Source: Candidatus Woesearchaeota archaeon
Lineage (GTDB): Archaea; Nanobdellota; Nanobdellia; Woesearchaeales; UBA583
Assembly (NCBI GenBank): GCA_027858315.1
Contig: JAQICV010000072.1
Coordinates: 1 to 62,621 of the forward strand
Direction: 5' to 3'
Length of the DNA stretch: 62,621 nucleotides
Part shown: piece after piece, positions 1-62,621 of the stretch
How positions within the stretch are numbered: position 1 is the first letter of the stretch
Layout of the letters: every line of letters starts with the position of its first letter
Translations under genes and position numbers: made by a program
The notes under the pieces: model-generated
Database searches by the model: none
Told to the model about the DNA's origin: nothing
Seen by the model: the letters and a program-made list of their open reading frames with translations, nothing else

Positions 1-594
1 GCATTAGAGATTATTGATAATTTAAGAAGTATTGAAAAACAAGATAAATATTATAATTCTAATTTAGAAAATGCATATTATGAAATTAAAAATTTGATTT
101 CGAAAAATAAAATTAATGAAGAAACATATTATTATGCTATTGGACTCTCATATAAAAATGATAAAATTGAGAGAATTAGTTTGTATTCTAAATTTGCAAA
201 TGCTTTAATTATTAAAGGAGAAATTAAGAAGTTTATTCAAGAAAGACACGATATTCAAATAAAAGAAGAATTCGAAAATGTTTGGTATTACGCAATTGAT
301 TATTATGAGAATAAAGAGGAGATTAAAGTTTATGAGGAACCTTTTATTTTTAAAGAAAAAATGAATGATGAAATTTTAAATAAAGTTTTTCATAATAAAG
401 AGTGTGTTAAAGTTTCAAAGTATAGAGACAATCACAAAATTGATGAAAAGTTTGAATTTGAATATGATAGAATTCTTACTAATGAAGAAAAGGATATTTT
501 AAGACAAAATAAATTATTTGACAAACAATATAAAATTCTTGCATTTTATATTAGAGATGGAGAAATTTTTAAGAAGACAATGTATAATTTATAA
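1..594 (+). CDS. Hypothetical protein, 5'-truncated by the window edge
   Basis: The reading frame is already open at base 1 and runs to a TAA at 592-594, giving 197 visible residues. The TTG at position 94 is internal, so the true start lies outside the window. The protein is charged and rich in Lys, Glu, Ile, Asn and Tyr, with no membrane segment or motif that I recognise. The C-terminal part reads like a small alpha/beta domain (alternating short strands and charged helices). It converges with the next gene with no spacer: its stop ends at 594 and the opposite-strand stop begins at 595. The function is unknown. Confidence 0.6.
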   Translation, partial: ALEIIDNLRSIEKQDKYYNSNLENAYYEIKNLISKNKINEETYYYAIGLSYKNDKIERISLYSKFANALIIKGEIKKFIQERHDIQIKEEFENVWYYAIDYYENKEEIKVYEEPFIFKEKMNDEILNKVFHNKECVKVSKYRDNHKIDEKFEFEYDRILTNEEKDILRQNKLFDKQYKILAFYIRDGEIFKKTMYNL

Positions 595-1206
595 TTAAGA
601 TTCTTCGTCTTGAAGTTCTCTTAGAATTTCTTCAGTCACATGATATGGGTCACCAGTTGTAATCATAGCAGTGTCAGGAGTTTCAGTTACTAAAGAACCT
701 GCTGCTGCTCCACCTGCTGCAACAACTCCAATACCAGATACTAAAGCAGTCATACCTGTACCAACACCAACTGCCGAAAAAGATGCAACTGCACCTCCTA
801 CTGCCAACAAACCTGCTCCAGCAGTTGCGGCAACAGCAACTACTGCAACTATTGCTCCAATTATCATTGCAAATCCACTTTGACCTCCACTTACATTTTG
901 ATGATTGTAGTGATTGGAGTGGAGTGTATCAACACCTTTTTCTTCAATTCCATTAAGAACAGCATCAAGAGGATTATTTCCACCATGATAATCAGTACCA
1001 AAATTCTCTGGTGCATTTAGATTGTTTGCATGGTTTGTATGATTACTATGGCCAGCATGAGCATCATTACTATTTGCAATAATAGTTATTGCCATAAAAG
1101 AAGAAGTAAGGGCTATTTTTGTTGCAGCTTTATCGATTACTTTTGCATCGTCATCTAAAATAAAAGTTTTCAAACTCTTTTTTACTTGAGGTAGCTGCTT
1201 TTTCAT
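595..1206 (-). CDS. Glycine-zipper membrane protein with two HSNHxNH motifs
   Basis: The 203-aa protein has three parts. Residues 1-30 form a charged, leader-like segment (KKSLKTFILDDDAKVIDKA). Residues 31-48 are a hydrophobic stretch that could be a signal or membrane anchor. Two near-identical His motifs follow, HSNHTNH at 53-59 and HSNHYNH at 96-102. Residues about 113-172 are almost purely Ala/Gly/Val, a glycine-zipper hydrophobic region long enough for two membrane passes. The tail is acidic. The family is unknown to me. The spaced-His repeats could bind metal, or could be sites of post-translational modification; a peptide-modifying-type radical SAM enzyme is encoded at 21.8-22.9 kb. 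That link is inference only. Confidence 0.6.
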   Translation of the reverse strand: MKKQLPQVKKSLKTFILDDDAKVIDKAATKIALTSSFMAITIIANSNDAHAGHSNHTNHANNLNAPENFGTDYHGGNNPLDAVLNGIEEKGVDTLHSNHYNHQNVSGGQSGFAMIIGAIVAVVAVAATAGAGLLAVGGAVASFSAVGVGTGMTALVSGIGVVAAGGAAAGSLVTETPDTAMITTGDPYHVTEEILRELQDEES

Positions 1207-1266
1207 AATGATTTTGATTTATAATGATTTATATATATTATTATTTTATAAGAATAGTAACTTTTA

Positions 1267-4200
1267 TTAGGATTCATCTAAATGTTTATTTGTTGAATGC
1301 AGTAAATCATCGATTAATTTTTCAATTTCATTTAGATTAGAGATATTTAGTGTTTTTACTTCTTCTCTTAATTCGTGTGTGTCTTGTTTTAAGTTCTCAA
1401 TTTTCTTTTGTAAATTTAGTAGTACTTGAATGTCTGCGAGTACTAATTTATCTTTTGTCATTTCTACAACAATAGGTTTCGTATTTTGTAGACCAAATTT
1501 AAATTCATCTTCTAAAACATCTAAGAATTTTTCTTTTGAAAATCCATAAATATTTGCTCCTGCAAACATGAATAATATATCATTTAATATTTTAGAGCCA
1601 TCACCGTCATAAATGTAACATTCATTAAACCAACTTTGAGTTAATAATTTATTTCTTAAATTTTGAGGATTTACTCTAATATCTTCTTTTTGATAAAAAT
1701 CTTCAAATTTATCCCCTAGATACTTGAAGTCTATAACTTTTCTAATGAAAAAGTTTGATAATTTTTTATCTTTCAAATAATAATATATATCTGTCCAAGA
1801 ATAACCTTGTCTTACAAGTTGTTTTGCTTGATTGTGTAATTTATTAAATAAATCTTCTTCAGATAATACTTCTTCTTTAAGATTTTGCGAATATGCTAAT
1901 AAGTCATCAATAATTTTCTCATAAGATTGTGCATCATTTAAATTTCTTGAAAATCCTTTTGCTCCTTGAGTTGATGCTAAAGAGTTATAGTCAAATTCTT
2001 CTTGCTTATGCTTATTTTTATCAACTAGATAATACGCTAAACCACCACCAATAGTTAGTACTGTTAAAGCAATTAATATATAACTTAAATAACTTTTAGA
2101 TTCTTCAATAGGTGTATCTTGAGTTGGTTCAATTACTGGAGTTGTAGGAATTGTAATTTGTTCTTTTTTTATTGGATTAACATCTAATAAATAATTTACT
2201 CCATCGAATTCTAAAATATATACTGCATCATTTTCATTGTCAAAATCTATATCAAATTCAAATTCTCCAAATTCAAAAATAAATGAATTCTCTTTTGTTT
2301 CAAAAATTATATTTTCCGAGTTTATTGAAAATTCTCCCTCATAAATTACTCCTTCAAAAGTAAATGAGTATAATTTATTTTCTTCAATTATTTTGCTAAA
2401 CCCATAATCTACATTTCCTAAAGATATTGGAAGTATAATTGGATTATCTGAAGTTATATTTTCTTGAATTTCACTTTCATTTTCTTCTATAATTATTGAA
2501 GGATAATAACTACTGCTTCCTCCACTACTTGAACCTCCTCCACTTGAAGGTGATGTTGGAGGTATTATGCAACTTTGAGTTAGAGTTTGAAATAATGTCG
2601 TACCACAGTTGTTTAAATCAGTCCCAGTTCTTGTTTGTAGACTATTTGAACATGCACTCCACACACTATAAATCCAATCTTCTTTACACATAAGTTTAGT
2701 TGCACTATGAGTTAAACCTTTAATTACAAAATAATCTTTTGAATCTTTTGTTTCTTGCTCACAAGAATAATTTCCTTGCGATTCATTTAATGAACAATCC
2801 AATCTATATTCATTCACATCAGAACAAGTATTACTTATTTGAGCAAGAGAGTATATCTCTTCATCTCTTATACAAACTAAAGAGTTTATATTATCTTTTG
2901 GTAAGAAAAATGTTTTTGTTCCGGAGATATTATTTAATCCTTGAACGAACAAATATTGATTCTCATTAGTATCATAAACTACTAATACTTCTAATAAATT
3001 TAATTGAGTTGTATTAAAATCAAAACTAAAATTAAAATAAGTTTGATTGTTTGAATCTACATATTCTAATTTTTCTAAGCTTGTATAATTAACGGACATA
3101 TTACTTGAATCATTAATTTGAAATAATGCAGAGTTTATATCGGTTTTAATTGAAGTATTTGTCCATAAAATTTTATCTTGTATGTCAAGAATTAAATCTC
3201 CATCTGAATCAGTATCATTATGATTTGGAATTGCATCAGAGTCTGAATCTAATGTGAAATTTATTTGGATTAAGGATGAGTTTAAATTTCCAGCATAATC
3301 TTCAATTGTGAAATTTAAATAATTTGTTCCATTTACAAGACTAAATATTGAAAAATCTGATTTGAAATTATTACAATAACCTTCACATAAATTATATACA
3401 ATTGAATTGTGAACTAAATTGATGTATGATAAATTCTCATTTGAAGAAACATTTACAAATATCTCTTTATTGAAAGTTGAGAATATTGAATTATTTATAG
3501 GTGAGGAAATAATTAAATTTGGACTTAGATTATCAGGAGTATTATTTATTGAAAAATTTAATATTGTAGAATTATATTTACCTATAATATTTGTTGCAAT
3601 AATTTCTATACTTGCATTATCTTGAATTTTTCCTAAAAGATATAATATCCCCGAATTTTTATCTAAATTTAATATTTCGATATTTTGTTCATTTGAATAT
3701 GAATATGAAAGTTTTTCATTTATTCCAACTTTAGTATTTTCTTCATAGAAGTATTTTGTTAAGTTGTATTTGTATACTTTAAATTTTGTTAAATTAAATT
3801 GATTATTTAGATTTGTATAAGTTTGATTGATTTGAGGAAGATAATTAATTGGAGTTAAATTAATTGTCAAATTATACGATGTTGTATTTAAGTCATCTCT
3901 TAGATTTATAGTTATATTAAATAAATCTCTTCTTATTGTAAAGTTTTCAATATCCCACGAGATTTTACTTTGATTTAATATTATATTGTATGGTGAAGAA
4001 ATATTTATTATTTGTGCATTGTTAGATACTCCATCATAATGTGTTTTAGAAAAGTTTTCCGAAGTATAACTTGATTGAGAAATTGTTTCTGCAAGATTTA
4101 TTGTTGTGATATCTAGTAATGTGTCAGACTTTGCAGAGTAAAGAGATATTATATCTGAATGATTTATTGTGTTGTTAAAATAAAAATCATAACTGTAACT

Positions 4201-7200
4201 AAATATTGTTAAATTAGGTTGAGTTTGTAAACTTGAGTTATGAAAATTTATACTTATTAAATCATTAATAACATTTGTTGTATTAATTTTAATTTCTAAG
4301 TTTCCAATTTTTAATGTCGAATTTAATAGAAGATAATTTAGAGTATTACTATCATTTATTATTAAGTCTAGATTTAATGTTTCGTTTTCGTAGAGTGTGT
4401 ATGGATTAGAATAATTCATTATAGAATTTAAGGATTCTATTTGTGGCGCATAATTTTTTTGTGAAATTATTTCTACATCCAGATTATTTACTATATCATT
4501 GTAAGAATTCACAAGCTCATCATTCATACAAGAGATATAAAAATTAGAACTTTGTGAAAGATTTAAAGTACAATTTGAACTTGGAGTGTTTGAGCCTGAG
4601 CAGAGTGTTCCTTTTGCGATTGTATATGTGAAATCTTCTATGTCCCATCTACAAGTTGTGTTGTAACCATTTTTCTCATTTAATTTTAATATATAAGTTC
4701 CATTCTCTTTTGAGTCTAAGATTTGATAGTAATTGTTTAAAGGATTATTTTGAATTATAACTGCATTTTGCGGTTCTACTTCAGGAATTTTTAATATGTA
4801 AAAACTTACTCCATCTGTTGTCGAATTATCTGAATATAAACCAGCTTTATTTCTTGCCCTAATTGTTGAAATATATGTGTGTCCATCTTTTATGTATGTT
4901 GAATTATATTTCATTTCAAATGAATTATGATTTGAGCCATTTAATGTGAAATTTTTAACATTAGAATTAGTTGTATTATCATATATGAATAAATCATAAT
5001 AATCAACTGTTGAATTTAAATCACTTATATCCCAACTTAATGTGTAAATTACTAAATCATTGTTTAATTCGAAAATGGATTTTTCTACTCTATTTATAGG
5101 GTCTTCAGATAATTGAGTATTAATTATTGGTATCGTTGTATCAACTCTTACTTCCTTTTCAAAATAGGAGATATTACTATTTTTTGCCTTATCAAAAACC
5201 TCATATGAGAAGTTATAACAATATCCAGTTGTAAGATTATCCATATAATAATTTTGTGAAGAATTAAAGGTTTGATTAATTACAAATTCACTTCCCCAAG
5301 TATAACAAACATCTTGAATTAATGAAGCATTTTTATATGAAATTATCATGTAATCAAGACCACTATAATTTAATCCTTTTGCTGTGTAATTAAAATGGTA
5401 ATCATCACCTAAGTTAAAACTTAAGTTTGTTAGAGATTGATTTTTGTAATTGTCTTGGTATAAACTAATATTGAATGTTGCATTATATGGTGGGAGAGTA
5501 TCTATTAAAAAATTATTTGAAGTATTATAACTTGGCTGCGCACTTAATCTAAGATTATATGATTCAAGTTTTATTCGGTAGTATTTTCCTTCTTCAAAAT
5601 TATGTCCGAAATCTTGAAAATATGTTTCTTGATTATTATTAAAAGATAAAATCTGATTTAAAGGAGTTATTGGATTTGGATATTTTTCAACACCATATGA
5701 AATTAAGTCAAGTCCAGATTCTAAATCTCTTACAAAAAAACTAAAGTTCAATTTGTTATGACTGTTGTAATTTTTCGATACATTTATTGGTAAATAATAT
5801 TCAGGAGGAGTTGTGTCTAAAAAAATATAATAATCAGTTGAATTGTAGATACATGAATTTCCAAATGTACAAGATTTAATATTTATATAAAAACTTGAAC
5901 CACCATCATCTGTAAATATGAATGAAGTAATATTTTTTTGAGTTCCATTTGCGAATTCATATACAGTGTTATCTTCTCCTATATTTTTTATTTTAAAAGA
6001 TTCTTCTTTGAAAATATTTACCCAACCTGTTAAGTTATCTGTGTTTGTGAAACTTGGATTAGTTATTGGAAAATCTTTTGATACCATGAAAAAGTATTCA
6101 TTATCAGTTGACAAATCAGTATTATTTGTTCCAGAAGAAGTTAGATTTACAGTTAAATTTTTGATTTCTGTAAGAAATGAATCTCCATCTTTTTTTACAA
6201 TTGTTCTTGTTGCAATAAAATTGTCAATAGGTTGAAATATTGTAGTCATGTTCGTATTTAATTTTTTTGAATCAAAATATAAAGAATAACACGAAATGTT
6301 GTAGATATATTCTTGTATTATAGAAGTATATATTTCTTGAGTGTATAAACCTAAACTTGAATTGTAAGTCATATTATTTGTTTGTGAATTTAGAGTCATA
6401 TAACATGAAGAGTTTAATATTGGAGTATTGTTTTGAGTTTTTGAATAGTTTGAGTATATTGTGAAATTATTTCCTATTTCAGGAGAATCATAACTTGAAT
6501 TTAATTGTGAGTTTGAAGTAAGTGAGTAATTTGAAAATCCTGTAACATTAAATATTAATTCTCCACCAATATAACTTTCAATTTGACAATCAGGAATATT
6601 ACAAATTGAACTATTTTTTAAAACAACTGGAGTAGTTTCAAATAATAGATTTGAAAAATATAATCTTGCAGCTTTGTTAAATTCTGAGAGTGTATCTATA
6701 AAAATTAAATTGCTTGTTATGTTAATCTCATTTGAAAAATTAAAAATTCCTGAAATATTTAGTGCTTCTAAGAATTCAATTTCAATATTGTAGAGAGAGG
6801 ATATGAAATTAAATGAAGTTGTGTCTTGTGGGTCTCCAGTAAAAGTATAACTATCTTGAATATTTGTCGTTGCATTAATTGTTTCATATGTATGGAAAAT
6901 AGTTAAAGGATATGCTATAGGCCCATTACCTAATCTATCATATACATCATTATATGCAAATTTATAATTTGTGAATGGAATGAGACCTGATGCTGAAACT
7001 AACCTTGAAGTAGAATAATCAGAATAAATAGTTTCACTAATTATTGAGTCGTTCATGTATAGTATCATAAATGTCCCATTTACAGGTTCAGAAAATTCAG
7101 GGTTGAAACTCATAGATTCATTTGTGATTGAAGGATTTAAAGATATCAGATTAGGAGAATTATTGTCTTCTAAAATTAAATTGATTACTGAATTTTCAGA

Positions 7201-7854
7201 GATGTTTAATGATGTTTGATTGTAACTTAGATAATCAGTGTATGAAACATTAATTGTGAAATTATTATAATTTGTTTGAACTCCACCTATGTAAGTTTCG
7301 AATAATGGTGAAATTGTTTCGCTGTAATTTAGATTACTTTTTACTATTTGATATATTTGAGGTACTGAGTTAATTTCTACATCAAAACCATTGACTTCTT
7401 CTAAGAATTTATTTTGAGTGTTAAAGGTTAATTCTTCATACAAATAATAATTTCCAATTGTTGTATTTAAGAAAATATTTGTTGTGTATATTGAATTATT
7501 TAAGATTGCATTAGTTGCACCATTTTCAATCCAAGTTCCTGTTCCTGAAATTCGAATGTCACAATCTTTAAAAATTATGTTTGAATTTGTAATATTAATG
7601 TTTGCCCCAGTTCTTGCTTCTAAAAATCTTCCATTACAATCAAGTGTGAAATTGTTTAGATTTGAAAAATCAAAATTTCCTGGCGCATCACAATTGTAAT
7701 CATTATTTGGAAATGTATAAATTGTATCACTAATCGTTGCCGCTTCAAGACAACTTGGGATTGCAGAGAAGGAAAGATTAGTTTGAAAAATAGAAAAAAT
7801 TATAGTAAAGGCTAAAAAAATCATTAATCTTTTTGCAAATTTGTTATATTGCAT
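1267..7854 (-). CDS. Giant Asn-rich surface protein with C-terminal anchor and cytoplasmic tail
   Basis: The protein has 2195 residues. An N-terminal signal peptide covers residues about 8-31 (hydrophobic core MIFLAFTIIFSIF). Residues 45-130 look like a short beta-helix. A very long extracellular region of beta-sandwich-like repeats follows, loaded with Asn, Ser and Thr and with N-glycosylation sequons. A Ca2+-binding thrombospondin type-3-like stretch (DSDSDAIPNHNDTDSDGD) lies near 1530-1560. A thrombospondin type-1-like unit (WSAC, then Cys pairs) lies near 1720-1765, followed by a Gly/Ser linker near 1771-1785. One membrane segment covers about 1921-1943. A cytoplasmic tail of about 250 residues ends in a coiled coil. 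A surface adhesin or S-layer-associated role is likely; the large ordered tail also suggests contact with cytoplasmic partners. Confidence 0.8.
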   Translation of the reverse strand: MQYNKFAKRLMIFLAFTIIFSIFQTNLSFSAIPSCLEAATISDTIYTFPNNDYNCDAPGNFDFSNLNNFTLDCNGRFLEARTGANINITNSNIIFKDCDIRISGTGTWIENGATNAILNNSIYTTNIFLNTTIGNYYLYEELTFNTQNKFLEEVNGFDVEINSVPQIYQIVKSNLNYSETISPLFETYIGGVQTNYNNFTINVSYTDYLSYNQTSLNISENSVINLILEDNNSPNLISLNPSITNESMSFNPEFSEPVNGTFMILYMNDSIISETIYSDYSTSRLVSASGLIPFTNYKFAYNDVYDRLGNGPIAYPLTIFHTYETINATTNIQDSYTFTGDPQDTTSFNFISSLYNIEIEFLEALNISGIFNFSNEINITSNLIFIDTLSEFNKAARLYFSNLLFETTPVVLKNSSICNIPDCQIESYIGGELIFNVTGFSNYSLTSNSQLNSSYDSPEIGNNFTIYSNYSKTQNNTPILNSSCYMTLNSQTNNMTYNSSLGLYTQEIYTSIIQEYIYNISCYSLYFDSKKLNTNMTTIFQPIDNFIATRTIVKKDGDSFLTEIKNLTVNLTSSGTNNTDLSTDNEYFFMVSKDFPITNPSFTNTDNLTGWVNIFKEESFKIKNIGEDNTVYEFANGTQKNITSFIFTDDGGSSFYINIKSCTFGNSCIYNSTDYYIFLDTTPPEYYLPINVSKNYNSHNKLNFSFFVRDLESGLDLISYGVEKYPNPITPLNQILSFNNNQETYFQDFGHNFEEGKYYRIKLESYNLRLSAQPSYNTSNNFLIDTLPPYNATFNISLYQDNYKNQSLTNLSFNLGDDYHFNYTAKGLNYSGLDYMIISYKNASLIQDVCYTWGSEFVINQTFNSSQNYYMDNLTTGYCYNFSYEVFDKAKNSNISYFEKEVRVDTTIPIINTQLSEDPINRVEKSIFELNNDLVIYTLSWDISDLNSTVDYYDLFIYDNTTNSNVKNFTLNGSNHNSFEMKYNSTYIKDGHTYISTIRARNKAGLYSDNSTTDGVSFYILKIPEVEPQNAVIIQNNPLNNYYQILDSKENGTYILKLNEKNGYNTTCRWDIEDFTYTIAKGTLCSGSNTPSSNCTLNLSQSSNFYISCMNDELVNSYNDIVNNLDVEIISQKNYAPQIESLNSIMNYSNPYTLYENETLNLDLIINDSNTLNYLLLNSTLKIGNLEIKINTTNVINDLISINFHNSSLQTQPNLTIFSYSYDFYFNNTINHSDIISLYSAKSDTLLDITTINLAETISQSSYTSENFSKTHYDGVSNNAQIINISSPYNIILNQSKISWDIENFTIRRDLFNITINLRDDLNTTSYNLTINLTPINYLPQINQTYTNLNNQFNLTKFKVYKYNLTKYFYEENTKVGINEKLSYSYSNEQNIEILNLDKNSGILYLLGKIQDNASIEIIATNIIGKYNSTILNFSINNTPDNLSPNLIISSPINNSIFSTFNKEIFVNVSSNENLSYINLVHNSIVYNLCEGYCNNFKSDFSIFSLVNGTNYLNFTIEDYAGNLNSSLIQINFTLDSDSDAIPNHNDTDSDGDLILDIQDKILWTNTSIKTDINSALFQINDSSNMSVNYTSLEKLEYVDSNNQTYFNFSFDFNTTQLNLLEVLVVYDTNENQYLFVQGLNNISGTKTFFLPKDNINSLVCIRDEEIYSLAQISNTCSDVNEYRLDCSLNESQGNYSCEQETKDSKDYFVIKGLTHSATKLMCKEDWIYSVWSACSNSLQTRTGTDLNNCGTTLFQTLTQSCIIPPTSPSSGGGSSSGGSSSYYPSIIIEENESEIQENITSDNPIILPISLGNVDYGFSKIIEENKLYSFTFEGVIYEGEFSINSENIIFETKENSFIFEFGEFEFDIDFDNENDAVYILEFDGVNYLLDVNPIKKEQITIPTTPVIEPTQDTPIEESKSYLSYILIALTVLTIGGGLAYYLVDKNKHKQEEFDYNSLASTQGAKGFSRNLNDAQSYEKIIDDLLAYSQNLKEEVLSEEDLFNKLHNQAKQLVRQGYSWTDIYYYLKDKKLSNFFIRKVIDFKYLGDKFEDFYQKEDIRVNPQNLRNKLLTQSWFNECYIYDGDGSKILNDILFMFAGANIYGFSKEKFLDVLEDEFKFGLQNTKPIVVEMTKDKLVLADIQVLLNLQKKIENLKQDTHELREEVKTLNISNLNEIEKLIDDLLHSTNKHLDES

Positions 7855-7937
7855 TTTAAGTTATATATTATTTAAAATTATTTTGTAATATAAATATTAG
7901 TTTTTACTCTAATAGACAAAAGAAAGAATTAAAGAAT

Positions 7938-10900
7938 TTATTGAGATTTAATTGAAATTGTAAGTTTTTTACCTTTGATTTCAAATTCTTGTGAATTTTC
8001 GAATGCATTTTGTAAAATATTTGATGCACCAACTTTTTTACTAATTAAACTTCCCCAATTTTGTGATAGTTCTAAAAAGTATTCATCTGATCCTGAAAAA
8101 GATAATTCTATTTCATCTTTTTTATTTAGACTTAAGTCTTTTCTTAATGATTGGATTCTTCTTATTGCTTCTCTTAAGTATCCTTCTTCTAGAAGAATCT
8201 CATCTTGACGAGTATGTAAAATTACACTTCCATTACTAAAATCTGAAGAAGTATATTCTCCTTTTAATTCTATTTCTTTTAATATATGCTTTTCAAAGTC
8301 TAATTTTACACCTTCATAAGTTCCACCAATTTCACCTAATTTTAAGTCTTCTGAAATGTAGTGTTTAGATAAATTAATTGCTTTTATTGCATCTTGAACA
8401 TTATCAAAATCTTGCTTTAGTTTTGCAAAGTTTGGCTTAATTATATAATTGATTTCAACATCATTTAAGTCGTAATTAATTTTTGGAATATTTGTTAATT
8501 TTTTCATTAAATTTTCAAATACTTTTAGGTTTTCTCCAAGTGGTTTTGAAGAAATTATGTCAATTTGTGGAAGTGGCCATCTAACTCCAATTTTAGCTTT
8601 TTCTCTTGCGTTTAAAACGGATTGAATTATTTCTTGAGATAACTCGAAGTTTTTATCAATTCCTTTTGATTCAACTTCTTTGATTAGTAATTCATCTACT
8701 GTAGGATAATGCTCTAAAAATATAGATTCTTTTTTATTTGGGAGGTTTGTTTGTTTGTATAAATTCTCAGCCCTAAATGGAGTTGCAGTTGATAATAATA
8801 TTAAAATAGTTTTAATTATTTCTTTGAAGATTATATGAAGATTTTCATCTCTTTCTTCAGTTCTATCTTTTACTAATTTTAAATAAGTTTTAGATAGGTC
8901 TCTTACTATGAAATCTTCTAATTCTTTGTATGCTTGAGATAATTTGAACTTTTCAAATAATGATGTGAATCTTTGAATTGTTCTGTTTAGTGAGTATAGT
9001 ATCCATTTATCTTCTACATCTAGTGCAGAAATGTTTAATGATGGATGTCTTACTTCATGTTCTTCTAAATACACATTCATATATTTTATAACATTGTCTA
9101 GAGTGTTGAAAAATCCTTCAACAATTGTAACTTCGTTCCTATCAAAATTGAATTTTTCTTCAGGGACTTTTTTAGATAATAAATAATATCTAGTAACATC
9201 TGCTCCCCATAAATCAATTGCCTCATTTCCACCAACACCATTTCCTAATGATTTTGACATTTTTTGTTTTCCTTCACTATCCATTACAAATCCTTGAAAT
9301 AAAACTTGATTGTATGGAGCTTTACCTGTTATCATATATCCAACATTAAATAATGATGAGAACCAACCTCTTACTTGATCTTCTCCTTCAGTAATCCAAT
9401 TCATAGGATAATATTTTTCAATTATTTGATTGAAATCTAATCCTTCATTATAGTGAGATGCAAATGATGCGCAACCTGAGTCAAACCAAACATCTGCAAT
9501 AAAAGGTACTGATCTCATTTCTTTTCCTGAAACTTTATTTATTATAACAATATTTTTCAAATCATCTCTGTGAATGTCATTTAGAGTTTTCCCTATTCTT
9601 TCTTCTAATTCTTCTTTTGAGCCAAATACTTCGTAATTACCATCTTCATCTTCAAAAATTGGTAGAGGAATTCCCCAGTATCTTTGTCTAGAAATTGCCC
9701 AATCACCTGCACCTTCTTGAAGATTATCAAATGAGTGTCTTGCACTATTTGGAGTCCAGTGAACATTTTTATTTGCCTTTATTACATCTTTAGTATAGTC
9801 TCCTCTTTTAATCCACCATTGGTCTGCTGCCCTATAAACGATAGGAGTTTTACATCTCCAACAACATGGATATCTATGATTTTTCATAGCTGAAGATAAA
9901 AGGAATCCTTTTTCTTTAAGGTAATCAATTGCAATTGGATCTACATCTTTGAAATATTGTTTATCGTACTTACCTTCAGTAAAACAACCATTTGGACCAA
10001 CAGGACAAAATATAGGTAAATTGTATTTTTTTCCAACTTCATAATCGTCAAATCCATGTCCAGGTGCAATATGTACTAGGCCTGAACCTTCAGATTTTCC
10101 TTTTTGTTGAATTTTTTCTTCAGATACTGTTCCTTCTTGCTTATTTGAATGTTTATAAGATTTTTTTTCTAATTTGTCAAAAATATCTTCACCTTCACCT
10201 AATGTTACGAAATCTGCTAAAACAATACCGTGAATATGTTTGTTATCTAATTTAACAAATTCTTGTTGGGATGGAGTGTCATCTAAATAAATATGGTCGT
10301 ATTTTATCCCCTCATATTCTGCTCCAACTTTTGTCTCTAATACTTCTAAGAATTTAATTTCATTTTGTTTGGATAAAATTTCAACTACTTTTTCAATTAA
10401 TGCGTTTGCAGTAATTAATACTTCTTTTTTTCCATTTAATTCTACTAGAACTTTAGAATATTCTAATTGAGGATGCATTGCAATTGCCATATTTGATTGC
10501 AAGGTCCAAGGAGTTGTAGTCCAGATTACAAAAGATTCTTCATAATTTGTTGTCCTATATTCTTTTTTTAGTGGAAATTTAATATAAATGGATGGGTCAT
10601 CAACATTTTTGTAAGTGTCTTTGATTTCATAATCGGAAAGAGTTGTTTCATCATTTGGACACCAAGCTACAGTTTTATAATCTTTGTATAATTGGCCCTT
10701 CTCTTGTGCTTTTTTGAAGAATCTCCATGCCATAGATAAATACTCAGGATGTGAAGTTTGATATTGTTCCCTGTTCATCCATAGACCATATCTAGTTCTA
10801 ACTGTACTCATATCATTTACTATTTCTTTTACATATTCTTTACATTCTTTTACAAAATTTTCTTCACCGAATTTTTTTAAATCTTCAACAGTTTTCAAAT

Positions 10901-11183
10901 TAAGTTTTGTTTGAACTTTATTTTCAACAGGAAGTCCATGGACATCATAACCATCCCTTGCGTACACATCATATCCATGTAATCTTTTAAATCTTAAAAC
11001 ACTATCTTTTGTAGCCCAATTCCTTAAAAGTCCCATATGTACTTCACCTGTTGGAAATGGAGGACCATCTACATGAGTGTAGAGCTCATTGCCTTCATTC
11101 TTTTTTTGGACTTTATTATATATGTCTTTTTCTTCCCAAAATTTTAATATTTCTTCTTCGTATAGAAACTTGTCGTTAGTCAT
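7938..11183 (-). CDS. ileS: Isoleucyl-tRNA synthetase
   Basis: IleRS charges tRNA-Ile in the cytoplasm. The 1081-residue protein is full length for an archaeal or eukaryotic-type enzyme. The class I HIGH signature appears as HMGL at residues 49-52, and GYDVHGLPVE follows near 78-87, which is diagnostic for IleRS. An editing (CP1) domain with TTTPWTL lies near 220-230. KMSKSLGN lies near 643. A long helical anticodon-binding region fills the C-terminus. A TATA-like sequence about 28 bp upstream of the ATG (around 11211) indicates a leaderless start. It lies between two secreted-protein genes on the same strand but has its own promoter. Confidence 0.95.
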   Translation of the reverse strand: MTNDKFLYEEEILKFWEEKDIYNKVQKKNEGNELYTHVDGPPFPTGEVHMGLLRNWATKDSVLRFKRLHGYDVYARDGYDVHGLPVENKVQTKLNLKTVEDLKKFGEENFVKECKEYVKEIVNDMSTVRTRYGLWMNREQYQTSHPEYLSMAWRFFKKAQEKGQLYKDYKTVAWCPNDETTLSDYEIKDTYKNVDDPSIYIKFPLKKEYRTTNYEESFVIWTTTPWTLQSNMAIAMHPQLEYSKVLVELNGKKEVLITANALIEKVVEILSKQNEIKFLEVLETKVGAEYEGIKYDHIYLDDTPSQQEFVKLDNKHIHGIVLADFVTLGEGEDIFDKLEKKSYKHSNKQEGTVSEEKIQQKGKSEGSGLVHIAPGHGFDDYEVGKKYNLPIFCPVGPNGCFTEGKYDKQYFKDVDPIAIDYLKEKGFLLSSAMKNHRYPCCWRCKTPIVYRAADQWWIKRGDYTKDVIKANKNVHWTPNSARHSFDNLQEGAGDWAISRQRYWGIPLPIFEDEDGNYEVFGSKEELEERIGKTLNDIHRDDLKNIVIINKVSGKEMRSVPFIADVWFDSGCASFASHYNEGLDFNQIIEKYYPMNWITEGEDQVRGWFSSLFNVGYMITGKAPYNQVLFQGFVMDSEGKQKMSKSLGNGVGGNEAIDLWGADVTRYYLLSKKVPEEKFNFDRNEVTIVEGFFNTLDNVIKYMNVYLEEHEVRHPSLNISALDVEDKWILYSLNRTIQRFTSLFEKFKLSQAYKELEDFIVRDLSKTYLKLVKDRTEERDENLHIIFKEIIKTILILLSTATPFRAENLYKQTNLPNKKESIFLEHYPTVDELLIKEVESKGIDKNFELSQEIIQSVLNAREKAKIGVRWPLPQIDIISSKPLGENLKVFENLMKKLTNIPKINYDLNDVEINYIIKPNFAKLKQDFDNVQDAIKAINLSKHYISEDLKLGEIGGTYEGVKLDFEKHILKEIELKGEYTSSDFSNGSVILHTRQDEILLEEGYLREAIRRIQSLRKDLSLNKKDEIELSFSGSDEYFLELSQNWGSLISKKVGASNILQNAFENSQEFEIKGKKLTISIKSQ

Positions 11184-11246
11184 ATTATAAAAATAAATTA
11201 AATGATTTATATATTTTTTGAAAAATTTAAGAATTAATTATTATTA

Positions 11247-14200
11247 TTAACTGTAATCTGAACAATATATGATTTTCATTTTAACTTGTTCTCCATCAAT
11301 TAATACTGGATAATCTATTGAATGAATATTTTTACATTTCATATTACTTGTAATATATAATCTTTCAAATGTGAATCTTGATTGTCTAAATGGTCCATTT
11401 GGACATTTAATTTCATGAGATATGTTGAAGAAAGCCCATGAGTCTTCAACTAAATAATTACATTGGTCTGCTACATATTTCCCATCATCATAATCACCTG
11501 TTGCATTGAATTGGTAATAATTACAACCATTTAAATTCCTACATGCTGCAAGGAATCTATTTGGTGTAGGTTTTGCAGTACAGTCTGCTGCGCAAGCTGA
11601 ACCTTCATCAATTATTGTTACAATTTTTGTTTTTGGAGTTTCAGTATTTCCTGCATTGTCTGTAGAGAATACATTTATTTCTTTAATACATCCCCAAGTA
11701 TTTTCACAAGTTAATAGAATTTCTTTTGTGTATTCTGTGTAGTCTGCAGGATTGTTTGAACAATCAGTTGGATTATCTTTTATACAATAATAAGATTTAT
11801 CTATTCCTGAGCCTTGAAGTCCATCATCACCTATTACAGTTATTTTCATCGTATGAGCTAAGTAAGGATATGAGATGTCAGTTGTTGGAGATTCAGAATC
11901 ATCACCTAGATGTATCCAAATTCTATTGTCTTGATTATATCCACAATCACCAAATAAAGAAGGGTTTTGTTTGTCGTTAACAGAACCTAAACAGGAGTAG
12001 TTTCCATTCGGATTATCTTTTTGAATTTTCATATTCCAATAGATATTAGAATTGGATGTTGAAATTTGTACTAAGTTTGTTAGTGTTTCAGAGAGGTTCA
12101 TTAAACCTGCATTTTCATAGCTTGAAATGTTTAGAGTTTGAATGCCCGGTATTGCTGCTAAATTTTCAGTTAAGTGAGCTACACATACTTTGTAGAATGA
12201 AGTTGTTGGAGCGTAGATATTTGAGTCTGCTAGATCAGTTATGTCAAATAGATGCGCTTCATCTGCATTACATGAACCTTCTCTGTAATTGATTACTAAT
12301 TCTCCTTCATTGAATAGAATTGGTTCTTGAGTAATAATTATTACTCCTCCTTCTACATCTCCTGGAAGTTCGTATTCAATTTCTTCTGTTCCGTCGGATT
12401 CATTAAAATACCAACCAATTACTGGGTCTTTGTCTAATACAATTAATTGAGCACCACCATTGTTTATGAAATTTATTTCTGAATAATCAGCTGCTTGTGT
12501 TTTTGAGATTGTTTGATAAAGAGTAATATTTTTAGAGTCTCCTGTAGGAATTTCTAGTTTAATTTTAACTCTAGTTTTTCCTGGAACTGTTGTTGTGTCT
12601 AGTTCTTTTGTTATGTTTAATTTTGTCATTAGAGTGTATGATTTATCTACGAAATCAATTAATTCTTCTTTATTTTTTGTTAATGCAATTTGATGAGCAT
12701 TTAGAGCAATATATTCAGGTCTTATTGTTTCATTTTTTATATTTCCTCCATTTTTCATGATAATTATTTCTTTATCTTGAGTTGTAGGTAAAGTTATTAA
12801 TTCTTTTACTCCTGCCTCATTAATATAATAAGCATCTTTTGTTACATAATCAAATTCTATTTTATTTACTGTGTAAGTATCATCATAAGTTAAAGTTTGA
12901 AGTGTATCATCAATTTCAATATTTGCTAATTCTTCAGAAGGAAGAGGTCCGTAGTATTCTAAGTTACAGTAGCCGATTACTTTATCACTTCCAGAATCTT
13001 CATTTACACAAACATACCGATTAATTCCTGTATATATTGGAACTAACCCTGTAAGAATACTTACTAAACTTCCATAATTATTATAATCTAAACCACCACA
13101 AACTAATGAACCTTCTGAACTTCCCAAAGTACATGAAGTAGAATCTGCAATTGCTAAATAATCATCATTTGCCATTCCATCATCATCACACCGAATTGAA
13201 CTACCTTCAAATCTTGTTACAGGATTATTTCCCCAAATATTACTTCCTTCATCATCACAAGTCCCTTGAATATATAATGAATCTCCACCATCTAAGATTT
13301 CATGACCTGTTATTAAAGGAAATAAATCTAAAGAGAATGGAACTCCATCAGTATCATCATCTGAATTTGGGTCTGTGATTGTGAATGTGTTTATATCTTT
13401 AATTGAAGTATGAGTTAAAATTTCACCTAATAAATCTAAATTGTCATCCAAATCACATTTTCCATCTACAGGAATAATATTAATTGTTGAATTAAAATCA
13501 CCACAATAAGTTGTATCTAATTCACATCTAACATTTAAATTTTGAATTAATATGTTTAAATCAAATACTAATTCAGTAGGATGAGCTGAATCTTTTAATA
13601 AAATATAAGGAGTAATTCCTGAAAATGACAAAGTTGAGGAACCTGGAGCACCAAATCTTGGATCTTGAACCATATCAAAAGATAAAGGACTACTGAATTT
13701 ATTTTGCATTTTATCTAATACTTCTGAAGGCAAATAACCATTATAAGTATAGTAATCAATATCACTTCCATTATCTAAATCTCTAGGATATAGATAAAAT
13801 GTATGAATTCCATTTGTTACTTCAAGCATTGCAAAATTTTTCATGTAATAGTATTTATCCATTAAATGTGGAATTACAACTTCTTCATTTTGAATTTCAA
13901 TTCCTGATGAAGTTTGAAGAGAATTTAAATTGGAACTAATTCCCATATATCGTATTTCTTCTAGTATTTGGTTGTAATAAAATGTTCCTGCTTGAGGCTC
14001 ACATATTTGACCTATAGGAAGTTCGTAATATAATGGGTCTGTTGTAGTTTGTCTGTATTTAGTGAAAATTTCCGTAGGATAAGAATAAGGACCTATAAAA
14101 CTAAAATCAAAGGCTGCCTTTTTTAACACATAATCTTCATTATTCGAAGGAAAAATAAATATTCTTCCAAAATCAGAACTAGAAGCATAAATAATCGGAT

Positions 14201-14411
14201 TTTCTACTCCTGTAAGAAATGTTCCTCCAGAATCTAAAGGCATTAAAGAACCAGTATCTAAAATAGTCCAAGAAGAATCTGACTTCCAAGTTTCATAATT
14301 CCAGTCTTGATTTGACATAGTATAACTTACTTGATTCGCATATAAAAAATTTGTACTAACAAAAATTAAAAAGAATATCGTTATAAATTTAAAATAATTT
14401 AGCTTTTTCAT
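11247..14411 (-). CDS. Large secreted protein, Cys-containing, with Ca2+-binding-like Asp clusters
   Basis: The protein has 1054 residues and a clear signal peptide at 1-26 (hydrophobic core ITIFFLIFVSTNFLYA). There is no obvious C-terminal membrane anchor, so it is probably secreted or held at the surface by partners. Asp-rich stretches such as DPNSDDDTDGVPFSLD resemble thrombospondin type-3 or dockerin-like Ca2+ loops. Many Cys pairs suggest disulfides. A C-terminal segment (about 850-960) with CI.D...C..N and 'STDNAGN' resembles bacterial Ig-like repeats of surface proteins. It lies directly upstream of ileS on the same strand and belongs to the surface-protein cluster at 1-17 kb. Its precise role cannot be read from the sequence. 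Confidence 0.75.
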   Translation of the reverse strand: MKKLNYFKFITIFFLIFVSTNFLYANQVSYTMSNQDWNYETWKSDSSWTILDTGSLMPLDSGGTFLTGVENPIIYASSSDFGRIFIFPSNNEDYVLKKAAFDFSFIGPYSYPTEIFTKYRQTTTDPLYYELPIGQICEPQAGTFYYNQILEEIRYMGISSNLNSLQTSSGIEIQNEEVVIPHLMDKYYYMKNFAMLEVTNGIHTFYLYPRDLDNGSDIDYYTYNGYLPSEVLDKMQNKFSSPLSFDMVQDPRFGAPGSSTLSFSGITPYILLKDSAHPTELVFDLNILIQNLNVRCELDTTYCGDFNSTINIIPVDGKCDLDDNLDLLGEILTHTSIKDINTFTITDPNSDDDTDGVPFSLDLFPLITGHEILDGGDSLYIQGTCDDEGSNIWGNNPVTRFEGSSIRCDDDGMANDDYLAIADSTSCTLGSSEGSLVCGGLDYNNYGSLVSILTGLVPIYTGINRYVCVNEDSGSDKVIGYCNLEYYGPLPSEELANIEIDDTLQTLTYDDTYTVNKIEFDYVTKDAYYINEAGVKELITLPTTQDKEIIIMKNGGNIKNETIRPEYIALNAHQIALTKNKEELIDFVDKSYTLMTKLNITKELDTTTVPGKTRVKIKLEIPTGDSKNITLYQTISKTQAADYSEINFINNGGAQLIVLDKDPVIGWYFNESDGTEEIEYELPGDVEGGVIIITQEPILFNEGELVINYREGSCNADEAHLFDITDLADSNIYAPTTSFYKVCVAHLTENLAAIPGIQTLNISSYENAGLMNLSETLTNLVQISTSNSNIYWNMKIQKDNPNGNYSCLGSVNDKQNPSLFGDCGYNQDNRIWIHLGDDSESPTTDISYPYLAHTMKITVIGDDGLQGSGIDKSYYCIKDNPTDCSNNPADYTEYTKEILLTCENTWGCIKEINVFSTDNAGNTETPKTKIVTIIDEGSACAADCTAKPTPNRFLAACRNLNGCNYYQFNATGDYDDGKYVADQCNYLVEDSWAFFNISHEIKCPNGPFRQSRFTFERLYITSNMKCKNIHSIDYPVLIDGEQVKMKIIYCSDYS

Positions 14412-14464
14412 ATGAAAAATTCAAGAAAATAAATAATTAAATAAATGTATTAATTAAAAAGTAA

Positions 14465-14983
14465 TTAATCAAATCCAGGAGGAGGTGTAATTGTTGGTTC
14501 TTCAACTACTGGAGCAACTACTGTTGTTCCAACTGCTGTTGATTTATTATATTCTGGAAGTGAACCAAATGTGTTTGCACCAATGTATGCTTGAGTTCCG
14601 TTTTCTTTTAAAAAGTTTAAACCTAATTCTGCATTTTTGTGTTGAACTGCTAGAGATGTGTAACCATCTTCTTTTGCAAAGTCATAACCAATTCCTGCTT
14701 TTCCTAATGTGTCGCCATCTCCACCGAATACTTTTGCTTCAAAGGAAGGTTTGATTGAGTTAAGTCTGAAATAAAGACCTGCTTCTCCACCATATACAGC
14801 ATCTTCATCTTGAATTTTACCATATTGACCTACAACTCCTACTTGAGCTCCTTTAAAAAAAGATTTACTAATTGGAAATCTTACACTTGCACCTACTTGA
14901 GACTCTGATTGAGCCATACCTGGAGTTGCAGCAGCACCTAAGAATGCTAAAGCAACTAAACCTGTTTTAACTTTGTTTACCAT
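14465..14983 (-). CDS. Secreted beta-strand-rich protein resembling a small outer-membrane barrel
   Basis: The protein has 172 residues. Residues 1-24 are a bacterial-looking signal peptide (GLVALAFLGAAATPGMAQ). The mature part consists of alternating polar and hydrophobic strands rich in Gly and aromatics (GASVRFPIS, VGVVGQYGK, GEAGLYFRL, KAGIGYDFA, LGLNFL, AYIGANTFG), the pattern of amphipathic beta-barrel strands. A Pro/Val-rich tail follows (VVAPVVEEPTITPPPGFD). The start fits a TATA box near 15004-15013, about 26 bp upstream of the ATG. A barrel in a cell without a bacterial outer membrane would be odd; a soluble beta-sandwich or lipocalin-like fold is the alternative. Confidence 0.7.
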   Translation of the reverse strand: MVNKVKTGLVALAFLGAAATPGMAQSESQVGASVRFPISKSFFKGAQVGVVGQYGKIQDEDAVYGGEAGLYFRLNSIKPSFEAKVFGGDGDTLGKAGIGYDFAKEDGYTSLAVQHKNAELGLNFLKENGTQAYIGANTFGSLPEYNKSTAVGTTVVAPVVEEPTITPPPGFD

Positions 14984-15047
14984 TATAATCTTATAGATGA
15001 TTATTTATTTATAAACTTATCGTTTAATCTGTATCTTAGTAGTAGTA

Positions 15048-15065
15048 ACATACATAAGAGTATGT
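15048..15065 (-). terminator. Hairpin downstream of the nucleotidyltransferase gene
   Basis: A perfect 6-bp stem, ACATAC (15048-15053) with GTATGT (15060-15065), encloses a 6-nt loop. It lies 13 bp beyond the stop of the minus-strand nucleotidyltransferase gene. It may mark the transcript end, or it may be a chance hairpin in AT-rich DNA. Confidence 0.25.
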
Positions 15066-15077
15066 ATTAATTAGTTA

Positions 15078-15641
15078 TCAAATTAATTTAACTCCTTCTC
15101 TTAATATTGATGCAATTATTGGATCTTTTTTGTTTTTATAAAAAGTTCTTTTATCAAAATAATGTATTTCCAATTCAATTCCATATAGTTTATGTAATTT
15201 TTGAATTAAATTAGAAATCTCTTTTCTATTATCTTCTTTTTCGGAAAGTAAAGCTATATCTAAATCTGAATTTAATTTATAAGTTAATTTAGAATAAGAA
15301 CCAAATAAGTAAAGTTCAATATTCTTATAAGTTGTAAAAAAATCAACAGTATCTAAAACCATATAAAATACATTTAGAGGAATTTTTTTCAATCCAATAT
15401 ATTCTTTTGAAATCAAATCCATAATCTTTTTTAAATAAGAACTTTCAAAATTTAAAGAATAAAAATTTTTCTCTCTAATTAAAATTTTTGAATTAATTAA
15501 GATTAATAATGAACTATCTAAAGGAACATTATTTAATTTAGTTCTTTCTTGTATTTCTTTTCTATTAAACTTAGAACCAGGTGATAAATTAAATAAAAAT
15601 AATACTTTAATACAGTTTTGATTAAATAAGTTTGAAATCAT
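15078..15641 (-). CDS. Nucleotidyltransferase (MNT-type antitoxin) with N-terminal winged helix
   Basis: The 187-aa protein joins two domains. Residues 1-75 look like a winged helix (GSKFNRKEIQERTKLNN...), and residues 100-187 form a minimal nucleotidyltransferase. The latter carries the signature GSYSKLTYKLNSDLDIAL (about 112-130), i.e. GS followed by SDxD, plus a further acidic residue in IELEIHYF. In MNT/HEPN systems the nucleotidyltransferase AMPylates and silences the HEPN toxin. The HEPN gene lies immediately upstream with a single-base gap, as expected for a toxin-antitoxin operon. The fused DNA-binding domain suggests that this protein also regulates the operon. Confidence 0.8.
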   Translation of the reverse strand: MISNLFNQNCIKVLFLFNLSPGSKFNRKEIQERTKLNNVPLDSSLLILINSKILIREKNFYSLNFESSYLKKIMDLISKEYIGLKKIPLNVFYMVLDTVDFFTTYKNIELYLFGSYSKLTYKLNSDLDIALLSEKEDNRKEISNLIQKLHKLYGIELEIHYFDKRTFYKNKKDPIIASILREGVKLI

Positions 15642-15642
15642 T

Positions 15643-16134
15643 TTATTTTTCTACCTCCAATAAGATATTTATCTTTTCAATGAATGGATTGACTATTTCT
15701 TTAATAAAATTTTCAGCTTTCTTTTTGTACTCATCATGCATAAATTCTGAACCTGTAAAATATTGAGTTTTCACTCTTTCATTTTTTGCATCAAATAAAT
15801 CATTTGCTAAATATTTAAATTCAAAATAAGCTTGGTCAATTAATGCAAATATTTCTTTATCTTTTAAAATTTCATTCAAGACTTTGATAGTTGTAGAATG
15901 AACTTCAAACTCAACTTTTAAACCATAAGTTTTAACAATTAATAACTTACTGATGTCATGCATTGCATAATATCCTGAAATAATTGCCCACCTAGGAAAT
16001 TCATTTTTATTAAATTCAGAATGTTTTAAATTATCACCATAAGAAGAATTAAAGAAATTAATATACCTTTCAAGTTCCAAATCTCCAATTCTAGATAATT
16101 TTCCTTCTTCAATTAAAGTATTGATTTTTACCAT
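15643..16134 (-). CDS. HEPN-domain protein, probable toxin of the MNT/HEPN pair
   Basis: The all-helical 163-aa protein contains a segment typical of HEPN domains (SGYYAMHDISKLLIVKTYGLK, about 52-72) and a later LANDLFDAKNERVKTQYFTG. In RNase-type HEPNs the active site is Rx4-6H. Here R is followed by VKTQYF, so the His position is held by Tyr, as in many HEPN members paired with an MNT. It is the first gene of a two-gene operon with the nucleotidyltransferase. Its TATA box (16158-16166) is about 27 bp upstream, so the gene is leaderless. The toxin role is inferred from family and pairing. Confidence 0.75.
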   Translation of the reverse strand: MVKINTLIEEGKLSRIGDLELERYINFFNSSYGDNLKHSEFNKNEFPRWAIISGYYAMHDISKLLIVKTYGLKVEFEVHSTTIKVLNEILKDKEIFALIDQAYFEFKYLANDLFDAKNERVKTQYFTGSEFMHDEYKKKAENFIKEIVNPFIEKINILLEVEK

Positions 16135-16138
16135 TTAA

Positions 16139-16175
16139 TTGGTATAAATACTTGTTTATTTATAAATGTTACCAA
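16139..16175 (-). promoter_or_regulatory. HEPN/MNT operon promoter flanked by inverted TTGGTA/TACCAA half-sites
   Basis: TTGGTA at 16139-16144 and TACCAA at 16170-16175 are inverted repeats on either side of the TATA box TTTATAAAT (16158-16166) that drives the HEPN gene. This is a plausible operator for autoregulation by the winged-helix part of the nucleotidyltransferase. Confidence 0.45.
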
Positions 16176-16185
16176 AAAAGAATAA

Positions 16186-17094
16186 TTAATTAGTTATTTT
16201 AGGAATTGATATTGAACCAATTTTTTTGATTTTGTATTCGTATTCGAAGTTTCCTGAAGTTTTTGTTGTGAATGTGTCTTCATTTTCAATTGTTATTCTA
16301 CATTCAACTACTAAGTCTGAATTTCTACTAACTTTTAACTCATTTATACTTAGTTCTTTATCTCTCTTACTTTCTTCTTTTTGTAATCCTATACAATTAG
16401 AAGTTATATCCTCACTTCCAAATAAAATTGTCAATTCTCTAATTTCAACTGTAGTTTCATCTTCAGCAAGAGAACTTGATTTACCTCTATCTTCGAAATA
16501 ATATTCAAGTATATATTCGTTGTTCTCAATTCCTGGAACTAGTTTTATATCCGAGATTTGAAGAGGTGCTGCTTGTGAGACTTTGTCTAATTTATTTAAT
16601 TTAAACATTCCAAATTCTTCTATAAATTCTAAATTATTATTAAATAATGTTTCGTAATCGTATTTTACTTCGAGTAAATAGTCTAATTTTGTGTAGTCTT
16701 TGAAATCAAAATTGTCTGCAAAGAGTAGAGTTCCTGCAGCATCTCTTTCTTGATCATTGTATAGTTCTAATTCTCCTTGATTTCCAAATACTTTTTCTTC
16801 AAAACTATTTAAGCTCTCACTACTAAAATAACTATTTTGACCTTCAGATTGAATTGTGTATAAATCAACATTTGAAGGTGATAATTTTACAGGTTTTAAT
16901 CCTGAATTTCTAAAGTTTAATTCGTAAATTAGTTTTCTTTGTTTTATGTATCTATCATCAATTTTAAAATCAACTTCTAATCCATAACCTGAAGTTACTT
17001 GATCATCGGTTCCAGTTTTTCCCGAATTAGATCCACTACATCCAGATAAAACTAGAATTATTGTTAAAAAAAATGCAATTAAAAATTTTTTCAT
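16186..17094 (-). CDS. Predicted lipoprotein
   Basis: The 302-aa protein starts with a lipoprotein signal (hydrophobic stretch IAFFLTIILVLSGC, Cys at residue 19) followed by a Ser/Gly/Thr linker. The mature part looks like two beta-sandwich-like domains: one includes EVDFKIDDRYIKQRKLIYELNFRN, a typical extracellular sandwich strand pattern, and the second starts near 175 (APLQISDIKLVPGIEN). No enzyme motif is visible. It probably sits on the outer face of the membrane. It is followed on the same strand by the HEPN/MNT operon, which has its own promoter. Confidence 0.65.
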   Translation of the reverse strand: MKKFLIAFFLTIILVLSGCSGSNSGKTGTDDQVTSGYGLEVDFKIDDRYIKQRKLIYELNFRNSGLKPVKLSPSNVDLYTIQSEGQNSYFSSESLNSFEEKVFGNQGELELYNDQERDAAGTLLFADNFDFKDYTKLDYLLEVKYDYETLFNNNLEFIEEFGMFKLNKLDKVSQAAPLQISDIKLVPGIENNEYILEYYFEDRGKSSSLAEDETTVEIRELTILFGSEDITSNCIGLQKEESKRDKELSINELKVSRNSDLVVECRITIENEDTFTTKTSGNFEYEYKIKKIGSISIPKITN

Positions 17095-17268
17095 AGTTAT
17101 ATTTCAAACAAATTCATTTAAATAATTTGCCTATATTATTTTATAGCAACAACATAATTACTTTAGGATAAGGTCCAAAAGATTAAGGTTCTTAGAATAT
17201 TTTCTTCATTTTCTCAACAAAAAATAATTTTACAATAAAATATAACAACTCTTTAACTATAAACAATA

Positions 17269-17277
17269 TTTATAAAT
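17269..17277 (+). promoter_or_regulatory. TATA box deciding a leaderless start
   Basis: TTTATAAAT centred about 25 bp before the ATG at 17298 supports that ATG over the upstream in-frame TTG at 17286. Confidence 0.5.
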
Positions 17278-17297
17278 GATAAGTATTGAAAAATACT

Positions 17298-17906
17298 ATG
17301 TTTGAATTAGAGTTTATAGAACTTTTAAATAATTATAAAGAATTAACTGATGGTTATGAAAAGAATAAGACCAATAGTTCAATTATTAATATGGTTAAAC
17401 AAAACCCTAATGAATATCAAAAATTTACCTCAAGTTCTCTTTTAGCAGGAGAAAATAAAATTATTTTAGAAAATATTGAAAAACAAATAGAAGAAGAAAA
17501 AACAAAAGAACAATTCACTTCAAGTGATGATGTTTCAAATATTAGAAATTACTATATTAAATGGTTAGATTCTTATAAGTCTAATAATAATCAAGTTAAT
17601 GAAGTTTGTGAGAAAATTGTTAAAAGTTTACTTCATAGTTATTTTCAAAATAGATATACAATTATTGAAAAGATTTTAGAAGTAAAACAAGATGAAGAAT
17701 ATGAAGCTTTTAAATGGCATCTTAAGAATCAACTTCGAGCATATTTTGCAAATGAAATTCAAATTTATGTTGAGAGTGAGGAGTATAGTAAATTATCTTT
17801 TTTTAAAAGATATAGGAAAAAGGGTGAAGTTAAAAGTCTTTTATTAAAAATCGGAAATTATGATTTTAATAAAAAAAAGATTGCAGGAGTGATTGGAAAA
17901 GAGTGA
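17298..17906 (+). CDS. Hypothetical helical protein, first gene of a two-gene unit
   Basis: The product of about 202 aa (from the ATG at 17298; a TTG at 17286 is in frame but less well placed relative to the TATA box) is soluble, charged and mostly helical. It has no membrane segment and no motif that I recognise. The C-terminus is basic (FFKRYRKKGEVKSLLLK). Its last 14 bases overlap the start of the next gene, a membrane protein, so the two are probably translated together and may act together at the membrane. No function is assigned. Confidence 0.65.
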   Translation: MFELEFIELLNNYKELTDGYEKNKTNSSIINMVKQNPNEYQKFTSSSLLAGENKIILENIEKQIEEEKTKEQFTSSDDVSNIRNYYIKWLDSYKSNNNQVNEVCEKIVKSLLHSYFQNRYTIIEKILEVKQDEEYEAFKWHLKNQLRAYFANEIQIYVESEEYSKLSFFKRYRKKGEVKSLLLKIGNYDFNKKKIAGVIGKE

Positions 17907-19464
17907 TGATAAAAAAATTGAAAAAGAATTTAAAGAGATTAAAGAAATCTCTGATGGAATAGTTAATAATCAAAATTCATCAAAAAAAGAAACTGAACCA
18001 AAAGTAAAAAATAGTATTAAATTAAAACAATTCATTATCGGAGTATTGTATCTTACTTTTGTTTTATATTTTATTGGAAAATATAATTTTTTATGGTTTC
18101 AAGATGTAAATGCATTATTATACAATCTTCTTGCAAGTCTAATTGGAAGTGAAGGATATATTTTCGGTTTTACACTTTTACCTAAAGCAGGCGCATTAGG
18201 TTTGTTGTCTTTATGGATAGTTGGAGTTATGATTTATTTTAATTTTTTAATTGTTATGCCTCTTTCAATGATGTTTTATTTTAAAAAAGCACCTCAAGAA
18301 GTTGTTGGTTCTAATATCTTTTTTGAAGCAAAAATATCTTTAATTTTAATTATACCTTTAATAATTACAGTTATTGTTTCAGGTATGGCTGGAGGAGATT
18401 TTTGGGGAGGAGCTACAATTGCTGCAGAAGAAACTCAAGAGACTGCAATGAGTACTTGGGAAAAATTTTTATGTAATTTTAATACACAATGTTTACTTCA
18501 AAAACAAAATGCTGTTGATACTACAAATACTAATAAACAAGATTTTAGTTTAGTTTTACTTTCAAATTCATATAAGTCGACAATTAAAATAGAAGATTTT
18601 GCAGATGGAGAAGATATTAAATTTAAATATAAAGTTATGAGTTTGAATAATGCAATCAAGTTTGAAAAATTAGAATGCTATATTAACAATGTTAGAGGTG
18701 ATCCAGTTTATACTGAAATTTTAAATGAATTAATTGATACTGATGATGTTGCAGAAGAGAAAAGAATGCACTGCGATTTACAAGATATTAGTAGTGAAGA
18801 TTTAGAAGGTGATACTATTAAAGTTATTCCAGTTTTAACATATTCAATCCAGACAAGTTTGAAACATAGTATTCCTATTTTTAAGAAAGATTGTGATGAT
18901 ATGTCTAGTGCTGAGAAAAGAAAGTCAGATATTTTTGAAAATAGTAATGATGCAATTAAAGTTGAACCTGTTCATTATGCAAGTATGCCTATTACTATTG
19001 GCGCAAATTGTGATGAGGAAGAAGAGTATGAATTTTTATATACTATTATTAAGTCTGCAGGAATTATGTATGGTAAATTAAAAGGTATAGAAGTTTATAA
19101 TTATACAATACCTTCAATCTTTGAAACTGTTGATACAAATTTTAATGAATTAGTTCTTGCTAATGATGAAGATAAAGAAGAAAAAGCTTTTTTAGAATTT
19201 GATTTAAGATTAAATAAAGAAAGTATTGAGAAAGAGTATAGTGAAGTGAAAATTACAATGGATGTTAAAACTCTTCTTGAGAAAAAAAATACACTTACAA
19301 TTTATATTGCAAAACCATTAACTGATGATGAAGCTCCACAAAACTCAAATCCTGAAGAAGTTGTTATTGTTGATAATTCTCAAACAACAAATGAAGGTAC
19401 AGCTCCAATTTCTGAAGAGAATACTTTGTCTGAAGAGAATCCAGAAGATACAGTTCAAGCATAA
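17893..19464 (+). CDS. Polytopic membrane protein with large C-terminal domain
   Basis: The frame gives 523 aa from a TTG at 17893; there is no closer in-frame ATG, and AGGAG at 17885-17889 sits just upstream. A charged N-terminal segment of about 40 residues is followed by four hydrophobic segments (starting near residues 43, 75, 103 and 151). A large, mostly polar domain of about 340 residues follows, containing several Cys (CNFNTQC, CYINN, KKDCDD, GANCDEE). The acidic tail is rich in Glu, Asn and Thr. The large domain may lie outside the cell, with disulfides. It overlaps the upstream gene by 14 bases. The family is unknown. Confidence 0.65.
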   Translation: MEKSDDKKIEKEFKEIKEISDGIVNNQNSSKKETEPKVKNSIKLKQFIIGVLYLTFVLYFIGKYNFLWFQDVNALLYNLLASLIGSEGYIFGFTLLPKAGALGLLSLWIVGVMIYFNFLIVMPLSMMFYFKKAPQEVVGSNIFFEAKISLILIIPLIITVIVSGMAGGDFWGGATIAAEETQETAMSTWEKFLCNFNTQCLLQKQNAVDTTNTNKQDFSLVLLSNSYKSTIKIEDFADGEDIKFKYKVMSLNNAIKFEKLECYINNVRGDPVYTEILNELIDTDDVAEEKRMHCDLQDISSEDLEGDTIKVIPVLTYSIQTSLKHSIPIFKKDCDDMSSAEKRKSDIFENSNDAIKVEPVHYASMPITIGANCDEEEEYEFLYTIIKSAGIMYGKLKGIEVYNYTIPSIFETVDTNFNELVLANDEDKEEKAFLEFDLRLNKESIEKEYSEVKITMDVKTLLEKKNTLTIYIAKPLTDDEAPQNSNPEEVVIVDNSQTTNEGTAPISEENTLSEENPEDTVQA

Positions 19465-19527
19465 TTTTTTCAAAACATTTTTAAAACATATTGAATATTT
19501 CTTTATTACAAGTTACTATTTTCTTAT

Positions 19528-19608
19528 GTGGGGTTAGCGAAGTGGTCAAACGTGACCGACTCAAAATCGGTTCCTTAGGGTTCAAGGGTTCGAGTCCCTT
19601 ACCCCACA
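19528..19608 (+). tRNA. tRNA-Leu (anticodon CAA)
   Basis: The cloverleaf folds fully: 7-bp acceptor (GTGGGGT with ACCCCAC), D stem GCG/CGT, anticodon stem ACCGA/TCGGT with loop CTCAAAA (anticodon CAA at 19562/3-19564/5 region, reading UUG codons), a long class II variable arm (CCTTAGGG core) and T stem AAGGG/CCCTT with loop TTCGAGT. The discriminator is A, as expected for Leu. CCA is not encoded. The length is 81 nt with no intron. Its 3' end is repeated twice downstream (see the repeat entry). Confidence 0.9.
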
Positions 19609-19825
19609 CTTTATTTATTTTCTAGAATACACTCTCACCCTTTTTCAAGATGCAGTCACTCGATTCTCTCGTTTAGCAGTTTATGAGATAAAAGCTTACA
19701 CAAACCTTCGAGTCCCTTACCCAAAACTTTGTATGGTGCAAAGACTCATACACAGTCAAAAACTATGTTTTTTCGGTGTCATTTTATTTTACATAAAAAG
19801 AAGTCCCTTACCCAAAACTTTGTAT
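19589..19825 (+). repeat. Three copies of the tRNA-Leu 3' end in a ladder
   Basis: The 16-mer TTCGAGTCCCTTACCC of the tRNA (19589-19604) recurs exactly at 19707-19722. From there a 24-bp block (19711-19734) recurs exactly at 19802-19825. The offsets are 118 and 91 bp. The middle and last copies share an extension (AAAACTTTGTAT) that the tRNA only partly matches (CACACTTTAT). The spacer between the last two copies contains the hairpin element at 19751-19778. Such copies resemble attachment-site remnants or repeated local duplications; no integrase gene is visible nearby. Confidence 0.8.
19751..19778 (+). repeat. Hairpin element, copy 1
   Basis: A stem pairs AAAAAC with GTTTTT around a TAT loop, with outer pairing CAC/GTG. 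It is clearly related to the sequence at 38952-38981 before metK: the stem is one pair shorter there-to-here (C-G against TC-GA), so pairing is kept while sequence differs. It lies between exact 24-bp direct repeats (19711-19734 and 19802-19825). Confidence 0.6.
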
Positions 19826-19861
19826 ATAAATTTATAAGTATTGAATTATATAATCTCATAA

Positions 19862-20530
19862 ATGAGAAAAAAAATAAAAAAAAACTACAAAAATCTAAAA
19901 AAATGGATGGATTTAGAATCTAACAAATTTAAAGTTTTAGGTAGTTTTTTTCTTATTCTTGAATTTACTGCAATTCTTGCAAATGGTTTTTCTGATAGAT
20001 ATGATGTTTTTTATTGGTTCTGCAATCATACACCACTAATTTTTGCTTTTGCCTTTTTTTTTAGAAAGAAGAATGTCATCAAAGCACTAATTAATGTTGG
20101 TTTTATTGCTCAATTTTTATGGACTCTTGATTTCTTGTCTAAATTGATATTTAATGTTTATATATTTAAAGTTACAAGGTATGTATTTGAAGATATTCAT
20201 GGAATTTATGTTCTTATCCCAATATTAATTCATGTTCTATCTACTAATATGGCTTTTTATTTCACCTACAAAAAGAAACCTACACTTAAAATTTTATTTT
20301 ACTCACTAGTTTACCTTATTTTTTTGTATGCAATGACCCTTACATATACTGACCCTGCAAGAAATATTAATTGTGTTTACGAAATTTGTGGCACGACACA
20401 GTTAACTTTTGCTTCATATACTTATTTCTGGCCAATTATAGTGTTTTTTGGAATTGTGATTCCAAGTCATGGGATTCAATACTTATTTTATTTATATTCT
20501 AGAAGAAAGAGAAAGAAGAATATAAATTAA
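19862..20530 (+). CDS. Multi-pass membrane protein of unknown function
   Basis: The 222-aa protein has a basic N-terminus (MRKKIKKNYKNLKKW) followed by about six hydrophobic segments. Conserved-looking polar residues sit inside the membrane region (CNHTPL near 58, FEDIHGIYVLIPILIH, YFWPIIVFFGIVIPSHGIQ), and a basic tail follows. His residues within membrane segments could be functional. The ATG fits a TATA-like TTTATAAGT at 19832-19840, i.e. a leaderless start placed just after the last tRNA-end repeat. The family is not recognised; it resembles small integral membrane proteins of about 200 aa with intramembrane His. Confidence 0.6.
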   Translation: MRKKIKKNYKNLKKWMDLESNKFKVLGSFFLILEFTAILANGFSDRYDVFYWFCNHTPLIFAFAFFFRKKNVIKALINVGFIAQFLWTLDFLSKLIFNVYIFKVTRYVFEDIHGIYVLIPILIHVLSTNMAFYFTYKKKPTLKILFYSLVYLIFLYAMTLTYTDPARNINCVYEICGTTQLTFASYTYFWPIIVFFGIVIPSHGIQYLFYLYSRRKRKKNIN

Positions 20531-20597
20531 AACATACAAATAAACTTCAAAACACTATTTTAAATAGTTTTATAAACTCTTAAACTCATTTTATTTT

Positions 20598-21533
20598 ATG
20601 GCTGATTTTGTAAAAATAGACGAAGAAAATTCAGATAAGACAAAGGCTACTAAGAAAAGAGTTTCAGTTAGACGAAGTTTTAATTGGAGAGGATTTTTTA
20701 TTCTTTTGATTGTACTTTTTTTAGTAAGTAGTATTATTTCATCAATTACTTATTCATTTACTCCAAAAATTGCAGTAGTTCCAATTAATGGACCAATTTC
20801 TACTGAAAAATCTTCAACTCTTTTAGGAGAGTCTGAATCTTCAAGAAATATTGCAAATACACTTAGAGAGATTCAAGGTGATTCCTCAATTAAAGCAGTA
20901 ATACTTGATATTAATTCTCCAGGCGGAAGTCCTGTTGCATCAGAGGAAATTTCAAGAGCTATTGATGAATTAAAATTAGAGAAACCTGTTTATGCTCTTA
21001 TTAATGATGTTGGAGCTTCAGGAGCTTTTTGGATTGCAGTTTCTGCAGACAAAGTTTATGCATCTTCAATGTCTACTGTTGGTAGTATTGGAGTGACTTC
21101 TGCAACACTTGGTTTTGAAGAACTGATTGAAGAATATAATATTACATATAGAAGATTAGTTGCAGGAGATAAAAAAGATTTAGGGTCCCCATTTAGAGAA
21201 CCTACTCAAGAAGAGAATGAATTAATCCAAGGGATTTTAGATGAAATTCATACTTATTTTATTCAACATGTTGCAACTTCAAGAAATATGAGTTATGAAG
21301 AAGTTGAAGTTTATGCAACTGGAGAAATCTTTTTAGGTTCAAAAGCTAAAGAAATTGGATTTGTTGATGAAATTGGATATTTTCCTGATGTTTTAAGAGA
21401 AGTTAAAGAAATAACTGATTTAGATGACCCACTAATTATTACATATGAAGAAACACCTACACTACTTGAAGCTTTAGGAATTAAATCATTTTTTGCAGTT
21501 CCAGAAACTAAGAGTCAAATAATGTTACAATAA
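20598..21533 (+). CDS. sppA: Signal peptide peptidase SppA-like serine protease
   Basis: The 311-aa protein has a cytoplasmic basic stretch, one membrane anchor (about 31-54) and a ClpP/crotonase-fold protease domain. It is the short archaeal/Bacillus-type SppA, which degrades cleaved signal peptides and membrane fragments with a Ser-Lys dyad. The nucleophile is Ser141 in GASGAFW. The general base is Lys193 in GDKKDLGSPFR. DINSPGGSP near 110 forms the oxyanion-hole region. A TATA box at 20568-20577 sits 26 bp upstream of the ATG (leaderless). It stands alone on the strand, before the oppositely oriented radical SAM cluster. The abundance of secreted proteins here is consistent with a need for SppA. 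Confidence 0.9.
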   Translation: MADFVKIDEENSDKTKATKKRVSVRRSFNWRGFFILLIVLFLVSSIISSITYSFTPKIAVVPINGPISTEKSSTLLGESESSRNIANTLREIQGDSSIKAVILDINSPGGSPVASEEISRAIDELKLEKPVYALINDVGASGAFWIAVSADKVYASSMSTVGSIGVTSATLGFEELIEEYNITYRRLVAGDKKDLGSPFREPTQEENELIQGILDEIHTYFIQHVATSRNMSYEEVEVYATGEIFLGSKAKEIGFVDEIGYFPDVLREVKEITDLDDPLIITYEETPTLLEALGIKSFFAVPETKSQIMLQ

Positions 21534-21593
21534 AAATTTAAAAAAAAAATTATTTCTTTTCAATAAAATAATAGTATGGTATGAACTTATTAT

Positions 21594-21782
21594 TTAATCT
21601 CTATATTTACAATATCTCATGTTTTCAAATATTAATCTTAATTCGCAGTCTCTAGTATTGTAACATAAATATCTTTGAGGTGAATTTTCAGGAACTTTAG
21701 GATTAAGTACTCTGTGTGCAAGAATTTTTTTTGATTTATCAAAGCAAGCTCCATCTTCCATTGAATATTCTTTTTTTGTCAT
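21594..21782 (-). CDS. 62-aa four-cysteine protein next to the radical SAM gene
   Basis: The small basic protein has Cys at residues 13, 40, 46 and 58, and Tyr, Arg and Asn around them (RYLCYNTRDC, RYCKYRD). It could hold one metal ion or Fe-S cluster, or be a substrate or partner of the radical SAM enzyme encoded 32 bp upstream on the same strand. A TATA-like CTTATAAAT about 28 bp before its ATG (21806-21814), overlapping the end of the radical SAM gene, suggests it can also be transcribed alone. The family is not recognised. Confidence 0.55.
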   Translation of the reverse strand: MTKKEYSMEDGACFDKSKKILAHRVLNPKVPENSPQRYLCYNTRDCELRLIFENMRYCKYRD

Positions 21783-21814
21783 ATATAAAATTTAATTTTA
21801 TAATATTTATAAGA

Positions 21815-22939
21815 TTATGGTATAATTTCAGAACCATTATATTTATTATAATTAAAATCTTCAAGTTTTAGTTCTTTATTTTTAATCATCTCATCAATTT
21901 GAGGTTTTATCTTTTTTAGAGAGTTTACTAAGAAAAATATTGTATCACAAACTTCCTTGAATCCTTTTTCTTCCCATAACATTGATTTGTTTGCATAAAG
22001 ACATCTCCCACCACAAATGTCTTTGATTTCACAACTTGAGCAAAGGCCACCTGGAAGTATTTTATTGTTTTCAATATCATTTAGGGAAGAGTTTCTAATA
22101 TTTCCCATATAAAGAGGTTTAAATCCTGCAGTAATTGGACATGCTACAACTTGTCCGTTTGTTTGTATTCCTAATAATGAATGTCCTGCTCCACATCTCA
22201 TAGGAACTTTTTCATCATTTAGAAGAGTTTGCATGATTCCAATGAATGGGTAAATTTTTGGGACTGATTTGTTTTCTTTGATTTTATCAAGCCACCAATT
22301 AACTAGTTTTTTAATTCCTTGATTGTATGTATTAGACCACTGCTTAAAATTTCGTGTTTCATAATCTCCCTTCCAGAATTGAGCATCAATTTGCCAATGA
22401 ATTGAAGAGAATGAAAAATCATCATTTTCATATAAATGTGTTACACCCCCATAAATGTCACAAGTCTCATCAACTGTCATTCTACCAATTATCTCTCCTT
22501 GAAAGCCGTTTTGTTTGATTAAATTACTATTTTTAGTTACAGTATCGTATACTCCTACACCTCTTCGCTCATCAGTGTGTTCTTTATTACCATCAATTGA
22601 AACTAAAATTGTGTGTAATTTATTTACATAGTCTTTATCTAACTTATTTAAAAACATACCATTTGTTTGCAACATATAAGTTTTACAATCAATTTTGTCC
22701 ATTATCTCTTTTATTTTATCAATTTGTAATAGTGGTTCCCCACCATAAAATGTTAAAGCAAAATTAGAATCGTCTTTAGAATATTTAGCAAGAGTTTCCA
22801 CTGTAAAATCTAAATCCTCTGGAAGTGAAAAGTCGTACTTTTCTTCTTCTTTATGAGTTAAATAATCTTCACAACTCTTTCCATAACAGTATTTACATCT
22901 CAAATTACATTTTGATGTAAGTGCTAAATAGTAATGCAT
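21815..22939 (-). CDS. Radical SAM/SPASM enzyme, peptide-modifying type
   Basis: The 374-aa protein has the radical SAM motif CNLRCKYC (Cys 11, 15, 18) at its N-terminus, GGEPLL near 66-71, and a C-terminal SPASM region with many Cys (RCGAGHS, VACPITAG, CSSCEIKDICGGRC, EVC) that binds auxiliary Fe-S clusters. The layout and the 'CGGRCLYAN' signature recall the archaeal AF1577-type putative peptide-modifying enzymes. These enzymes usually crosslink or epimerise side chains of a peptide encoded nearby. A TATA box (about 22963-22973) lies 28 bp upstream. Neighbours are a 62-aa Cys protein downstream and a 77-aa conserved protein upstream. Confidence 0.85.
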   Translation of the reverse strand: MHYYLALTSKCNLRCKYCYGKSCEDYLTHKEEEKYDFSLPEDLDFTVETLAKYSKDDSNFALTFYGGEPLLQIDKIKEIMDKIDCKTYMLQTNGMFLNKLDKDYVNKLHTILVSIDGNKEHTDERRGVGVYDTVTKNSNLIKQNGFQGEIIGRMTVDETCDIYGGVTHLYENDDFSFSSIHWQIDAQFWKGDYETRNFKQWSNTYNQGIKKLVNWWLDKIKENKSVPKIYPFIGIMQTLLNDEKVPMRCGAGHSLLGIQTNGQVVACPITAGFKPLYMGNIRNSSLNDIENNKILPGGLCSSCEIKDICGGRCLYANKSMLWEEKGFKEVCDTIFFLVNSLKKIKPQIDEMIKNKELKLEDFNYNKYNGSEIIP

Positions 22940-22947
22940 AATATTAA

Positions 22948-22973
22948 AGAATTAATTCTATTTTATAAAAATT
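22948..22973 (-). promoter_or_regulatory. Promoter of the radical SAM gene with palindrome
   Basis: TTTTATAAAA-type TATA sequence at about 22961-22973 is followed, toward the ATG, by the 12-bp perfect palindrome AGAATTAATTCT (22948-22959). The palindrome lies where transcription should begin, so it could be a repressor site. AT-rich palindromes also occur by chance. Confidence 0.3.
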
Positions 22974-22988
22974 TATAATTTTTAAGAT

Positions 22989-23222
22989 TTAACTTCTTAT
23001 TTTTACAAATTCATAAGCTTTTTGAAGACCAATTTGTAAATTAGGAATATCTTTTATCAAAATATTTTTAGTTTTTTGCCAACCATCTTTGTCGTGTAAA
23101 TAATTTTTCTCATATGAAACTGAACAATAGGTAGAACCTTTCTCAGTTTTATGTTCCCAAACTGCAATATCCATACTTCCAATTTTTGCTTTATACACAG
23201 GTTTTTCATTTTTTGATTCCAT
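22989..23222 (-). CDS. Small conserved beta-rich protein
   Basis: The 77-aa protein follows a pattern I have seen in many unrelated genomes: basic start, KIGSMDIAVWEH, KGSTYCSVSYEKNY, KDGWQKTKNI, then a Leu-rich final helix (IPNLQIGLQKAYEFVK). The likely fold is a four-stranded sheet plus one helix, similar to small single-strand nucleic-acid binders, but I cannot confirm that. It starts 49 bp upstream of the radical SAM gene on the same strand, although that gene has its own TATA box. A second long frame overlaps this gene and is taken to be a shadow. Confidence 0.6.
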   Translation of the reverse strand: MESKNEKPVYKAKIGSMDIAVWEHKTEKGSTYCSVSYEKNYLHDKDGWQKTKNILIKDIPNLQIGLQKAYEFVKIRS

Positions 23223-23373
23223 GTATTCTCAAATGAAATCTTGTTTAATAAATAGTTTATTATTAAAAAGTTTAACAAAATTTGAATTTAAGGAAAAAAT
23301 AGGAGGAAATTTGTAGTAAAAATATTTTTTAGGATAAATTTATAAAGAAAATTCACAATAAAATACTCTAAAT

Positions 23374-23904
23374 ATGGATATTAAAAAAAATGCAACACAT
23401 ATAATTGCACATATGCAAGAATTTTACAGACATGCAAAATTTAATGAGAATCCTGAATCAATGATAGGAAGACTTGAAAATAATTTACTTGATGCTTATG
23501 ATAGACAAGGTGAAGAAATGATTTTAAAACTTAAAGAACCTTTTAATATGAGTTTTGAGTATCCACATATTTCTGCAAATTTACAAATTAATAAGGTGAT
23601 TAATCCTGAAGGAGAATTAGGATTATTTGAAAAAAATATAAGATATTTATTTTTTAGCTCACCACAAAGCATTATTAACAATAAAAAAATTATGTCTCAA
23701 GCAGAAGCAGAAGCAGGAGATAGACTTATAGCTCTTGCATCTGTTGAAAAACATCATCAATCTGGATACTTCTTTGTTAATGATAGATTATTTGTATCAC
23801 CAAATATGTATGGAGAAATTGAAAAGTTTAATAAAAAAGGACAACTTTTAATAAAAAATAAGCCTTTAACTCCACTATTACCCTATGTTGTGAATGAATT
23901 TTAA
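23374..23904 (+). CDS. Hypothetical soluble protein
   Basis: The 176-aa protein has a helical N-terminus (THIIAHMQEFYRHAKFNENPE), a central strand-rich part (FNMSFEYPHISANLQINKVIN) and a segment SQAEAEAGDRLIALASVEKHHQ. There is no signal peptide, membrane segment or recognised motif. A TATA box at about 23335-23343 predicts transcription starting some 7 bases before the ATG, so the gene is nearly leaderless. It is divergent from the 77-aa gene and stands upstream of the rnz leader. No function is assigned. Confidence 0.6.
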   Translation: MDIKKNATHIIAHMQEFYRHAKFNENPESMIGRLENNLLDAYDRQGEEMILKLKEPFNMSFEYPHISANLQINKVINPEGELGLFEKNIRYLFFSSPQSIINNKKIMSQAEAEAGDRLIALASVEKHHQSGYFFVNDRLFVSPNMYGEIEKFNKKGQLLIKNKPLTPLLPYVVNEF

Positions 23905-23960
23905 TAACACAATCATTTATAAATTAATATTTCTTTGTTTTTTCTAGATTATATATTAAA

Positions 23961-24045
23961 ATGACTTTTAAATTACATACTCAAAAATTAAAAAAGAATT
24001 TTTGGTCGCAACTAAAAGGAGGATACTATGACCTTTAAGTTGCAT
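23961..24045 (+). repeat. rnz leader: duplicated gene start, hairpin element and 25-codon leader ORF
   Basis: The first 18 bases of rnz (24028-24045, encoding MTFKLH) also occur at 23961-23978 with three differences, all synonymous. Between the two copies lies a hairpin, CAAAAATT (23982-23989) with AATTTTTG (23997-24004). Its flanks (ACATACTCAAAAAT, TTTTTGGTCGCA) match the elements at 38.95 and 19.75 kb. The first ATG opens a 25-codon ORF (23961-24038) that ends inside rnz, overlapping its ATG. GGAGG at 24018-24022 is a good ribosome site for the downstream ATG. Confidence 0.65.
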
Positions 24046-24948
24046 TTTTTAGGAACTGGTTGTATGGTGCCAACTAAAGATAGAAATCATCTTAGTGTTG
24101 CACTTGAGTATGAAGGACAGATTTTTCTATTTGACTGTGGCGAGGCTACACAAAACCAAATTAAAAAGATGAAACTTCCAATTGGTAAGATTAAAAAAAT
24201 CTTTATTTCTCACTGGCACGGAGACCATACTATAGGATTAAATGGTTTAATTCAAACTTTAACTAATACAGATAATGTTGAAAAAATTGAAGTTCATGGT
24301 CCTATTGATTCTAAAAAATATTTAGACCATATGTTAAAATCAACTATTTTTGAGAGTAAAATCCCAATTGAAGTTTTTGAATATGAACCAAAAAAAGGAG
24401 AAGTTTTGAAAGTTTTTGAAAATTCAAATTATGAAATTTTTTGCGCAAAACTTAGTCATAGTGTTCCTTGCATAGGTTATTCTTTCAAAGTTAAAGATAC
24501 ACTTAATGTTGATAAAGAAAAAATTAAAAAAATTGCACCTTCTCTTGAAACTTCACCTATGCTTGCCAGAATTAAAATGGGATTACCAATAGAATTTGAA
24601 GGGAAAACTATTCTACCTGAAGATGTTTGTTATACAAAAGTTGGCTCAAAGATTAGTTTTGTTTTTGATACAAGGCCCTGTAAGGAAATTGATTTACTTG
24701 TTAAAGATTCAAATTATTTAGTAATGGAAGCAACACATATGAAAAAACATGCTCATAAAGCAGAAGAGACAGATCATATGACTGCACAAGATAGTGCTGA
24801 GACTGCGCTTAGAAATAATGTAGATGAATTATTTATTACTCATTTCTCTCAAAGATATAAAGATACAAAGGAAATTGAAGAAGAAGCAAGAGAAGTATTT
24901 GAAAAGACAACTTCTACTTATGATTTAATGAGTTTGAAGTTAAAATAA
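24028..24948 (+). CDS. rnz: Ribonuclease Z (tRNA 3'-processing endonuclease)
   Basis: The 306-aa protein has a metallo-beta-lactamase fold and cuts 3' trailers from precursor tRNAs, needed here because tRNA-Leu lacks an encoded CCA. The zinc motif SHWHGDH is at residues 61-67, and further metal ligands are His in KLSHSVPCIG, Asp in VFDTRP and His near the C-terminus (ITHFSQRY). HMKKHAHKAEETDHMT matches the region near the flexible exosite and third zinc motif of the family. The start at 24028 is supported by GGAGG five bases upstream. The gene is preceded by a duplicated copy of its own start (see the leader entry). Confidence 0.93.
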   Translation: MTFKLHFLGTGCMVPTKDRNHLSVALEYEGQIFLFDCGEATQNQIKKMKLPIGKIKKIFISHWHGDHTIGLNGLIQTLTNTDNVEKIEVHGPIDSKKYLDHMLKSTIFESKIPIEVFEYEPKKGEVLKVFENSNYEIFCAKLSHSVPCIGYSFKVKDTLNVDKEKIKKIAPSLETSPMLARIKMGLPIEFEGKTILPEDVCYTKVGSKISFVFDTRPCKEIDLLVKDSNYLVMEATHMKKHAHKAEETDHMTAQDSAETALRNNVDELFITHFSQRYKDTKEIEEEAREVFEKTTSTYDLMSLKLK

Positions 24949-25029
24949 ATTATTGTTATGATGATTTTGAAGTTGAAAATAATAAAACCTATAAAATATT
25001 TTGATTCTTAAAATTAGAAAAATTGAAAA

Positions 25030-25413
25030 TTAATTCTTACCCTTATGGATATGAACATGTTTTGGTGCTGCTAAAATCCAATTCTCATGGAATCCAACTA
25101 ATTCACCACTAACAGCTTCAATTGTTTTCTTTAATTTGTCAACAGCTCTTCTTAATTCATCTGGATCTTTGTTCCTTAGTAAATGAATGTCAATTAAACA
25201 CATTGTTTCTTCTCCTCTAATCACATCAAGAATGTCCCTAATATTATCATAATCGTCTAAAACAAATACTTTAACATCAACAACTTTGCCTTCTTTAGTA
25301 GAGCCTGTTTTCTTACTTACATCGAATTCTGTAATAGACAAATAGTCATCATTACTATCTTCAATATATTCATCTTCTTTCCTTTTACCGGAGAAATTTA
25401 AGAATCGTGCCAT
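25030..25413 (-). CDS. sepF: Cell division protein SepF
   Basis: The 127-aa protein matches the archaeal SepF type: an amphipathic membrane-binding N-terminus (MARFLNFSGK), an acidic linker, and the conserved globular domain (KVVDVKVFVLDDYDNIRDILDVIRGEETMCLIDI...). In archaea it tethers FtsZ rings to the membrane. It lies downstream of eIF5A and eL40 on the same strand but has its own TATA box near 25438-25447. Its length is normal for archaea. No FtsZ gene lies in the window. Confidence 0.88.
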   Translation of the reverse strand: MARFLNFSGKRKEDEYIEDSNDDYLSITEFDVSKKTGSTKEGKVVDVKVFVLDDYDNIRDILDVIRGEETMCLIDIHLLRNKDPDELRRAVDKLKKTIEAVSGELVGFHENWILAAPKHVHIHKGKN

Positions 25414-25478
25414 CTTTATAATTTATGGATTTATGTTATTTATAAACTTTTGGTTTAATGAAATAATTTCAAAGAAAT

Positions 25479-25649
25479 TTATTTCTTAGACCTCATCCTA
25501 ACAGGTCTTACGCTGCTAGATTTACACTCTCTACAAGAGACTTTACCTGCAAGAACTTTTCCTACTGTTGTTCTAAATTTAGTCTCACACTTTCTACATA
25601 CGTACATATTTTTGAATAATCTCGCTTCTGCTTCTGGAAATGTTGCCAT
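25479..25649 (-). CDS. rpl40e: Ribosomal protein eL40
   Basis: The 56-aa frame begins MATFPEAEARLF, the hallmark of archaeal L40e. Two CxxC pairs follow (CRKC at about 18-21 and CREC at about 39-42), forming a zinc ribbon, and the tail is basic (SVRPVRMRSKK). It is a component of the large ribosomal subunit. The gene starts five bases after the eIF5A stop codon, so the two are one operon. The gene is too short to stand out as an ORF but is unmistakable from its motifs. Confidence 0.93.
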   Translation of the reverse strand: MATFPEAEARLFKNMYVCRKCETKFRTTVGKVLAGKVSCRECKSSSVRPVRMRSKK

Positions 25650-25654
25650 TTTAT

Positions 25655-26068
25655 TTATGCATCCTCACTAATTGATTTAATAATATATCTGCCCATTACT
25701 TGCCAGAATACTACTGTTTGACCTGCTTCAATTTTACCATCAAGCTCTTCATCAGCGATTTTTAAATCTGCTGTGAATTGCTCGAATGTCTCCATATCCA
25801 TAACTTCTGCATTAGTACCATCTACACTCAATACTTGTCCTTTCTTTTTCAAGATTAGAGGTACTTCAATACTATCATGACCTGGTTTTACAACTTCTTT
25901 TGTTGAGCCAGTAATAATATCCATAGCTTTAATTCTTACTTTTGCATGTCCATGTTTTCCAGGCCTTGAAACTTGAGGCTCGGATTTTACAATACACGGG
26001 TTGCCATCAACTAAAAGGTAACTTCCCTTTTTCAATGATGTTGCATGTGTTAATTTAATGTCTGACAT
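25655..26068 (-). CDS. eif5A: Translation initiation factor 5A
   Basis: The 137-aa protein from the ATG at 26068 (MSDIKLTHATSLKKG) is preferred over an upstream in-frame ATG at 26092, because a TATA box at 26091-26100 would place transcription start at 26068. An SH3-like domain carries the hypusine loop RPGKHGHAK, in which the lysine of GKH is modified to deoxyhypusine or hypusine. An OB-fold domain follows. eIF5A relieves ribosomes stalled at proline-rich sequences. The gene is cotranscribed with eL40. No deoxyhypusine synthase gene is in the window. Confidence 0.93.
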   Translation of the reverse strand: MSDIKLTHATSLKKGSYLLVDGNPCIVKSEPQVSRPGKHGHAKVRIKAMDIITGSTKEVVKPGHDSIEVPLILKKKGQVLSVDGTNAEVMDMETFEQFTADLKIADEELDGKIEAGQTVVFWQVMGRYIIKSISEDA

Positions 26069-26090
26069 ATACTTAAAAAAATGACATAAC

Positions 26091-26126
26091 ATTTATATAT
26101 GTTTCTAAATGAAAGCGTTTTTAAAT
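26091..26126. promoter_or_regulatory. Divergent promoters of eIF5A and dus
   Basis: Two TATA boxes lie back to back: ATTTATATAT (26091-26100), reading on the minus strand 27 bp before the eIF5A ATG, and GTTTTTAAATAC (about 26115-26126), 27 bp before the dus ATG. Both genes would be leaderless. Confidence 0.5.
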
Positions 26127-26147
26127 ACTATTTAATTTGAATTTATT

Positions 26148-27080
26148 ATGATAGACCTCAAAAAACAAGTAAAAAGAAATCCATTTCTCCTAGCTCCAAT
26201 GGATAATGTTACAGATATTTGTTTTAGAGAATTATGTGAAAAATACGGAGCTTCTTATTCTACAACTGAACTTATTTCTGTTGAAGCATTAATTCGTGAT
26301 AAAGTACCAAAATATAGATATGAGAGAGGAAACCTTAAAATAAATGCCGTTCAATTGTTTGGTTCGAATCCTGAAAGTTTTGCTTTAGCAATTGATAAAA
26401 TTAAAGATGAAGCAGATATTATTGATGTTAATTTTGGTTGTCCATCATCTTCAGTTATGAGTAATGATTCTGGAGCATCACTTCTCAAAGACCCAAAAAA
26501 TGTTTATGAAATTATTTCAGCTTTAGTTGAAAATACAAATATTCCAATTACAGCAAAGATTAGATTAGGTTATAAAAAATCTAGTTATCTTGAAATTGCA
26601 AAAGAAATCGAGAGAGCAGGAGCGAAATTAATTACAGTTCATGGTAGAACAGCATCACAAAGATATTCAGGAGAAGCTAATTGGGATGCTATTAAAGAAG
26701 TTTATGAAAGTCTAAATATTATAGTTGTTGGAAATGGGGATATCAGAGATGAAGAACAAATAACTAAATATCTCGAATCTCATTGCGATGCTCTAATGAT
26801 TGGGAGAGCAGCAATTGGAGACCCAAACATATTTACAAGGTTTAATCATTATTACAAAACTGGCAAGAAACTAGAATTTGATAAGAAAGAAATTCAAAAA
26901 AAAACATTTGAAGAGTATTTAGAGAAAGTTGATAAAATTAATTTTTATAAAAAAGATTTTAAAATTAAACAACAATCTATGTGGTTTACTAAAGGAGTAA
27001 AAGGTTCAAAGGAACTAAGAAATGAAATTTGCTCTACTAAAGAGGTTAATGAAATCATTGAGAAAGTTAGGAAATTTTAA
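26148..27080 (+). CDS. dus: tRNA-dihydrouridine synthase
   Basis: The 310-aa flavoenzyme reduces uridine in tRNA D-loops. The FMN-binding barrel begins LLAPMDNVTD (residues 14-23). Catalytic Cys98 sits in VNFGCPSS. TAKIRLG (about 141-147), HGRT (about 163) and the GNGDI...MIGRA pair of phosphate-binding strands complete the Dus signature. The C-terminal helical domain is short, as is usual for archaeal members. Its promoter is divergent from eIF5A. Which D position it modifies cannot be read from the sequence. Confidence 0.92.
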   Translation: MIDLKKQVKRNPFLLAPMDNVTDICFRELCEKYGASYSTTELISVEALIRDKVPKYRYERGNLKINAVQLFGSNPESFALAIDKIKDEADIIDVNFGCPSSSVMSNDSGASLLKDPKNVYEIISALVENTNIPITAKIRLGYKKSSYLEIAKEIERAGAKLITVHGRTASQRYSGEANWDAIKEVYESLNIIVVGNGDIRDEEQITKYLESHCDALMIGRAAIGDPNIFTRFNHYYKTGKKLEFDKKEIQKKTFEEYLEKVDKINFYKKDFKIKQQSMWFTKGVKGSKELRNEICSTKEVNEIIEKVRKF

Positions 27081-27145
27081 TTTTAATGTAATTAATTCTT
27101 AAATAACTAGAAAGATTTTTAAAGGTGTGTGAATTAATTTTCACT

Positions 27146-27502
27146 ATGAGAAAAGTTGACTTCACATGTAAAAAGGTTACATTAAAAGATTTGGTTCAAT
27201 GTAATTATAACCTAAATGAATCGGAATATCAAATTTTTGCTGAGATTATAAAAAGCAAAAAAGGACTCAGTGTTAAAGAGTTAGTTGAGAAAGTTCAAAA
27301 AGATAGAACTACTATTCAAAAGATTCTTACAAAACTTCTGAAAAGAGAACTTCTAATGAAAAGACAAATTAATTTAGATAGAGGATTTATGTTTGTTTAT
27401 TTCTCTAAAAATAAAGATGAGATAGTTAAAGAAATTGAAGATAATGTGAAATCGTATTTTGAAAAAATCCAAGAAAGTTTGGAAAAGTGGAAAGCTAAAT
27501 AA
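27146..27502 (+). CDS. TrmB/MarR-like winged-helix transcriptional regulator
   Basis: The 118-aa protein starts MRKVDFTCKKVTLKDLV, with a GTG at 27125 upstream in frame but less likely because a TATA box at about 27114-27123 points to the ATG. Residues 26-90 form a winged helix (LNESEYQIFAEIIKSKKGLSVKELVEKVQKDRTTIQKILTKLLKREL). The C-terminal helix would dimerise. Two Cys (CKK, QCN) near the N-terminus are typical of this archaeal subgroup and may sense redox or metals. It lies 65 bp downstream of dus with its own promoter. Its target is unknown. Confidence 0.78.
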   Translation: MRKVDFTCKKVTLKDLVQCNYNLNESEYQIFAEIIKSKKGLSVKELVEKVQKDRTTIQKILTKLLKRELLMKRQINLDRGFMFVYFSKNKDEIVKEIEDNVKSYFEKIQESLEKWKAK

Positions 27503-27536
27503 TCACTTTTTAAAAAATTAATTCTAATTTACAAAT

Positions 27537-27653
27537 TTAAAAATTTGCTTTAATATATTCTCTAAAGGAATATGCTGCGCCTTTAAGTTTAAAACCTAAG
27601 TAAAATCCGAAAAAAAAGATTGCGCTGATTGCGAAGTATTCTGAATTTATCAT
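27537..27653 (-). CDS. Small membrane protein, 38 aa
   Basis: A short frame, ATG at 27651-27653 to TAA at 27537, encodes one hydrophobic helix (FAISAIFFFGFYLGF) followed by a basic amphipathic tail. The case for a real gene is a TATA box TTTATAAA (27677-27684) 27 bp upstream of the ATG, the same spacing as in neighbouring genes, and its position filling an otherwise empty 280-bp gap. No homolog is known to me. Confidence 0.45.
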   Translation of the reverse strand: MINSEYFAISAIFFFGFYLGFKLKGAAYSFREYIKANF

Positions 27654-27781
27654 TCTAATTTTAAGTAACAATTCTTAATTTATAAATCTATCTAAAAGTC
27701 TTAACTTACTAGTAACGACAATAGTAGTACTTATATTTCAAGAAAACAAATATATATAAACATCTTTTTCTTAAGCTATTT

Positions 27782-28477
27782 ATGCATTATATTAAAGATT
27801 TATTTGAAAAGAAGGACTCCGAACATGCCCATAACAAATTCGTAAGATATAGTAAGGGTGAGTTTATAGGAGCACAGATTAAAATTAAAATAACTAAGAA
27901 AGGAATCAAATTAAATGGTTCCTATCATCTAGTGGATGAATTATTAACTTTAATTGCAGATTATGTAGGCAATAGGGATATAGAGATTAAAGGAACTCTT
28001 GCATGGAACCAAGATTTGAGTCCAGAGCTTGAACAAATTGGTATTAAGCATCTCAAAGTTAAAAAATCAAGAGGTATCTTTAATTATGTTCTTCTGAATA
28101 GTGTTAAATTTAAAGAATTTGTAGATACACTAAAGAAATATCATCTCTTAATTAGTTTTAAAGAAGAAGATGTAACACTTAGCACAAAAGCCAAACTTCC
28201 TAAACCAAATAAAGAAGTTAGTCATGATTTTTGTAAAACAAATTTTCCTGAGAGTATGAAGAAAAAAATTATGGGAGAATTCGCATTTGATGTTAAAAAT
28301 AAAGATGCAAAAGATATTATCATTCAAAATCAAATTTTTGTTGATAAGATTGATTTACCTCAAACAGAGAATTTTGATGAAGCTAGAAGATTAGCTAAAA
28401 GAGGCGGAAAAATAGTAAGAACTGTAACAATTGATGCAGGAGAACCGACTGTAACTGAAGTTGAATTTTATATCTAA
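27782..28477 (+). CDS. Conserved archaeal hypothetical protein
   Basis: The 231-aa soluble protein has a TATA box (TATATATAAA, 27751-27760) 27 bp upstream. The N-terminal half (FIGAQIKIKITKKGIKLNGSYHLVDELLTLIADYV) looks like an alpha/beta domain, and the rest mixes charged strands and helices. Near the end, LPQTENFDEARRLAKRGGKIVRTVTIDAGEPT resembles a small conserved motif. It does not look secreted. It is followed after 13 bp by a phosphatase gene that probably shares its transcript. I cannot assign a function; a nucleic-acid or translation role is possible given the neighbourhood but unsupported. Confidence 0.6.
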   Translation: MHYIKDLFEKKDSEHAHNKFVRYSKGEFIGAQIKIKITKKGIKLNGSYHLVDELLTLIADYVGNRDIEIKGTLAWNQDLSPELEQIGIKHLKVKKSRGIFNYVLLNSVKFKEFVDTLKKYHLLISFKEEDVTLSTKAKLPKPNKEVSHDFCKTNFPESMKKKIMGEFAFDVKNKDAKDIIIQNQIFVDKIDLPQTENFDEARRLAKRGGKIVRTVTIDAGEPTVTEVEFYI

Positions 28478-28490
28478 TTCTTTTTAAAAT

Positions 28491-29027
28491 ATGAAACTTG
28501 TTTGTGTTAAACATGGTGAGACAAATTATAATGTTTTAGGATTATGCAATTCATTTCCTACTAAAAAATGCTTTTTAACAGATAAAGGCATTTCACAAGC
28601 AAAAGATGTTGCAATAAAATTAAAAAACAATAAATTTGAGATAATATATTCTTCTGAACTTTATAGAACATACCAAACGGCTAATTTTATTAATAAATAT
28701 CATGAATTGAAAATATTAGAAAATGAAAATTTAGATGATAGACACACAGGTTTTGAAGATGAATCCTATGATAGTTATAAATTAAAAATTAATAAAAGCA
28801 AGGATGAATGGAATGCTAAATTTAATGATGCCGAAAGCTTTAATGAAGAGAAAAGTAGAGTTTATGAATTCTTAAATAATTTAAAGAAAGAAAATTATGA
28901 AAATGTTTTAATTGTCACACATGATTCAATTATACAAAAAATATATGGATTTATTAATGATCTAACAAATGAAGAAATAATAAATATTGAAATTCCTAAT
29001 TGTTCGATTCATGATTTTGAGTTTTAA
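28491..29027 (+). CDS. Histidine phosphatase (phosphoglycerate mutase-like) family protein
   Basis: The 178-aa protein has the branch-2-like short layout. The phosphate-pocket motif near the start is KHGET (residues 7-11) instead of the usual RHGET. YSSELYRTYQTA (about 55-66) matches the second conserved Arg region, and the acid-base and second His lie in IVTHDSII. The nucleophile His8 is kept. The Arg to Lys change in the pocket should weaken phosphate binding or alter the substrate. It overlaps the 3' end of the convergent OB-fold gene by 32 bases. Confidence 0.8.
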   Translation: MKLVCVKHGETNYNVLGLCNSFPTKKCFLTDKGISQAKDVAIKLKNNKFEIIYSSELYRTYQTANFINKYHELKILENENLDDRHTGFEDESYDSYKLKINKSKDEWNAKFNDAESFNEEKSRVYEFLNNLKKENYENVLIVTHDSIIQKIYGFINDLTNEEIINIEIPNCSIHDFEF

Positions 29028-29361
29028 TTTCATCGATTATTAATTCTAATTTGTCATCATATAAACTGACTTTTCCTAAAAATAGATATTCTTCATTTGG
29101 AATTTTATTTTTTATATTAAATATTATTGCATCAATTTCTCCTGATGAGTCTTTTAGTATTAAAAATGAATTATTTTTATTTACTGTTTGTTTTGAAATA
29201 CTTGCTTTGATTGCTACATATTCATTTAAATTTTTGATTGAAATCTCATTTATTGGAATTTGTTTTACTTCAAGTGTTGAGTCTAAATAATATAGTAAAG
29301 TAAAACTTAGTAAAAAAATTATAAAGGATATTTTAATTATTGTCCTCTCTGAGAGCTTCAT
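28996..29361 (-). CDS. Membrane-anchored OB-fold protein
   Basis: The 121-aa protein has an N-terminal anchor (about 8-27). The rest is a five-stranded OB-fold of the tRNA_anti type (LNEYVAIKASISK, NNSFLILKDSSGEIDAIIF, KVSLYDDKLELIID). Such domains bind single-stranded nucleic acid, but those outside the membrane more often act in DNA uptake or have unknown roles. It is transcribed divergently from the phospholipase-D gene, with overlapping promoters (TATA near 29382-29394). Its neighbour is also a membrane-anchored enzyme that could act on nucleic acid. Confidence 0.7.
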   Translation of the reverse strand: MKLSERTIIKISFIIFLLSFTLLYYLDSTLEVKQIPINEISIKNLNEYVAIKASISKQTVNKNNSFLILKDSSGEIDAIIFNIKNKIPNEEYLFLGKVSLYDDKLELIIDEIKTQNHESNN

Positions 29362-29395
29362 AATGTATTTAAATAAATTAAGTTTTAATAAAGCT

Positions 29396-30484
29396 ATGCA
29401 AAAGAAATTTTTGAAATTAATTATAGTTGTTTTACTTTTAATTCTTGGATATAATAATCAGTCTTTTATCTCCGAGATTAATTATTATTATGAAGATACT
29501 TTTGAAGATGAAATTTTTCAACAAAATATTTATTATAATTTGCAAGAGATTTCTGATGAGAAAATAGAAGTATTATTTTGTCCTTCTAATGAGTGTTATG
29601 AAATATTTGAAACTAGTTTTGATAATGCTAAGTTTGAGATTAAATGCGCTTTTTATGAATTGGACGAGTTAAATTTATCTGAAATATTATCTGAAAAATC
29701 AGAAGATGATGTAGAGATTAGTTTAATTATTGATAATGATTACTTGCTTGAAGATTCAATTAAAGAACTTTCAAATACTAAAGTTAAAGTATATTCTGAT
29801 GTTAATAGAGGAACAAGATATAATAATTATATGCATGATAAGTTTTGTATTATTGATGATGAAATTTTAATTACAGGTTCAACTAATCCTACAACGAATG
29901 GATTTTTTAAGAATAATAATAATCTTATTGTTTTGAATTCTAAGAGTCTTGCTACAAATTATGAGAATGAATTTGATCAGATGAGTAATAATGTTTTTGG
30001 AGATAATAAAAAATCTTTTTTAGAGTTTAATAATATAACAATTATTGAGAATGAGAATAAATATATTATATCTTCTTATATGTGTCCACAAGATAATTGT
30101 GGTGATGAGATTATTGACATATTAAATTCTGCAAAAGAAGAAATATTTTTTGCAACTTTTGCAATTACTCATAATGATATTTCAAATAAACTTATTGGAA
30201 AATCTATTGAAGGCTTAAATGTTTCAGGATTAATTGAAAAGAGGAATTTTAATCTTAAAGGGTCTGATGCTAAAAATCTTTCAAGTTATTTTACATTGTA
30301 TAATGATACTAGCAAAGGGAATATGCATCATAAGTTCTTTGTAGTTGATGAGAGAATAGTTATTACTGGTTCAATGAATCCGAGCGCTTCAGGAGACGAT
30401 TATAATGATGAGAATGTTTTAATTATTGAGAATGAGAGAATAGCTAAATTGTATAAAGAAGAATATTTAAGGTTGATTGGTTAA
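29396..30484 (+). CDS. Membrane-anchored phospholipase D superfamily protein (nuclease or phospholipase)
   Basis: The protein has about 362 aa from the ATG at 29396. An ATG at 29363 is in frame, but the TATA box TATTTAAATAAA (29366-29376) lies inside that extension and points to 29396. An N-terminal anchor (FLKLIIVVLLLILG) is followed by two PLD repeats. Both HKD motifs are intact: MHDKFCIIDD (about 145) with GSTNPT, and MHHKFFVVDE (about 309) with GSMNPS. Two motifs make a complete active site. Four to six Cys outside the motifs fit an extracellular location. It is divergent from the OB-fold gene, which suggests a joint job on extracellular or imported nucleic acid. Confidence 0.85.
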   Translation: MQKKFLKLIIVVLLLILGYNNQSFISEINYYYEDTFEDEIFQQNIYYNLQEISDEKIEVLFCPSNECYEIFETSFDNAKFEIKCAFYELDELNLSEILSEKSEDDVEISLIIDNDYLLEDSIKELSNTKVKVYSDVNRGTRYNNYMHDKFCIIDDEILITGSTNPTTNGFFKNNNNLIVLNSKSLATNYENEFDQMSNNVFGDNKKSFLEFNNITIIENENKYIISSYMCPQDNCGDEIIDILNSAKEEIFFATFAITHNDISNKLIGKSIEGLNVSGLIEKRNFNLKGSDAKNLSSYFTLYNDTSKGNMHHKFFVVDERIVITGSMNPSASGDDYNDENVLIIENERIAKLYKEEYLRLIG

Positions 30485-30858
30485 AGATTAAACAAACATT
30501 TGTAAAATGACTCAAAACCAAATGCCTCCTCAGGTTTTAATAACACAGCTTCAACTTCTGCTTGTTCACAAAAATAAGCTAAATTAGCACCAGATAATTC
30601 ATCTAGATGTCTTATACCTAAACTTCTTGGAATTGAATTACCTCTATATAAAAAACTTCTACCTTTTTTATCTTGGATTGCAACTGAGCCTCCCTTATTT
30701 AATATTGGATTAAATTCTGGAATAAAATATCTCATTAAATTGTAAGCAATTAATTCATTTTCAATATTTAACTTAGGTTTTGAAGCAGCAAGTGCATTAA
30801 CCATATCTGCAATTAAACCTCTATTTTTAATTATTAATGGTAATTTATCTAAACTCAT
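30481..30858 (-). CDS. Hypothetical protein
   Basis: The 125-aa soluble protein has an Ala/Leu-rich N-terminal helix (GLIADMVNALAASKPKL), a middle part with GGSVAIQDKKGRSFLYRGNS (beta hairpin) and a Glu-rich end (EQAEVEAVLLKPEEAFGF). It has no membrane segment and no recognised motif. Its stop overlaps that of the convergent PLD gene by four bases. Confidence 0.55.
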   Translation of the reverse strand: MSLDKLPLIIKNRGLIADMVNALAASKPKLNIENELIAYNLMRYFIPEFNPILNKGGSVAIQDKKGRSFLYRGNSIPRSLGIRHLDELSGANLAYFCEQAEVEAVLLKPEEAFGFESFYKCLFNL

Positions 30859-31066
30859 AGTTTTCTAGAGGTTTTGAAGTTTATAAAAATTACTTAAATA
30901 ATTCTTTGAATACTTGTAGTGATTCATCTATATGAAAAATCACTTGCTATTTTCTATTATAATAGTTTATCATAAATTGAATGAAATTTCCAAGGAATAT
31001 AGGTTTACTAAGAAAGTTAATACTGAAAAAGTGAAAATTAATAAATACCTACATATTTGTTTTTAT

Positions 31067-31252
31067 ATGAAGAATAAAATTGAAAATTATTTTAAAAGTT
31101 TAAAACTTAGTGAAAAATCTATTTCATTAGGTTTAACATTTGGTTTAATGTTTTGAGTTGTATTTGATAGTATTATTATGGGAATATCTTTAGGGTTTGT
31201 TTTTATGATTGCATTTAGTGAAGAAGAAAAATCTAAGGATAAAAATAAGTAA
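31067..31252 (+). pseudogene. Small membrane protein gene interrupted by an in-frame TGA
   Basis: From the ATG at 31067 the frame reads 29 codons to a TGA at 31154-31156, then continues in the same frame to a TAA at 31250-31252 (61 codons in all). The two halves join into one glycine-zipper membrane segment (LGLTFGLMF, then VVFDSIIMGISLGFVFMIAF) and an acidic/basic tail, so the stop breaks a single helix pair. A TATA-like sequence at 31038-31046 lies 25 bp before the ATG. TGG to TGA is a one-base change. Elsewhere in the window TGA works as a stop, so general reassignment is unlikely. Confidence 0.5.
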
Positions 31253-31314
31253 TGAGTTATAATATTTTTCAAATAAAATAAGATTAATTCTTTCAAATGT
31301 AACAAAAATATTAA

Positions 31315-31467
31315 AGAATAAAATTTCAATATATTTTACAATATAATATTTATTCAGTTTTTACTAGTTTAACTGAGAAATATTCCAAAGATATTCTTCT
31401 AATAGAATATTTAGATTATTTTGAAGAAATAAAATATTCTCATTATCCTGATAATATTAAATATTAA
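31315..31467 (+). pseudogene. Possible decayed gene fragment
   Basis: A frame without a start codon reads for 50 codons to a TAA at 31465-31467. Its last part looks protein-like (SKDILLIEYLDYFEEIKYSH) with coding-type composition. It overlaps the 3' end of the opposite GNAT gene by 11 bases. It may be the tail of a lost gene or chance. Confidence 0.2.
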
Positions 31468-31927
31468 TACTCATGATTATTGAATCTTCTGATTTTTTAT
31501 AATAATCCTTCAATATTGCTTCTTTATGAAAACCAATCTCTTTGTAAAATTCTATAGCATTTTTATTCTTAGAAGATGTTGAAACATATAATTTTCTTCC
31601 CTTCCTTCTTTTTAGCTCTTTAAGAATAAAATTTAATAATACTGAACCATAGCCTTTTTTCTCATTACCTTTTTTTATAGCTGTCCAATTAAGCCAATAT
31701 ATATCAGTAGTTTCAGTTTCCTCTTTATTAAAACCTGAAAATCCAATAATCTCTTTATCATTAAATAAAATATAATCTTTAACATTTTTGTTTCTTTTAG
31801 ATTTAGACTTGGAATAAAATTTAAGATAAGCTTTTTCAATTATTTTAGAATCATTTTTATCATATTGAGAATAAATCTGAACTACATCATTTACTTTAGA
31901 TTTACTTAACTCTTTAATTTCTATCAT
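31457..31927 (-). CDS. GNAT-family N-acetyltransferase
   Basis: The 156-aa protein has the GNAT fold. Acetyl-CoA-binding motif A is NEKKGYGSVLLNFILKEL (about 88-105), preceded by IYWLNWTAIKK. The C-terminal NAIEFYKEIGFHKEAIL is motif B, typical of acetyltransferases acting on small molecules or protein N-termini. The substrate is unknown. A remnant of a second GNAT gene lies just upstream on the same strand (31972-32067). Confidence 0.82.
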   Translation of the reverse strand: MIEIKELSKSKVNDVVQIYSQYDKNDSKIIEKAYLKFYSKSKSKRNKNVKDYILFNDKEIIGFSGFNKEETETTDIYWLNWTAIKKGNEKKGYGSVLLNFILKELKRRKGRKLYVSTSSKNKNAIEFYKEIGFHKEAILKDYYKKSEDSIIMSINI

Positions 31928-31971
31928 ATATATATATCATAAAACTCTATATTTAAAAATGTATTTAAATT

Positions 31972-32067
31972 CTACTTAGAGAGAGAGAAAGATATTTTGC
32001 ACTTTTCTCTATAAATAACATTAATTTATCTCCAATACCTTTACCAAGAGAATTTATATTAACAAAT
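31972..32067 (-). pseudogene. Remnant of a second GNAT acetyltransferase
   Basis: On the minus strand this stretch reads SLGKGIGDKLMLFIEKSAKY, then a short tail and a TAG (31972-31974). That is a good match to GNAT motif A (Q/GxGxG followed by a helix) and to nothing else. No start codon or upstream half is present, so it is a truncated relic downstream of the MBL gene. Confidence 0.5.
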
Positions 32068-32101
32068 AAATAATTTAAATATCTATTCCTAATTAATAAT
32101 T

Positions 32102-33217
32102 CTAATCTCTCAACTCTTCCCACCATTTATCTTGAGGAATTTTATCTAATGTGAAACTCTCTCCAATTAAAGGAGTAGCTACACTTACATTCTTAACTTG
32201 AGCTTCTTTAGTAAATCTAATTATAGGTTCATCCCATGGATGTATAGAAAGGTCAAATTTTCCCCAGTGGATAGGCAATGCAACTTTAGCATTTAAATCA
32301 ATACTTGCTTGAATAGATTCTTCTGGCTTCATGTGAACATCTGCCCAGGCTTGATTATATGCTCCATTTTCCATAAATGCAATATCAAAAGGACCATATT
32401 TGTCTCCTATTTTTTTAAATTCATTAGAATAACCACCATCTGCTCCAGAGTAAATATTTAATGATTCAGATTTAATTATCCAAGCTCCCCAAAGAGTTGA
32501 GTCTCTATTTGTTAATCCTCTTCCTGAAAAATGCCTTGTTGGTACAAAGGTAAAATTAATATTTTTATAACTTACATTCTCATACCATTCTTTCTCAATA
32601 ATTTTATCTTCGTCAACTCCCCATTTTAGAAGATGCGCTTTAACACCTAAGGGTACAAAAAATCTTTCCACATTTGGAGCTAATTTTTTAATTGCTCTAT
32701 GGTCTAAGTGATCATAGTGGTCATGTGAAATCACAACTACATCTATTTTTGGCAAATCCTCTATCTTAATTGGATTCTCAAATTCGAATGCTTTCCCAAA
32801 GATTGGAAGTGGTGATGCCCTATTGAAAACTGGGTCAGTTATTATTGTTACATTTGAAGTTTTCATTAAAATTGTTGAATGACCAAGCCATGTGAATGAA
32901 TCATCTTTAATGTACTTATTCAACTTTTTAGAGGGTAAAGGCGCCTCAGGATTTTTCCCATTTTTACTCTTGAAAAAGAAGTCCCACATCGAATGATTTC
33001 CATCTTCAGTTCTATTCATCCCTAATCTTGTAGGAACTAGATTTGTAAACTTTTTACCATCAAAGTTATTTGATCCCTTTATTTTATCTAGACTCTTACC
33101 CTTAGCATCATCTCCAAAAGTTGGTGCAAAATTTAGGAATAAAGTCCCTCCTATGATTAGTATTAGTATTGTATATAATATCATTTTTGAAAACCGTTTT
33201 AAATATTTTTTAAACAT
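32102..33217 (-). CDS. Membrane-anchored metallo-beta-lactamase fold hydrolase (NAPE-PLD/UlaG-like)
   Basis: The protein has 371 aa from the ATG at 33217. The frame extends 39 codons further upstream, but a TATA-like GGTTTATAGA about 28 bp before 33217 and the membrane anchor right after this Met (MILYTILILIIGGTLFL) favour the shorter form. Metal ligands are in SHDHYDHLDH, with further His and Asp in PTRHFSGRG, YSGADGGY and PIHWGKFD. This set is typical of the NAPE-PLD-like lipid hydrolases. Phospholipid or a related amide is a plausible substrate. It is divergent from the IMPACT gene. Confidence 0.85.
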   Translation of the reverse strand: MFKKYLKRFSKMILYTILILIIGGTLFLNFAPTFGDDAKGKSLDKIKGSNNFDGKKFTNLVPTRLGMNRTEDGNHSMWDFFFKSKNGKNPEAPLPSKKLNKYIKDDSFTWLGHSTILMKTSNVTIITDPVFNRASPLPIFGKAFEFENPIKIEDLPKIDVVVISHDHYDHLDHRAIKKLAPNVERFFVPLGVKAHLLKWGVDEDKIIEKEWYENVSYKNINFTFVPTRHFSGRGLTNRDSTLWGAWIIKSESLNIYSGADGGYSNEFKKIGDKYGPFDIAFMENGAYNQAWADVHMKPEESIQASIDLNAKVALPIHWGKFDLSIHPWDEPIIRFTKEAQVKNVSVATPLIGESFTLDKIPQDKWWEELRD

Positions 33218-33312
33218 TCTTATATTAATTAATCTCTCGAAATCTATAAACCTTCCTGACAAATAAAAAATAGATTTATAATCTATACTAAACGAATATT
33301 TATTATATAAAT

Positions 33313-33666
33313 ATGAAACTAATCTCTGAGACAAAATTTACTGTTAAGAAATCAAAATTCTTCGCTTTTTTATATGAAATTACAAATGAAGAAGATATAG
33401 AAAATATTTTATCAGAGTTTAATCAAAAACATAAAAAGGCAAATCATATTTGTGTTGGAATTAAATTAGATTCATTTGAAAAATTCAAGAATGATAAAGA
33501 AGTAGGCCAGCCAGGGAAAATTCTACTTGAAATTTTAAAAGAAAACAAGTTAGATAATCATGTTTTAATTGTTGTAAGATATTTTGGCGGAATAAAACTA
33601 GGACAAGGTGGAGTTCAAAGAGCGTTTAGAGAAATTGGAAGAGAGGCACTTAAAGTTTATACTTAG
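33313..33666 (+). CDS. IMPACT/YigZ family protein (UPF0029)
   Basis: The 117-aa protein corresponds to the N-terminal domain of YigZ/IMPACT. The family signature is VVRYFGGIKLGQGGVQRAFRE (about 89-109). Bacterial YigZ has a second domain that is absent here, as is common in archaea. In eukaryotes IMPACT modulates Gcn2 and translation; the archaeal role is unclear, but nucleic-acid binding has been suggested for the fold. It is followed 58 bp later by the YhbY gene. Confidence 0.85.
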   Translation: MKLISETKFTVKKSKFFAFLYEITNEEDIENILSEFNQKHKKANHICVGIKLDSFEKFKNDKEVGQPGKILLEILKENKLDNHVLIVVRYFGGIKLGQGGVQRAFREIGREALKVYT

Positions 33667-33724
33667 AATTAACTGTAAGTTTTGTGAGCATTATATTTAT
33701 AAAACTATTATTACTAACTTTATT

Positions 33725-33988
33725 ATGGAAAGTTATGATAAAAAAGAAATAAAAAGTATTGCTAATGCACTAAAGCCTCAATTTAATGTTGGAAAGAGTG
33801 CAATAACTGATACTTTTATTGATACTGTTGATAATTATTTAAGAGCTCATGAAATTGTGAAAATTAAATCCCTTATAGCAAAAGATAAGGGTGAGTTGAA
33901 AAAAATGGCAGCATTCTTAGCAGAAGAAACTGATTCTGAAGTAGTTGATGTTAAAGGTTTTACATTTGTATTATTTCGAAAAGATTAA
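33725..33988 (+). CDS. yhbY: YhbY (CRM-domain) RNA-binding protein
   Basis: The protein has 87 aa from the ATG at 33725 (MESYDKKEIKSIANALKPQF). The start is chosen because a TATA box at about 33690-33700 lies 26 bp upstream; the longer frame starting upstream is out of place. The CRM domain has LKPQFNVGKSAITDTF and a final GFTFVLFRK. CRM proteins bind pre-50S or intron RNA; the archaeal type is a small stand-alone protein. It is followed after 3 bp by the 5'-nucleotidase-like gene, so the two share a transcript. Confidence 0.85.
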   Translation: MESYDKKEIKSIANALKPQFNVGKSAITDTFIDTVDNYLRAHEIVKIKSLIAKDKGELKKMAAFLAEETDSEVVDVKGFTFVLFRKD

Positions 33989-33991
33989 AAT

Positions 33992-34564
33992 ATGAAAATT
34001 GCAATAGATGTTGATCAGGTTTTATGTGAGAGTACAGAAAATCTTTTAGATATGGTTAATTCGAAAGATAATTCCAATTATAAACTTGAAGATATGAAAG
34101 ATTACTTCTTTGAGTGGTTAACACCTAAATATGATGCAAAAGAAATGTTTGAAGAATATTTAGTAATGCTCGATAAAAACATCTTAAACTTAAAAGCAAT
34201 AAATAATGCAAAAGAAATATTAAATATTCTAAAAGACAAATATGAATTATATGTTCTTACAGCTAGAGATTCAAAAGTTAGGGATAGAACTATTGAATGG
34301 ATTAATAATAATTTTGGAGAAGGAATTTTTAAAGAATTTATTTTTCTAGATGAAACAGGATATGATTGTAAATCTGGAGTTTGTGTTGAGAAAGGTTTTG
34401 ATTTGATGATTGATGATGCTCCACATGTAATTGAGAATGTTTCAAAGAAAGGTATTCAAACTTTTGTTATGAGCTGGCCTTGGAATAAAAATATTTTAGA
34501 GAATGAAAAAATTAATAGAGTTAATTCTTGGAATGATATTTATGATAGATTGAAAAATGGTTGA
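33992..34564 (+). CDS. 5'(3')-deoxyribonucleotidase-like HAD phosphatase (NT5C family)
   Basis: The 190-aa protein has HAD motif I as DVDQVL (residues 6-11), motif II YVLTARDS (about 86-93), a Lys in the following helix, and motif IV MIDDAPHVI (about 146-154). This order is that of the NT5C subfamily, which removes the phosphate from deoxynucleoside monophosphates. The gene begins three bases after yhbY and its last 8 bases overlap the next gene, so the three form an operon. The usual Asp-x-Asp-x-(T/V) nucleophile motif is intact. Confidence 0.82.
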   Translation: MKIAIDVDQVLCESTENLLDMVNSKDNSNYKLEDMKDYFFEWLTPKYDAKEMFEEYLVMLDKNILNLKAINNAKEILNILKDKYELYVLTARDSKVRDRTIEWINNNFGEGIFKEFIFLDETGYDCKSGVCVEKGFDLMIDDAPHVIENVSKKGIQTFVMSWPWNKNILENEKINRVNSWNDIYDRLKNG

Positions 34565-35111
34565 GATTTTAGGTTATCTACATAAGAATAAGAAGGGTGA
34601 TTTAGGAGTTGAATATACTTACGAAATTTACAATAATTTAAATTTAAGAACCCCAAATATTAGATTATTATCTCAAAAATTAAAACCATCTGTGAAGAAA
34701 TTACCTTTTAAATCAATTGAATCATATATTAGTAGAATTAGAAGTGAAACTGCAAAGAATATGACTTCAGAAGGAAAAATTAAAATTGGAGGACTTTCTT
34801 CAGATAGGGTTGAAAGATATATTACTGGAATTGCATATCAGTTTTTAGGATTTAAATTAGTTGAAGACCCAATTAATAATGAAAATCCTATTCTTGCATT
34901 ACTTGAAACTCAAAATAAATTTGAAGAGGAAGATATTTTAAATACTGATTATTTAATGATTGAAGGAGGTTTTGATAGATTAGTTTTGCCAAGAAGAACA
35001 GTTTCATTAATTGAAGCAATGTGTAATGAAAAAACTTATAGATTAAATTATAAAAATATTTTTCAAGGAGATGTAAAAGGACTTAAAAAAATTATTTGTC
35101 CTAAATTCTAA
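34557..35111 (+). CDS. Hypothetical protein cotranscribed with the NT5C-like gene
   Basis: The 184-aa protein overlaps the upstream gene by 8 bases and its stop overlaps the convergent gene by 4. It starts VEILGYLHKNKKGDLGVEY. A basic helix-rich part follows (PFKSIESYISRIRSETAKNM), then KIKIGGLSSDRVERYITGIAYQFLGFKL and a Glu-rich end. The Lys/Arg helices could bind nucleic acid. It does not match a family I know. Confidence 0.6.
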   Translation: MVEILGYLHKNKKGDLGVEYTYEIYNNLNLRTPNIRLLSQKLKPSVKKLPFKSIESYISRIRSETAKNMTSEGKIKIGGLSSDRVERYITGIAYQFLGFKLVEDPINNENPILALLETQNKFEEEDILNTDYLMIEGGFDRLVLPRRTVSLIEAMCNEKTYRLNYKNIFQGDVKGLKKIICPKF

Positions 35112-35453
35112 CCGAGTCTTGGATCTCTTCTTGTTTTATTTAAGTAAGGTGAATATCTCATCACATTTTTTCTTTGATCAATATAATTTTTTAAATCTTT
35201 TTTGACTACTCTCTAAAAAATATTTGTTTTTTCTTGAAGAATTTTCATAGATATTAACTGGAGTATATTCGTCTTCTCTTAGAAAAGGACCTGCTGAGAC
35301 AACATATGTTTTCTCAGGACATTCTCTTTGAGGACAAGTAGAGACTATTTGAATTGGATTTCCAATTGTTTGATTTGAATCAAGAGTTATTCTTACATCT
35401 TGAACATTTACTAGGCTTAAAAGCATAAAAGATAATGTTGTTTTTACTACCAT
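35108..35453 (-). pseudogene. Secreted-type small protein gene with a frameshift in an A6 run
   Basis: The first frame (35453 down to a stop at 35178) gives 91 aa: an N-terminal hydrophobic segment, then strands, a CPQREC motif and NIYENSSRKNKYFLESSQK. After a run of six A (35198-35203, minus strand) the protein-like reading continues in another frame (DLKNYIDQRKNVMRYSPYLN, then a basic C-terminus ending RDPRLG) to a TAG at 35108-35110. Removing one A joins the halves into a protein of about 114 aa. This may be a homopolymer sequencing error, a real mutation or +1 frameshifting. Confidence 0.55.
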
Positions 35454-35593
35454 AATCTCTTTTTGTATAACATTTATATAAGTCTTTGTTTCGACATAAA
35501 GAGATAATTACTAACTCTTATATTGCTATATATTAATAATCAATCTCATTCGTGACTATAAATATTTATAAATAATTTTAGTTAAGATTTCTT

Positions 35594-38212
35594 ATGGAAT
35601 ATTATAAGGAAGAAACTTCTACTATTTTAAAAGAATTAGATAGTACAAGTTCTGGTCTTTCAAATCAAGAAGTTAAAAGAAGAATTAAAGCATATGGACA
35701 TAATCTATTAAAGACTAAAACTAATATTGACCCTATTAAAATTTTGATTAGTCAGTTCCAAGGATTCATTAATTATTTACTGATTTTTGCAAGTATTTTT
35801 TCTTTAGCTTTCGGCCATTATTTAGATGCTGCAATTATTATTGTGATTATTCTAGCAAATGCTGCAATTGGTTTCTTTCAAGAACTTTCAGCTCAAAAGT
35901 CTCTTGAAGCATTAAAAAAATTAAATCTTGTAGTTGCTAAAGTTTATCGTGATTCTAAATTAATTAAAACTGATTCAAAAAATCTAGTTGTTGGAGATGT
36001 TATTTTTTTAGAGGCAGGAGATAGAATTCCTGCAGATTGTAGAATTATTGAAGAGAGGAAATTACGAGTAGAAGAGAGCGCTCTTACAGGAGAGAGTTTG
36101 CCAGTTAATAAACATCAATTTGTAATTAATGATAATTGTGGTATTGGTGATCAGAAGAATATGCTTTTTAGTTCTACAACAGTAACTGAAGGTTCTGCAA
36201 AAGCCATAGTTGTAAGTACTGCAATGAAGACTGAAATTGGTAGAATTACTAAACTTATTACCCAAGTAGAAGATGAGCAAACTCCACTTCAAAAAAGATT
36301 AGATGAATTTGGAAAAAAATTAGGTTATGCAATTATAGGGATTTGTGTTTTTGTATTTATTGCTCTAACTATTACTAAAGGATTTAGTAAAGACAACATC
36401 TTATCATTTGCTCTTGTTGCAATTTCACTTGCAGTTGCAGCAGTTCCGACCGCTCTTTCTGCAGTTGTAACTGTTGCTCTTAGTATTGGCGTTAAAAATT
36501 TACTTTCAAAGAAAGCATTGGTTAGAAAATTATCTTCAGTTGAGACTCTTGGTTCTTGTAATGTGATTTGTACAGATAAGACTGGAACTCTTACTCAAAA
36601 TGAAATGACTGTGAGAAATGCTTGGACTCTTGATAATGAGACTTCAATTGAAGGAGTAGGTTATAACCCACAAGGTCATATTGAAAAGAGATTAAATCCT
36701 ATGTTATACAAGATTGGTCTTGGTTGTAATAATTCTTCACATTATAAAGAGAAAGGACTCTGGAAAATTTCTGGAGATCCTACAGAGGCAGCACTTAGAG
36801 TTTCTGCAATAAAGGCAGGAATTAAAGAAGATTTGGCAAATTTAGATGAGATTCCTTTTGATTCAACAAGAAAGATGATGTCTACTTTGATTCAAGAGAA
36901 GAAGGAGATTTTTGTTTTTAGTAAAGGTTCAACTCATGCAGTTTTAAATAAATGTAGTCATGTTGTTAACGATGGTAAGGTTGTGAAATTAACTGAAGAT
37001 ATTAAAAAAATTATTCTCGTACAAAATGATTTGTACTCTGCACAAGCACTTAGAGTTTTAAGTTTTGCATATAAAGAAATTAAACATAAAAAGGATTTTA
37101 CAGAAGAGAAATTAATTTTTGTTGGTCTTCAAGCAATGATTGACCCTCCAAGACCTGATGTTATTGAAGCTATTGCTAAAACTAAAGATGCAGGAATTAG
37201 AGTTATTATGATTACAGGAGATTATAAGGAAACTGCAAGAGCAATTGGAGAGCAAGTAGGTATTTTGGGAGAAGTTATGACTGGTGAAGAACTTGAAGTT
37301 ATCAGTGATAAAGAATTAGGAGAGGTCTTAAAGAGAAATACAAATATTTTTGCAAGAGTTAATCCTGAACATAAACAAAGAATTGTTACAGAACTTCAAA
37401 GACAAGGAAATGTGGTTGCAATGACTGGTGATGGAGTAAATGATGCGCCAGCTCTAAAAAAGGCGAATATAGGGATTGCAGTAGGCTCAGGAACTGATGT
37501 TGCAAAGGAAGCTGCAGACTTTGTTTTACTTGATGACTCTTTTACTAATATTGTTAATGCTATTGAAGAAGGAAGAGGAATTTATGATAATATTCAAAAG
37601 TCTATCATGCTTTTACTTTCTGGTAATTTTGGTGAAGTTTTAATTATCTTTTTAGCAGTAATTTTTGGATTTAATTTACCTCTTACTGCAATTCTTCTTT
37701 TATGGATAAATATGGTAACTGATGGAGCACCTGCACTTGCATTTGGAGTTGATCCTTATTCAAAGAATATTATGAAGAGAAAACCTATTTCATCAAAAGA
37801 AGGAATTTTGCCTCGATCTAAATTAATTTTGATTGGAGTCTTAGGTAGTGTTGGTACAATCATTGGATTATACTTGTTTAGTATTTATGGAGGAAATGTT
37901 GGAGATAAGACTTCTGCTCTTTCACAAACAATGATATTTAATTTTATTGCTGTGTATGAATTAGTTTTAGTATTTGTGATTAGAGAACAATATAGAATTA
38001 AACAATTAAGTAATTTATGGTTATGGGGAGCTATTGTGTTAACTCTTGGACTGCAAGCATTAATTATGTATACTCCACTTAGTACTATGTTTGGAGTTGT
38101 AGCATTGAGTCTAGTTGATATCTTAGTATTATTTTATGCTGGGGCATTCTTTTACATTTGTTATTTAATTTATTATTTTTTCAATATTTCTTTTAATAAA
38201 GATAATGACTAA
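35594..38212 (+). CDS. P-type cation-transporting ATPase (P2 type, Ca2+-ATPase-like)
   Basis: The 872-aa membrane pump has a 10-helix layout. The phosphorylation motif is DKTGTLTQN (D328), preceded by TGES and followed by KxxxFDSTRKMM (nucleotide-binding domain) and TGDGVNDAPAL. In transmembrane helix 4 the usual PEGL is PTAL (P285, T286), so one Glu ligand of Ca2+ is missing. Helices 5 and 6 keep the N, E (LLLSGNFGEV) and N, T, D (INMVTDGAPAL) residues. The transported ion may therefore be Na+, H+ or another cation, or Ca2+ with changed stoichiometry. A TATA box at 35566-35574 is 24 bp upstream. Confidence 0.9.
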   Translation: MEYYKEETSTILKELDSTSSGLSNQEVKRRIKAYGHNLLKTKTNIDPIKILISQFQGFINYLLIFASIFSLAFGHYLDAAIIIVIILANAAIGFFQELSAQKSLEALKKLNLVVAKVYRDSKLIKTDSKNLVVGDVIFLEAGDRIPADCRIIEERKLRVEESALTGESLPVNKHQFVINDNCGIGDQKNMLFSSTTVTEGSAKAIVVSTAMKTEIGRITKLITQVEDEQTPLQKRLDEFGKKLGYAIIGICVFVFIALTITKGFSKDNILSFALVAISLAVAAVPTALSAVVTVALSIGVKNLLSKKALVRKLSSVETLGSCNVICTDKTGTLTQNEMTVRNAWTLDNETSIEGVGYNPQGHIEKRLNPMLYKIGLGCNNSSHYKEKGLWKISGDPTEAALRVSAIKAGIKEDLANLDEIPFDSTRKMMSTLIQEKKEIFVFSKGSTHAVLNKCSHVVNDGKVVKLTEDIKKIILVQNDLYSAQALRVLSFAYKEIKHKKDFTEEKLIFVGLQAMIDPPRPDVIEAIAKTKDAGIRVIMITGDYKETARAIGEQVGILGEVMTGEELEVISDKELGEVLKRNTNIFARVNPEHKQRIVTELQRQGNVVAMTGDGVNDAPALKKANIGIAVGSGTDVAKEAADFVLLDDSFTNIVNAIEEGRGIYDNIQKSIMLLLSGNFGEVLIIFLAVIFGFNLPLTAILLLWINMVTDGAPALAFGVDPYSKNIMKRKPISSKEGILPRSKLILIGVLGSVGTIIGLYLFSIYGGNVGDKTSALSQTMIFNFIAVYELVLVFVIREQYRIKQLSNLWLWGAIVLTLGLQALIMYTPLSTMFGVVALSLVDILVLFYAGAFFYICYLIYYFFNISFNKDND

Positions 38213-38239
38213 GAATCTTTGATTTTTATTTTATTAATA

Positions 38240-38266
38240 ATTCTTTAAAGAATAGTTATATAAATT
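38240..38266 (+). promoter_or_regulatory. Promoter of the XRE-CBS gene with palindromic operator
   Basis: The perfect palindrome ATTCTTTAAAGAAT (38240-38253) abuts the TATA box (AGTTATATAAATT, 38254-38266) whose centre is 26 bp before the ATG. The same palindrome, extended to 20 bp, lies at 38874-38893 before metK. It is a likely autoregulatory site for the XRE protein. Confidence 0.55.
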
Positions 38267-38285
38267 AAGAATAATTAAAAAATAT

Positions 38286-38870
38286 ATGATACAACTAAAA
38301 CAGGATTTTACTAAAAATGAAATTTTAGAGGTTGCTAGAGAATTTAAGAGACGAAGAAATTTTCTTGATATCTCACAATTGAAGCTTGCAAAAATTGCAA
38401 ATTTATCACAATCAATTGTCAATAAATTAGAAAATGGTAAAATTGATCCTACTTATTCTACTATTTTGAAAATTGAAAAAGCGCTTAGTGAACAAGAAGA
38501 AATTTCAAATGTCAAAGCTGAGAGTATTATGATTAAAGAGATTATATCAGTAAAACCTAATTGTAAAATTTTTAATGTTTTAGAACTTATGAGAAAAAAT
38601 GATTTTTCGCAACTTTTGGTTTTTAAAGATAATATACCTATTGGAACAATTTATGAAAAAACTATTCTTGATGTTATAACACAGAAAATAGATATTTATG
38701 AAACACAAATTAAAAAATTTATTGAACCAAATCCTATTATTGTTCCTCCCGAATATAGTGCATCTGATTTGAGTTATATTTTTCAAAATCATAAAATTAA
38801 ATTTGTTTTGGTCGGGAAAAATAATGAAGTATTAGGACTTATTACTAAAAGTGATTTATTTAAACAATAA
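38286..38870 (+). CDS. XRE-family regulator fused to two CBS domains
   Basis: The 194-aa protein has an XRE helix-turn-helix (about 17-72: LDISQLKLAKIANLSQSIVNKLENGKIDP) followed by two CBS modules (about 80-131 and 141-194). Paired CBS domains bind adenosyl ligands such as AMP, ATP or SAM. This architecture is a known archaeal regulator class. The gene sits 135 bp upstream of metK, and both promoters carry the same palindrome, so it is a good candidate for a SAM- or adenylate-sensing regulator of metK and of itself. The ligand is an inference. Confidence 0.85.
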   Translation: MIQLKQDFTKNEILEVAREFKRRRNFLDISQLKLAKIANLSQSIVNKLENGKIDPTYSTILKIEKALSEQEEISNVKAESIMIKEIISVKPNCKIFNVLELMRKNDFSQLLVFKDNIPIGTIYEKTILDVITQKIDIYETQIKKFIEPNPIIVPPEYSASDLSYIFQNHKIKFVLVGKNNEVLGLITKSDLFKQ

Positions 38871-38873
38871 GTA

Positions 38874-38893
38874 ATTATTCTTTAAAGAATAAT
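38874..38893 (+). promoter_or_regulatory. 20-bp palindrome upstream of the metK promoter
   Basis: ATTATTCTTTAAAGAATAAT is a perfect palindrome ending 13 bp before the metK TATA box. Its core 14 bp are identical to the site at the XRE-CBS promoter. It starts 4 bp after the stop of the XRE-CBS gene. Confidence 0.6.
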
Positions 38894-38906
38894 AATGTCA
38901 AGACGC

Positions 38907-38916
38907 TTTATATAAG
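38907..38916 (+). promoter_or_regulatory. metK promoter TATA box
   Basis: TTTATATAAG at 38907-38916 is centred about 25 bp before the ATG at 38936, which opens the leader ORF, not metK itself (39006). The predicted transcript therefore begins exactly at the leader ORF. No TATA box lies at the proper distance from 39006. Confidence 0.55.
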
Positions 38917-38935
38917 AAATTTTATTAATATTAGT

Positions 38936-39013
38936 ATGGATAATAAGAATACACAGTCAAAAATCTTTGATTTTTTCGGTGCATTTTTTCTCCACTTAAA
39001 ACAAAATGGATAA
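38936..39013 (+). repeat. metK leader: duplicated gene start, hairpin element and 25-codon leader ORF
   Basis: ATGGATAA at 38936-38943 repeats the start of metK (39006-39013). The first ATG opens a 25-codon frame (MDNKN..., stop at 39011-39013) that ends inside metK, overlapping its ATG by eight bases. In between lies the hairpin AAAAATC TTT GATTTTT with outer CAC/GTG pairs (38952-38981), closely related to 19751-19778 and, at its ends, to the rnz leader. The rnz leader ORF has the same length of 25 codons plus stop. Confidence 0.65.
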
Positions 39014-40250
39014 AAAATATTATTTTACATCAGAGAGTGTTACAGAAGGACACCCAGATAAGATTTGTGATCAAGTATCAGATGCTGTTCTTGATGCTTG
39101 TTTAAAACAAGACCCTTATTCTAGAGTTGCATGTGAGAGTGCGACTAAAACTGGAATGATTATGCTTTTAGGAGAGATTACTACAAATGCAAAATTAGAT
39201 TATCAAAAAATAGTTAGAGATAAAATTAAAGAAATTGGTTATGATGATTCAGATAAAGGATTTGATTATAAAACTTTAAATTTACTTGTTGCAATTGAAC
39301 AACAGTCCCCAGATATTGCTCAAGGAGTTAATGAAGGAGAACAAAAAGAGATAGGCGCAGGTGATCAAGGTGTAGTCACTCTTGATAATCGTTCGGAACC
39401 TTGTTCACAGACCAAAGAACTTGGTGCTGGTGATCAAGGTATAATGTTTGGTTATGCTATTAATGAGACTCCTACTTATATGCCTTTGACTATTGATTTG
39501 GCACATAAACTTACATTTCAATTATCTAAGGTTAGAAAAGAAGAAACATTGTCTTATCTTAGAGCTGATGGGAAAACTCAAGTTACTATTGAGTATGAAA
39601 ATGATGTTGCAAAAAGGATAGATGCAATTGTTGTTTCAACTCAACATAGTGAGAATGTTACGCTAGAACAATTAAAGATAGATATTATTGAATATGTAAT
39701 TAAACCTATTATTCCTAATGAATTATTGGATCCAAATACTAAATATCATATTAATCCAACAGGTAAATTTGTAATTGGTGGACCTCAAGGAGATGCAGGA
39801 CTTACAGGTAGAAAGATTATTGTAGATACTTATGGAGGACATGGGGCTCATGGAGGAGGAGCTTTTAGTGGAAAAGACTCAACAAAAGTTGATAGGTCTG
39901 CTGCATATATTGCTAGACATATTGCAAAAAATATTGTTGCAGCAGAATTAGCAGATAAATGTTTAGTTCAATTATCTTACGCCATTGGTGTTACTGAACC
40001 AACTTCAATTCATGTTGAAACTTATGGGACTGAAAAAGTTCCTAAAAATGATTTAATCAATGCAATTAAAACTATATTCCCTTTAACTCCAGGAGGAATT
40101 ATTGATTACTTAAAACTTAGGAGACCTATTTTTTCAAAGACTGCAGCATATGGACATTTTGGTCGTGATGATAAAGATTTTACTTGGGAGAGTTTGAATA
40201 AAGTTAATGAATTAAAAGAAAAATTAATTCAAAAAGTTATAATTAATTAA
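39006..40250 (+). CDS. metK: S-adenosylmethionine synthetase, bacterial type
   Basis: The 414-aa enzyme makes SAM from methionine and ATP. It is the bacterial/eukaryotic MetK family (GHPDK at 15-19, [37 protein letters not shown]), not the separate archaeal MAT family, so it was probably acquired by transfer. Ordinary MetK has one GAGDQG; here KE(I/L)GAGDQG occurs twice (114-122 and 137-145) around a 14-residue spacer, a 23-codon in-frame duplication in a variable loop. No ribosome site is visible at 39006, so expression may depend on the leader ORF. It is followed by metG. Confidence 0.93.
39345..39440 (+). repeat. In-frame 69-bp direct repeat inside metK
   Basis: 27 bp at 39345-39371 and 39414-39440 (both encoding KE(I/L)GAGDQG) match at 22 of 27 positions, offset by 69 bp. 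The spacer starts TGTAGTCACTC, which also occurs almost exactly (TGCAGTCACTC) at 19651-19661, between two tRNA-end copies. ATCAAG/CTTGAT and GTG/CAC can fold into a hairpin around 39364-39386. Confidence 0.5.
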
Positions 40251-40285
40251 ATAATTTTATAAAATACTTTTATTTATCTTATATT

Positions 40286-42295
40286 ATGAGTAAGGATAAA
40301 AAAAATAACAAGAATAATTTCTATATTACAACACCTATTTATTATACAAGTGGCAAACCACATTTAGGACATGCTTACACTTCAATTGCTTGTGATGTTT
40401 TAGCTAGATGGAATAGAAACATTGGGAAAAATGTTTTTTTTTCTACAGGGACTGATGAACATGGACAAAAAGTTGAACAAAATGCAAGAGCTGCAGGAGT
40501 TGAGCCTAAGGAATTTGTAGATAATTTAATTCCTGCGTTTAAAGAACAACTTGAAAAATTAAATATTTCTAATGATTATTTTGTTAGAACAACTGATGAA
40601 CACCATAAGAAATTTGTTCAGGATATGCTTCAAAAATCATTTGATAATGGAGATATTTACAAGGCAAAATATGAAGGTTTGTATTGTATTGATTGTGAGC
40701 AATATTACAAGGAAGAAGATTTAATGGATGATAATATTTGTCCGATTCATAAAAAGAAAGTATCTAAGATGAGTGAGGAGAATTACTTTTTTAGACTTTC
40801 TAAATATGAAGATAAGTTGTTAAAATTATATGAAGATAATCCTGATTTTTTATCCCCACATTCTAAAGCTAAAGAAACCATTAATAGAGTAAAAGAAGGA
40901 TTGCAAGATATTAGTATTTCAAGAAATAAGGAGAGTTTGCAATGGGGAATTGAACTTCCATTTGATAATACACAGGTAGCATATGTTTGGTTTGATGCTT
41001 TGTTTAATTATGTTTCTTTGTTAGATAAGAATGATAAGAATGAGTTTTGGCCTGCAAGTGTTCATGTTGTTGGAAAAGATATTATGTGGTTTCATAAGGT
41101 TTATTGGCCAGCTTTTTTGATGAGTACCGGTTATGAGATGCCAAAGAAAGTTTTTGCGCATGGTTGGTGGACTGTTGATTCAGAGAAAATGGGTAAGGCA
41201 TTAGATAATGTTATTGATCCAATTAAAGTTGCTCAAAAGTATGGTGTGGATGAATTTAGATATTATATGTTAGCTCTTGGCGCATTTGGAGATGACTTAG
41301 ATTTTTCTTATGAAACATTTGCTGAGAAAATTAATAATGAATTGAATAATGATTTAGGAAATTTGATTTCAAGGGTTCATGCAATGACTAACAAGTATTT
41401 TGGTGGCAATGTTCCTAATCAAGAAAACTTAAGCCAACATGAGATTGATTTAGTTGAACAACTTAATATTTTTAAACCTTTTAATGAAGCAATGCAAAAT
41501 TTAGAATTTAATAAAGCAATTAATATTTTATGGAAAGCAATTAGAGAAACAAATGTATATGTTAACAAAGTTGCTCCATGGAAAGAGGAAGATATGAAGA
41601 GACTATCTGCAATCATGAATACTTTAAATTTTGCAATGAAAACATTTGCTGACTATATTGATTGTTTCATGCCTTCAAAAGCTCAAAGAATCAGAAAGCA
41701 ATATAATTTTGAGAAAGGAAGTTTTGATAAGTTTGAAGCAATTCCTGCTGGACATACTTTAGGTGAGAAAGATAATTTATTTGAAAAGATTAAACTTGAG
41801 AAGAAAGAAGAACCTAAAGAAGAGGTAAGAGAAGGTTTTAGAAAATTAAATTTAAAAGCTGCTCAGATTGTTAAAGTTGAATTACATCCAGATTCTGAAA
41901 AATTATTTGTTTTACAAGTTGATTTAGGTAGTGAGAAGAGACAAATTGTCTCTGGGCTTCAAGGCATTTACAAAAAAGAAGAATTAGAAAATAAAAAAGT
42001 AATTGTTATTGCAAATCTTAAAGCTGCAAAACTTGGAGGTTATGAATCTCAAGGTATGATTCTTGCATGTGAAGATCCAGAAATCGGACATGATGATTGT
42101 GGATTGCTTACAACTACACTAAAAGTAGGAGCGCAAATTTCTTGTGGAAAAGATGTAGCAGATAATGATGCTCAAATTAAATCAAAAATATTTCAAAAAA
42201 CTGAGATGTTTGGAAAAAGCGGTAAAGTGCTTTACAATGATACTGAATTGAAAGGTGTTGGAATTGATAGAGACTTTAAAGGCAAAATTTGTTAA
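40286..42295 (+). CDS. metG: Methionyl-tRNA synthetase with C-terminal tRNA-binding domain
   Basis: The 669-aa class I synthetase has HIGH as HLGH at 26-29 and a CxxC zinc knuckle (YCIDCEQYY). The KMSKS loop reads KMGKA at 301-305 followed by LDNVIDP, so two positions of the signature differ. A helical anticodon domain follows, then an EMAPII-like OB domain from about 512 (AAQIVKVELHPDSEKLF) as in dimeric bacterial MetRS. A TATA box near 40256-40264 is 26 bp upstream. It follows metK by 35 bp. Both enzymes use methionine and both look bacterial. Confidence 0.92.
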   Translation: MSKDKKNNKNNFYITTPIYYTSGKPHLGHAYTSIACDVLARWNRNIGKNVFFSTGTDEHGQKVEQNARAAGVEPKEFVDNLIPAFKEQLEKLNISNDYFVRTTDEHHKKFVQDMLQKSFDNGDIYKAKYEGLYCIDCEQYYKEEDLMDDNICPIHKKKVSKMSEENYFFRLSKYEDKLLKLYEDNPDFLSPHSKAKETINRVKEGLQDISISRNKESLQWGIELPFDNTQVAYVWFDALFNYVSLLDKNDKNEFWPASVHVVGKDIMWFHKVYWPAFLMSTGYEMPKKVFAHGWWTVDSEKMGKALDNVIDPIKVAQKYGVDEFRYYMLALGAFGDDLDFSYETFAEKINNELNNDLGNLISRVHAMTNKYFGGNVPNQENLSQHEIDLVEQLNIFKPFNEAMQNLEFNKAINILWKAIRETNVYVNKVAPWKEEDMKRLSAIMNTLNFAMKTFADYIDCFMPSKAQRIRKQYNFEKGSFDKFEAIPAGHTLGEKDNLFEKIKLEKKEEPKEEVREGFRKLNLKAAQIVKVELHPDSEKLFVLQVDLGSEKRQIVSGLQGIYKKEELENKKVIVIANLKAAKLGGYESQGMILACEDPEIGHDDCGLLTTTLKVGAQISCGKDVADNDAQIKSKIFQKTEMFGKSGKVLYNDTELKGVGIDRDFKGKIC

Positions 42296-42346
42296 AATAA
42301 AATCTTAAATAAGTAACTTTTTAAATTATCAAATTAAATATATAAG

Positions 42347-42646
42347 ATGAAATCTTTTTCTGAGAGAGTTTATGATGAACTAAAGAGAGTACCAAAAGGG
42401 AAAGTTACAACATACAAAGAATTAGCTCTAAGGTTAAATACAAGAGCATATAGAGCAGTTGGAACTACACTTGGTAGAAATCCTTATGCGCCTCAAGTTC
42501 CTTGTCATAGAGTTATTAATTCGAACGGAAAGATAGGGGGATTTATGCATGGAACTGATGAGAAAATAAGACTACTTGAATCTGAAGGAATTGAGATTAA
42601 GAATAACAAAGTAATTAATTTCAAAAAAGTATTATTTGAATTCTAG
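42347..42646 (+). CDS. Methylated-DNA-[protein]-cysteine methyltransferase
   Basis: The 99-aa protein consists only of the catalytic DNA-binding domain of the MGMT/Ogt family, which repairs O6-alkylguanine by a suicide reaction. The acceptor is Cys53 in PCHRV, preceded by RAVGTTLGRNPYA (recognition helix wing) and followed by GGF. The start ATG fits a TATA-like sequence about 26 bp upstream. The N-terminal ribonuclease-like domain is absent, as in many short archaeal forms and in Atl-type proteins, but here Cys is kept, so it should be active. Its stop overlaps the convergent hydrolase gene by four bases. Confidence 0.9.
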   Translation: MKSFSERVYDELKRVPKGKVTTYKELALRLNTRAYRAVGTTLGRNPYAPQVPCHRVINSNGKIGGFMHGTDEKIRLLESEGIEIKNNKVINFKKVLFEF

Positions 42647-43368
42647 TACTTTGAGAAAAACTTATCTGCTTTTTCAAATAATAGTTGAGGAGAGTTTAAA
42701 TACCACATATGATCATAATCTTCTAAAATGTCTAATTCAAGATTTCCCAATGAATTTTTTCTTTCTTCTAATTCATTTATACTTTCTTTAAAAAATTCAT
42801 CACTATTTGAATGAATCATTAAAGATGGATTTATGGGATGTATTTTTTCCCAAGAATACTCTCCAATCTCTTTTACCAATGCTCTTGATTTTAAAGGATC
42901 TTTAAGAAAATTTTTCATATATTTTAATTTGCCTAAAGAATTTTCGTGTACAAGATATAATGCTATTAACGAAAATCTAATTTTGGGAAGTAATATCTTT
43001 GTTGGTAAAATTGGATTAATTGCAATTCCTGCTTTATTTTTATTATCTACATCTTTTAATAATTCTAAAACTAATGAACCTCCACAAGATTGTCCTATTA
43101 AATATCTCTTATCTATGTCTAATGCTTTCATAAAATTTCTTGCAATTTCGACATATTCGTTAAGAGATTTAGGTTGTACTTTTAAATAATTTATTGCAGT
43201 AAGCTTTGGTGCAGTAATTTTATATTTGCTTGCAAAGCAATCAATTAATCCTGAACACAAGTTTGGAGGAATACCAAATCCATGAAAAAAAATTATGTCT
43301 TTACCTTCACCTTTTTGAATATAATCTATTTTGTTTTTTCCAACTTCAATAGTTTTATACTCATTCAT
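42643..43368 (-). CDS. Alpha/beta hydrolase
   Basis: The 241-aa protein has the alpha/beta-hydrolase fold. The oxyanion strand is FFHGFG (27-32), the nucleophile elbow GQSCGG has Ser94, a central HSNSDEF gives a likely acid, and the catalytic His lies in EDYDHMW near the end. The substrate is unknown; the cap region is basic and helical. There is no signal peptide, so it acts in the cytoplasm. It converges with the alkyltransferase gene. Confidence 0.82.
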   Translation of the reverse strand: MNEYKTIEVGKNKIDYIQKGEGKDIIFFHGFGIPPNLCSGLIDCFASKYKITAPKLTAINYLKVQPKSLNEYVEIARNFMKALDIDKRYLIGQSCGGSLVLELLKDVDNKNKAGIAINPILPTKILLPKIRFSLIALYLVHENSLGKLKYMKNFLKDPLKSRALVKEIGEYSWEKIHPINPSLMIHSNSDEFFKESINELEERKNSLGNLELDILEDYDHMWYLNSPQLLFEKADKFFSKY

Positions 43369-43402
43369 ATTTTAAGATTAAATACTATGTTTATAAGTCT
43401 TT

Positions 43403-44047
43403 TTAATTCTCTAATCTATATTTAAAATGGTATGATAATAAAAACATCATTGAAATTATGAATATTGTAATTACTGATGTGTTTATTGGATTGATTTTAA
43501 TTGAACTCCCAAAGTATACAAAAACTATTACCATAGGAATCATTCCAAAAAATGTTACAGTGGCAAATTTTATTAGTTTAATTTTTGTAAGGCCTGCACC
43601 ATAACTCACAATATCAAATTGAAAAAATGGAAATAGTCTAAATATGAAAATATATAATGCTAATAAATTTTCGGGAATTTTTTCTATAAATTCGAGTTTA
43701 TTTTTGAATTTTTTTAAAATATATTTTCGCCCTAATTTTCTAGCGAGATAAAATGCAGTTATTGCTCCAATTTCTGCTCCAATTAATGTGTAAATTACTC
43801 CGTTTAAAGTTCCAAATATTACTCCTGAAATTACTGCAAGAGGAAATGATGGTATTGGAGATATTATTATTGCTATTGCCATAATTAATATGTATACTAA
43901 TGGAGCAAAAATCCCAAAATTTAGAATATATTCTTTTGTTTTCTCTAAATCCGTAAAATAATATTTTGAAAAAATAAATATCAATACTATTAAAACTAAA
44001 AAAAATAAAATGTATGTTAAAATTTTTAGATTTTTTTTATTTATCAT
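43403..44047 (-). CDS. TVP38/TMEM64 (VTT-domain) membrane protein
   Basis: The 214-aa protein has an N-terminal helix followed by the VTT/SNARE-associated domain: AIIISPIPSFPLAVISGVIFGTLNGVIYTLIGAEIGAITAFYLARKLGRKYI (about 60-110) and RLFPFFQFDIVSYGAGLTKI. The G-x-x-x-G and F..Y-L-A-R-x-x-G-R features are the family marks. DedA-like proteins are thought to move lipids or ions. It is located between glucokinase and the hydrolase on the same strand. Confidence 0.88.
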   Translation of the reverse strand: MINKKNLKILTYILFFLVLIVLIFIFSKYYFTDLEKTKEYILNFGIFAPLVYILIMAIAIIISPIPSFPLAVISGVIFGTLNGVIYTLIGAEIGAITAFYLARKLGRKYILKKFKNKLEFIEKIPENLLALYIFIFRLFPFFQFDIVSYGAGLTKIKLIKFATVTFFGMIPMVIVFVYFGSSIKINPINTSVITIFIISMMFLLSYHFKYRLEN

Positions 44048-44125
44048 AATTAATCACTAATTTTAGTATTAATAAAACTATTCTTTAGTATAATTGTGAT
44101 TATTAATTCTATTAAAATGAAGAGC

Positions 44126-45115
44126 TCATAATTTTATAATTTCTTCATGTTTATTTAGATAATTCATTAATCCTAATAAAGAACAATTATAATCTTTGAT
44201 TATATAAACAGGTGTATTTTTTAATAAACTTTCAAATAAATGATTGTTTGTTAACTCTTTTATGAATTCTTTTTTAGAGAAATCCATATTATTTGCAATT
44301 ATTCCTCCCCCAATATAAAGACCAGATTCACATAGAGTTTCAAGTATTTGATTTTTACATGCTCTAGAATAATATTTGAAAAATTGTCTCATTGTTTCTC
44401 TTGCAATTGGATCCTTTTTTTTATTCTCAGAAATTTTTGCAGCAGAAGATTTATTTTCAATTCCAGTATATTTTTTTTGTAAAAATGAATATATATATTC
44501 TATACCTCTTCCAGAAATTATATCTTCAAGTACCACAACTTCTTTTGATTCTTTTTCTCTTATGAATTCAACTAGTTCCAACTCTTCTTTATCATATGCT
44601 ACAAAATCACAGTGTCCTCCTTCAGATGCTTGAACTAAATAATTCTTGTTTAGTTTATCATATATTAGAACAGCTTTCCCGAAACCAGTTCCTGCTCCAA
44701 TTACAGCTGCAGTTTTACCTTTTTGAACTGTTCCTTTGTTTAAAATTTTAACATGTTTTTTCTCTAATTTTTCTACAGAGTATGCAATTGCTTCAAAATC
44801 ATTTAATAACTCTATCTTTGTTAGAGTTGTTTTTTTCTCAAGTTCTTTTGTATCAATAATAAATTTAGAATTTGATAATTTCACTCTATATTTATCAATT
44901 TCACCTGCGACACTTAAAATTGCTTTTTCAGGTTCAACTTTATATCTTATATTACAAATTTTTAAAAAATCTTTTAGTAGGTTTTCAAAAGAATCAAATG
45001 CAGCATTAGGTTGAAGTTTTTGAAATATTATCTCATAATCCTTTTTTAATCTTTGAACTAATGCTAAATTTGAATTTGTCCCACCCACATCGCCTATAAG
45101 AACAAACTCATCCAT
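44126..45115 (-). CDS. glk: Glucokinase (bacterial Glk type)
   Basis: The 329-aa protein phosphorylates glucose to glucose-6-phosphate. GDVGGTN (8-14) binds phosphate, GAGTGFGKA near 134-142 is the adenosine loop, EGGHCDF near 164 holds the glucose-binding EGGH motif, and GLYIGGGI near 275 is the third conserved stretch. This is the bacterial family, not the ADP-dependent archaeal kinase, and fits the other bacterial-type genes nearby. It and the split transketolase point to sugar use via pentose phosphates. Confidence 0.9.
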   Translation of the reverse strand: MDEFVLIGDVGGTNSNLALVQRLKKDYEIIFQKLQPNAAFDSFENLLKDFLKICNIRYKVEPEKAILSVAGEIDKYRVKLSNSKFIIDTKELEKKTTLTKIELLNDFEAIAYSVEKLEKKHVKILNKGTVQKGKTAAVIGAGTGFGKAVLIYDKLNKNYLVQASEGGHCDFVAYDKEELELVEFIREKESKEVVVLEDIISGRGIEYIYSFLQKKYTGIENKSSAAKISENKKKDPIARETMRQFFKYYSRACKNQILETLCESGLYIGGGIIANNMDFSKKEFIKELTNNHLFESLLKNTPVYIIKDYNCSLLGLMNYLNKHEEIIKL

Positions 45116-45161
45116 CTAATTAAATAAAAAGTTTACTCATTTATAAAATCTTTGGTGATAA

Positions 45162-46616
45162 TTAATTCATCTCACCAATTATTTCTTTTAGTTCTTTATA
45201 TACTTGCTCGTATTCTTTTACTGAATTTATTTTATTATCTACCATCCCAGTTCCTGGTGTGTATAAAAAAACAGTACCTTGTGATAGAATTCTATCAAAT
45301 AACAAGTTTCTTCTCAACTCAATATGTTTTATATTTTTAAAGTAAATCTCTTTTTTAGTAATATTTAAAATTCCACTTTTATCAACAATCTTATTATCAA
45401 AAAATTCATAAGAAGTATTTTTCCATAAAATTAATCTTAATATTATTATTAATAAATAAATTATTCCAAAGAAAATTGAGCCTATAAATCCATAAGGTAT
45501 GAGAAATAAACCTGCAATTATTGGTATAAAAAAAATACTTGTCCAAAATAAATTTGTGATAAAGAATGAACTTGAAGGACTAGTCTTATAGCCTTCCTCT
45601 TTTCTGTATTCAATTGCTTCTTTTACTGATTTTCCTGAATATAAATTAGAGACTATTTCAGAGAATCTTTCATAATTTCTTAATAGTTCAAGTTTAGGGT
45701 CGTTGTCTCCTCCAGTAAAGATTTTTACAGAACCAACTTTGAATAAAGAGTACGAAATCAAATTTCTATTAATTTGAGTATTAGTTATTTTTTTAATTGG
45801 TACATAAGTTTTAGCTGAAGAAAAAAAGTAACTATAACTTGATTCAACTTTGTCTTCATAAATATAATTCGTTTTTTGTCTTAATCTTAAATAACCTATG
45901 AATTGCCCTAATAAAATTAGAAGAGAGATTAACATATAAAAACCTATAATTCCTAAAGCAATCATATTAACTATTTGTGTGTCTTCAGGAAGATTATAAC
46001 TATTTGTAGGCAAGATTCTCAGTACAAATTCATATATGAAAAATGAAACTATTGAAAATAAAACCATGAAAATTAAATTTAATCCTATTGAAAATATTTT
46101 AGGAGATGTTGAAGGTTTTTCTTTGTAAATATCTTTAGTGTCTGTTTCTAGATGTATTACTCTTGCTAATCTTTGAAATATCTCATCATAGTTTTCTATT
46201 GAAGAGAAAATTGAATTTATTCTGTAAGCATTAGCATTTTCTCCTGGTTGTAAATTAAAATTATTTTTACCAAATATTCCAAATTGAACACTACCTAATC
46301 CTGTTAATTTTTGAATAGGAGATCTTGACTGAGTTATACTAGTTATTTGATCAACTCTAAAAAATTTAGATTGCTCGGATAAAAAAGAGTATTTAATCAT
46401 TATCTCATTTTCATTAGTTATTGTATATGTTAAAAATATTTTTGAAAATATTCCTGCTATTACTCCAAGACCTATTGGAATTAATATTGCAATTCCAAAT
46501 AAAATTGTAGGATGAATTAAAATAGCAAGTATTATTATTAATACTAAGTAAATTACTGAAAATCCTGAAAGATACATTTCTGGTTTAATGCTTGGTTTAA
46601 ATCTAATTTCTTCCAT
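45162..46616 (-). CDS. Membrane protein with bacterial PH domains (YdbT-like)
   Basis: The 484-aa protein alternates membrane-helix pairs with three bacterial PH domains (bPH2 type; e.g. SEQSKFFRVDQITSITQSRSPIQKLTGLGSVQF, YFFSSAKTYVPIKKITNTQI and the ITKKEIYFKNIKHIELRR copy). It overlaps the start of the upstream PH gene by 14 bases, as in the bacterial ydbS-ydbT pair. Its function is membrane related (stress resistance in Bacillus) but not defined. Confidence 0.85.
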   Translation of the reverse strand: MEEIRFKPSIKPEMYLSGFSVIYLVLIIILAILIHPTILFGIAILIPIGLGVIAGIFSKIFLTYTITNENEIMIKYSFLSEQSKFFRVDQITSITQSRSPIQKLTGLGSVQFGIFGKNNFNLQPGENANAYRINSIFSSIENYDEIFQRLARVIHLETDTKDIYKEKPSTSPKIFSIGLNLIFMVLFSIVSFFIYEFVLRILPTNSYNLPEDTQIVNMIALGIIGFYMLISLLILLGQFIGYLRLRQKTNYIYEDKVESSYSYFFSSAKTYVPIKKITNTQINRNLISYSLFKVGSVKIFTGGDNDPKLELLRNYERFSEIVSNLYSGKSVKEAIEYRKEEGYKTSPSSSFFITNLFWTSIFFIPIIAGLFLIPYGFIGSIFFGIIYLLIIILRLILWKNTSYEFFDNKIVDKSGILNITKKEIYFKNIKHIELRRNLLFDRILSQGTVFLYTPGTGMVDNKINSVKEYEQVYKELKEIIGEMN

Positions 46617-47607
46617 GTTTCTTTAATACCTCCTTTAAATTTGCAATTATGGCCTCACCATTTTTGACATAACTTATTTTAATTTCTGCACCTGAGCTTC
46701 CTGCAGTCTCAATATCGATTCTTGATACTCCAACTATCATTTCTATTAAACCTTTGTGTAAGGAAATATTTGTTATTCTCTCAAGAGGAATTGTTGCTTT
46801 GTGTAAATTAAAAAAACCATCATAGTATTCTAATTTGTCCGTATAAAAATCATAGTATTTTTTTTTGTATGCTTTGTATGTAAAAAAAGGAGCGATGAAT
46901 AACCAAATAATTGAGACTACCAAAACCATAAATATACTTAAGATAGGATAACTCGAGTATAAGGCTATCCTTGAATCTATTAATACATATACACCAAACA
47001 TAATAAAGGAAATAAATGTAGAAAAAACACTAAATGCTGTAGCAATTCCTGCACTCGGTTTAATTCTCTCAACTAATTTACTTTCTTCAATTTTTTGATG
47101 AGTGCCTCGAACTTCTCCTTCTGCGTTAAGTTCAATACTTTTATTTAGTTTAAGTAAATTATTTATACCTTCATATATTTTTACAACATCTTTAATTCCT
47201 GAAATGTTAATGTCAGCAGAATTAGAACCACTTGTATATACTGCAATTGAACCTGTCCCAAATAGTTTGTCTAAAAAAAAACTTATTCTATAATCAACAT
47301 TTGTAATTTGTCCTATTGGTATATCTTCTTGAATTTCACTTATGAATTTTTTATTTCTTGTTATGAATTTTTTATTAATGAAATAGGTTGTATTTCTAAC
47401 TTTCCCAATTGAGTTTACAAATGAAGTTATTAGTACTAATATTAAAAATACTATAAGCGAATTGCCAGCTAATTTAGTATAGTAATCAACTTGTGGAACT
47501 AAGTTTATTATTCCTATTCCTATAATAAATATTATAATAAAAAAGATAAATATTATCATACTTGGAAATAAAACTCTATTAACACTAGGTTTAAATTTGA
47601 ATTCCAT
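46603..47607 (-). CDS. Membrane protein with two PH domains (YdbS-like)
   Basis: The 334-aa protein has two helix-pair/PH-domain units. The first PH domain contains NKKFITRNKKFISEIQEDIPIGQITNVDYRISFFLDKLFGTGSIAVYTSG, and the second near the C-terminus ends with IEMIVGVSRIDIETAGSSG. It precedes and overlaps the larger YdbT-like gene. The pair is the first part of a run of minus-strand genes from 47.6 down to 42.6 kb. Confidence 0.82.
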   Translation of the reverse strand: MEFKFKPSVNRVLFPSMIIFIFFIIIFIIGIGIINLVPQVDYYTKLAGNSLIVFLILVLITSFVNSIGKVRNTTYFINKKFITRNKKFISEIQEDIPIGQITNVDYRISFFLDKLFGTGSIAVYTSGSNSADINISGIKDVVKIYEGINNLLKLNKSIELNAEGEVRGTHQKIEESKLVERIKPSAGIATAFSVFSTFISFIMFGVYVLIDSRIALYSSYPILSIFMVLVVSIIWLFIAPFFTYKAYKKKYYDFYTDKLEYYDGFFNLHKATIPLERITNISLHKGLIEMIVGVSRIDIETAGSSGAEIKISYVKNGEAIIANLKEVLKKHGRN

Positions 47608-47666
47608 AAATACTTCATAGTATAATATTATTATAAAGGTTTGTTTATTAATGAAAACGTTAATAT

Positions 47667-48221
47667 ATGAGTCCTAACTATATTAACTATATGCATTTTA
47701 AAGCTGATTTAGATTATTATGATTTTCATTTAAATGTTGATATAGATTTAGTAGAAAAAAATTCTCCAGACAAACTTGAATCGGTATTATTTAATACTTG
47801 GTCCTTTATGAATAAAAATATTAAAACTACTATTCCTTGTAAATTAGAACCAATTCTTTCACCAATTAAATACAAAAAAAATGGAGTAATAAATACTGGT
47901 AATAGTCTCATATATTCTCAATCTCAACTAAATGATTTAAGAGAAATTGAAAAAGAAGAAGTTTTTATTTTAGATTATCTTGTTTCTAGAGATACAATTA
48001 CCTTTGAAAATAAATTTAGATTCCCAATCATTAATATTAAAGATCATTTTGATGGACTTGTATTAGTTTATGATTACATAGAACAGATTTATGGTGTTGA
48101 ATTTGAATTTGAATATAAACTTGATACAATGAAAAATAATATCAAGAATATTATTAAAGATATTAAAAAAAGAGATAAATGTGTTGAAGAGTTATTTTCT
48201 AATAGTTTAGCTCAAAAATAA
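47667..48221 (+). CDS. Hypothetical protein, paralog of the next gene
   Basis: The 184-aa protein (start at 47667; the in-frame ATG at 47691 fits the TATA-like TAATATATG at 47661-47669 better and would give 176 aa) is soluble, with an N-terminal strand-rich part (YDFHLNVDIDLVEK), a central ISNN-type insertion and a C-terminal helix pair (DHFDGLVLVYDYIEQIYGVEFEFEY). The next gene has the same order of elements and similar length. It is not a recognised family. Confidence 0.55.
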   Translation: MSPNYINYMHFKADLDYYDFHLNVDIDLVEKNSPDKLESVLFNTWSFMNKNIKTTIPCKLEPILSPIKYKKNGVINTGNSLIYSQSQLNDLREIEKEEVFILDYLVSRDTITFENKFRFPIINIKDHFDGLVLVYDYIEQIYGVEFEFEYKLDTMKNNIKNIIKDIKKRDKCVEELFSNSLAQK

Positions 48222-48271
48222 TATTATTACTAAATAGTAAATAATATAAAGGATAGAAATATTTTTTAGTT

Positions 48272-48841
48272 ATGGAATTAGTTTATAATTATATATCTTT
48301 TAATGAGTCAAGTGGAACTTTATTAGTTAAAACAGAAATTGAGAGTGATAAAAGTAATCATTTGAAACTTGTTAAAATCTTAAAAAGAATAGGAAATAAT
48401 TTGTCTAGAGTTAAGTCTTCTATTGATACTCTTAAATATGATGATATAATTGCTCAAAATTTTTTAGATGCTACGGATGGTGAATATTCTACAATTAATG
48501 ATTTTAGAATAGATGCTGAAAGTTTAGAAGAAGATGAAAATGGTTTTGAAGAAAGTGAGTCATATAATGTTTGTTATATTAGTGTTAGTAATAGTAGAGA
48601 AAAATTAAATATTAAAACACAATTTGAATGGCCTATTTATTATGATAGGAATAATTATTTGAGATTTATGAAATCTGTAATTAATTTTCATAAAGCTTCA
48701 TATATATTTGATTTATCAAAAGAGTACAGTTTTGCAAAAGGCTATAATAATATTGATGTATTATATGATACTTATCTTCAAAATCTTGGTAATAGATTTA
48801 ATGAGGGAATTAAGAAGAACTCTCTTAAAGCAGTTAAATAA
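48272..48841 (+). CDS. Hypothetical protein, paralog of the previous gene
   Basis: The 189-aa protein starts 50 bp after the previous gene, with a TATA box (AATAATATAAAG, 48241-48252) giving a leaderless start. It shares with the previous protein the layout strands - helix with Asp/Asn - acidic loop - 'FEWPIYYDRNNYLRFMKSVINFHKAS' helix - basic tail. A role together is likely, but none can be named. Confidence 0.55.
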   Translation: MELVYNYISFNESSGTLLVKTEIESDKSNHLKLVKILKRIGNNLSRVKSSIDTLKYDDIIAQNFLDATDGEYSTINDFRIDAESLEEDENGFEESESYNVCYISVSNSREKLNIKTQFEWPIYYDRNNYLRFMKSVINFHKASYIFDLSKEYSFAKGYNNIDVLYDTYLQNLGNRFNEGIKKNSLKAVK

Positions 48842-48844
48842 TAA

Positions 48845-50422
48845 TTACTTTCTCTTTAATATTTTCTTTGCTCTTTGAATAATTTCTTTTGTCGAGATAT
48901 TATATTTTTCTAAAAGTTCATATCCATTTCCACTTTCTCCAAAGGTATTTTGTACGCCAATCATCTCAATTGGGACTGAATAATTTTGTGAGAGATATTC
49001 TGAAACTGCACTTCCCATTCCTCCTTGGATTTGATGTTCTTCAATTGTTATTATTGCTTTTGTTTTTCTTGCGTATTCAAGAATTGTTTTTTCATCAAGT
49101 GGTTTTATTGTGTGTAGATTAATTACTGATGCTGAAATATTTAGAAGTTTTAATTCTTCTCTTGCTTTTAGAGCAAATTGGACTGTTAGTCCGGTTGCGA
49201 TTATTGTTAAGTCTTCACCTTTATCTAAAACTTGAGATTTTCCAATTTCGAATTCAGTTTTAGTATTAGTTATATTCATACCATTTTCTCGTGATAATCT
49301 TATATATACAGGGCCTTTATATTTAGCTGAAGCAATTGTTGCTTGTTTGGTTTGATTTTCATCACATGGAACTATTACTACTAAATTTGGAAGAGTTCTT
49401 GTTATTGCTATGTCTTCTAGTGCTTGATGTGTTGCACCATCAGGGCCAGTTGTAAGTCCTGCATGACCACCTACTATTTTTACATTAGTATTTGAGTAAC
49501 ATACACTAACTCTTAATTGGTCCCAATTTCTCCCAGGATTAAATGCAGCGTATGATGCTACAAAAGGTATTTTATTATTGATTGTCATTCCTGCTGCTGC
49601 AGAGAGCATATTTTGTTCAGAGATTCCAAATTCATAAAAATTGTTTGGATTTTGTTTTGCAAATTCACCTAGTTTTAAAGAATCTTTTAAATCAGCACAA
49701 AGACCTACAATGTTTTTATTTTGTTTAGCAAGCTCAACCATTGCTTTTCCAAAACCATTTCTAGTTTGACCTTTTGAGTTATCGTCTAAAGTTGAAATAT
49801 ATGATTCTGAAATTTTTCTTTTTAGCTCTTCAAAAGTAAATTTGTCAATAATTTCTAATTGAGTTATACTTACTCCTAAATCTAGAATTTCTTTATTTGA
49901 GAATTCAGGAAGTGAATGAGAATATCTTTCTAATATTTGTTTTTTTAATTCTGTTTTATTTTTTATATTTTCAAATGAATTTTCAAAATCTTCTTTTTGT
50001 AATGTATTGCAATCTATGTAATTTCTAACTTCTAAACATTTTGCCACATAACAATTGTTTAAATCTAAAACTGGATAAGAAAAATCTTCATCTGAGATGT
50101 AGTGGCCTTGTTTTAAAATTTTCACGAGTAAATACACTTTTCCTTTTTCATGTCCAGAATATTGTAAATTAAAATGAGTTAATAATTTTTGATTTTTATG
50201 TATTAATTTATAATCATTTTTTTGAATTTTGATTATACCATCAAACTTATTTTCTTTTAAAAATTGTTTATAATCTATTTCTTTCTCTTTTGTAATTATT
50301 TTAAAGTCTTTTGCTTCTCTTATTACTTTTTTTTTTGTCGAATTAATTACTCTTATTTCATCTAATTCTTTTTTTGTTTCAATTTTTATTTCTGTGTCCA
50401 AGATTTTAGGTTTTTTGAGCAT
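48845..50422 (-). CDS. Transketolase, C-terminal subunit, with long N-terminal extension
   Basis: The protein has about 525 aa from the ATG at 50422, which follows GGTGA ribosome-site bases (50433-50439). The last 310 residues are the pyrimidine-binding and C-terminal transketolase domains (EFGISEQNMLSAAAGMT, GGHAGLTTGPDGATHQALEDIA, EHQIQGGMGSAVSEYL). The first 215 residues are an extension absent from ordinary split transketolases (KKLDEIRVINS..., FKIITKEKEIDYKQFLKENK), perhaps two small alpha/beta domains. It partners with the N-terminal subunit upstream. Confidence 0.85.
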   Translation of the reverse strand: MLKKPKILDTEIKIETKKELDEIRVINSTKKKVIREAKDFKIITKEKEIDYKQFLKENKFDGIIKIQKNDYKLIHKNQKLLTHFNLQYSGHEKGKVYLLVKILKQGHYISDEDFSYPVLDLNNCYVAKCLEVRNYIDCNTLQKEDFENSFENIKNKTELKKQILERYSHSLPEFSNKEILDLGVSITQLEIIDKFTFEELKRKISESYISTLDDNSKGQTRNGFGKAMVELAKQNKNIVGLCADLKDSLKLGEFAKQNPNNFYEFGISEQNMLSAAAGMTINNKIPFVASYAAFNPGRNWDQLRVSVCYSNTNVKIVGGHAGLTTGPDGATHQALEDIAITRTLPNLVVIVPCDENQTKQATIASAKYKGPVYIRLSRENGMNITNTKTEFEIGKSQVLDKGEDLTIIATGLTVQFALKAREELKLLNISASVINLHTIKPLDEKTILEYARKTKAIITIEEHQIQGGMGSAVSEYLSQNYSVPIEMIGVQNTFGESGNGYELLEKYNISTKEIIQRAKKILKRK

Positions 50423-50423
50423 T

Positions 50424-50490
50424 TTCAAAAACTCACCTCGCTGATTTTTTGAACGCTGCTAAAATTTGATTCGCAAATTATTATCATCAT
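50424..50490 (-). promoter_or_regulatory. Mini-ORF and ribosome site inside a hairpin between tkt genes
   Basis: The gap between the two tkt genes holds a 21-codon frame (50490 to 50425) starting one base after the upstream stop and ending two bases before the downstream ATG. Within it TTCAAAAA and TTTTTGAA (50424-50431 and 50446-50453) pair, placing the GAGGTGA ribosome site in the loop. This could link translation of the two subunits. Confidence 0.4.
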
Positions 50491-50491
50491 T

Positions 50492-51334
50492 TTAGAATTC
50501 ACCTCTTTTAATTTTTAATTCAATAGCTTCAAGTTCTTTGATTGCTTGTTTTGCTTCTTCATCATTTGGTACTTTTCCATGCCACTCAGATTTTCCTTCC
50601 ATGAAAGATATATTTTTTCCAGGAGTTGTTTTTGCAATTAGGACTATTGGTTTTCCTTTTAGTTTTTTTATTTCTTTAAATACATGTTTGATTTGTTTTA
50701 TATCGTTTCCATTGAATTCTATTGATTTACAATTAAATGCTGTGAATTTTTTATTTAAAGGTTCAAGCGGTAATACAAATTCAGTATTTCCATCAATTTG
50801 TATGAAATTCCTATCAACAATTATTATTAAATTGTCAAGTTTTTCTTTTCCTGCAAATAGTAAAGATTCCCAAATTTGACCTTCATTTAATTCCCCATCT
50901 CCCACAAAACAATATACTTTGTTTTTCTTTTTATCTCTTTTTAGAGATGCTGCAAGTCCTACTGCTTGAGACAAACCTTGGCCTAGAGGACCTGAAGAGT
51001 TTTCAATTCCTGGAAGTGAATTGTTATGTGGATGACCTTGGAGTCTTGAGCCTAATTTTCTTAAAGATAAGAGTTCTTTTTTTGGAAAATAACCTGAATG
51101 CGCAAGAGTTGCATAAAGAACTGGACATATATGACCATTTGATAAAATTACGAAATCTCTATCTTCTTTATTTGGTTTTTTAGGATCATGTTTTAGATTA
51201 TCAAAATATAGAGTTGTGAAAATATCAGTAAGACCAATTGCTCCAGCACTGTGTCCTGATTTTGCTTTGTTTAACATTAAAACTATATCTTTTCTAATAT
51301 CATTAGACTTGAGTTTTAAATCTTTTAAGTTCAT
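50492..51334 (-). CDS. Transketolase, N-terminal subunit
   Basis: The 280-aa protein is the thiamine-diphosphate-binding half of transketolase: GAIGLTDIFTTLYFD near 32-46, HPHNNSLPGIENSSGPLGQGLSQAVG near 100-125, and the TPP motif GDGELNEGQIWE near 145. A split N/C arrangement is typical of archaea. It is the first gene of the tkt pair. Together the subunits transfer two-carbon units in the pentose phosphate pathway and supply ribose. Confidence 0.92.
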   Translation of the reverse strand: MNLKDLKLKSNDIRKDIVLMLNKAKSGHSAGAIGLTDIFTTLYFDNLKHDPKKPNKEDRDFVILSNGHICPVLYATLAHSGYFPKKELLSLRKLGSRLQGHPHNNSLPGIENSSGPLGQGLSQAVGLAASLKRDKKKNKVYCFVGDGELNEGQIWESLLFAGKEKLDNLIIIVDRNFIQIDGNTEFVLPLEPLNKKFTAFNCKSIEFNGNDIKQIKHVFKEIKKLKGKPIVLIAKTTPGKNISFMEGKSEWHGKVPNDEEAKQAIKELEAIELKIKRGEF

Positions 51335-51388
51335 AAGAATTATATTAGTATTTATGTTTAAAAAAAGTTGTTATGATTGATTAGGGAA

Positions 51389-52051
51389 TTATTGGACAGT
51401 AGTTCTAAATGTTCCTGTTGAAGGAATATTTATCCCAGTTTTTGGATTTTGTAATATTATATTAATATTTCCTTCTAATATATCTCCTGATTCAATATTT
51501 TCTAAACTTGTACAATCAAATGTTAGTAAGCCATTTTGGCCATTAATAAAACTTATATCAGATGGAGACTCAGTTTGAGTAGCTAAATTTTGCGCAATTT
51601 TTAGAGGACAAATTTTATTTTCAATTAATACTTGAGAACCTTCCAAGATTAAATTAGAACTTCTTGTTCCAACAAATGTTACAAGTATTGTGAATTCATT
51701 TTTATTTATATCATAAATCATTGATGATGAATCTCCTATAAGATTATTAGTTAAATCTAATTTGTTTGAAAGTAATCCACTAGAGACTTCAATTTTATCA
51801 AAATCTACATAATTAAATATTGAGAATATTAATACTCCAACAAATGTGAAAAAAATGATGACAATAAATAATATAAGAAATACTGATGGTGATTTATATT
51901 CACTTTGGGATGGTCTAGTCTCTAATTTTTTGAATACTAATTCTACTTCTTTTCTTTTTACTCCATGAGATACTAATTGATTTATTATTGATTCTCTAGA
52001 ATATTGATTTTTATATTTTGAAACATAATCTCTTATTTCTTCTCTTTGCAT
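51389..52051 (-). CDS. Single-pass membrane protein with N-terminal HTH-like or UBA-like helices
   Basis: The 220-aa protein begins with a small helical domain (EIRDYVSKYKNQYSRESIINQLVSHGVKRKEVELVFKKL), then a linker, one membrane helix (about 57-80: VFLILFIVIIFFTFVGVLIF), and about 140 extracellular residues forming a beta-sandwich-like domain with three Cys. The inside domain resembles the short helical module found at the N-termini of many archaeal membrane proteins. Its function is unknown. Confidence 0.62.
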   Translation of the reverse strand: MQREEIRDYVSKYKNQYSRESIINQLVSHGVKRKEVELVFKKLETRPSQSEYKSPSVFLILFIVIIFFTFVGVLIFSIFNYVDFDKIEVSSGLLSNKLDLTNNLIGDSSSMIYDINKNEFTILVTFVGTRSSNLILEGSQVLIENKICPLKIAQNLATQTESPSDISFINGQNGLLTFDCTSLENIESGDILEGNINIILQNPKTGINIPSTGTFRTTVQ

Positions 52052-52137
52052 GATATTATCTTATTATGTTTGTTTTTAAAGTTTTGTTATAACAAATGTG
52101 TTTTTACAATAAAAATCACAAATAAACTTATAAATAG

Positions 52138-52163
52138 AAAATCATATAAGTTTATATGATTTT
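52138..52163 (+). promoter_or_regulatory. Perfect 26-bp palindrome covering the start codon
   Basis: Arms AAAATCATATAA (52138-52149) and TTATATGATTTT (52152-52163) flank a GT centre. The right arm contains the ATG (52156-52158). The TATA box CTTATAAAT (about 52128-52136) is 24-26 bp upstream of the ATG, so the palindrome straddles the predicted transcription start. It is a likely operator. Confidence 0.55.
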
Positions 52164-52635
52164 TAGCCCCGAAGGTTATTCTTCAAAAAATCATGCATGT
52201 ACACTTAGTACTATAATTAACATAGAGAGTTTTATCTATGAAAATTCGGGGCTTTACTCTAAAACTGAGCTTTGGAAGGCATTACCAAAGAAAATCATGT
52301 ATCAATCTTACAAAATAGTGCTAGAATATCTTCTTAATTCTAATAAAATAACAATTCGGGGCAAGAAAGTTATATGGAATGGAAGAGATTCTAAATTTAA
52401 TTTAGATAATTTTAGTGCACAAAATCATAATGCAACACTTAATACAATTTGTTCTATTGAGAGTTTTTTAGTAGAGAATTCGGGGCTTTACTCTAAAACT
52501 GAACTTTGGAATTCATTGCCAAAAAAAATTATGTATCAAACATATAAAGTTATTCTTGCGTATTTAGACCATTCAGATAAATTAAAGATAGAAGATAAAA
52601 AAGTAAAACTAATGCTTGGAGGTCAGAGCCAATGA
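52156..52635 (+). CDS. Tandem winged-helix-like protein, probable operon regulator
   Basis: The 159-aa protein has two copies of a 70-residue domain with the core IESFxxENSGLYSKTELWxxLPKKIMYQxYKxxLxYL. The pattern (helix, GLY, helix with KTELW, helix ending in YL, short strands) fits a winged helix; similar repeats occur in archaeal regulators. The DNA of the core is unusually conserved between copies. The gene's TGA overlaps the next ATG (ATGA), so it is the first gene of a three-gene unit with two surface proteins. It may repress this unit. Confidence 0.7.
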   Translation: MIFSPEGYSSKNHACTLSTIINIESFIYENSGLYSKTELWKALPKKIMYQSYKIVLEYLLNSNKITIRGKKVIWNGRDSKFNLDNFSAQNHNATLNTICSIESFLVENSGLYSKTELWNSLPKKIMYQTYKVILAYLDHSDKLKIEDKKVKLMLGGQSQ

Positions 52636-55511
52636 TTAGTCGAAAATCTTTGATTAAAATTAGTATGGTTTTTGTTTTGATGTTACTTATGATTAATTTA
52701 GGATTTAGTTGGTGGGATGGTAGTTATCCATTAAGACAAACAATTAATGTTTCAACTCCTAGTGGAACTGCTCCTGCAGATTATTCTGTAGAGATTATTT
52801 TGAACTCTACGATTGTAGGTGCTGGATTTGATTGGAGTCAAGCATGTTATAATAATTTATCTAAGATTAGGCTTGTTGATGATACTGATAGTGTTAAATT
52901 AGATTATTGGATTAAGAATTGTTCTTCTAGTTCCGAGGAGATTTATTTATGGACAAAAATCCCTTCAGGAATTACAACTGCAGGATATAATGTTTTTATG
53001 TATTATGGAAACTCAGGTGCTAGTTATGAGGGAACTAATGCTAGTGCAGTCTTTGATTTCTACTTTAATATGAGTGGTCTTACAATTTCTTCAGAAGGAG
53101 CAGGACAGGATTCTTCAGGAAATGGAGATATTTTAGAGAATGGTAGAACTTTTCATACTTGGGGAAATTCCTGGAAGGTTTTGAGTGGATTTACTAGTTA
53201 TGCAATTTATAATAATGGGTCACAAATGTTAGATTTAAGTTTTAGATCTAGTGATTGTGGTGAGATTGCTTCTATTAAGTTTGATACAAATACTGTCCAA
53301 GAAGATACTAATAATTATAGATGGTGTGGTTCTCAAACTAATTGGGGTATTGTTCCTGATGATCCTTATTCAGGTTCAAGTAATTGGGAAGATGTAGGTA
53401 GCGTTTTGAATGATTTTACTGTTACTCCTACTCATATTCACCTACCTATTGATGATGATGCAGATGCAAGTGGTGATATTTATTTCAAAGATATTAGAAT
53501 TAGAAAATATGTAGCTAATGAGCCTGGGTTTATTATTGGAGGTGAAGAAGCAGTTGATACAACTTTGACTTATATGAATCCTATAACAAATTATACTACA
53601 GGGAATAATACTGTTGAATTTACTTGTTCTGCTGTTACAACAAATACAACTGAATTAGATAATATCTCAATTTATGGTAATTTTAGTGGAAGTTGGAGTT
53701 TGAATCAAACTACTAATTTAATTGGACAAATTAATAGTACAAATTTCACAATTAGTCTTCCTTTGAGTAGTGGAGTTTATTTATGGAGTTGTGTTGCTTA
53801 TGATCAATCAGGAGGATTTGATTGGGGAGTTAATCATACATTAATTATTGATAAAACTCTGCCTCAAATTAATCTGCATTCTCCTTTTGGAAGCGTTCAG
53901 GATGTAACACCTACGATTAATGTAAGTTTTAGTGAGACTGTTACTAGTTGGTTTAATATTGATAATGGATTAAATCATAGTTTGTGTAATAATTGTTTAA
54001 GCATCGATACATCATATCTGCATTTAGCTGAAGGAGATTATGCAATTAATATATTTGCTAATGATAGTTATGATAATTTTAATTCATCATTAAATAATTC
54101 ATTTACTATTGATATGAAAGGTAATTTCTTTGAAAATTTTGTTGATGATTCAAGTATTGATTCTTTTAATGATGCTTTATGGAATGGTGAAAATATTTCA
54201 TATTCAGGTGGTTCAATTAAATATTACCAAGGTTTAGAAATTGGAGTTTTATCTTCAGATATGACTTATATCGCTAATCAATGGAATGGTGCTGCTAATG
54301 CTGGTGAAGTAGATATTACTTGTATTGGAGGAGATGCTAATTGTTGGTTTGTTCGTCAAAATGGAACAAATGTTTCAGCACCACATATTGGTAATGGAGT
54401 CACTACATTAGATTCTGATTTCTCAACAGTAGGATTTGTTATGTATTCTGAGGAAGATATTCATACAAGATTTAGTCCAGCACCACATGCTCAACAGAGT
54501 AATTATTTTGTTGCAGTTTGTTATAATTCTGGACAGTGGTATTATGATGATAATAATGGGTGTAATGAAGCATTTACTCCTATTTCTTCAGATGTACTTG
54601 TAGCAAATTTGACTTGGGGTATTGGAAGTGTTAGTGAGAATATTGCCGATAGGTCAGGGAGTAGCGAAGTGATTTTCAAATCGATTAATACTACTAAAGA
54701 TATTACAAGTATTACAAATATTACCTGGGATGAGTATAATTCTGGAAGTAATAAATTAGAAGTTAATTTGAGTTTTGATTATGGAATGAGTTGGTATAAT
54801 ATGAGTAATGGATTAGCGTTTAGTAATTTTACTGGAAATAATTCTATGATTGTGAAATTAATTGTTAGTAGTGATGGACTATCAAGTGTAAGTTTGGATA
54901 ATTTGAACATTAGCTGGATTTCAGATAATGCGCAAGTTCCAATTATTAATTTGACTTCACCTTTAAACTCAACAAATATTTTAGGAAATGGAACTATTGA
55001 ATTAGGATTTAATATTACAGATAATGAATATAATCTATCTTGTAATTTATATTTGAATGATTTATTGAATAGAAGTTTTGGATGTAATAATACAATTAAT
55101 TATTATAATCTAACACTTCCTCGTGGAAATTATAATTGGATTGTTGAAGTTTTAGATAATGAGAATAATACAATTAATTCCTCTAAGCATTATTTTAATT
55201 TGATTAATGAATATGATTTAAGAATTCGAAAGGAAATTATTTTTGAGAATAATGACCAGTATAAAATAATTCAAAATGTTAGCTCTATTTTGAGTGAGAT
55301 TCCTAATTATAATATTATTGATTTTGTTGATAATAGTTTTAATTATGGGTCTTTTGGAACGCTTTATGATTGGGAAAATATAACTTCAGGCTTAAGTTAC
55401 AATGGAACTGTTCTTGGTTGGGAATTGAATTTAGAATTTAATAATACATATTCAGTTGTCGGAGTTGATGATTATTATCTTGGAAATTATTTTGTTGTAG
55501 GGGTTGACTAA
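52632..55511 (+). CDS. Secreted DUF2341 surface protein
   Basis: The 959-aa protein has a signal peptide (about 8-27) and then a DUF2341-type domain starting WWDGSYPLRQTI. A laminin-like or sugar-binding-like domain follows (about 150-290, with YNNGSQMLDLSF, YRWCGSQ), then Ig-like repeats. A conserved C-terminal domain of about 100 residues contains YSVVGVDDYYL, and the next protein ends with the same domain. The next protein's frame begins two bases after its stop. It is rich in Asn, Ser and sequons and probably exported to the surface. It is translationally coupled to the wHTH gene. Confidence 0.72.
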   Translation: MISRKSLIKISMVFVLMLLMINLGFSWWDGSYPLRQTINVSTPSGTAPADYSVEIILNSTIVGAGFDWSQACYNNLSKIRLVDDTDSVKLDYWIKNCSSSSEEIYLWTKIPSGITTAGYNVFMYYGNSGASYEGTNASAVFDFYFNMSGLTISSEGAGQDSSGNGDILENGRTFHTWGNSWKVLSGFTSYAIYNNGSQMLDLSFRSSDCGEIASIKFDTNTVQEDTNNYRWCGSQTNWGIVPDDPYSGSSNWEDVGSVLNDFTVTPTHIHLPIDDDADASGDIYFKDIRIRKYVANEPGFIIGGEEAVDTTLTYMNPITNYTTGNNTVEFTCSAVTTNTTELDNISIYGNFSGSWSLNQTTNLIGQINSTNFTISLPLSSGVYLWSCVAYDQSGGFDWGVNHTLIIDKTLPQINLHSPFGSVQDVTPTINVSFSETVTSWFNIDNGLNHSLCNNCLSIDTSYLHLAEGDYAINIFANDSYDNFNSSLNNSFTIDMKGNFFENFVDDSSIDSFNDALWNGENISYSGGSIKYYQGLEIGVLSSDMTYIANQWNGAANAGEVDITCIGGDANCWFVRQNGTNVSAPHIGNGVTTLDSDFSTVGFVMYSEEDIHTRFSPAPHAQQSNYFVAVCYNSGQWYYDDNNGCNEAFTPISSDVLVANLTWGIGSVSENIADRSGSSEVIFKSINTTKDITSITNITWDEYNSGSNKLEVNLSFDYGMSWYNMSNGLAFSNFTGNNSMIVKLIVSSDGLSSVSLDNLNISWISDNAQVPIINLTSPLNSTNILGNGTIELGFNITDNEYNLSCNLYLNDLLNRSFGCNNTINYYNLTLPRGNYNWIVEVLDNENNTINSSKHYFNLINEYDLRIRKEIIFENNDQYKIIQNVSSILSEIPNYNIIDFVDNSFNYGSFGTLYDWENITSGLSYNGTVLGWELNLEFNNTYSVVGVDDYYLGNYFVVGVD

Positions 55512-55512
55512 A

Positions 55513-58500
55513 ATGATAAACATAAATGTGCAAAGGACTTTGAAGTTTTGGATGATGATTCTAGTGCTTAGTATGTTTAGTATTCAGTTTGTACATAGTG
55601 CAAATAATTGGTGGAATGATGATTTTGAGTATAGAAAAGAGATTAATGCAACAAATAATGGATTTTCTGTATTGTCTGATTTCCCAGTTTATTTTAATAT
55701 TAGTTATGAGACTAATATGCAAGCAGATTATGATGATTTAAGATTTATTAACGGAGATTGTAGCTCGCCACAGAGTAGTCAGTTAGAGTATGAAGTTGAA
55801 TTGTATAATGCTTCTTTTGCAAGTGTTTGGGTTAAGATTCCTAATTTTTCTCTTGGTAATAATAGTGTTTGTATGTATTATGGTAATTCAACTGTTCTTA
55901 GCGCTGCTAATCCTACTTCAGTTTGGAATACTAATTATGGAATTGTTTATCATATGGATTCAACTGGACAAGATTCTACTTCAAATAATAGAGATAGAGT
56001 TGCAGATGTTGGAGCGCCTACTGTTAATAATACATTCTTGGGTCATGGTTTAACTTTTGATGGAAATGATGCATGGTCACTTACAAATATTGCTTATTGG
56101 GAAATTGAGTGGATGGATAGGGTTCATGAGATTGTGTTTGAGACTAGTAGTGATGTTACAACAAGACAGACTCTTTTTGCAGAAGGAGGAGGCACTAATG
56201 GAATTTTGATGTACATTGTTGGAGGAGAGTTGTATGCAAGATGGTGGTCTGAGAGTTCTCCTAGTTGGGCTGGTAATCATCTTAATGTGTCTGTTGCTGC
56301 TAATACTAAATATTATGCTACAATGTATCTTTCTGAGAGTGGAAATTATTCGCTTTATTTGGATGGAGTACTTATTACTACACTTGCTTCACCAGATCAT
56401 ATGGATGCACATAGTGGTGATGGAGGTATTGCTTATACTGGAGCAAATAATAAAGATTATCATGATGGTAATTTTGGTCCTGGGATTTATTTTACTGGAA
56501 ATATTTATGAGATGAGAACCCAAGATTCATATTTAGATGATAATTGGTTTTCACAAACTTCTAATAATATTTTAGATCATAGCGCGGTTACATTTTATGG
56601 TTCTGAACAAAAATATTATCCAAATATTAGTATTAGTATTACTTCACCTTCAACTGCTGCAATTATTGCTATTTTACAAAATTATACTCAAGAGATTAAT
56701 GTTACTGTTTCATGTGAGGGGAAGAGTTCAACTTCTTGTGGGAATTTGAGTTTGCATTCAATGTATAATTCATCTAGTTTGTTTAACGATATTTCAACTG
56801 TTAGTGGAACTACTCCTATTTGGAGTTCTTCTTCTCAGCCACAGTATTGTCTTTTATTTAGTGGAGAGAGTTGTAGTGTTTCATGGATTGTTAATATGAC
56901 TGGAGATATTGGAGAGAAGTATTTGGTTAATGTTTTAGCAAATTCAAATATTAGTGCATATGATAATATTACTAGTGATAATTTAACTATTAAAATTGTT
57001 GAAGGAAATGTAGTATCATTTAATGTAACTAGTTATACTTTTGCTCCTTTTAATAAACAAAGTGGAAATAGAAGTGTTGTTTTAGATGTTGTTTCAAGTA
57101 TTGGGAATAATTCTAATATTATTGTAGCTTGTGAGAGTGGAAATTGTTCTACTATTACTAGTAATTGGACTAATGGAATTAATTTGAGTGATAGTAGTAC
57201 TAAAAATATTGAATTTGAATGTTCTGATTCTGATTCGGGTTCTTATAGCGCTGTATTTAATGTGACTTCTGATGAGTATACTGATAAGACTCTTATTAAA
57301 ATTGATTGTGAAATTAATAGAGTTTATGGACCAATTCAGATTAATCTTGACTTACCTACTCCTTATAGTATTAAACAGATTGGACAGAATCAAACTTTCA
57401 CTATTAAAGCTACGATGGATTGTGTTGGAACTTGCTCAAATGTTAGTGCTTATGCAGTTTATAATTTGACTAAGAATCCATTTGGTGATTCAAGTGATGG
57501 AGAATTAAATGTTACTGCTGCAAATACTGTTGTTAATTCATACACTTATTTGGCTGGCAATGAGTTGTCTGGAGATGCAACTATTACTGTTAATGATGGG
57601 ACTGATTTTAGTATTGGTGATGAGGTTTTAATTATTCAAATGCAAAATGGTTCTGGTATTGGTAGTTCAGGTTATTATGAGTTTGTAAGTATTTCAAATA
57701 AAGTTGGGAATGTTTTAACTCTTGATTCAGGTCTTAAAAATGATTTTGGTTCAGGTACTTTTAATGTTACTTCTGCTTCAGCTACTCAAGTTGTTAGAGT
57801 TCCTCAATATAGTAGAGTTGATGTTAATTTAGGGGCTTCAATTACTGCTCCTGCTTGGAATGGAGAATCTGGAGGAGTTGTTGTATTTAGAGCTTCTAAT
57901 TATGTCAAAACTCTAGGTTATATTAATGTTTCAGAGAAAGGTTTTAGAGGAGGAGATTGTAATAATTGTGGAGATAGCGCTTGGGGAGATCAAGGTGAGG
58001 GATATTTAGGATTGGGAACTAATTCATTGAGTGCTAATGGAAATGGAGGTGGTGGAGGTTATGGTCCAACTGGACTTGGTGGTGAGCCTGGCGCAGGAGG
58101 AGGACATGCAGGAGTAGGTGGAGATGGATTAGGACAATTTGGAACAGATGCTAGTGGTGGAACAAGTATCGGTTTAGTTGATTTATCTAAATTATTTTGT
58201 GGTGGAGGAGCTGGAGGAGGAGGAGATAATGATGGCCTTGCGATCTTCCCAGAATATATTGATGGAGGAGGAATCGTTATTGTTTACTCTCAAGAAATTA
58301 TTGATGCAAGAGTTTTATCGAAAGGTGAGGAAGGAGAAATTAGTCAGAATAATGGAGGAACTAGTGGAGCAGGAGCAGGTGGTACTATTTGGCTTGTTGC
58401 TCATACTCTTTCGATGAGTGATGTTAATGCTAAGGGTGGAGCTAGTGTTATAGGATATGGATCAGATACTGGTGGAGCTGGAGGAGATGGAAGAATTAGG

Positions 58501-59394
58501 CTTGATTATAATACTAAGGTTGGAGCTTCTACTCCTGCTTCAGGATTTGATGGGACATTTTTAGATTTGATTAATGCTATTTCAACTGCTTCTGGAATAA
58601 TGCCGCTCTGGACTAGTTCATCTAATTTACAGTCTTGTGTTCCTAGTGAGGATGGTAGTTGTATTTTCAATTGGAATGTTAATGCATCTGGTTCAATTGG
58701 CACTCAAGTCAATGTTAGTGTATTTGTTTTATCAAATTTAACTTCTAGGATTAGTACCAATTTATCACAATACGCAACTATCAACATTACAAATAATACT
58801 ATTCCAACTATTACTTTAATTAGTCCTATTAACGCTAGTAAATTTATTGGAAATGGAACTATAGAATTTTCATTTAGAGTTGATGATGATGATTCAACTT
58901 TTAATTGTAGTTTTTATTTGAATGATGTTTTTAATCGAAATGTTTCTTGTGATAGTGGAGTTGATACTTTTATTAATTTGACTCTTGCTCCAGGAGTTTA
59001 TAATTGGACGATTAATGTTGTTGATTCTTTGAGTAATGATGTTAATTCTACAACTAATCATTTTATTTTTATTAAAGATTATTTTGCAAAAATTAGAAAG
59101 AGTATTAGAAGTATTAATACTGATTTGTATATGGTTGAACTTGTAACTAATAATTCTGCTACTAATAGTTCACTTTATCATACTGAACTTGAATTTGTAG
59201 ATAGTAGTTTTGCTTATGGTTCTTTTAATACATTGTATAATTGGACTAATTCTACTTCAGGAATATATAATGGGGATATTCTTGGTTGGGATTATGTTGT
59301 CATAGATGTTTCAAATGGGTTTGAGATTAATTATTCTGTAGTTGGTGTTGATGATTATTATTTGAGAGAGAATTATAGGATATTTTTGGAATAA
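55513..59394 (+). CDS. Secreted DUF2341 protein with inserted glycine-rich domain
   Basis: The ATG at 55513 follows the upstream stop by one base; a TTG nine bases earlier is in frame. The 1293-aa protein has a signal peptide (8-29), DUF2341 (NNWWNDDFEYRKEIN, about 30-120), a LamG-like domain with LYLDG and a Ca2+-binding-like loop (HSGDGGIAY), and two Ig-like domains. The second Ig-like domain is split by a 350-residue insert (about 660-1015) with many GGxGGG and GGGAGGGG runs. The same C-terminal domain as in the previous protein ends the chain. It is likely anchored to the surface. Confidence 0.8.
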   Translation: MININVQRTLKFWMMILVLSMFSIQFVHSANNWWNDDFEYRKEINATNNGFSVLSDFPVYFNISYETNMQADYDDLRFINGDCSSPQSSQLEYEVELYNASFASVWVKIPNFSLGNNSVCMYYGNSTVLSAANPTSVWNTNYGIVYHMDSTGQDSTSNNRDRVADVGAPTVNNTFLGHGLTFDGNDAWSLTNIAYWEIEWMDRVHEIVFETSSDVTTRQTLFAEGGGTNGILMYIVGGELYARWWSESSPSWAGNHLNVSVAANTKYYATMYLSESGNYSLYLDGVLITTLASPDHMDAHSGDGGIAYTGANNKDYHDGNFGPGIYFTGNIYEMRTQDSYLDDNWFSQTSNNILDHSAVTFYGSEQKYYPNISISITSPSTAAIIAILQNYTQEINVTVSCEGKSSTSCGNLSLHSMYNSSSLFNDISTVSGTTPIWSSSSQPQYCLLFSGESCSVSWIVNMTGDIGEKYLVNVLANSNISAYDNITSDNLTIKIVEGNVVSFNVTSYTFAPFNKQSGNRSVVLDVVSSIGNNSNIIVACESGNCSTITSNWTNGINLSDSSTKNIEFECSDSDSGSYSAVFNVTSDEYTDKTLIKIDCEINRVYGPIQINLDLPTPYSIKQIGQNQTFTIKATMDCVGTCSNVSAYAVYNLTKNPFGDSSDGELNVTAANTVVNSYTYLAGNELSGDATITVNDGTDFSIGDEVLIIQMQNGSGIGSSGYYEFVSISNKVGNVLTLDSGLKNDFGSGTFNVTSASATQVVRVPQYSRVDVNLGASITAPAWNGESGGVVVFRASNYVKTLGYINVSEKGFRGGDCNNCGDSAWGDQGEGYLGLGTNSLSANGNGGGGGYGPTGLGGEPGAGGGHAGVGGDGLGQFGTDASGGTSIGLVDLSKLFCGGGAGGGGDNDGLAIFPEYIDGGGIVIVYSQEIIDARVLSKGEEGEISQNNGGTSGAGAGGTIWLVAHTLSMSDVNAKGGASVIGYGSDTGGAGGDGRIRLDYNTKVGASTPASGFDGTFLDLINAISTASGIMPLWTSSSNLQSCVPSEDGSCIFNWNVNASGSIGTQVNVSVFVLSNLTSRISTNLSQYATINITNNTIPTITLISPINASKFIGNGTIEFSFRVDDDDSTFNCSFYLNDVFNRNVSCDSGVDTFINLTLAPGVYNWTINVVDSLSNDVNSTTNHFIFIKDYFAKIRKSIRSINTDLYMVELVTNNSATNSSLYHTELEFVDSSFAYGSFNTLYNWTNSTSGIYNGDILGWDYVVIDVSNGFEINYSVVGVDDYYLRENYRIFLE

Positions 59395-59413
59395 AAAATA
59401 TAACGAATTAAAA

Positions 59414-60205
59414 TTAAAATTTAATTTCTAATTCTACAGGACAATGATCTGAGCCCATTACTTCATCTCTTATTTGTGCATTTGTTAAATTGCCTTTTAA
59501 TAAGTTTGATGTGAAAAAATAATCTATACGCCAACCAACATTGTTTCCTCTTGCGCCAAACATATATGTCCACCAAGTATATTGTTCTTTTTCTGGATTA
59601 AATAGTCTGAATGTATCAATGAATCCTGCTGCAATTATATTGTCAATTCCTTCTCTTTCTTTATCAGTAAATCCTGCACTTCCAGGTTTTGTTTTTGTTG
59701 TCATATTTGATTTGTCGTTTTTAATGTCTATTTCCTTATGTGCTGCATTTAAGTCGCCACAAAAGATTACAGGTTTTATTTGTTCTAGTTTTTTTACATG
59801 AGTTAAAAAATCTATATCCCATTTTTCATATCTGTAATCTAGTCTTTCTAATTCTCGTTTGGAGTTTGGAGTGTATACAGTGACTAAAAAGAATTTCTCA
59901 AATTCAGCAGTGATTACCCTACCCTCGGTATCATGCTCTTCAATTCCTAAACCGTAGGATACATTTACAGGTTCTAACTTAGAGAATATAGCTGTCCCAG
60001 AGTAACCTTTTTTCTCGGCAGAGTTCCAATATTCGTACTTGTATCCTAAAACCTCTAATTCATGCTCTAATTGGTCTGGATGCGCCTTTGTTTCTTGAAG
60101 ACAAAAGACATCAGGATTCATTTCTTTAATTGAGTCTAAAAAATCTTTTTTCATGATTGCCCTTATACCATTTACATTCCAAGATACTAATTTTAATTGT
60201 TCCAT
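59414..60205 (-). CDS. xthA: Exodeoxyribonuclease III / AP endonuclease
   Basis: The 263-aa protein is full length. The family motifs are complete: [11 protein letters not shown] (6-16), QETKAHPDQ (37-45) with the metal-binding Glu, VYTPNS near 105, [12 protein letters not shown] near 147 (Asp, Asn) and GSDHCPVEL at the end (catalytic His). It nicks DNA at abasic sites in base-excision repair. Its TATA is not clear. It converges with the upstream surface-protein operon, 20 bp from its stop. Confidence 0.94.
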
Positions 60206-60272
60206 ATAATATTATATGTTTCTTTTATTATAAAAATTAGTTGTCTAAAAACTGGGTGGTAATCAATAAAAA

Positions 60273-60680
60273 TTATCCAATCATATCTTCAAATTCGAAT
60301 CCTTTTCTTTTCATTGTAATTAAATCAATTACATAGTTTTCTGATTTAGTTTGTTCTAGTTCTGAAGTTGGAATGAAGTACCATTGGTTTCCTTCAAATT
60401 TTACTCCAACCCAAGCTTCTGCACCAAATTTTTCTGAGAAGAAGTTTAAATCATTTATTTCTTGACGAGTAAAATATTTTTTTACACCATTTACTACTTT
60501 TACTTCCATTACTATTTTTTTATCTCCTCTTGAGGCTAATAAGTCTGGTGCAGGATATTTTGTTGAACCTGAACCTGCAACTCTTATACATACCCATTCA
60601 TTTGTGTCCCAAAATCTATGGATTAGTTCGTTTTCTGCTGCTGTCCCTTTTGCCTTTTTATTTTTTACAAATCTAGCCAT
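60273..60680 (-). CDS. hjc: Holliday junction resolvase Hjc
   Basis: The 135-aa archaeal endonuclease resolves four-way junctions. Catalytic residues are Glu in ENELIHRFW (16-24), Asp in PDLLA (45-49) and ExK in VMEVKVV (57-63), plus GSGSTKYPAPD. A C-terminal 'Y-F-I-P' strand and helix complete the nuclease fold. Its ATG overlaps the stop of the upstream DUF2238 gene (TGATG), so they are cotranscribed. It sits next to xthA in a small repair group. Confidence 0.93.
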   Translation of the reverse strand: MARFVKNKKAKGTAAENELIHRFWDTNEWVCIRVAGSGSTKYPAPDLLASRGDKKIVMEVKVVNGVKKYFTRQEINDLNFFSEKFGAEAWVGVKFEGNQWYFIPTSELEQTKSENYVIDLITMKRKGFEFEDMIG

Positions 60681-61294
60681 CAGTTATTTCTTTTAGTTAT
60701 CTTCTTCAAGTCTCTTCTAAATATGAAAGCAAATAATGCTGTTGCAGAAATTGCTCCTAGTGTATCAGCTAATATGTCTTTTTGAGCATCCCAAATATCA
60801 CCCTGAGAACCAAGAACTTCCATTCCTGCTTCAGAATCTCCTATAACTGCAAATTGCCACTCAAATAATTCATAAGCTCCAGCAAGGGACATGATTGCAA
60901 ATATTGCAAATAAGAAAACTACCCATTTAGAATTTACAAGTTTCTTTTTTGTTAAAAATTCTGCAACTGCATATGCGTAAAATCCAACTGTGAAATGAGC
61001 AATTCTATCATAATGATTTCTTTCAAATCCAAAGAAGTTTGTGAACCAATCAAATGGTACTCTTGAGAATGTATAATGACCTCCGATTGTGTGCATGAAG
61101 ATTAAAAAAGACATTAGAATGTAAGATGTGTTTGAAAATTGAAATTTTCTATAAGTTAAAACAAGAAATAAAACTATTAAAAAAATAGGTAGATTTTCTG
61201 CTATCCATACTGTTCTATCATAAGGATTAATTCCTAATGCAATAAATACTACCAAGTAAATTAATAATAAAATATGAGGTACTTTTAGTTTCAT
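60680..61294 (-). CDS. DUF2238 membrane protein (YjdF-like)
   Basis: The 204-aa protein has five or six membrane helices with intramembrane His and Asp residues (FMHTIGGHYTFSRVPF, ERNHYDRIAHFTVGF, YELFEWQFAVIG, GDIWDAQKDILADTLGA), the DUF2238 pattern. His/Asp/Glu near the membrane may bind metal. Its function is unknown. Its stop overlaps the hjc start by one base. It starts with a TATA-like sequence upstream at about 61316-61325. Confidence 0.85.
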   Translation of the reverse strand: MKLKVPHILLLIYLVVFIALGINPYDRTVWIAENLPIFLIVLFLVLTYRKFQFSNTSYILMSFLIFMHTIGGHYTFSRVPFDWFTNFFGFERNHYDRIAHFTVGFYAYAVAEFLTKKKLVNSKWVVFLFAIFAIMSLAGAYELFEWQFAVIGDSEAGMEVLGSQGDIWDAQKDILADTLGAISATALFAFIFRRDLKKITKRNN

Positions 61295-61344
61295 AATGAA
61301 ATTTAAAAGAATTCAGTTTATATATTTTTCTTACTGTTAGAAGT

Positions 61345-62046
61345 TTAAAACAAACCTAATTTTAATATTTGCTCAAGATTTTCAGTTTTATAATCAGCTT
61401 TTGAATCTAAATAATCGCCATTATATTTCCCTTCTCCTTTTACTCTTATTGTTGTAAATCCTACATAATTTGCAGGAGTTATATCTGTAGATTCCTTATC
61501 TCCGATCATAAACAAATCTTTGAATTTTAAATCATGTTTATAGTGAATCAAAATTTTTTGATAAAGATTAATATTTTTTTCATGTTCGATACTATCAGTT
61601 ATGTATATATTTTTCTTATCAAAAAAATGGTCTATTTCTAATCTAAATAATTTTTCCCATTGTTTTATTCCAATACCTGAACTAATTATTCCTAAAGTAT
61701 ATTCTTTGGATAATTTTTTTAGAACTTTAATAACTCCTTTTGGGAGATATCGATGAATATCTCTTTTAGTTTTATGATAAGTCATAACTGCAACTGCAGA
61801 ATACATATCAATTTCCCTTTTATCTAAACCGTAACTCTCCAAAATTGAGTCATAATGCTTTGTTGAATTTGGACCTTTTTCTTCATATACTTTTTGAAAT
61901 TTTCTCCACAAATCATTTTTATTTGTATGTAAACCCTCATCAATCATTGCTTGAAAACTTGCATCTCTTGCATTATTCACAAATAGAGCTGAATTAAATA
62001 ATGTATCATCTAAATCAAAAAAGATTATTTTGTTATTTTGTTTCAT
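61345..62046 (-). CDS. HAD-superfamily hydrolase
   Basis: The 233-aa phosphatase has motif I FFDLDDTLFNSA (9-20), motif II SSGIGIKQWEKL (S/T plus Lys region, about 118), and motif III/IV IGDKESTDITPA near 190. The cap is a small helical C1 type. The length and motif arrangement fit the TIGR02253-like archaeal HAD group. The substrate is unknown. Its start overlaps the stop of the upstream HTH gene by four bases. Confidence 0.85.
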   Translation of the reverse strand: MKQNNKIIFFDLDDTLFNSALFVNNARDASFQAMIDEGLHTNKNDLWRKFQKVYEEKGPNSTKHYDSILESYGLDKREIDMYSAVAVMTYHKTKRDIHRYLPKGVIKVLKKLSKEYTLGIISSGIGIKQWEKLFRLEIDHFFDKKNIYITDSIEHEKNINLYQKILIHYKHDLKFKDLFMIGDKESTDITPANYVGFTTIRVKGEGKYNGDYLDSKADYKTENLEQILKLGLF

Positions 62047-62441
62047 TTTTGTTTCTTACCAAAATATTTTTTCTTTGGAATTTTTACCTCCATTTTTTCT
62101 GCAAATGAGTTTAAATGAGCAATGAAACATTTTATTTGAAAAAATGTTATTTTCTCATTTGCTGCTTCTTTTATTTCGGAGAGTTTTAAATCCTTATTTT
62201 TTTCAATAATGTCTGAAATTTCTTTTTTTATGTTCTCTTCTAAAATATCATCAATATTGATATAACTTTGAGTTATTAAATCTATTATTTGCCTTTCAAT
62301 ACTTTCTTCTTCAAATCCTCTTTTTTTTGCAATTTGAGAAATTGAGTTTTTATTGAAAAATAATTCGAGTGTTTCTTGTAGTGTTGGGGTTAATTTTTTC
62401 TTTTTTGTTTCAAGATTCCATTTACTCCAAGATGATTCCAT
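62043..62441 (-). CDS. Helix-turn-helix protein (RecQ C-terminal HTH_40-like)
   Basis: The 132-aa basic protein has a central helix-turn-helix (TLELFFNKNSISQIAKKRGFEEESIERQIIDLI), a pattern shared with the HTH module at the C-terminus of RecQ-type helicases, followed by a helical part (KLSEIKEAANEKITFFQIKCFIAHL). It stands alone here. The gene is first in a unit with the HAD gene (ATGA overlap). A DNA-binding role is likely; the target is unknown. Confidence 0.65.
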   Translation of the reverse strand: MESSWSKWNLETKKKKLTPTLQETLELFFNKNSISQIAKKRGFEEESIERQIIDLITQSYINIDDILEENIKKEISDIIEKNKDLKLSEIKEAANEKITFFQIKCFIAHLNSFAEKMEVKIPKKKYFGKKQK

Positions 62442-62621
62442 AGTAAATTAGGAATTATCTCATTTATATATTTTACTTTTAACTGAAAGAATATTTTATT
62501 TCAGGCTTCATCCGATTGAGTATAAACAACAACTAATTATCTATTTTTATCTAAAAATTTATTTTTTGAATAAAAAATCTAAATTGAAAATTTAGAATAA
62601 AAGAAATATTCTTATGCATAT
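62442..62621. other. Non-coding right edge with two hairpins
   Basis: No gene is seen. Two small inverted repeats occur: CTGAAA/TTTCAG (62483-62488 and 62499-62504) and the perfect 8-bp hairpin TCTAAATT GAA AATTTAGA (62578-62596). The upstream promoter of the HTH gene should be in this part (TATA-like ATTTATATA near 62462-62470). Confidence 0.3.

Follow-up and report, generated by a model that had tools for sequence, protein, structure and literature searches.

A predicted XRE-CBS regulator of methionine and SAM genes in DPANN and other archaea, with a palindromic operator shared by its own promoter and metK

The locus and its palindrome

Does an archaeal DNA-binding protein with a pair of CBS domains control both its own gene and the neighboring gene for SAM synthesis through a palindrome that occurs at both promoters? 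This question is raised by a locus in the window, meaning the whole stretch of 62,621 nucleotides that was analyzed. It forms a single contig (C72) of an archaeal genome that spans 1.77 Mb in 105 contigs, and the closest relatives of this genome are MAGs labeled Nanoarchaeales DT_72 and archaeon UBA583. Three genes that lie downstream of a gene for a P-type ATPase follow one another on the plus strand: the XRE-CBS regulator gene (38286..38870, ATG at 38286, 194 aa), metK (39006..40250, ATG at 39006), and the gene for methionyl-tRNA synthetase (MetRS; 40286..42295), which is also a neighbor of XRE-CBS in Micrarchaeota. The preliminary description of this locus had named the domains correctly, as profile matches reveal an N-terminal HTH_3 domain (38.8 bits against a Pfam cut-off of 23) followed by two CBS domains (a Bateman pair of 67.4 bits in two stretches, above the cut-off), and a metK product of the bacterial type of methionine adenosyltransferase, or MAT (TIGR01034, 599 bits). 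The CBS pair has the canonical fold with CBS matches in the PDB, and the AlphaFold2 model of the whole protein has a mean pLDDT of 93.

The same description placed one palindrome at both promoters, and its coordinates hold. The first operator, O1 (ATTCTTTAAAGAAT, 38240..38253), lies 2 bp upstream of the XRE-CBS TATA box (TTATATAA, 38256..38263, plus strand), against the BRE/TATA region, and relatives carry it in the same position class. This TATA box is 22 nt upstream of the ATG at 38286, so archaeal promoter geometry, from which the promoter positions of this gene were inferred, leads one to expect a transcription start near the ATG and a leaderless mRNA. The second operator, O2, is a perfect 20-bp palindrome (ATTATTCTTTAAAGAATAAT, 38874..38893) with the core ATTCTTTAAAGAAT at 38877-38890. 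It is followed on the plus strand by a CA dinucleotide at positions +9/+10 after the core (38899..38900) and, 16 bp after the core, by the metK TATA box (TTTATATA, 38907..38914).

Two other features of the intergenic DNA can be mentioned. A 25-codon frame (38936-39013) shares 8 nt with the start of metK (ATGGATAA). Its ATG would be leaderless, as it lies about 25 bp after the metK TATA box, at the expected beginning of the metK mRNA; the frame could be a leader peptide or could have arisen by chance. Also, the 14-mer AATCTTTGATTTTT has two copies, one upstream of O1 (38214-38227) and one in the metK leader (38962-38975).

Exact copies of ATTCTTTAAAGAAT number three in the whole genome, compared to none for the reversed control, and relaxed matches (up to two mismatches) are not enriched in the window, with seven seen and five expected. 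The third exact copy, on contig C52, appears to be coding, and long frames are found there only when TGA is read as sense, with none under the standard code. This TGA-sense stretch (L001, G000:C52:15327-18340) is in the same genome bin, and the contig probably represents either contamination or a recoded element. Frequent occurrence at random sites, which had been named as grounds for abandoning the proposal, is thus not what the genome holds: the exact site is present at two plausible places per 1.77 Mb. The pattern ATTCYNNNNRGAAT matches 34 sites in the source genome, mostly within genes, and none of its intergenic sites elsewhere in that genome adjoins an evident methionine gene. As judged from this distribution, the local regulon probably consists of XRE-CBS and metK alone.

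Conservation of the operator and of a composite promoter

Relatives were gathered by protein similarity rather than by DNA similarity, within the order first and then as 80 named loci, and the 150 bp upstream of each gene were searched for ATTC-N6-GAAT, with 239 further genes from these loci as controls. The motif precedes 36 of 46 metK genes and 55 of 79 XRE-CBS genes, the latter having the own-promoter operator that autoregulation calls for, compared to 3 of 239 control genes. Gene starts were assigned automatically, and p-values are optimistic because the loci are phylogenetically related. When the same half-sites were set apart by spacers of 2-5 or 7-10, zero matches except one were found at XRE-CBS and metK, and dinucleotide shuffles gave a mean of 0.3-0.4 matches. 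The general consensus is TATTCC-N4-GGAATA, of which the source genus carries an ATTCT...AGAAT variant. A divergent pair may have one site that counts toward both of its genes, whereas at tandem loci (the window, L047, and L069) each gene has a separate site. Thus, by sequence comparison, the proposed circuit of a regulator with itself and metK gains in strength, since the shared operators are conserved far beyond the source genome.

Conservation is uneven among the closest relatives. The same-genus genome G002 has a degenerate metK site (ATTCTTAAAAGAAC) and a regulator gene without a site, and in three others of the genus (G001, G003, and G004) neither metK nor XRE-CBS was found, which agrees with a linked circuit but is partly an effect of assembly completeness. 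The metK operator by itself is found in 24 of 40 cases with the regulator versus 3 of 10 without it, a difference in the same direction as the other evidence that is not significant (p=0.15). One further locus, L083 (JAFCCF010000036.1), is labeled as an Aminicenantes bacterium and bears the archaeal XRE-CBS/metK pair; its public label looks wrong.

Gene context extends beyond SAM synthesis. XRE-CBS adjoins bacterial-type metK in 43 loci, but elsewhere its neighbors are HcyBio, for homocysteine synthesis (L075, L086, and L113), metY-metX-metW (L084 and L111, the former Pfam-checked), cobalamin-independent methionine synthase (metE) with MTHFR (L110, L114, L122, and L125, the first Pfam-checked), or MetRS (L065, L070, and L107, the last Pfam-checked). 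A strict operator pattern, TATTCYNNNNRGAATA, occurs at two to four sites in each of five whole genomes. In the Micrarchaeote G064, where XRE-CBS lies beside MetRS, one of the two strict sites is the promoter of an unlinked metK. Similarly, in the Bathyarchaeote G062, where it lies beside metE, one of three strict sites precedes an archaeal-type MAT (PF01941), which is unrelated to bacterial metK, and another precedes a gene assigned by eye to a rhodanese-like sulfurtransferase. Archaeal-type MAT promoters carry the operator in three of six readable cases, two of these being near-identical. The operator is therefore conserved at methionine and SAM genes independently of linkage. A tandem pair of operators also precedes the gene for a 192-aa protein at L214 (G063:C31:24996-25045), a possible extra target.

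Alignment of unique metK promoters on the operator uncovers a composite arrangement. C at +9 and A at +10 are present in 56 of 56 promoters, and A at +13 in 93%. The distance from operator to TATA box has a median of 16 bp (IQR 16-18), and that from TATA box to ATG ranges from 24 to 133 bp. CA at -8/-7 of the TATA box is seen in 9% of control promoters and so is not a general promoter feature. HcyBio, metY, and MetRS promoters have the same operator-CA-TATA layout, which argues that the module does not merely reflect shared metK ancestry. XRE-CBS promoters lack the CA, and in most of them the operator directly adjoins the TATA box or runs into it. The shared palindrome is thus sited differently at the two promoters, against the TATA box at XRE-CBS versus about 16 bp upstream of it, with an invariant CA, at metK. 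These positions suggest that the two promoters are probably under different modes of control.

Across 99 genomes of the order, the module used as a pure DNA pattern matches 66 distinct sites by hand count, compared to 2 for the reversed control, and its sole match in the source genome is at metK. At least 40 of the 66 sites precede metK or methionine-synthesis genes, at least 33 of them metK; seven more precede genes for MetH-type homocysteine methyltransferases (L239, L246, L255, and L268, with L255 and L268 assigned by eye), MTHFR (L232 and L257), and HcyBio (L260). Further sites lie upstream of genes for a cysteine desulfurase-like aminotransferase, methyltransferases, a radical-SAM protein, and a MAT-like protein, and about one-third of all sites precede genes with no methionine or SAM assignment. 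Among the proteins behind a module, that at L244 (1501 onward, plus strand) has a weak match, below the cut-off, to PF02772, the middle domain of SAM synthetase, and is possibly a divergent MAT.

A slightly looser module was matched in 34 of 59 genomes around a Micrarchaeote, with 1 match for the control, and its targets there include bacterial-type MAT, archaeal-type MAT, MetRS, and SAM hydroxide adenosyltransferase, among others. At L113, the HcyBio promoter departs from the module pattern by one base of spacing. Around a Methanocellaceae genome, the strict module was found in none of 60 genomes and hence is no general feature there. The scope of the circuit as first proposed therefore needs widening: self and metK remain, and in other archaea MetH, MetE, MTHFR, HcyBio, MetY/X/W, MetRS, and SAM hydroxide adenosyltransferase join them. 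The last of these is a SAM-consuming enzyme, with modules upstream of its genes at L281 and L301 and also L298, and would be a puzzling target if the regulator simply raised SAM.

Predicted mode of control and ligand

Comparative sequence analysis thus provides operators, an association with methionine and SAM genes that does not depend on linkage, a rigid module, and co-occurrence of that module with the regulator. The best explanation overall, which we regard as highly probable, is that XRE-CBS is a regulator of methionine and SAM metabolism in the source archaeon and in many others, chiefly of the DPANN group. A dimer of the protein would read the palindrome ATTC-N6-GAAT (widely TATTCC-N4-GGAATA) with its HTH domains. 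At its own promoter, where the operator abuts or overlaps the BRE/TATA region, binding should exclude TBP and TFB, leading to autorepression. The operator of metK, and elsewhere that of HcyBio, metY, MetRS, and other genes, lies about 16 bp upstream of the TATA box, and an invariant CA immediately precedes the BRE. This makes contact with the initiation complex probable, and the bound protein would touch that complex from the typical position of an archaeal activator. The CBS pair probably senses SAM or a closely related adenosyl compound, which would couple metK expression to SAM supply.

Archaeal activator sites typically lie upstream of the BRE, and repressor sites can overlap the BRE/TATA region (PMC5512572). 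By this rule, XRE-CBS would repress its own gene and act positively on metK, where the position and rigid spacing of the operator fit an activator site. The rule is a guide rather than proof, as a repressor might also sit at a fixed place, and we incline only slightly toward activation of metK. A plausible though less favored reading keeps the same regulator and operator but makes the protein a pure MetJ-like repressor that, when bound to SAM, represses both itself and metK. MetJ and other bacterial regulators of metK that respond to SAM do repress, the geometry for autorepression is clear at XRE-CBS, and a dimer with bulky CBS domains, at a distance of 8 bp from the BRE, could obstruct TFB; a fixed spacing could suit such a repressor as well. 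Against pure repression, the operators at metK and the other targets stand off the TATA box at a fixed upstream distance with the invariant CA, which is the layout described for archaeal activators (PMC5512572). Furthermore, the tandem arrangement in the window would let the metK operator move onto the TATA box, yet the 16-bp spacing is kept.

For the ligand, the combination of a CBS pair with methionine and SAM targets makes SAM a fairly likely candidate. Residues T187 and D190 of the G-x-x-T-x-x-D motif are nearly invariant, a pattern that also fits AMP or ATP, and a search of the structure library matches CBS modules that bind AMP, ADP, or ATP as readily as it matches SAM binders. It is conceivable, but rather unlikely, that the ligand of the pair is instead AMP/ATP (as a measure of energy charge), MTA, or SAH, such that SAM synthesis is tuned to energy or methyl-cycle status. 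The nearest folds and profiles, among which are many CBS proteins that bind AMP, ADP, or ATP (AcuB, MJ1225, and CNNM), lend weight to this alternative, whereas a regulon centered on methionine and SAM (metK, MetH/MetE, MTHFR, HcyBio, MetY/X/W, MetRS, and SAM_HAT) speaks for SAM. Binding of SAM and MTA by an archaeal CBS pair has precedent, as in MJ0100 (Lucas 2010, as cited in PMC4276868), and the CBS pair of that protein is matched by the XRE-CBS family profile (E 3.7e-13).

We infer that XRE-CBS itself binds the operator and represses its own gene. A different regulator, encoded elsewhere and with XRE-CBS as merely another target, is improbable. Some genomes have the regulator without the module, and conversely the module is kept in two genomes, G030 and G043, where no regulator was found in assemblies that are 94-95% complete, and in G031, where XRE-CBS is represented by a broken copy only; the latter three would accommodate a regulator encoded elsewhere. 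However, XRE-CBS is the sole DNA-binding protein consistently beside the operator across phyla, and the module is present in 30 of 39 genomes with XRE-CBS versus 5 of 21 without it (p ~1e-4, relatedness ignored). The recognition helix, VSQSLIAKIE, is nearly invariant, as is the operator. Residue 46 in this helix is Ala in nearly all relatives; in the group formed by the window protein and L046, L047, L069, and L273, the three readable loci with Asn all carry the T5/A10 operator variant versus 6 of 64 others, although few independent events underlie this count. A third residue, Thr, is found in G006 together with mixed operator sites. The pattern is suggestive of coevolved specificity. Finally, a chance palindrome or a generic promoter or terminator element of an AT-rich genome, with which the chance-level relaxed matches in the window would agree, is ruled out by the genome-wide rarity of the site, its spacer specificity, the control genes, and the module counts against the reversed control.

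Known systems and biological meaning

Control of methionine genes in Proteobacteria by MetJ, MetR, SahR, and the SAM riboswitch has been surveyed (PMC4239095). The likeness to these systems is pathway-responsive control of metK and methionine-synthesis genes, but there is no homology: the archaeal system would use an XRE HTH and a CBS pair at a BRE/TATA promoter, and MetJ is a ribbon-helix-helix protein whereas XRE-CBS is built from HTH_3 and CBS domains. No Rfam match to a SAM riboswitch was found in the metK leader, and only a tRNA was found in the window.

Among archaeal proteins, MJ0100 has a CBS pair of the same superfamily, with SAM binding known for MJ0100 and predicted for XRE-CBS. MJ0100 is a member of an enzyme family with a CBS pair and is not an HTH regulator. 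The HcyBio genes, which belong to this enzyme family, are neighbors and predicted targets of XRE-CBS in three loci. Archaeal HTH-CBS predicted regulators of the COG3620-like kind have the same domain layout, and no function, operator, or regulon for them was found in the open-access literature searched. With regard to position class, the metK operator resembles the sites of the activators Ptr2 and EarA upstream of the BRE, which differ in sites and targets, and the XRE-CBS operator resembles those of archaeal repressors that overlap the BRE/TATA region (PMC5512572). Control of methionine or SAM genes by Ptr2 or EarA was not reported in the literature examined. Similarly, no description of an archaeal methionine/SAM regulon of this type was found in the open-access literature searched.

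To our knowledge, none has been described. We consider it an even proposition that the full picture is an undescribed regulon, extending from DPANN to Bathyarchaeota, in which XRE-CBS represses itself, activates metK and methionine genes through the operator-CA-BRE-TATA module, and governs both nonhomologous families of SAM synthetase. Bacteria are well known to regulate SAM synthesis by feedback through MetJ, SahR, and riboswitches, and an archaeal counterpart is absent from the literature searched. The analysis names a protein family, a DNA site, and a set of targets and states a promoter rule, all directly testable. If correct, the prediction would offer a rare regulatory handle on DPANN archaea, whose gene regulation has received little study, as well as an example of one regulator attached to two unrelated SAM synthetases.
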